Below are positions 1 to 22,232 of a DNA stretch of 22,232 nt, in pieces. Under the pieces are notes generated by a model. That model was not told where the DNA came from. It ran no database searches and saw only the letters and a program-made list of their open reading frames with translations. The stretch comes from Rubrobacteraceae bacterium. Lineage in GTDB: Bacteria; Actinomycetota; Rubrobacteria; Rubrobacterales; Rubrobacteraceae. The translations under genes were made by a program, and so were the position numbers. Every line of letters starts with the position of its first letter. Within the stretch, counting starts at the first letter, position 1. The DNA is taken from NCBI GenBank assembly GCA_030447045.1, contig JAUJMB010000011.1, positions 1-22,232 on the forward strand, in the 5' to 3' direction.

Positions 1-2651
1 CGGTGCTGCTCTCGGACGTGGCGGAGGTGCGGGAGGTCAGCTCGGACATCTCCGGTATCTCCCGGACCAACGGCGAGCCGAGCCTCGGGCTCAACGTGGT
101 CAAGGAGCCCGAGGCGAACACCGTCGAGGTGGCCGACGGGGTCACGGCGGCGTTGGAGGAGGTGCGGGACGATCTTGGCGAGGACGAGGTGCTCGTGGTC
201 TTCAACTCGGCCGAGGACGTCGAGGAGTCCGTGAACGGGCTCGTCGAGAAGGCGCTCATCGGCGGGCTCCTGGCGGTCGGGATCATCTTCCTCTTCCTGC
301 GCAGCCCGCGGGCCACGTTCGTGACGGCGGTCTCGCTGCCTACCTCCATCCTGGCGGCCCTGCTCTTCTCCTGGGCGGACAACCTGACGCTGAACATCAT
401 CACCCTGGCGGGGCTCACCATCGCCGTCGGACGCGTCGTGGACGACGCGATAGTGGTGCTCGAGAACTCCTACCGGTACGTCCAGGATGGCCTGGAACCG
501 GAGGAGGCGGCCCTCAAGGGTGCGACGGAGGTGGCGAGCGCTATCACCTCATCGACCCTCACGACGACCGCCGTCTTCCTGCCCCTGGGGCTCGTCGGCG
601 GCATCGTGAGCAAGTTCTTCCTGCCGCTCTCCCTGACGGTGGCCTTCGCCCTGCTGGCGTCCCTGATCGTCTCCATAACCATCATCCCGGTCCTCACGAG
701 CGTCTTTATCAAGCGCCGTGTGAAGCGCGAAGCGCGGGTCGAGGAGAGAGACCACCGCAGGGCGCCCGAGGAGGGCCACGAGGCCGACGATGAGTTCGTG
801 GAGTACGAGAGCCGCCGCTCGCGCCGGAACGGGCGCGGCTCCGGCGCGCTACGGGCGCTCCTTGGCGCGCTCCTGGTCCTGGGAGTGCTCTTCGCCGGGG
901 CCGTGGTCGCGGCGGGTGCCGGGCTGCTCGACGGGGCACCGGGCCTGCCGGCGGGCGTGGCGGACGCCCTGGGCGGCATCGCGGATACGGTACGCGGCGC
1001 GGTCGCCGGGGTGGACACGGGTTCGCCGGTCTTTCTCGTGGCCGCCGGGGCGGTCGCTGCGGTCCTGATCTTGGGCCTGGCCCTCCTGGCCGCCCGGGCG
1101 GCGAGGCGTTCGGCGGCCCGCGGCGAAGGCCGTGGAGACGGGATGCTCGTCGAGCTCTACGCGCCGCTGCTGCGCTGGAGCCTCGGGCACCGGCTGGCCG
1201 TTCTGCTGCTGGCGCTCCTGGCGTTCGTGGGCGGGCTCGCGGCCATACCGTTCCTCGCGGTCAGCTTCTTCCCGCCGAGCGAGGAGCGGCTCCTGCAGGC
1301 GAGCGTCGAGCTCCCGGCCGGGACCGACATAGACAAGACCAGCGAGGAGCTGCGGTCCTTCGAGGACTTCATGAACGCGGATCGCGGGGTCGAGGGCTAC
1401 CAGCTCTCCATCGGCGGCGAGGACAACTTCAACCCCGACTCCCCTTTGCGCACCGCCAACCAGGCCCAGGCCTTTATCGTGGTGGGGGAGAACGCCAACG
1501 TGCAGAAGACGCTCGGCAGGCTGGCCGGAGAGGGACGCGACCTCTACGGCGAGGGCTTCCAGGTGCAGGTCCTGCAGCAGGGGCCGCCGACGGGCGGGAT
1601 CGAGATCACCATAACCGGCGGCAACGAGGACGAACTCAGGCGGGCCTCCCGGACCGTCGTCGACGAGCTCGAAGGGAACGACGACATAACCAACGTCCAG
1701 AGCGACCTCTCCGAGGTCAGCCCCGAGATAGAGGTGTTCGTCAACGAAGAGGAGGCCGCGAAGGCCGGCCTCTCCCCGAGCGCCGTCACCACCTCGCTAG
1801 GTACCCTCCTCGGCGGCACGGGTTCGCAGGTTACGCTCGGGGACGAGCCCGTTGCCATCGGCCTGCCCGAGGGATCCGTGGACTCCATAGAAGAGGTGAG
1901 GAGCCTGCCCCTCGGCTTCGGGCAGACCGTGGACGACGTGGCCGAGGTGCGGGAGGTCCAGGCGCCGTCCGCCATCAGCCGGGCCGACGGCGATCGGGCC
2001 GTGACCGTTACGGGCACCATCACCTCCGAGGACACCAGTTCCGTCTCGAACGAGGTGAACGCCGCGCTGCCGACGCTCGACCTTCCCGCCGGCGTCACGG
2101 CGACCGTGGGGGGTGAGAGCGAGGACATCGAGGAGAGCTTCAGGAACTTGCTCCTCTCCATCGCGGTCGCGCTCGTGCTGGTGTACCTGATCCTGGTAGT
2201 CTTCTTCGGCTCCCTCGTGACGCCGCTCATCATCCTGCTCGCCGTCCCCCTCACGACGGCCGGGGCCTTCGGCGCGCTGCTCGTCACGGGAACGGCCCTC
2301 AGCCTGCCGGCGCTGCTGGGCGTGCTGCTCCTGATCGGCATCGTCGTCTCCAACGCGATCCTGCTCGTGGACTTCGCCCAGAGCGCCCGCGACCGCCACG
2401 ACACGGTGGACGGGGCCGTCTACGAGGCAGGAAGGGCGCGCCTGCGGCCGATCCTGATGACCGCGCTCGCCACCATCTTCGCCCTCGTGCCGCTCGCCTT
2501 CGGGTTCGGCGGCGGGGGGAGCGCCCTGATCTCCAGCAGCCTGGCGATCCCCGTCATAGGCGGCCTCATAACCTCGACCTTCCTTACCCTCCTCGTCGTC
2601 CCGGTCGGCTACTCGCTCGTGAAGGGCGGCCTGCGCGGGAAGAAGGGCTAG
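1..2651 (+). CDS. RND efflux pump, HAE1/AcrB-like inner-membrane transporter (5' truncated by window edge)
   Basis: This is the C-terminal 882 residues of a proton-driven RND exporter of the AcrB/HAE1 type; the reading frame is open at base 3 and the true start lies upstream. Residues 84-236 hold TM2-TM6. TM4 carries the paired aspartates D147-D148 (motif GRVVDDAIVVLEN) that relay protons in this family. Residues 713-872 hold TM8-TM12, ending with the usual RPILMTALAT segment. The two halves repeat each other: the text DVAEVREV occurs at residues 5-12 and 645-652 at the equivalent place before TM2 and TM8. Between TM6 and TM7 lies an insert (about 238-380): a charged loop rich in R/E, a hydrophobic stretch (281-307), a glycine/alanine-rich loop and a second hydrophobic stretch (342-365). 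Ordinary AcrB has only a short cytoplasmic segment there. Family call is firm; the exported substrate cannot be predicted. No outer-membrane or adaptor partner gene is in view. Confidence 0.93.
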   Translation, partial: VLLSDVAEVREVSSDISGISRTNGEPSLGLNVVKEPEANTVEVADGVTAALEEVRDDLGEDEVLVVFNSAEDVEESVNGLVEKALIGGLLAVGIIFLFLRSPRATFVTAVSLPTSILAALLFSWADNLTLNIITLAGLTIAVGRVVDDAIVVLENSYRYVQDGLEPEEAALKGATEVASAITSSTLTTTAVFLPLGLVGGIVSKFFLPLSLTVAFALLASLIVSITIIPVLTSVFIKRRVKREARVEERDHRRAPEEGHEADDEFVEYESRRSRRNGRGSGALRALLGALLVLGVLFAGAVVAAGAGLLDGAPGLPAGVADALGGIADTVRGAVAGVDTGSPVFLVAAGAVAAVLILGLALLAARAARRSAARGEGRGDGMLVELYAPLLRWSLGHRLAVLLLALLAFVGGLAAIPFLAVSFFPPSEERLLQASVELPAGTDIDKTSEELRSFEDFMNADRGVEGYQLSIGGEDNFNPDSPLRTANQAQAFIVVGENANVQKTLGRLAGEGRDLYGEGFQVQVLQQGPPTGGIEITITGGNEDELRRASRTVVDELEGNDDITNVQSDLSEVSPEIEVFVNEEEAAKAGLSPSAVTTSLGTLLGGTGSQVTLGDEPVAIGLPEGSVDSIEEVRSLPLGFGQTVDDVAEVREVQAPSAISRADGDRAVTVTGTITSEDTSSVSNEVNAALPTLDLPAGVTATVGGESEDIEESFRNLLLSIAVALVLVYLILVVFFGSLVTPLIILLAVPLTTAGAFGALLVTGTALSLPALLGVLLLIGIVVSNAILLVDFAQSARDRHDTVDGAVYEAGRARLRPILMTALATIFALVPLAFGFGGGGSALISSSLAIPVIGGLITSTFLTLLVVPVGYSLVKGGLRGKKG

Positions 2652-2652
2652 C

Positions 2653-3198
2653 CTGGAGGCGAGGCTCGACAGCGGCGACCGGGCCCCCGACTTCGACCTG
2701 CTCGCGGCGGGCTCCGGGCGGCGCGTGCGGCTGCACGATCTGGCGGGCCGCCGGGTCGTGCTCGTCTTCCACCTGCAGGGCACGGCGCCGACGGCGCGCG
2801 CGATGAACCGCGCCGTCCGCACCCGCTTCCCCGACCCAGAAGGGGTCTTTATGGCGAGCGTCATCGACCTCTCCATGATCCCGTCGCTCTACTGGATGAC
2901 GGTGGGTTTGGTCCTGGCCAGCGCCTACGAGCAGGCGGCGCGGGAGCTGCCCTCGGACGTGGACCCGGCGGACTACCTCGTGATCCTGCCAGACTGGGGC
3001 GGTCGCGTCAGCCGCGACTACGGCGTTCGCAACACCGGCCGCGCCGCCGCCATCGTCGTCTTGGACGGGGACTCGAACGTAACCCTCTCGTACCAGGGGG
3101 AGCGTCCCGTCGAGGCGGTGCTGGAGGCGCTCGAAGACGGCCAACGTGTTTTAGACGACAGCCCCGCAAGGAAGAAAGCTGCAGACTTGCCGGAGTAG
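2653..3198 (+). CDS. Thioredoxin-fold (redoxin/AhpC-TSA-like) protein without the peroxidatic cysteine
   Basis: The 181-residue product begins with a redoxin-type N-terminus, GDRAPDFDLLAAGSG at residues 8-22, then LHDLAGRRVVLVFH (28-40). In peroxiredoxins and TlpA/BCP relatives this strand is followed by a loop with the reactive Cys; here the loop reads LQGTAPTARAMNRAV and the whole protein has no cysteine. The C-terminal half keeps a strand pattern compatible with the fold (IVVLDGDSNVTLSYQGERPV, 134-153). The first ATG/GTG/TTG in frame is GTG 2725, which would remove the GDxAPDF segment, so I place the start at CTG 2653, one base after the pump's stop and preceded by the purine-rich GGGAAGAAGG (2638-2647). 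It is probably co-transcribed with the efflux gene. Fold assignment is moderately sure; enzymatic thiol chemistry is unlikely, so a structural or regulatory role is possible. Confidence 0.65.
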   Translation: MEARLDSGDRAPDFDLLAAGSGRRVRLHDLAGRRVVLVFHLQGTAPTARAMNRAVRTRFPDPEGVFMASVIDLSMIPSLYWMTVGLVLASAYEQAARELPSDVDPADYLVILPDWGGRVSRDYGVRNTGRAAAIVVLDGDSNVTLSYQGERPVEAVLEALEDGQRVLDDSPARKKAADLPE

Positions 3199-3208
3199 CA
3201 CCCGGCAC

Positions 3209-3215
3209 AGGAGGT
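3209..3215 (+). promoter_or_regulatory. Strong ribosome binding site AGGAGGT
   Basis: A full-length Shine-Dalgarno match five bases before ATG 3221. It is the best ribosome site in the window and supports the small 86-residue gene being real. Confidence 0.8.
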
Positions 3216-3220
3216 CGGCG

Positions 3221-3481
3221 ATGACCATCAGGGAGGGAAGGCACCGGACCCCGGACAGGCGGCAGCAGATCCGGATGCGCGAAGCCCTCAAAGAACGCTT
3301 CGAGACCATCCCGGTCCACGTCCCCCGCAGCGAGGTGGAGGAACTCGGCGCCGAGATAGGCCTCGAAGACCCGACCGAAGCCGCCCGCCTCTTCGACCGC
3401 CTCAAAGGCGTCTCGTGGAGGGGGGCCTACATCCGCACGGAGAACGGCTGGATCGCCGCGTGGGTGGAGGAGATCAACTAG
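3221..3481 (+). CDS. Small hypothetical protein, 86 aa
   Basis: I do not recognise this protein. It starts at ATG with a textbook ribosome site AGGAGGT (3209-3215) five bases upstream, and lies 22 bases after the redoxin-like gene, so it is likely the third gene of that transcript. The sequence is charged and soluble: a basic N-terminus (REGRHRTPDRRQQIRMREAL), an acidic centre and a C-terminus rich in Trp (VSWRGAYIRTENGWIAAWVEEIN). The central part, VHVPRSEVEELGAEIGLEDPTEAARLFDRL, looks like two short helices, reminiscent of a small DNA- or protein-binding module, but no motif is decisive. Codon usage matches its neighbours and the ribosome site is strong, so I consider the gene real although its function is unknown. 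Confidence 0.7.
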   Translation: MTIREGRHRTPDRRQQIRMREALKERFETIPVHVPRSEVEELGAEIGLEDPTEAARLFDRLKGVSWRGAYIRTENGWIAAWVEEIN

Positions 3482-3680
3482 GTTCCGAGGTTCTGGGTTT
3501 CGGGTCCACCGGCGCAACCTGTGGCCCAGACCTCGGAGTCGGGCGCCGCAGCATCTCACACACCTCCGTAGGGGCGGGTCTCAAACCCGCCCGCGTCCCG
3601 GCGGCCCGCCCATCCGTGGTGACGTTCCGTCAGTTGCCTTCGCGCCGAACGCGTCCCCCGACGGGGCTTTATGACTAGCG
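3482..3680. other. Convergent intergenic region
   Basis: About 200 bases between the small + strand gene and the adenylyltransferase gene on the - strand. It holds the GTAGGGGCGGGT hairpin and, close to the adenylyltransferase stop, a short CCCC-gac-GGGG hairpin followed by CTTTAT (about 3656-3670) that may act as a weak terminator for the + strand genes. No convincing coding sequence. Confidence 0.5.
3566..3592. repeat. GTAGGGGCGGGT hairpin repeat, copy 1
   Basis: The sequence CCGTAGGGGCGGGT-ctcaa-ACCCGCCC forms a perfect 8-bp hairpin (3572-3579 with 3585-3592, 5-base loop). A near-identical element lies at 19272-19299. Both copies lie between the 3' ends of convergent genes. There is no T-run after the stem on either strand, so it is not a classical intrinsic terminator, although a convergent-end location would suit transcript-end stabilisation. 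It resembles the short palindromic dispersed repeats found in many genomes. Confidence 0.75.
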
Positions 3681-4574
3681 TTAGGTAGACCCGCGATTCA
3701 GATCTCTTACGGCACGCACGTACTCAGTGACGCGCTCGTCGAGGTCGCGCGGGTAGGCGTAGCCCAGGCCCTCGGCCACCTCGGTCGCCACCCGGCGGAA
3801 CAGCCCCATCGTCCGGAACAGCGCCTCCCAGTTCTCCTCGAGGTCGGCCCCGGCGTAGGTGCCCTCAAGCTCCTCCCAGATCTCCGGCGGGAGCTGTTTC
3901 TTCAGCCCCTTACCGAGCCAGTCGGTGGGCTCCGACCAGCCGCGGTCGAGCTCCATCCTCCACTCCAGCATCCGGCGCAGGTAGACGTGTTTCATGTCGT
4001 AGTCCAGGCACCACTTGGCCGGGAAAAGCTCGTCTCGCAGCAGGCACTTCGCCACGTCGGGGGCGTCGCTGAAGAAGTCGTTGACCCACGTCAGGAAGGT
4101 GCCCTCGTCGGGAGGATCCGGGACGTAGGCTTTGTGGGTGGGTGGGTGCAGGCCGGCGGCGAGGCCGTCCTTGTCCAGGAGCACGGAGTACCCGGCGTCC
4201 AGCTCGTCGGGCAGGGTCGGGGCGGCCGCGATCCTTTGCAGCAGCTCGACGGGCCAGAGCCTGAAGTCGATCTTCAGGCCGTCGGCGTACTGGACGACGT
4301 TGCCGGTCTGCTCGATGCCGTGGTCGGGATCCGGTTCGATCCCGTCCCAGTACGCCACCAACACCTCGCCAAAGTCTTTGAGCCAGGATCGGTCCTCGAA
4401 GAACGGGAGGATGTCCTCCACAACGAGCACGGCGTCGTAGTCCGAGAGCGCGTCCACCGGTGCGTCCGGTCTCGCGCGGGTGCTGGTCAGGAGCATGGCG
4501 CGAATGGGATCCTTACGGCCGGCCCACCGAACCAAACGGCGCAGCACATCGCTCGGGTCATGATTGGCGATCAC
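3681..4574 (-). CDS. Aminoglycoside 6-adenylyltransferase (ANT(6)/AadE-AadK)-like protein
   Basis: The 297-residue protein matches the length and layout of the streptomycin 6-adenylyltransferase family (AadE/AadK), which transfers AMP from ATP to the 6-hydroxyl of streptomycin in the cytoplasm. The nucleotidyltransferase core is visible: LLTSTRA at 28-34 followed by SDYD at 44-47, whose two aspartates (D45, D47) would bind the metal, and a third carboxylate in KIDFRLWP (D103). The helical C-terminal half carries the family's KWCLDYDMKHVYLRRMLEW-type segment (about 186-205) and ends with a YPRDLDERVTEYV stretch. Resistant pathogens usually have GSR at the first motif; here it is STR, so antibiotic activity is not guaranteed. 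The start is GTG with GGGGAGGAA nine bases upstream. It lies 49 bases after the M14 peptidase gene on the same strand and may share its transcript. Nothing suggests a mobile element nearby, so this is probably a resident gene. Confidence 0.82.
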   Translation of the reverse strand: MIANHDPSDVLRRLVRWAGRKDPIRAMLLTSTRARPDAPVDALSDYDAVLVVEDILPFFEDRSWLKDFGEVLVAYWDGIEPDPDHGIEQTGNVVQYADGLKIDFRLWPVELLQRIAAAPTLPDELDAGYSVLLDKDGLAAGLHPPTHKAYVPDPPDEGTFLTWVNDFFSDAPDVAKCLLRDELFPAKWCLDYDMKHVYLRRMLEWRMELDRGWSEPTDWLGKGLKKQLPPEIWEELEGTYAGADLEENWEALFRTMGLFRRVATEVAEGLGYAYPRDLDERVTEYVRAVRDLNRGST

Positions 4575-4623
4575 GGAGATTCCTCCCCTCGGACCTACTG
4601 TTTTGGACCGAAGAAGCCCAAGG

Positions 4624-6300
4624 CTACCCCCCGAGCCTCACCACACCCGCCTTCTCGCTCCGGACCTCGATCCCTACCGGGCCTTCCCCGCGCACGACCC
4701 AGACGCACCGCCCGGCGTGGTCGGACGGCAGGCCCCCGAAGAACGCCGGGGCCTTCCAGCCGCCGCCGACGAGCGCCGAGCGCCCGGCGAGGTGGCCGAG
4801 GTCCGCTTCGGGCTCCCCGGAGACGAGCTCCGCCCCCTCGGGCAGGGTCAAGAGCGCCTTTACGGGCTTGACGAGCTTCTTGTCGGCGGCGACGCGGGTG
4901 ACGTTCGTCGGCAGGTAGCCGGTGTTCTCCACGCGCAGCTCCAGGCGCCGCACGCCGGGGGAGAGGTCTTCCGTCTCGAGGTCCGCTTCGAGGCGGGGGG
5001 CCGTGGAGGCGTGGGCGAGGGCGAAGCGGTAGAGCTTCTCGCACTCCCCCTCGAGAAACTTCGGGGGCGGGTTCTGGTGGGTGAACTTGGTCTTCCAGCC
5101 GCCGACCTCGACGCGCCCGAGCTGGGGGTGGTCGAAGGGGGTCCAGGGGTAGAAGCCTTCGCCGTCGAGCTCGCGGTCGTTCCAGGCGAGCATCTTCAGC
5201 GATGCCTCTTCGGGCGGGTCGCGGAAGAACTCTATAAAGTCCTTTACCTCGACGCCGGCGGCCCTGGCCAGGGACCAGAACTCTATGGTGAAGGCGAAGA
5301 CGCCGTAGTAGTCGAAGGCCCAGTCGTCGAAGGCGCCGGTTATGAACTTGTCCTCCTCGTAGCGGAAGTCGTGGTAGACGGAGATGTTCGGGTAGCCGGT
5401 GATCTCGGTCCCCCTCTGGCCTATGGCCTTGTAGACGGCGAGGTCGTGGTCGGGCATCTCCTTGTCGTCGCGGTCCGAGTAGGGCCTTAGGATGGCGCCG
5501 CAGAAGGTGTGGTGGCTGTGGATGGAGAAGACGTTCTTCCGGGCGAGCAGGGCGTCCACGTGCGCCCTGGACTCCGGCTCCGAGAGCGGGTAGGGACCCG
5601 CGCCGCCCTGGTCGGCGTCTTCCCGCCAGCGGTAAGGGTACTGGCGGTTCATGTCGAGGCCGTGGAAGGGGCGCGCGATCTTCCGCCGGAAGCCGTCGTA
5701 GTCCTTGAAGACGCCCTCCCTGTAGAGCCGGTAGTAGACGGCCCCAGGCTCCGCCTCGTCCGGGGCGCGCGGGACCATGAGACGGGCGTCCCCCTCGGAG
5801 ACGCGCCACTCGCCGTGCTCGTCCTCGACGCGCATCTGGAGGACGTGGCCGTCGCCGTCTAAGTCCTCGGGCTGGAGGCCCGGCTCGGGCTCGGGCTCGG
5901 GCCAGGGGCGGGGGTTGGAGCGCAGGGTGTGGGGCGTGGTCAGGTAGCGCTCTGCGCCGTCGGGGGAGAGGCGGGGGAGGACGTAGAAGGCCTGTTCGTC
6001 GAGGAGGCGGGTGACGAGGTCGTCCTGACCGTAGCCTTCCAGCAGGTGTTCGATCAGGTAAAGCGCGGCCATCGAGCCGGTAACCTCGCCGGCGTGGGTG
6101 TTGCCGTCCACCCAGAACGCGGGTTTATCGTCGGCCGGGCCGGTCCGGGCATTGGTGAGCTCGACGAGCCAGATCTCCCGCCCCTCGACGCTCTTGCCGA
6201 CGGATTCGACCCGGCACAGGGACGGGTGCCCTTCCGCGAGGGCGTGCAGGGTCCGCGTGAGATCCTCGTAGCGCAGGTACTCGTCGAAGCTCGTCTTCAT
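4624..6300 (-). CDS. M14-family zinc carboxypeptidase, 558 aa
   Basis: A metallo-carboxypeptidase of clan MC, expected to remove C-terminal residues from peptides. Zinc ligands are H69 and E72 in NTHAGE and a later histidine in SIHSHH (H261-H264). The substrate-carboxylate pair Asn-Arg appears in GLDMNRQYPY (N218, R219), and the general base is E340 in FAFTIEFWS. The N-terminal SVGKSVEGREIW segment (33-44) is also typical. No signal peptide is seen (it begins MKTSFDEYLRYEDL), so the enzyme appears cytoplasmic. An insert at about 132-165 includes a run of alternating Pro-Glu (134-140) and an EF-hand-like DLDGDG (147-151 region) that could bind calcium. After the catalytic domain a beta-rich region (about 425-558) resembles an accessory domain. 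ATG is preceded by AGAGGAG. The gene is followed by the adenylyltransferase and diverges from the kinase gene. Confidence 0.88.
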   Translation of the reverse strand: MKTSFDEYLRYEDLTRTLHALAEGHPSLCRVESVGKSVEGREIWLVELTNARTGPADDKPAFWVDGNTHAGEVTGSMAALYLIEHLLEGYGQDDLVTRLLDEQAFYVLPRLSPDGAERYLTTPHTLRSNPRPWPEPEPEPGLQPEDLDGDGHVLQMRVEDEHGEWRVSEGDARLMVPRAPDEAEPGAVYYRLYREGVFKDYDGFRRKIARPFHGLDMNRQYPYRWREDADQGGAGPYPLSEPESRAHVDALLARKNVFSIHSHHTFCGAILRPYSDRDDKEMPDHDLAVYKAIGQRGTEITGYPNISVYHDFRYEEDKFITGAFDDWAFDYYGVFAFTIEFWSLARAAGVEVKDFIEFFRDPPEEASLKMLAWNDRELDGEGFYPWTPFDHPQLGRVEVGGWKTKFTHQNPPPKFLEGECEKLYRFALAHASTAPRLEADLETEDLSPGVRRLELRVENTGYLPTNVTRVAADKKLVKPVKALLTLPEGAELVSGEPEADLGHLAGRSALVGGGWKAPAFFGGLPSDHAGRCVWVVRGEGPVGIEVRSEKAGVVRLGG

Positions 6301-6333
6301 GTCTCCTCTGGGCGCTTGGGGTCAGAGAAAAGC

Positions 6334-6363
6334 ATATTAGAGCAGTCAGCCATCAGCGGTCAG
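6334..6363 (-). promoter_or_regulatory. Possible promoter of the M14 peptidase operon
   Basis: On the minus strand CTGACC (6358-6363) and TAATAT (6334-6339) are separated by 18 bases, each matching four of six consensus positions. An overlapping alternative -10 is TATGCT (6331-6336). A start near 6325 would give a leader of about 25 bases before ATG 6300. The -35 box would be formed by the TCAGCNN repeats. Weak evidence. Confidence 0.3.
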
Positions 6364-6373
6364 CTTTCAGCTT
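6346..6373. repeat. Four tandem 7-base repeats TCAGCNN
   Basis: TCAGC begins at 6346, 6353, 6360 and 6367, an exact 7-base period with two variable bases between units (CA, GG, TT, TT). It lies just upstream of the M14 peptidase gene. The period and conserved core are clear in the sequence; function unknown. Confidence 0.75.
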
Positions 6374-6485
6374 CTCCCTTTGCAGGGAAGGGTTCTGTTG
6401 CCGGGAGGCACGGTGCATAGTCGGTTCTTTGGGAACGTATCCGCCACAACCTTGCGCCTCTCACGGCCCCGGCTGAGGGTTGAAA

Positions 6486-6502
6486 CCTGAAGCCTGATGC
6501 CT
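6486..6502. repeat. 7-base-period repeat CCTGANN
   Basis: CCTGAAG, CCTGATG and a partial CCT start at 6486, 6493 and 6500. On the other strand the core reads TCAGG, closely related to the TCAGC core of the tandem repeat 120 bases away, so both may come from one repeat family in opposite orientation. Confidence 0.5.
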
Positions 6503-6531
6503 CTTGCGGAGGGGGTGTGCCCCTCCGCAAG
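6503..6531. repeat. Perfect 12-bp inverted repeat, 5-base loop
   Basis: CTTGCGGAGGGG (6503-6514), loop GTGTG, CCCCTCCGCAAG (6520-6531). It lies upstream of the kinase promoter and far from any gene 3' end, and no T-run follows, so it does not look like a terminator for a known gene. It could be a dispersed palindromic element, an operator or a remnant transcription stop insulating the divergent units. Confidence 0.75.
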
Positions 6532-6554
6532 CCCCCAAGATGTGGCGTCCGACG

Positions 6555-6583
6555 TTGACATGCTCCCTCATGTTGGGTAACGT
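6555..6583 (+). promoter_or_regulatory. Upstream promoter of the kinase gene with palindrome at -10
   Basis: A perfect TTGACA (6555-6560), a 17-base spacer and TAACGT (6578-6583). The -10 box lies inside the interrupted palindrome TAACG-T-CGTTA (6578-6588), which would be well placed for a repressor. A transcript from here would start near 6590 and include both candidate kinase start codons. Confidence 0.5.
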
Positions 6584-6628
6584 CGTTAACCTCCCTCTGA
6601 TGCCGTTTCTGTAGGACATCGGGGGCTA

Positions 6629-6634
6629 TATAAT
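6629..6634 (+). promoter_or_regulatory. Perfect TATAAT -10 box before the kinase gene
   Basis: TATAAT is striking in such GC-rich DNA. The region 17 bases upstream, TTTCTG (6606-6611), is a poor -35 match. Transcription would begin about 6641, downstream of the TTG at 6637, so messages from this promoter can only use the later CTG at 6676. Confidence 0.45.
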
Positions 6635-6675
6635 CGTTGCATTACGGGTTCGGTACGGCCAGAGGTGGTAAGGCG

Positions 6676-8049
6676 CTGGAGACCACGGTAGGAACCGTCC
6701 TCTCGGGACGGTACAAGGTGCAGAGCACGCTCGGTTCGGGCGGGATGGCGGTCGTCTACAAGGCGCAGGACGCCATCCTCGGCCGGTCCGTCGCGCTCAA
6801 GACCCTGCACCGCCACTACGCCGAGGTGCCCTCTTTCCAGGCCCGTTTCCGGCAGGAGGCGCGGGCGATGGCCTCCCTCGACCACGAGAACATCGTCAAG
6901 GTCTACGACATAAGCCAGGACGGCGAGGTGCCGTTCATAGTGGTGGAGTGCGTCGGGGGCAAGGACCTCGGCAGCCACCTCGACAGCCAGTACGCCGGAC
7001 GCCTGGAGGAGCCGGTCGTCAGGAGGATGGCGGGGCAACTCCTGAAGGCGCTCTCCTACGCGCACCGGCGCGGGATCATCCACAGGGACATAAAGCCTTC
7101 CAACATCCTGCTGACCGAGGAGGGCACCGTCAAGGTGGCGGACTTCGGGATCGCGCGCATCATCGAGGAGGACGACCTCGCGGGCGGGGAGCCGGGCGAG
7201 ATCGTGGGCAGCGCACGCTACATGTCCCCCGAGCAGCTTAAGGGCGAGAACGCCACGCCGGAGAGCGACATCTACTCCGTGGGCGTCCTGCTCTACCACT
7301 GCCTCACCGGGAGGCCGCCCTTCTCCGGCGACGTCAAGAGCCTCGCCCGCCAGCACATCCATGGCGAGCCGACCCCGCCGTCCCTGATCAACAAGAACAT
7401 AACGCCCGGTATGGAGGCCGTGATCCTCAAGGCCTTGGAGAAGGACCCGCAGAAGCGCTACCCCTCCGCCGCCGCGATGCTCGACGACGTGGAATCGGAG
7501 GAGGCCCGGCCAGCCCCCCGCGCCGCGGCGACCTCTAAAGCCGCGCCCCGCCGTCGCCGCGTCGGCCTCGTCCTGGCCTCGGTCCTCGCCCTCCTGCTCC
7601 TGCTCGGCGGCGCCGCCCTCGCCTCCGGCTACGTGAGCCCCCCGCAGAACGGCGTCGAGACGGCCCTGAGCCGCATAAACCCCGTCGACACGCGGGCGCC
7701 CACGGCCCCAGCACCCGCGCAGGAGACGGCCGAAGAGGCGCCCGTCGAGGCCGCCCCCGAGGAGGACCCGCGGCCCGTGGCCTCCACGACGGAGACGCCC
7801 GCCCGCGAGGACCGGCCGGCCCGCCGGGCCCTGATCCCGGTGCCAGACGTCACGGCCTACTACGACTACTTCGCGGCGGACACCCTGGCCGCGAGCGGCT
7901 TCAGGGTGGTCTACGTCCGCGACTACCGGGAGGGTTTCGCGGCCCGCGGCGTGACCTGGGCCACGGAGCCGGCCCCGGGTACCCTGGCGCCCGAGGGCTC
8001 GACCGTTACGGTCTACGCCACCCCGCAGGACCGGCCGCCGCTGTACTAG
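6676..8049 (+). CDS. Membrane Ser/Thr protein kinase with one PASTA domain (PknB-like)
   Basis: A transmembrane Hanks-type kinase that senses cell-wall material and phosphorylates cytoplasmic targets. Numbered from TTG 6637 (470 residues): glycine loop GSGGMAVVYKA (33-43), ATP lysine K55 in VALK, catalytic HRDIKPSNILL (149-159, D151), DFG (169-171), then RYMSPEQ in the activation segment. A basic linker leads to one membrane helix (about 309-331), a Pro/Glu/Ala-rich extracellular stalk, and a single PASTA-type domain (about 402-462: VPDVTAYYD through TLAPEGSTVTVYATP). Typical PknB proteins carry three or four PASTA units. I choose CTG 6676 (457 residues) because the TATAAT box lies directly before the alternative TTG 6637, and AGAGGTGG (6661-6668) is correctly spaced from the CTG; the resulting N-terminus LETTVGTVLSGRYKV looks like the family's. 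TTG 6637 remains possible with the upstream promoter. Confidence 0.9.
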   Translation: METTVGTVLSGRYKVQSTLGSGGMAVVYKAQDAILGRSVALKTLHRHYAEVPSFQARFRQEARAMASLDHENIVKVYDISQDGEVPFIVVECVGGKDLGSHLDSQYAGRLEEPVVRRMAGQLLKALSYAHRRGIIHRDIKPSNILLTEEGTVKVADFGIARIIEEDDLAGGEPGEIVGSARYMSPEQLKGENATPESDIYSVGVLLYHCLTGRPPFSGDVKSLARQHIHGEPTPPSLINKNITPGMEAVILKALEKDPQKRYPSAAAMLDDVESEEARPAPRAAATSKAAPRRRRVGLVLASVLALLLLLGGAALASGYVSPPQNGVETALSRINPVDTRAPTAPAPAQETAEEAPVEAAPEEDPRPVASTTETPAREDRPARRALIPVPDVTAYYDYFAADTLAASGFRVVYVRDYREGFAARGVTWATEPAPGTLAPEGSTVTVYATPQDRPPLY

Positions 8050-8118
8050 CGGTTCTCTGCGCGGGCCACGCTCTCGGCCGCCAGATATCGACGGCGGGGA
8101 CCCGTCTCTGTGGGGATC
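8050..8118. other. Convergent gap after the kinase
   Basis: Sixty-nine bases between the kinase stop and the hypothetical gene's stop. It contains only a weak GGATC-ctaa-GATCC hairpin (8114-8127 region, partly within the following gene). No convincing terminator. Confidence 0.35.
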
Positions 8119-8646
8119 CTAAGATCCGGCCCGGTAGGCCCCTCTTCTCAGCGTGACAATATGGTTGAGAAGGAAGACGGCGATGGGCAGGGAGGCCGGG
8201 TCTTGGGGGTCGAAGGTCGCCCTGTAGCGGCGGTTCGTCATGCCGCCGGAGAGGCGGGCCGCTTCGCCGCCGGCGGAGGCCATGGCGGTGGCCCTGTTGC
8301 GCAGCAGGGAGATGCTGGCCTCGTAGCGCCGTCCGCCGGAGCGCAGCGTCAGGAGGGTCGGGGAGCCGGCGGGTTCGGCGGTCAGGGTCTCCCCCTCGCC
8401 GGTCGTCATCCCGTAGGTCCCGCCCGGGCGCGGCTCGATCCAGGCCATCACGTCGCCCGCCTGCAGGTGCGTCCTGTTGTCCTCGCCGGCCGTGAGGCGC
8501 CCGAAAGGTTCCCCATCGGGGGCGAACAGGATCAGCTCAGGCACGACCATCCCTTGGGCGCGGGCGACGAAGGAGCCGCCCAGAGTCCTGGCGAGGCCGT
8601 CCCACGATGCCCGGTCTTCTCCCCGATGATCCATACCCCAGATCAT
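8119..8646 (-). CDS. Hypothetical protein, about 175 aa, possible beta-barrel (LURP-one/tubby-like)
   Basis: Function not recognised. The protein alternates short strands and glycine turns: ELILFAPDGEPFGRL, DVMAWIEPRPGGTYGMTTGEG, PTLLTLRSGGRRYEASISL, followed by NRRYRATFDPQDPASLPIAVFLLNHIVTLRRG, a hydrophobic terminal helix. This pattern of strands closing on a C-terminal hydrophobic helix recalls the LURP-one/tubby-like fold, but that is an inference from pattern only. The open frame extends to GTG 8712; I prefer ATG 8646 (MIWGMDHRGEDRASW) because residues before it are basic, low in complexity and without a ribosome site; ATG 8634 is also possible. The gene converges with the kinase, 69 bases apart, and diverges from the next gene. 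Confidence 0.6.
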   Translation of the reverse strand: MIWGMDHRGEDRASWDGLARTLGGSFVARAQGMVVPELILFAPDGEPFGRLTAGEDNRTHLQAGDVMAWIEPRPGGTYGMTTGEGETLTAEPAGSPTLLTLRSGGRRYEASISLLRNRATAMASAGGEAARLSGGMTNRRYRATFDPQDPASLPIAVFLLNHIVTLRRGAYRAGS

Positions 8647-8763
8647 ACGACGACGGCCGCGATAGGGTTTCCCCGGCCCCGGCCGAAGGCTGGTAGCCAG
8701 GATGACAGCCACCGCCCCGAAGTGTTTAGATTACCCTGGTAAAGACGAGGGATTTGGAGTCTC

Positions 8764-9120
8764 ATGGAGCTACAGAACAAGGACGACATCCGGAACGAGA
8801 TCCTGCAGTCCTGGCTGCGCAGCGCCTGGGTGTACCCGTTCGAGGGGCCCGACGGGCGCAACTACCTGCGCCTGACCCCCGGCGGCCGGCTGAAGGTGCG
8901 GCGCCGGATCGGCGAGCTGGAGAACTCTCTGGGCGTCGAGGGCGAAGAGCTGGCGAGGCAGGAGGAGGCCGGCACCCTCCCCGTCGAGCGCGAGAAGCTG
9001 GAGCTCGCGATGATGGTCCAGGCCTACGACTCCGAGCGCCGCTTTATCCGGAGCCAGGGCGGCGTCCTGGGTACCCCGGCCGTCGCCCTGGAGGACGAGA
9101 CGACGGAGGAGGCCGAGTAG
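8764..9120 (+). CDS. Hypothetical protein, 118 aa
   Basis: Not recognised. ATG is preceded by GGGATTTGGAG, a reasonable ribosome site. The protein is small, soluble and mostly helical, with no signal peptide: an N-terminal segment rich in Trp and charged residues (NEILQSWLRSAWVYPFEGPDGRNYLRLTPGG), a basic turn KVRRRIGELE, an acidic helical middle, and an acidic tail (EDETTEEAE). The first 60 residues look like a compact domain with a beta hairpin (NYLRLTPGGRLKV). The gene diverges from the preceding hypothetical gene; the 117-base space between 8647 and 8763 must hold both promoters, but no strong -35/-10 pair is visible. Codon usage is that of its neighbours. Confidence 0.68.
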   Translation: MELQNKDDIRNEILQSWLRSAWVYPFEGPDGRNYLRLTPGGRLKVRRRIGELENSLGVEGEELARQEEAGTLPVEREKLELAMMVQAYDSERRFIRSQGGVLGTPAVALEDETTEEAE

Positions 9121-9400
9121 CCCAAAGGCCTAGGCGTCCGGGGCCCCGCGCGTCCTTCCGGGGTCGGCAGAAAGGCGCCCAGATGTGGTGTTTGGGGCTC
9201 CGGGGGCGCACTCCAGATGGTGTCCGGTCCGCGCGAAAAGGTGGCGTAGCCCCATTGCCCGTGATAGGCTCTTCTGACCGTGCGCGCCCGACTCCGGCGG
9301 GGCGTTGCCGAAGGAAGAGAGAGGGGGGACCTCTCCAGGAACGCGCAACGTTGGCGTCGTCAGGGTGTGCCGGAGAACAGCGCGCGGAGGGTACGGGATC
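9121..9400. other. Leader region before VanW gene 1
   Basis: About 280 bases. The open frame of the VanW gene continues upstream to 9305, but that extension lacks family-like sequence. Weak promoter-like pieces occur (TTGCCC at 9255-9260, TAGGCT at 9265-9270) without correct spacing, plus a GAGAGG/CCTCTC inverted repeat near 9318-9335. Nothing here is convincing. Confidence 0.35.
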
Positions 9401-11203
9401 TTGAGCCTCATAAATCGGAAGAAGAGAGAGAGACGAACCGACCGCGGCTACGGGGACTACCGTTCCGGCGGCACGGGCAGGCGGCGCCCCAAGCGGAGCG
9501 GCTTCGCCGGCCCGATCATCATCGCCTGCGCTCTCGTGGCCGTGCTGGTGGCGGCCGACTTCTGGTTGAACTCGGGCAAGGTTCACCGCGGCGTCGAGGT
9601 CGGCAACGTCTCTCTGGGCGGCATGGAGCCGGCCGAGGCCAGGGAAGTCGTCAGGGAGCGGGCGCTCGGCCCGCTGCAGGAGATAGAGCTCACCGGCCCC
9701 GAACGCTTCTCCCGCTCAGCCGAGGAGCTCGGGATGAACTTCCACGTGAACGCGACCGTAGACGAGGCCTACGCTGTGGGCCGCGAGGGGAACCTCCTGG
9801 AGCGGCTGGGCGAGCGCCTCAGGGCCGCCTTCCCCGGCATCACCATAGACCCGAACATCGACTACCGCTCCGAGAGGGTAAAGGCCGAGGTAGAGGAGAT
9901 AGCGGGGCAGGTAGACACGCCGCCCCGGGACGCCACGGTGGAGGTCGTCGGCTCGGAGGTCGAGGTCGGCGAATCCCGCGAGGGCTACAGGCTCGACATA
10001 GACGAGACGATGGCGAGCGTGGACGAGGCCATCGACGGCATGACCGGCGAGGCGAAGCTCCGCGGCGAGGTGCTTGGGCCCCGGATCACGACCGCCGAGG
10101 CCGAGACGGCCGCCGAGAAGGCGCAAAACGCCGTCGCCCAGCAGCTCGTCTTCGAGCACCAAGACGAGAACTGGACCGTCTCCCCGGCCGACGTGGGCTC
10201 CAGCCTCGACATCTCGCCTAACGGCGGCAAGATCTCCGTAAGCCTCAACCGCGACCGCATGAGCGACCGCCTGGCCGCCGTCTACTCCGACCTGACGATA
10301 AAGCCCAAGAACGCCTCCTACGACTTCGACGGTTCCGGCAAGGTCGTCGTGGTCCCCGGCCGCGAGGGGCGCAGCATCGAGTGGGAGAACCTGCTCGACT
10401 CCGTGGAGAACAACATCTTCGAGGGCAAGCGTGAGTACCAGGTAGAGACCAACGTCGAGAAGCCCAAGTACACCACCGCGGGCCTCGAGGCCAAAAAGCC
10501 GACCGAGCTTATCGGCTCCTACAAGACCAACTACACGGCGACCACCGACCAGGGCGCCGAGCGCGTCGCCAACCTCGAGATCGCCTCCAAGGCCGTAAGC
10601 GGCACGCTCGTCGCGCCGGGCGACACCTTCTCGATGCTCGACCACGTCACCGACCTCGACTACGAGAAGGCCCACGTCATCGTGGACGGCGCGGAGGAGA
10701 CCGCCGACGGCGGCGGCCTCTGCCAGGTCACCTCCACGCTCTACAACGCGGCCCTCTACGCCGGCATGGAGATAACGGAGCGCACGGCCCACTTCTCGCA
10801 GTTGCCTTACATAAGGCCGGGCATGGACGCGACGGTCTGGTACGGTGACACCTCGACCGAGGCTGACGACCTGGACATGAAGTTCCGGAACACCTCCGAG
10901 GGCTACGTGCTCATCCAGGAGACCGTCTCGGACGACGGCTACATCTACGCCAGCATCTACGGCGTCCCGGACAACATTGACGTCGAGATGTCGTCCGAGG
11001 AGGTATGGATGACCGATGACGCTTCCAAGTGGGTCACGCACTACGAGAGAAGCGAGGACGGCAAGGTCGTCTACGAGGATTCGTGGGAGACGCGCTACGA
11101 TGCCCTGGAGGACGAGAAGGGCAAGAAGATCAAGACCCCCAAGGTCCCGATCGCCGAGGTTGACGGTACCTACAACGGGGTGGACTTCAGCACCCTGGAA
11201 TAA
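9401..11203 (+). CDS. VanW-domain membrane-anchored protein 1 with two peptidoglycan-binding-like domains
   Basis: A 600-residue cell-envelope protein. After a basic cytoplasmic N-terminus (NRKKRERRTDRGYGDYRSGG) comes one membrane helix (about 36-55), then the rest is outside the membrane. Residues 62-230 and 235-355 look like two copies of the PG_binding_4-type domain often found before VanW. The VanW domain spans about 368-522 with the hallmark GGGLCQVTSTLYNAALYAG (437-455) and PYIRPGMDATVWYG (469-482). A C-terminal acidic and beta-rich tail (530-600) follows. VanW was first seen in vancomycin-resistance clusters, but its biochemical function is not known. I start at TTG 9401 because GGAGG lies at 9386-9390 and the upstream extension (9305-9400) lacks domain features. 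The terminator at 11233-11267 follows the stop. Confidence 0.88.
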   Translation: MSLINRKKRERRTDRGYGDYRSGGTGRRRPKRSGFAGPIIIACALVAVLVAADFWLNSGKVHRGVEVGNVSLGGMEPAEAREVVRERALGPLQEIELTGPERFSRSAEELGMNFHVNATVDEAYAVGREGNLLERLGERLRAAFPGITIDPNIDYRSERVKAEVEEIAGQVDTPPRDATVEVVGSEVEVGESREGYRLDIDETMASVDEAIDGMTGEAKLRGEVLGPRITTAEAETAAEKAQNAVAQQLVFEHQDENWTVSPADVGSSLDISPNGGKISVSLNRDRMSDRLAAVYSDLTIKPKNASYDFDGSGKVVVVPGREGRSIEWENLLDSVENNIFEGKREYQVETNVEKPKYTTAGLEAKKPTELIGSYKTNYTATTDQGAERVANLEIASKAVSGTLVAPGDTFSMLDHVTDLDYEKAHVIVDGAEETADGGGLCQVTSTLYNAALYAGMEITERTAHFSQLPYIRPGMDATVWYGDTSTEADDLDMKFRNTSEGYVLIQETVSDDGYIYASIYGVPDNIDVEMSSEEVWMTDDASKWVTHYERSEDGKVVYEDSWETRYDALEDEKGKKIKTPKVPIAEVDGTYNGVDFSTLE

Positions 11204-11232
11204 TCAGCGTTGGACCAACACGGATCAGAGAA

Positions 11233-11267
11233 AGAGAGGCCCCCGGTCCGAAACCGGGGGCCTCTCT
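11233..11267. terminator. Bidirectional intrinsic terminator, 15-bp stem
   Basis: AGAGAGGCCCCCGGT (11233-11247), loop CCGAA, ACCGGGGGCCTCTCT (11253-11267), a perfect stem. It lies between the convergent VanW gene 1 and the decarboxylase gene. CTTGCC follows on the plus strand and TTTCTCTG on the minus strand, so it can end both transcripts, better for the minus-strand operon. Confidence 0.85.
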
Positions 11268-11308
11268 CTTGCCTATTGAACGCCAAGAGCGGGCGATCCC
11301 GTGGCTGG

Positions 11309-12640
11309 CTAGAGCGTGAGCGCCTTCTGCCCGTTCAAGACGTCCTCGGGCTTGCCGCCGGCGCGGAGCAGGATGGCCTCCCCGTCGAGGAGGAGCACCT
11401 CGGCGGGGGAGGGGTGGCTGAGGAAGCCTAAGTTGGAGGCGGAGTAGCCGTAGGCGCCGCTGTAGAAGACGCCGATCAGATCTCCCACCTCGGGCTGGGC
11501 GAGCGGTATGTTGTTGCCGAACGAGTCGAGGGGGGTGCAGCAGGGGCCCGCGACGGCCACGCCCTCCTCGGGGACTGCCCCGTCCATGCGGGTGAGGTTC
11601 AGGAGCGGGTAGGCCTTGCGGAAGACCTGGCCCATGTTGCCCGTGGCGGTGAGATGGTGGTTCATGCCGCCGTCGGTGACGGCGAAGGTCTTGCCGCGGG
11701 TCTCCTTCACGTCGACGACGCGCGTGACGTAGACGCCGGCGTCGGCGACGAGGTAGCGGCCGAGCTCGAAGAGGAAGCGGCACCCTTCGAGGCGTGGGTC
11801 GGAGCGGTAGCTCGAGACGATCTCCTGCAGGCCCTCCCCGAAGCGGTCCAGGTCGAACTCGCTCGTCTTCTCGAAGTAGGGGACGCCGAAGCCGCCGCCG
11901 AAGTCGATCATCTCTAGAGCGTGGCCGGCGTGGTCGGCGGCCTCGAGCGCGATGTCGAAGATGTTGCGGCAGTGCTCTAGCAGGGGGTCGACCTCGAAGA
12001 CCTGCGTGGCCGTGTAGACGTGGACGCCCCGAAGGACGAGGCTCTCGTGGGAGAGTACCTTCTCCACCGCCTCGGCGAGGTCGGCCTGGTCGATGCCGAA
12101 CTGGCCGACCGTGCCGCCCATGCGCATCCCGCTCCCCATGAGCTGGGCCGCGGGGTTGATCCTGATCCCAACGCCTATGGTTTTTCCGGCCTCCTCGGCG
12201 ATGGCGGCCAGGCGTTCTATCTCGCCCAAGGACTCGACGTTGACGGCGTGGATGCCCTCGTCGACGGCCATCTTTAGCTCCTCGTCCGTCTTGGCCGGCC
12301 CGGCGAAGACTATGTCCTCTGGGGCGAAGCCCGCGGCCCGCGCCACGATAAGCTCGCCCGCGGAGGCGACCTCCCCGCCCGCGCCGGCGCGGGCTATAAG
12401 CGAGCAGACGGCGAGGTTGGGGTTAGCCTTCAGGGAGTAGGCCACCTCGGTGCCCAGGGCCTCCCGGACGCGGCGGACGCGCTCGGAGATCATCTCCGCG
12501 TGGTAGAGGTAGAAGGGCGAGCCGTAGCGCTCGGCTATCTCCGAGACCGGGACGCCGCCCGGGGCGAACTCCCCGCCCTCGGCCCCGGAGCCGCCGAAGC
12601 GGGCGGCCAGGTCGTTGGCCTTATCCGTTTGTGTAAGCAC
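11309..12640 (-). CDS. PLP-dependent decarboxylase of the DAPDC/ODC fold (exosortase-type/BtrK-like, probably not LysA)
   Basis: A 443-residue fold-type III PLP enzyme with N-terminal TIM barrel and C-terminal beta domain. The PLP lysine is K71 in VAYSLKANPN, and the phosphate-binding glycines are GGGFG (248-252). Compared with diaminopimelate decarboxylase, three active-site motifs differ: HIGSQ becomes HVYTATQ (207-213), EPGR becomes ELGR (292-295), and the substrate-binding CESxD becomes CCTPLD (367-372). These are changes expected in relatives that act on carrier-tethered or other substrates, such as BtrK, VinO and the exosortase-A-associated decarboxylase. The start is GTG 12640, inside the last 20 bases of the ligase gene, so the two are translationally coupled; AAGGGGATC precedes it. 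It is the last gene of the operon, ending before the bidirectional terminator. Fold certain, substrate unknown. Confidence 0.85.
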   Translation of the reverse strand: MLTQTDKANDLAARFGGSGAEGGEFAPGGVPVSEIAERYGSPFYLYHAEMISERVRRVREALGTEVAYSLKANPNLAVCSLIARAGAGGEVASAGELIVARAAGFAPEDIVFAGPAKTDEELKMAVDEGIHAVNVESLGEIERLAAIAEEAGKTIGVGIRINPAAQLMGSGMRMGGTVGQFGIDQADLAEAVEKVLSHESLVLRGVHVYTATQVFEVDPLLEHCRNIFDIALEAADHAGHALEMIDFGGGFGVPYFEKTSEFDLDRFGEGLQEIVSSYRSDPRLEGCRFLFELGRYLVADAGVYVTRVVDVKETRGKTFAVTDGGMNHHLTATGNMGQVFRKAYPLLNLTRMDGAVPEEGVAVAGPCCTPLDSFGNNIPLAQPEVGDLIGVFYSGAYGYSASNLGFLSHPSPAEVLLLDGEAILLRAGGKPEDVLNGQKALTL

Positions 12641-14207
12641 TGCTGATCCCCTTGCGGTCGATCTTGCCGTTCGCGTTCTTCGGGAGCTCGTCCCTGACGA
12701 TGATCTCCTTCGGGATCATGTAGGGCGGGCCGTTGTTTATGGCGTACTCCCTGACGGAGTCTATCGCCCCGTCCTCGCCGCCGTCCTTCAAGGAGATCAC
12801 GGCTATCACGTCGTGGCCGACGGCCGGGTTCTCGACCCCGAAGGCGCAGGCCTCGTGCACGAGCCCGGAACCGAGGAGGAGGTTCTCGACCTCCTCGGGG
12901 CTCAGGCGGTAGCCCTGGTTCTTGATCATGGCGTCCTCGCGCCCGAGAAAGTACAGAAAGCCCTCCTCATCACGCGTGACGGTGTCCCCGGAGTACACGA
13001 CCCGCTCCACGTCCAGAAGCTCCGGCGGGGCGAGCGGGTTCGGGCGGTAGGCCTTCCTCGTGGCCTCCTCGTTGCCCCAGTAGCCCATCGCCACGGTGGG
13101 ACCGCGGTGGACCAGCTCTCCCGGCTCGCCGGGGGCCGCCTCCTTGCCCTCCTTGGTTATGACCATGATCTCGGTGTCGGGTATGGCCTTGCCGATGCAG
13201 TTGCCCTGCTCGGGGGAGGAGCGGTGGATCTCCCTCGGGTCGAGGTACGTCGAGCGGAACGCCTCCGTGAGGCCGTACATCAGGTAGATCTTCGTCCCGG
13301 CGGGCTCGAGCAGGTTCCTGAGCTCATCCAGGTTCGCCTGCGGGATGCGCCCGCCGGTGTTGGCGAGGTAGCGCAGGTGCGTGAGCGGGTTCTCCCTGAG
13401 GCTCTTGGCGCCCCGGATCAGGAGCGCCCACAGCGGCGGCACGCCCGTGACGCCCGTGATCTCGTGTCTCCTGAGCGCCTTGAGCAGATCCCCCGGCAGC
13501 CTGGACCGGAGCAGGTACAGCGTCGCCCCGGCCCGCAAGGACGTGGTGAACTGGCTCATCCCGGCGTCGAAGTTCAGCGGCAGAGCCGAGAGGATGCGGT
13601 CCTCGGGCACGTTCTCCAGGTACGTGCTGACGATCTGCGAGCCGACCACGACGTTGCGCTGGCTCGTCGCAACACCTTTGGGCATCCCCGTCGAGCCCGA
13701 CGTGTAGAGGATGGTCGCGAGGTCTATCTCGGAGACCGGGCGCTCCTCCCGGAGTCCTTCGCCCTCGAGGGCATCCGTCACGTCCACGTAGGACTTCGCG
13801 GCGCTTCCCTCGGGCCTCTGGCCCCTGTAGAACGCGGTCTCGATCGTCCCCGGCCCGAGCTCGTCGAGCTTCGACGTGTCCCCGATCATGACCCGTATGT
13901 CGCAGTCCCCTGCGAGGTACTCGACCTGGGGCGCCTTGAAGAGCGGGTTGACGTTGACGTAGGCGGCCCCGATTCGGGAGGCCGCGAGCATGGAGACGAT
14001 GGCCTCCCACGACTTCTCGACGAGCACGCCCACCCTGTCGCCCTTGCCCACGCCCGCGTCGATCAGGGCGGCCCCTAAAGAGCTGCTTTCCCGCTCGAGA
14101 TCCTCGTAGGTGTGTTCGGCGTCGCCGTCGACGATCGCGAGCTTCTGGGGGTCGCGTTCCAGGGTGTTGTGGAGGAGGTCGTGGAGGACGAATTCCGGGC
14201 GGGGCAT
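12621..14207 (-). CDS. AMP-forming acyl/aminoacyl ligase (ANL family, exosortase-A-associated ligase-like)
   Basis: A 528-residue adenylate-forming enzyme that should activate a carboxylate with ATP and pass it to a thiol, most likely the phosphopantetheine arm of the neighbouring carrier protein. Motifs in order: P-loop-like YTSGSTGMPKGV (168-179), YGLTE (311-315), YSGDTV (405-410, ribose aspartate), GREDAMIKNQGYRLSPEEVE (422-441), and NANGKIDRK (511-519) with catalytic K515. The early part (YVNVNPLFKAPQVEYLAGDC) resembles the ligases annotated as exosortase-A-system-associated. The ATG shares one base with the ACP stop codon (ATGA at 14204-14207), and its 3' end overlaps the decarboxylase start. 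No condensation or thioesterase domain is fused, so it is a free-standing loading enzyme. Confidence 0.9.
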   Translation of the reverse strand: MPRPEFVLHDLLHNTLERDPQKLAIVDGDAEHTYEDLERESSSLGAALIDAGVGKGDRVGVLVEKSWEAIVSMLAASRIGAAYVNVNPLFKAPQVEYLAGDCDIRVMIGDTSKLDELGPGTIETAFYRGQRPEGSAAKSYVDVTDALEGEGLREERPVSEIDLATILYTSGSTGMPKGVATSQRNVVVGSQIVSTYLENVPEDRILSALPLNFDAGMSQFTTSLRAGATLYLLRSRLPGDLLKALRRHEITGVTGVPPLWALLIRGAKSLRENPLTHLRYLANTGGRIPQANLDELRNLLEPAGTKIYLMYGLTEAFRSTYLDPREIHRSSPEQGNCIGKAIPDTEIMVITKEGKEAAPGEPGELVHRGPTVAMGYWGNEEATRKAYRPNPLAPPELLDVERVVYSGDTVTRDEEGFLYFLGREDAMIKNQGYRLSPEEVENLLLGSGLVHEACAFGVENPAVGHDVIAVISLKDGGEDGAIDSVREYAINNGPPYMIPKEIIVRDELPKNANGKIDRKGISSAYTNG

Positions 14208-14458
14208 CAGGCAGCCTTGCCCTCCACGAGCGCGGCTATGGCGTCGACGGAGCCGAAGTTCTCCTCGTCGAACTCGTCGTCCTCGACGGTGATGCCGAAC
14301 TCGTCTTCGAGAAAGGTGACGAGCTCGACCGTCTGGAGCGAGGTCATGACGCCGTTCTCTATGAGGAGCTCGTCGTTGGCGACGTCGCGCCCGCCCGTCA
14401 CGTTCTCCTGCAGCCAGCCGCGTATGGCGACCCTGGCGTCCGTGTTGTTTGCAACCAT
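14207..14458 (-). CDS. Acyl/peptidyl carrier protein, 83 aa
   Basis: A small acidic carrier. The phosphopantetheine attachment site is S40 in GVMTSLQTVELVTFLEDEFGI; most carriers have Asp before this serine (DSL), here it is Thr (TSL). The flanking pattern (VELVxFLExxFGIxVxDxEFxExNFGSVDAIAALV) is exactly a carrier protein's helix II to helix IV. Starts at ATG with AAGGAGA, which overlaps the GNAT gene's stop codon twelve bases upstream. Its stop codon overlaps the ligase start (ATGA), so ligase and carrier are made together. It is not next to fatty-acid synthesis genes, so a dedicated carrier for the ligase is the simplest reading. Confidence 0.92.
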   Translation of the reverse strand: MVANNTDARVAIRGWLQENVTGGRDVANDELLIENGVMTSLQTVELVTFLEDEFGITVEDDEFDEENFGSVDAIAALVEGKAA

Positions 14459-14470
14459 CTCTCTATCTCC

Positions 14471-15658
14471 TTATCTGAGCCAGAACGTCGCTTCGCCGTC
14501 GCCGATGTTATACGACCAGCGGGCCACCGACGTCGCGCGCTCGTGCTGCGCCTCGTCGGCGAACTTCGTCATGAGCGTGTTGCGCCGGTCGTTGCGGTGG
14601 AAGAAGCCGAGCCGCAAGAGGTCGCTTGACCGCGGGCCGGTCGGCGAATCGGAGAACCTGTACCGGATGATATGCGCCCCCGCCTCCCGCAGCAGCCGGA
14701 CGCTCTCCCGCAGCAGCGCCCGCGCCACCTCGCGGCGCCCCGGAAGCGCGACCAGGTCCAGGATGTAGCCGTCCTGGCCGCCGGAGACGGTCCGGACCAC
14801 GGCGTAGCCCGCGAGCCCGCCGGCCTCCCGCACCACGAGCACCGTGACGGGCGCCTGGGGCGATCCCGGCCCGTAGCGCCACCTCAGGAACGCCGCGTCC
14901 TTCTCGACCACGCACGAGACGCCGGCGGCCACCCTCTCGAAGAGGACGTCGAAGGACTCGTCGAAGTGCTGGATGGGCTCCACCTTGGGGCCGCCCGCAA
15001 ACGCGCCGCCCAAAGCGCCGTCCATCAGGCGCAGCCCGCCGTTCATCAGGCCCTTGACCGGGCCCGGGATCGGGGCGCGGGGCCTGGGCGGCTGGTAGCC
15101 CTCGGGTTCGGGGGGCTGCTCCATGCCCTCGGGGGACGGGCGGCCGTTGGGGGAGCTCCCGTTCTCCGGGTTCAGGAGCCGCTCCATGGGCCCCGGCATC
15201 GGGAGGCGCGAGACGTTCAGCAGCTTGGCCGCGTACTGGAGCTGGCCTGCGTCCACCGCGCCGAACTTCGACTGGACGCCTATAACCTCGGGCACCATGT
15301 CTAAAGAGACGCAGTTCTCGCAGGTGGAGAAGAACTTTCGCATGAGCATTAGGGCGTGGAACCCGTAGTCCGGGTGGCCCATGTAGTCCCCCGGCGAGTG
15401 GGCGACGACCCGGCGGCCGTTGACCCTGTAGTGGAGCGGTGTAGCCGCCAGGTGGCCGACCACCTCCCCGTCCTCCGTCGCCGCCACCCAGCGGTGGATC
15501 TCGCCGGCCAGCGGGTGGGTGCCGAGCCAGTCGTAGACGCCGTCGTAGAAGCCGAGCTCCTTGACCTCAGGGAGGTAAGGGAACGCGCGGACGCGCAGCT
15601 CCCCGACGCCCCTGGCGTCCCCCTCCTCGAACGGCCTGACCTTCGCCTTTTTCGCCAT
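14471..15658 (-). CDS. Two-domain GNAT-family acyltransferase
   Basis: A 395-residue protein with two GNAT-like halves: an N-terminal one (about 6-155, including the strand-rich WVAATEDGEVVGHLAATPL) and a C-terminal one (about 245-370) whose DAAFLRWRYGPGSP (254-267) is the motif common in large double-GNAT proteins of polysaccharide and envelope loci. The halves are joined by a Pro/Gly-rich linker (160-225). The C-terminus WSYNIGDGEATFWLR is typical of this group. Likely reaction: transfer of an acyl group, perhaps the aminoacyl group on the carrier protein encoded next, to an amine. First gene of the four-gene operon. ATG 15658 has no Shine-Dalgarno sequence (upstream minus-strand bases read CCCTCCTCTCCTAG and are pyrimidine-rich), and a TAG just before it excludes a longer protein. 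Role is inferred. Confidence 0.8.
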   Translation of the reverse strand: MAKKAKVRPFEEGDARGVGELRVRAFPYLPEVKELGFYDGVYDWLGTHPLAGEIHRWVAATEDGEVVGHLAATPLHYRVNGRRVVAHSPGDYMGHPDYGFHALMLMRKFFSTCENCVSLDMVPEVIGVQSKFGAVDAGQLQYAAKLLNVSRLPMPGPMERLLNPENGSSPNGRPSPEGMEQPPEPEGYQPPRPRAPIPGPVKGLMNGGLRLMDGALGGAFAGGPKVEPIQHFDESFDVLFERVAAGVSCVVEKDAAFLRWRYGPGSPQAPVTVLVVREAGGLAGYAVVRTVSGGQDGYILDLVALPGRREVARALLRESVRLLREAGAHIIRYRFSDSPTGPRSSDLLRLGFFHRNDRRNTLMTKFADEAQHERATSVARWSYNIGDGEATFWLR

Positions 15659-15922
15659 CTAGGAGAGGAGGGCCGCTTCGAGGGAGGCCGCTTCGGGCGC
15701 CCTTTCGCGGGGACGCGTCGGGGTTAAAGCTGTCATCGTCCGGGCTCCATACTCTTCTTCCCCCTCCAGGTCTCGGCGCAAGGTTCTCTCTTCGGCAGGG
15801 TTCGCCACGCGATCGGATTACAGGGGCAGAGTGTAAATGAGGCGCCCCGCAAAATCCAAGCCCGAAGGGGCTCTCTCCGGGTCCCCCGCGCGGCGTCCGA
15901 CGGGCGGATTTCCGGCCCCGGC

Positions 15923-15951
15923 TTGAAGGTTCGGCGGGTTGCGCCGATAAT
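15923..15951 (+). promoter_or_regulatory. Promoter of VanW gene 2
   Basis: TTGAAG (15923-15928), a 17-base spacer, and GATAAT (15946-15951), near-consensus for the housekeeping sigma factor. Transcription from about 15958 gives a leader of roughly 60 bases. TATCAT at 15974-15979 is an alternative -10 box without a clear -35. Confidence 0.6.
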
Positions 15952-16004
15952 GAGCGTCCGCGCGTCGCCGCTGTATCATGAAAAGGCGGCGCGGGTCGCA
16001 CTGT

Positions 16005-16012
16005 AGGAGGGG
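16005..16012 (+). promoter_or_regulatory. Ribosome binding site deciding the TTG start of VanW gene 2
   Basis: AGGAGGGG ends seven bases before TTG 16020 and lies inside the longer frame that begins at ATG 15978, so the shorter protein is the one favoured. Confidence 0.8.
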
Positions 16013-16019
16013 CGGACGG

Positions 16020-17501
16020 TTGAAGGAAATAAGCAAGGAAGGCGGGCCGCGGGCCGCCCGGAGGACGGGTGGCGACGGCCAGGAGGCTAACGGCGCGCCG
16101 CCGCGCAGCCGCCGGTCGCGCAGCCGCAAGGATCGCGGCCGGAGGTCGTCGTACGCCCTCAGGCGCGGGATCGCCCTGGTGGCCGCCGTGGCGTGCTTCC
16201 TGTTCGCCGGGTTCGCGTTTTTCGACCTTCTCGCAGGAGAGGGCGGCATCCAGCGCGGCGTGCGCATAGGCGACGTCGACGTGGGTGGGATGGGCAAGGA
16301 AGAGGCCCGCGCGGCCGTGGAGAAGAACGCCGCCGACACCTTCAAGGAGATCTCCTTCGGCGAGGGCCCCGACGCCGTCTCCATGAACGCCGGGGAGCTC
16401 GGCGTGAAGGTCAACGCCGCGGCCGCCGTCGAGGAGGCCTACGCCCTCGGGCGGACCGGCGGCCCCTTCGCCCGCCTCTCCGACGCCCTCGGCGCCTCCT
16501 TCGGCGGGACCCAGATCGACCTCAAGGCCACCTACGACGAAGGGGCGGCCCGGGCGGCCGTCGACAGGATCGCCGGCGAGTTCAACCGGGAGCCCAAGGA
16601 CGCCACCTTCACCGTCGCCGAGGGCGGCGACGTCAAGGTCCAGCCCGCCCAGAACGGCCGGGCGCTGGACAAGGAAGCGACCCTGGCGAACCTCAAAGGG
16701 GCGCTCCGGAACATGAGCGGCCGGGTGCCGCTCGCCGAGGGTCCGGCGCCGGAGCCGGAGATCACGACCGCCGAGATCCAGAAGAGCAAGCCCGAGAGGG
16801 TGATCGGGGAGTACCAGACGGACTTTCTCTGGGACTCGAACCCCAACCGGAAAGAGAACATGAAGCTCGCCGCCGGCGCCGTGAACAACACGGTGGTCAA
16901 GCCCGGAGAGGTCTTCTCGTTCAACGCGCTGGCCGCGAAGCTCGACTACAAGGAGGCGAAGACCTTCTCCGACGGCGGCGTCGGCTTCGCCAACGGCGGC
17001 GGCCTCTGCCAGGTCTCCTCGACGCTCTACATGGCGGCCCAGTACGCGGGGCTCGAGATCGTCGAGCGGGAGCCCCACTACGCGGTCCTGCCCTACATCA
17101 AGCCGGGCTTCGACGCGACGGTGTGGTTCGGCGACGAGTACGGCAATGGGGCCATCGACATGCGCTTCAAGAACACCACCGACGCCCCCATCCTCATCCG
17201 CGAGTGGGTCGACGAGAAGGGCTTCCTTAACGCCCAGATCCTCGGCCAGCCCACGGGCAAGAAGGTCGAGATGTCGACGGAGAAAATCTTCGAGGACACC
17301 ACCCGCGGCATCCGGTGGGACACCTACAAGAAGGTCACGGAGAACGGCGAGGTCACCTTCGACGGCAGGATCCACACCTACACGTACTCCTACAACCCGC
17401 CCCCGCCGGAGGACGGGCCCCACTACGAAACCTCGGCCCCCAGGGTGTCCGGCTGGAACGATCCCGGCAACACCACCGGCTGGGCCGAAGTACCCGAGTA
17501 G
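16020..17501 (+). CDS. VanW-domain membrane-anchored protein 2
   Basis: A 493-residue paralogue of the VanW protein at 9401-11203. A highly basic cytoplasmic tail (RRSRSRKDRGRRSSYALRRG) is followed by one membrane helix (about 50-70). One PG_binding_4-like domain (about 78-245) precedes the VanW domain (about 258-412), which carries GGGLCQVSSTLYMAAQYAG (326-344) and PYIKPGFDATVWFG (358-371). A C-terminal extension of strands and a Pro-rich Tyr-containing end (YTYSYNPPPPEDG) follows. It differs from paralogue 1 by lacking the second PG-binding-like domain. TTG 16020 is chosen over ATG 15978 because of the ideal AGGAGGGG. The serine hydrolase gene follows 45 bases later and is probably co-transcribed, suggesting joint action at the cell wall. 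Confidence 0.88.
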   Translation: MKEISKEGGPRAARRTGGDGQEANGAPPRSRRSRSRKDRGRRSSYALRRGIALVAAVACFLFAGFAFFDLLAGEGGIQRGVRIGDVDVGGMGKEEARAAVEKNAADTFKEISFGEGPDAVSMNAGELGVKVNAAAAVEEAYALGRTGGPFARLSDALGASFGGTQIDLKATYDEGAARAAVDRIAGEFNREPKDATFTVAEGGDVKVQPAQNGRALDKEATLANLKGALRNMSGRVPLAEGPAPEPEITTAEIQKSKPERVIGEYQTDFLWDSNPNRKENMKLAAGAVNNTVVKPGEVFSFNALAAKLDYKEAKTFSDGGVGFANGGGLCQVSSTLYMAAQYAGLEIVEREPHYAVLPYIKPGFDATVWFGDEYGNGAIDMRFKNTTDAPILIREWVDEKGFLNAQILGQPTGKKVEMSTEKIFEDTTRGIRWDTYKKVTENGEVTFDGRIHTYTYSYNPPPPEDGPHYETSAPRVSGWNDPGNTTGWAEVPE

Positions 17502-17546
17502 CTCGATGCCCGCGGCGGGACCGAACATCCGTGATCGGGGCACCCC

Positions 17547-19052
17547 TTGAACCTCTTCCCGCGCAGAAAGATGTTCGCCTCGCGCGCCGAGACCCGCCGC
17601 CGCAGGCTCAGGGTCCGCCTCGGCTCCCTAGCCGCCCTGCTCGTGGTCGCCGTGGGCGCCGTGTTCCTGATCAACGGTCTCTCCGATGGGGCGCCGTCCG
17701 CCAGCCTCGCCCCGCTCTCTGAGGGAGACAAGGGCCCGGAAGCCCGGCAGGGGGACGACTCCCGGCCCGGCGAAGGGGCCGCGGGAGCGGAGCCCGGAGC
17801 GGGGCAGAAGGAGGCCCCGCCCGAGGAGCCGCCGCTCCCGGACCCCGAGCAGAAGACCCCGGAGGCCGCCGCCTTCGTCGCGGTGGCGCCCGAGTTTCCG
17901 GGGGTGACGCCGGAGAACGTCGGGAACGTCTACAGGAGCAGGATGGACCCCTCCTGGGCCTCCGTCCGGTTCACCCCGGAGGGCGAGAGAGAGGACTTCG
18001 TCGTCTTCGCGCACAAGGAGGGGGACCTCTGGCGGGCCGAGAAGTCCATCAGGGCCGACGAGCCCGACTACCCGGACAACGACGTGGTCCCGCTCGCCGG
18101 GGTCCCGAAGGACCTCCTCGACTACGTCTACGAGGAGAACCTCTTCGCCGCCGAGGTCCCCGAGCCAGAGGTGGAGAGGGTGGACGGCCTGCCCGACGTC
18201 GGCCCCGCCGAGGTCCCGCCGCTGGAGCCCGTCCTCGACGACGTGCCTGAGGGCGAGCGGGAGAAGGTAGAAGAGGTCGTGGGCCGGCTCGAGGAGCGGG
18301 TCGAGGGCTACGACGGGGTGGCCGGCGTCTACGTGCGGGACCTGGAGGGGGGCTACGGCTACGGGGTGCGGGCCGACGAGGAGTTCTTCTCGGCCTCGAT
18401 CATCAAGGTCCCCGTTATGGTCGCCGTCTACCGCAAGGTCGAGAGGGGCGACCTGAGCTTCTCCCAGGAGGTGGAGCTCAAGGAGGAGGACTGGGCCGCC
18501 GGCGCGGGCTGGCTGCAGTGGGAGGAGGCCGGCACGAAGCAGACCGTCGGCGACCTCCTGCTCCTGATGATGACCCAGTCGGACAACGTCGCCACCAACG
18601 CCCTCGTGCGCCTGGTCGGCGGCAGCGATCACGTAAACGACGTCGCCCGGTCCCTGGGCGCCAAGGACACCCTCCTCTACCAGAAGGTCAGCAGCGAGCG
18701 GGGCGTCGTCCCCGGGATCGACAACAGGACCACCCCGCGCGACATGGCAAACATGCTCCAGAAGATCGCCGACGACGAGGCCGCGAGCGAGAAGAGCTGC
18801 GGGTACATGATAGACCTCATGCTCACCAACGAGCTCGACTGGTGGCTCGACGCCGGCCTCCCCGCGGACGTGTACGCGGCCAACAAGGCGGGCTGGCTCT
18901 ACCAGGTCTACGGCGACGTCGGCATCGTCGAGCACGAAGGCCGCCGCTACACCGTAGCCATCCTCAGCAAGCACGGCTCGGCCACCGTCGACGAGGGCGC
19001 CCTCCTCATAGAGGACCTGTCGAGGATAGCCTGGGAAGCGCAGGACGGCTAG
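17547..19052 (+). CDS. Class A beta-lactamase/transpeptidase-fold serine hydrolase, membrane-anchored
   Basis: A 501-residue protein: short basic N-terminus, one membrane helix (about 28-43), a long Pro/Glu-rich low-complexity stalk (45-105), a middle acidic domain (108-235) and a penicillin-interacting domain (240-500). The three active-site boxes are SIIK (S284, K287), SDN (345-347), and KAG (447-449) where KTG is usual. The omega-loop region, YQKVSSERGVVPGIDNRTTPRDMA (378-401), keeps the family's TTP but does not show the ExxLN that carries Glu166 in true class A beta-lactamases. A peptidoglycan carboxypeptidase-like or binding role is thus at least as likely as antibiotic hydrolysis. Starts at TTG 17547; ATG 17571 is possible, and neither has a good ribosome site. 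Follows VanW gene 2 closely. Confidence 0.85.
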   Translation: MNLFPRRKMFASRAETRRRRLRVRLGSLAALLVVAVGAVFLINGLSDGAPSASLAPLSEGDKGPEARQGDDSRPGEGAAGAEPGAGQKEAPPEEPPLPDPEQKTPEAAAFVAVAPEFPGVTPENVGNVYRSRMDPSWASVRFTPEGEREDFVVFAHKEGDLWRAEKSIRADEPDYPDNDVVPLAGVPKDLLDYVYEENLFAAEVPEPEVERVDGLPDVGPAEVPPLEPVLDDVPEGEREKVEEVVGRLEERVEGYDGVAGVYVRDLEGGYGYGVRADEEFFSASIIKVPVMVAVYRKVERGDLSFSQEVELKEEDWAAGAGWLQWEEAGTKQTVGDLLLLMMTQSDNVATNALVRLVGGSDHVNDVARSLGAKDTLLYQKVSSERGVVPGIDNRTTPRDMANMLQKIADDEAASEKSCGYMIDLMLTNELDWWLDAGLPADVYAANKAGWLYQVYGDVGIVEHEGRRYTVAILSKHGSATVDEGALLIEDLSRIAWEAQDG

Positions 19053-19356
19053 GCTCTAGGTGTCGTCGGGGGCACCGCATCCCTCTACGAGAACGTAAAC
19101 CCGAACCTGAGAACGGTCGGCCGGGAGACGGCACTTTCCCGTCCGGGGCGCTGGTCTCCGATAGGACCGTAACCGGACCCGCCTACGTAACCGGCAGCGG
19201 TCTACCGGCCAGCGCGACCGTCCGCAAACCACCCGTCGTCCCCGCAAGATCCATGCACCCACCCACGACCCCCGTAGGGGCGGGTTCGAGAACCCGCCCG
19301 GGGAACCTCCCGAAACGACCAAACAGACCATCCGCCAGGGGTACGTCGACAGACGC
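19053..19356. other. Convergent intergenic region with GTAGGGGCGGGT repeat
   Basis: About 300 bases between the serine hydrolase and MurJ genes. It has a direct repeat GTAACCGG at 19169-19176 and 19187-19194 (18 bases apart), a small GACGG/CCGTC hairpin near 19126-19142 and the dispersed hairpin described separately. No convincing gene. Confidence 0.5.
19272..19299. repeat. GTAGGGGCGGGT hairpin repeat, copy 2
   Basis: CCGTAGGGGCGGGTT-cgag-AACCCGCCC, with a perfect 9-bp stem (19278-19286 with 19291-19299, 4-base loop). It matches the element at 3566-3592 in the CCGTAGGGGCGGGT core and in the right arm; only loop bases and one stem pair differ. Located, like copy 1, between convergent gene ends. 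Confidence 0.75.
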
Positions 19357-20928
19357 TCAGGCGCGGCGCCTCAGGAGCCCGGCCACGGACTTCAGCTCCT
19401 CCGTGCGCAGCACGAACGCGACACCGAGGTAGGCGGCCATGGAGGCGCCGCCGACCGTTAGGAGGACGAGGAGCCGGCCGGCGAAGTCCGAGCCGGTGCC
19501 GAGTAGGGAGGTGCCGGCGAGGGCGACGGCGTACATGACGGCGCCGGCGGCCAGCATCTTGGCGAGCGAGGCGAGGAGGCGGCGGCCGTCGATGCGGCCT
19601 ATCTCCCGGCGGGTCGTGACGAGGGCGAGGACCGCGAGCACGGCGTAGGCGATGGAGAGGGCCAGCACGACGCCGACGGCCTCAAAGAGATGGGAGAGGC
19701 CGTAGGCGAGGGCCGCGTAGACAAAGAGGATGCCGACGTTCAGGAGGGCCGGGGTCTTGGTGTTCTGGCGCGAGTAGAAGGCGCGGACGAGGAAGAAGTA
19801 CGCCGAGTAGCCCAGCAGGCCCACCGAGTAGGCGACGAGCAGGGCGGCGACCGCCCGGGTATCGGAGGCCTCGAACTCGCCCCGCTGGTAGAGGAGGCCC
19901 ACGATGGGTTGGGCGAGCACGACCATGCCGACCGTGGACGGCACCACGACGAAGAGCATGGTCCTGAGCCCGAAAGAGAACGTCTCCCTGTAGCCCTCGG
20001 CGTCCTCCCTGGAGTGCTTCTCGGAGAGCTCCGGCATCAGGGCGGTGGCTATGGAGACCACGAAGATGCCGTAGGGCAGGGAGAATATGGTGAACGCGTA
20101 GGTCAGGTCCGCGTAGGCGCCGTAGCGGGTGGCGAGGTGCGCGGCCACGAGCTGGAAGAGGACGGACGCCGCCACCAGCACGACCATCGGCCCCGCCAGC
20201 TTGGCGGTCGGCAGCAGGGCGGGGTGCCCGAGCTGCGGGCGGGGCCTGTAGCCGAGGGCGAGCAGCGTGGGGACCAGGGCGAGCGCCATTACCGCGACCC
20301 CGACCGTCACCCCGAAGGCGAGCACGTAGAGGGCCAGGGAGCGGTCTGCGTCGCGCAAAAAGAAGAAGGCGACAAAGGAGCCTATGATGATCAGGTTGTT
20401 CAGCACGGGCGCGAAGGTCGGCAGGAAGAACCGCCTGTGCGCCTGGAGCACCCCGGTCGCGATGGTGGTCACGCCGTAGAAGACCATCTGCAGGGCGAAG
20501 ATGCGGAAGAAGAACACCGCGTAGCCCTCGGCCTGCCGCACCTCCGCGGGAGAGAGCGTCGAGGCCTCCCAGTCGCTGACGAGCGCCACGAGGGGCCCGG
20601 CGAAGACGATCCCCGCGAGGGCCAGAAACCCCATGAGCGGCAGGACCAGGGTGAAGAGGGCGTTCGTCAGGCGGCGGGCGTCGTCCTCGCCGTGGGACGT
20701 CATCCTCTCCACGAGCACCGGGATAAAGATCGAGTACAAGATGCCGCCGATGAAGAGCTCGTAGATCAGGCTGGGCAAGAGAATGGCGACGGCGTAGGCC
20801 TGCGCCACCACGGCCCCCGCCCCCGCGCCGAGCGCCGCCGCCTGCGCCGACCACCGCAGGTACCCCGTCGCCCGCGACAAGACCGTCGCCGCGGAGATGG
20901 AGAGCACCGACCGCAGAATTCCGGTCAA
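19357..20928 (-). CDS. murJ: Lipid II flippase MurJ (MviN family)
   Basis: A 523-residue multi-pass protein of the MOP superfamily that flips lipid II across the membrane for peptidoglycan synthesis. The length and about fourteen hydrophobic helices fit. The conserved start is visible: SRATGYLRWSAQAA with R19 and R25 at the positions where MurJ proteins have SRxxGxxRD (the Asp is Trp here), then the small-residue helix AGAVVAQAYAVAILLPSLIYELFIGGILYSIFIPVL. A second MurJ-typical stretch is YGIFVVSIATALMPELSEKHS. The start is TTG 20928 with no strong ribosome site; instead a GCCGCC-ttc-GGCGGC hairpin (20937-20951) lies just upstream. Other transporters of this superfamily (Wzx-like) are possible, but the SRxxGxxR motif and absence of polysaccharide genes favour MurJ. 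Confidence 0.9.
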   Translation of the reverse strand: MTGILRSVLSISAATVLSRATGYLRWSAQAAALGAGAGAVVAQAYAVAILLPSLIYELFIGGILYSIFIPVLVERMTSHGEDDARRLTNALFTLVLPLMGFLALAGIVFAGPLVALVSDWEASTLSPAEVRQAEGYAVFFFRIFALQMVFYGVTTIATGVLQAHRRFFLPTFAPVLNNLIIIGSFVAFFFLRDADRSLALYVLAFGVTVGVAVMALALVPTLLALGYRPRPQLGHPALLPTAKLAGPMVVLVAASVLFQLVAAHLATRYGAYADLTYAFTIFSLPYGIFVVSIATALMPELSEKHSREDAEGYRETFSFGLRTMLFVVVPSTVGMVVLAQPIVGLLYQRGEFEASDTRAVAALLVAYSVGLLGYSAYFFLVRAFYSRQNTKTPALLNVGILFVYAALAYGLSHLFEAVGVVLALSIAYAVLAVLALVTTRREIGRIDGRRLLASLAKMLAAGAVMYAVALAGTSLLGTGSDFAGRLLVLLTVGGASMAAYLGVAFVLRTEELKSVAGLLRRRA

Positions 20929-21189
20929 GGGATCACGCCGCCTTCGGCGGCCCTGGGCGCGCCTTACGCCCCCGGGGCCTCGACTCTAGCAAGGTGCCTC
21001 GCGTCCCTCGGCCTGGCGCCTTTAGGCCGTATCCGGCATCCCGGTGGCCTCTCCTCGGACCGCATAGCGGGCTCCCGCACGAAACGACGCTCCCGCGGGC
21101 GGTGCGTCCCGCGCGACCGGACAAGGTCCGGGAGATGGAGAGCCGATAGCCGGGGACGAGCCCGGGCCCGCGGCGCGCCGACAAGCCCT
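20929..21189. other. Intergenic region upstream of murJ
   Basis: About 260 bases between the binding-protein gene and murJ, both on the minus strand. Two perfect small hairpins are present: GCCGCC-ttc-GGCGGC (20937-20951), right before the murJ start, and CCGGAC-aag-GTCCGG (21117-21131). Neither has a T-run. No clear promoter or gene is seen. Confidence 0.4.
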
Positions 21190-22020
21190 CTACGGGATCT
21201 CTTCCGGGGGGCGGCCGATCCACTCTTTGTAGATCTTCTCGTAGGTGCCGTCTTCTTTTATCTCGGCCAGGGCCTGGTTGACGGGCTCGATGAGGGGGCT
21301 CTCCTTCGGGAAGGCGATGCCGTACTGCGAGCCCGTGGGGATCACCTCGACGAGCTCCAGCGCCCCTTCGGACTCTTCGACCTTCCTCTGCGCGGCGGGG
21401 AGGTCGTAGATCACGCCGTCCACCGTCTCCTCCTCCAGCGCGGCAAAGGCGTCGTTTATGGTCTTGGGGTAGGTGCGGACCGCCTCGACGTCGCCGGCGT
21501 TCAGGAGCTCCCCGGCCTCGGCCTGGCCCATCGTGCCGGTCTGGACGCCTAGAGTCATCCCCTCCAGGTCTCCGGTCGACTCTATCTCCGAGCCGCTGCG
21601 GACGACGAGCGCCTCTTCCACGTTGTAGTAGGGGTCGGAGAAATCGACCTGCTGCCGGCGGTCGGCGGTGATGGTCATGCCGGAGATGACCGCGTCGAAG
21701 AGGTTCGAGCTGAGGCCCCGTAGGAGGCTGTCGAACTGGACGTTCCGGTACTCGACCTCAAGGCCGGTCCTATCGGCCACCTCGTTCATAAGGTCGATGT
21801 CGAAGCCCTTGGGACCCTTGCGCGGGGCGAACTCGAACGGCGGGTAGGCGACGTTGGAGGCGACGACTATCTTGCCGTCGGCCAAAGCCGGGCTCGTGGT
21901 CTCCTCCTGCCGCACGACGTCCGCGGGGGACGGTTCGTCTTCGCCCACGCTGCATCCCACCGCAAAGAGGGCGCAGAAGACGAGCGTCGCCGCGAAGTGC
22001 CTCACCGACCACCCTCTCAC
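21190..22020 (-). CDS. Polar amino acid ABC transporter substrate-binding lipoprotein
   Basis: A periplasmic-type binding protein (family 3, like the glutamine/histidine/arginine binding proteins) anchored by lipid. From GTG 22020 (276 residues) a signal peptide VRGWSVRHFAATLVFCALFAVGC ends at the lipidated Cys (residue 23; lipobox AVGC). The mature part has the family core: KIVVASNVAYPPFEF, FDIDLMNEVADRTGLEVEYRNVQF, LFDAVISGMTITADRRQQVDFSDPYY, VQTGTMGQAEAGEL and GIAFPKESPLIEPVNQALAEIKEDGTYEKIYKEW. The frame continues upstream to 22131, but that part is not signal-like; GGGAGGG precedes GTG 22020. GTG 22005 is an alternative. The permease gene end lies 135 bases upstream on the same strand, so they likely form one uptake operon. 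Confidence 0.9.
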   Translation of the reverse strand: MRGWSVRHFAATLVFCALFAVGCSVGEDEPSPADVVRQEETTSPALADGKIVVASNVAYPPFEFAPRKGPKGFDIDLMNEVADRTGLEVEYRNVQFDSLLRGLSSNLFDAVISGMTITADRRQQVDFSDPYYNVEEALVVRSGSEIESTGDLEGMTLGVQTGTMGQAEAGELLNAGDVEAVRTYPKTINDAFAALEEETVDGVIYDLPAAQRKVEESEGALELVEVIPTGSQYGIAFPKESPLIEPVNQALAEIKEDGTYEKIYKEWIGRPPEEIP

Positions 22021-22155
22021 CCTGAGTCTTCCCTCCCGCGTCTGAGACCCGGGGATTCCGCCCGTCGGGCGGGACGGCCGGGTGTGGCGTTCCGTGCACG
22101 CAATACTATTCAGCAGACCCCATCCGGTCAAGGCGCCGGGGGCGTATACGACGCT

Positions 22156-22232
22156 CTAGGCCGTGCGGCGGTTCAGGCGGCGCTCGAGGCCGTTTGCCAG
22201 GTAGATCAGGGGCAGGCAGATCGCCAGGTAGA
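22156..22232 (-). CDS. Amino acid ABC transporter permease, C-terminal end only
   Basis: The last 24 codons of a minus-strand gene running off the window edge: YLAICLPLIYLANGLERRLNRRTA and a TAG stop at 22156-22158. The hydrophobic helix ending in LERRL is characteristic of HisM/GlnP-type permeases, and the next gene is the matching binding protein. Too short for a full-domain call, but the context makes it likely. Confidence 0.65.
   Translation of the reverse strand, partial: YLAICLPLIYLANGLERRLNRRTA

What the first reader, a model, noticed from the sequence alone, without database searches (positions are those of the whole stretch)
11309..15658. Four-gene carrier-protein operon: double-GNAT, ACP, AMP ligase, PLP decarboxylase
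Four minus-strand genes are tightly packed: 12 bases between GNAT and ACP, ATGA overlap between ACP and ligase, 20-base overlap between ligase and decarboxylase. The operon ends at a bidirectional terminator. The enzymes form a full logic: the ligase activates a carboxylate (probably an amino acid), loads it on the free carrier (S40), the decarboxylase acts on the tethered aminoacyl group, and the GNAT protein transfers the product to an amine. The known parallels are BtrJ/BtrI/BtrK (butirosin), VinN/VinL/VinO (vicenistatin) and the ligase/decarboxylase pair linked to exosortase A. Unlike those, there are no polyketide, glycosyl or exosortase genes here; the neighbours are VanW, serine hydrolase and MurJ genes. 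I propose a carrier-dependent system adding a decarboxylated amino acid to an envelope polymer. Family calls are solid; the pathway is inference.
Basis: partly seen in the sequence, partly recalled or inferred. Interest (0 to 1): 0.85.

Follow-up and report, generated by a model that had tools for sequence, protein, structure and literature searches.

The report
Carrier-protein route to cell-wall amino acid
In a group of soil and marine bacteria, four co-inherited genes appear to make a trimmed amino acid on a small carrier protein and attach it to a cell-envelope building block, most likely the cell wall, a job otherwise done with transfer RNA or by other ligases.

Summary
In detail: a minus-strand operon (tandem-GNAT, ACP, AMP ligase, PLP decarboxylase) at 11309-15658, closed by an 18-bp hairpin. 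In 39 class genomes it is all-or-none: GNAT and decarboxylase in the same 24, ligase in 23, ACP in 22, the gaps at broken contigs. The decarboxylase is not LysA: it groups with BtrK and exosortase-A-type enzymes and has BtrK-like motifs; R. marinus keeps a separate LysA. New here: a peptidoglycan link. The operon lies among MurJ and VanW genes (VanW is a recently recognised L,D-transpeptidase family). In 14 of 24 operon genomes a FemX-like FemAB gene adjoins operon or GNAT genes; 8 have no FemAB over cut-off, among them G026, by plasmid coordinates Rubrobacter tropicus; 13 of 15 operon-less genomes have a stand-alone FemAB. Best reading: GABA or beta-alanine is made on the ACP and moved by the GNAT onto a peptidoglycan-precursor amine, a tRNA-free counterpart of FemX. 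Substrate and acceptor are inferred; no chemistry was tested.

The parts
14471..15658 (-). tandem-GNAT transferase (395 aa), proposed transfer of the carrier-bound aminoacyl group to an amine
14207..14458 (-). acyl/aminoacyl carrier protein (83 aa), Ser40 attachment site
   Evidence: PF00550 22.4 bits; T39-S40-L41 invariant in 15 of 15
12621..14207 (-). AMP-forming amino-acid ligase (528 aa)
   Evidence: TIGR03098 563.2 bits (cut-off 592.35); Asp214 at the amino-group-binding position and the loop YGLTEAFRSTYL shared with exosortase-A-type ligases
11309..12640 (-). PLP (alanine-racemase fold) decarboxylase (443 aa, GTG start)
   Evidence: TIGR03099 424.3 bits (cut-off 478.45) against LysA 292.6 (cut-off 297.9); best PDB match BtrK; tree and motifs
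11231..11269 (.). 18-bp hairpin between the operon and the convergent VanW gene, likely bidirectional terminator
   Evidence: fold z -5.1 on minus, -3.8 on plus; consensus scan sites on both strands
9365..11203 (+). VanW1: PG_binding_4 + VanW protein (start codon uncertain; longest ORF from 9305)
   Evidence: PF12229, PF04294; GGGxC motif with a following His, one hydrophobic N-terminal stretch
15978..17501 (+). VanW2: PG_binding_4 + VanW protein
   Evidence: PF12229, PF04294; GGGxC motif with a following His, hydrophobic N-terminal stretch
17547..19052 (+). serine hydrolase of the class A beta-lactamase / D,D-peptidase fold
   Evidence: PF13354 204 bits; SIIK, SDN, KAG motifs
19357..20928 (-). 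MurJ-type lipid II flippase
   Evidence: PF03023 284.8 bits; within 12 kb of the decarboxylase in 15 of 24 operon genomes, on another contig in the other 9

Best explanation
A tRNA-free, carrier-protein route that puts a decarboxylated amino acid on a peptidoglycan precursor. Step 1 (inferred): the ligase adenylates an amino-dicarboxylic acid, most likely glutamate and next aspartate, at its side-chain carboxylate and loads it on the ACP Ser40 phosphopantetheine. Step 2 (inferred from family): the decarboxylase removes the alpha-carboxylate of the tethered residue, as BtrK does, giving GABA-S-ACP (or beta-alanyl-S-ACP). Step 3 (inferred from fold and context): the tandem GNAT moves that group from the ACP to an amine. 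Step 4 (inferred from context): the amine is on the stem peptide of a lipid-linked wall precursor (Lys side chain, or the residue that the linked FemX-like enzyme adds); MurJ exports it and the VanW enzymes may cross-link it. One donor module per genome may serve one to four GNAT transferases. Shown: gene families, operon, all-or-none inheritance, decarboxylase class, FemAB/VanW/MurJ linkage. Not shown: any substrate, product or acceptor.
Against: No substrate evidence; the pocket cannot tell Glu from Asp, and position 215 is Ala in 12 of 13 ligases (Tyr in L019) where VinN has Phe. The GNAT shows no sequence homology to FemAB (hhalign probability 1.3). The missing CoA loop rests on a pattern search only. 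GNAT copies at three places (G035, G036, G037) lie beside sulfatase-family genes, and R. tropicus and G018 copies beside class E sortases, so the acceptor may vary. In the plasmid collection the nearest ligase/decarboxylase pairs lie in polysaccharide loci. 5 of 24 operon genomes show no VanW within 3 kb, three of them none on that contig, G039 included. R. marinus (G001) and G030 have the operon and a FemAB only far away. Genomes are related and mostly drafts, so the counts are not independent and absences may be gaps.
Confidence: 0.45

Rival explanations
1. Same carrier chemistry, but the acceptor is a surface glycan, teichoic-type polymer or other non-peptidoglycan envelope molecule.
For: In the plasmid collection, ligase plus decarboxylase relatives lie in polysaccharide loci of Aureimonas, S. 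meliloti and Shinella, and in Paracoccus between family-61 glycosyltransferase genes; some GNAT copies adjoin sulfatase-family genes.
Against: No glycosyltransferase family matched in the nine window neighbours scanned with Pfam; FemX-type genes are linked in 14 of 24 operon genomes and VanW/MurJ in most.
Confidence: 0.25
2. The ligase and ACP carry a fatty or other acyl group, and the decarboxylase makes a free amine that the GNAT acylates (an N-acyl amine or aminolipid).
For: The ligase also scores with acyl-CoA ligases (276 bits, NF004837); the ACP's best weak NCBIfam match is an ornithine-lipid ACP (44.4 bits, cut-off 130); N-myristoyltransferase is the nearest fold of the GNAT.
Against: The ligase keeps the amino-acid-binding Asp and its best solved relatives are amino-acid adenylation domains; the decarboxylase groups with carrier-linked ones.
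Confidence: 0.1
3. A diffusible secondary metabolite is made, with an envelope location by accident.
For: Butirosin and vicenistatin use this logic; a decarboxylase/ACP relative lies beside an NRPS gene in Streptomyces decoyicus.
Against: No polyketide or NRPS assembly-line family beyond the ligase and ACP matched in the window proteins scanned; kept together beside wall genes in 24 genomes.
Confidence: 0.07
4. The decarboxylase is a second lysine-pathway LysA and the grouping has no joint function.
For: TIGR01048 score of 292.6 is only just under its cut-off of 297.9.
Against: Separate clade, lost DAP-site motifs, an authentic LysA elsewhere in R. marinus, all-or-none inheritance.
Confidence: 0.02

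Closest known systems
BtrJ/BtrI/BtrK of butirosin biosynthesis
   Same: Ligase, free carrier and alanine-racemase-fold decarboxylase; BtrK turns glutamyl-BtrI into GABA-BtrI (PMC7857480, passages); BtrK is the best PDB match of the decarboxylase and shares its CTP motif.
   Different: Butirosin adds the group to an aminoglycoside; here wall genes surround the operon and the proposed transferase is a tandem GNAT. The Rubrobacter enzymes form their own clade. BtrJ and BtrI sequences were not compared.
Exosortase-A-associated ligase/decarboxylase (TIGR03098/TIGR03099)
   Same: Closest families by score; identical YGLTEAFRSTYL ligase loop.
   Different: Below both curated cut-offs; no exosortase in 39 of 39 class genomes searched.
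FemX/FemAB non-ribosomal aminoacyl transferases
   Same: Proposed job (aminoacyl to stem-peptide amine) and a general tandem-GNAT architecture (recalled); true FemX-like genes are neighbours in relatives.
   Different: FemX uses aminoacyl-tRNA (family knowledge, recalled); this GNAT shows no sequence similarity to it and would use an ACP thioester.
DltA/DltC D-alanylation
   Same: Ligase plus carrier feeding an envelope modification.
   Different: Only 170-182 bits to DltA models (cut-offs 476 and 559.85); has a decarboxylase; a GNAT instead of the MBOAT protein DltB (recalled).
VinN/VinL/VinO (vicenistatin)
   Same: VinN-type features: conserved Asp, shortened beta13-beta14 loop with a basic residue (PMC11253843, passages).
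   Different: Ala where VinN has Phe231; no polyketide context. VinN and VinO sequences themselves were not aligned here.

Membership tests
TIGR03099 exosortase-A decarboxylase | score at or above curated cut-off 478.45 | tested here: not met
   424.3 bits for the window protein; the best E-value among 13 homologues is the window's own
TIGR03098 exosortase-A ligase | score at or above curated cut-off 592.35 | tested here: not met
   563.2 bits; homologues not scanned
Exosortase-A system | an exosortase in the genome | tested here: not met
   PF09721 in 0 of 39 class genomes, the 24 operon genomes included; the window's own genome is not held
LysA | TIGR01048 cut-off 297.9 and place in the LysA clade | tested here: not met
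   292.6 bits; outside the LysA clade, split 100/100
LysA | DAP-site motifs NDLxRPxLY and CES/CET | tested here: not met
   replaced in 13 of 13
BtrK-like carrier-linked decarboxylases | grouping with BtrK apart from LysA | tested here: met
   30 rows; order within the group is poorly resolved and several rows have long branches
BtrK-like carrier-linked decarboxylases | decarboxylates an amino acid tethered to a carrier | not testable with these tools
   needs biochemistry
Stand-alone carrier proteins | Ser attachment site and PP-binding domain | tested here: met
   PF00550 22.4 over 20.8; Ser40 in 15 of 15
GNAT superfamily | GNAT domain by Pfam and fold | tested here: met
   PF00583 25.9 over 20.7; tandem GNAT model
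FemAB family (for the operon GNAT itself) | PF02388 / profile similarity | tested here: not met
   PF02388 not among the families listed for 21 homologues at E 10; hhalign probability 1.3
FemX (for the neighbouring FemAB genes in relatives) | PF02388 over cut-off and FemX fold | tested here: met
VanW L,D-transpeptidases | PG_binding_4 + VanW with conserved Cys and His | tested here: met
   activity not testable here, and some VanW proteins lack it (PMC12729407)

The most novel reading that the evidence does not exclude
Rubrobacteria build part of their peptidoglycan bridge from GABA or beta-alanine that is made and carried on an acyl carrier protein and transferred by a tandem GNAT, so that in the window's clade a carrier-protein pathway has replaced the aminoacyl-tRNA/FemX pathway.
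Probability: 0.35. Interest if true: 0.9.

Novelty: new variant of a known kind. Interest (0 to 1): 0.8.

Why it matters
Known ways of building wall cross-bridges use aminoacyl-tRNA (Fem ligases) or ATP-grasp ligases (recalled). A carrier-protein donor that first decarboxylates its amino acid would be a third route, could explain how non-coded residues such as GABA enter a wall, and would suggest a testable role for the ligase/ACP/decarboxylase sets of exosortase-A clusters. R. tropicus and R. marinus are cultured isolates, so it can be tested directly.

Tried and rejected
Own-genome search: none held for this window. LysA identity: rejected. TIGR03098/03099 membership: rejected on curated cut-offs. 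GNAT as a divergent FemAB: no support; FemX was not among the 50 rows shown for the GNAT model, which is inconclusive. GNAT homologues in PDB by sequence: only four weak matches, E 0.15 to 0.89, and none with the profile. RNA families and tRNAs in the window: none. A spread across the phylum: of 396 genomes sampled, the only GNAT matches at E 1e-5 outside the class list were two at 2e-9 and 4e-8; the decarboxylase profile at E 1e-60 matched six outside it: one ligase/decarboxylase pair (G170), one distant enzyme (G129) and four that fall in the LysA clade, two of which were scanned and are over the LysA cut-off. G129 lacks the BtrK-like motifs and Paracoccus has CTS for CTP; the three Rahnella ligases lack the shared loop. 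The hypothetical genes beside ligase/decarboxylase pairs in Aureimonas, S. meliloti and Shinella gave no family explaining a transferase. Of 1183 GNAT homologues in the large protein search only the best 120 were listed. Papers: ten searches; 'interpeptide bridge' + 'FemX' + 'acyl carrier protein' gave one unrelated paper by its listing, and no listed title or abstract start describes this operon; the library lacks most subscription journals, and the R. tropicus/R. marinus description was seen only as a reference line.

Full report
The object. Four minus-strand genes lie at 11309-15658: GNAT (14471-15658), ACP (14207-14458), ligase (12621-14207), decarboxylase (11309-12640). Spacing is 12 bases, then TGATG, then a 20-base overlap. 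A strong hairpin closes the operon against the convergent VanW gene. Neighbours are VanW1, VanW2, a beta-lactamase-fold serine hydrolase and MurJ. The window is from a Rubrobacteraceae bacterium, judged by its closest named loci at 87-90% GNAT identity.

A real unit. A scan with the GNAT profile found 28 named loci. Nineteen have GNAT-ACP-ligase in order and 18 of these also the decarboxylase (the other contig ends); two end inside the ACP and seven hold a GNAT without the other three in the stretch held. In 39 genomes of the class, GNAT (E 1e-3) and decarboxylase (E 1e-60) occur in exactly the same 24, the ligase (E 1e-120) in 23 and the ACP (E 1e-15) in 22; the missing ones (ligase in G025; ACP in G022 and G034) are genomes whose contigs break at the operon, and the other 15 genomes have none. 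The ligase has one copy in each; so has the decarboxylase, apart from a second, partial match in G022. The GNAT has one to four, leaving out a fifth short fragment in G026. In a sample of 396 genomes of the phylum no comparable GNAT appears outside the class; one genome (G170) has a ligase/decarboxylase pair at 42%.

Decarboxylase. It scores 424 bits with TIGR03099 (cut-off 478) and 293 with LysA (cut-off 298). In a 30-row tree it sits outside the LysA clade (5 rows, split 100/100), with BtrK, exosortase-A-type and other carrier-linked enzymes, in its own 100/100 clade; the order among those groups is not resolved and several rows have long branches. At the sites where the five LysA rows have NDLxRPxLY and CES/CET, 13 of 13 Rubrobacter enzymes have NHHL.ATGNMGQVFRK.YP and CTP, close to BtrK and exosortase-A-type enzymes; the distant G129 row has neither, and Paracoccus has CTS. 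R. marinus has a true LysA besides. BtrK acts on carrier-bound glutamate to give GABA (PMC7857480, passages).

Ligase. It keeps the Asp that binds the substrate amine, and its specificity loop YGLTEAFRSTYL is identical in 13 of 13 Rubrobacter ligases and in those of Aureimonas, S. meliloti, Shinella and Paracoccus, but not in three Rahnella ligases; the former probably share a substrate (inference). The loop is two residues shorter than in the two LgrA alpha-amino-acid domains compared and holds an Arg, as described for VinN-type beta-amino-acid enzymes (PMC11253843, passages); the VinN sequence itself was not compared, and the Phe231 of VinN is Ala in 12 of 13 and Tyr in one.

Further wall context. 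VanW lies within 3 kb of the decarboxylase in 19 of 24 genomes (two at 4-6 kb, three with none on the contig), MurJ within 12 kb in 15 of 24 with the other 9 on separate contigs. In 12 operon-less genomes fetched (9-20 kb each), the MurJ neighbourhood gave no match to the window's VanW or hydrolase proteins. Of 15 GNAT loci not within 3 kb of ligase or decarboxylase, 5 adjoin FemAB; others are on broken operon contigs, beside class E sortases (R. tropicus, G018) with or without VanW, or beside sulfatase-family genes. No exosortase was found in 39 of 39 genomes. VanW proteins with PG_binding_4 domains are L,D-transpeptidases in C. difficile, though some VanW proteins are inactive (PMC12729407, PMC11986978, passages). 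Rubrobacterales peptidoglycan is described as L-Lys<-L-Ala (PMC3035278, passage), or L-Lys or meso-DAP by species (PMC6834744, passage). GABA occurs in a Leucobacter wall (PMC4148977, passage).

Interpretation. The donor chemistry (ligase, carrier, decarboxylation on the carrier) is well supported by family, about 0.75. A wall-precursor acceptor is the best-supported choice by context, about 0.5 to 0.6 given the donor chemistry. The overall confidence of 0.45 reflects that no substrate, product or acceptor has been observed.

Noticed in passing
L002 9297-9857: Broken C-terminal remnant of an operon-associated FemAB gene between VanW2 and the GNAT; none found in the window or in L001, L004 and L114.
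   Followed up: yes
L134 3329-16714 (R. tropicus plasmid): A GNAT copy sits between two VanW genes, near three class E sortases, two sulfatases, an arylsulfotransferase and UppP, on a 205-kb plasmid.
   Followed up: partly
L138 (= L007), L139 (= L009), L025: GNAT copies at three genomic places beside sulfatase-family genes (one checked as PF00884), flanked on both sides in the first two.
   Followed up: partly
L004, L114: Donor genes 89-95% identical to the window's but GNAT only 61-62%: apparent exchange of the transferase within the operon.
   Followed up: partly
window 3681-4574: A streptomycin adenylyltransferase family gene (PF04439, 222 bits).
   Followed up: no
L125 (G170): A ligase/decarboxylase pair in another actinobacterium at 42% identity; its decarboxylase is over the TIGR03099 cut-off (568.9 bits).
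   Followed up: partly
window 14480-14518: The GNAT family ends in a conserved WSY.(I/V/L)GDGE..FW motif in 21 of 21 aligned homologues, which recalls from memory a GDG motif of N-myristoyltransferases; not tested.
   Followed up: no
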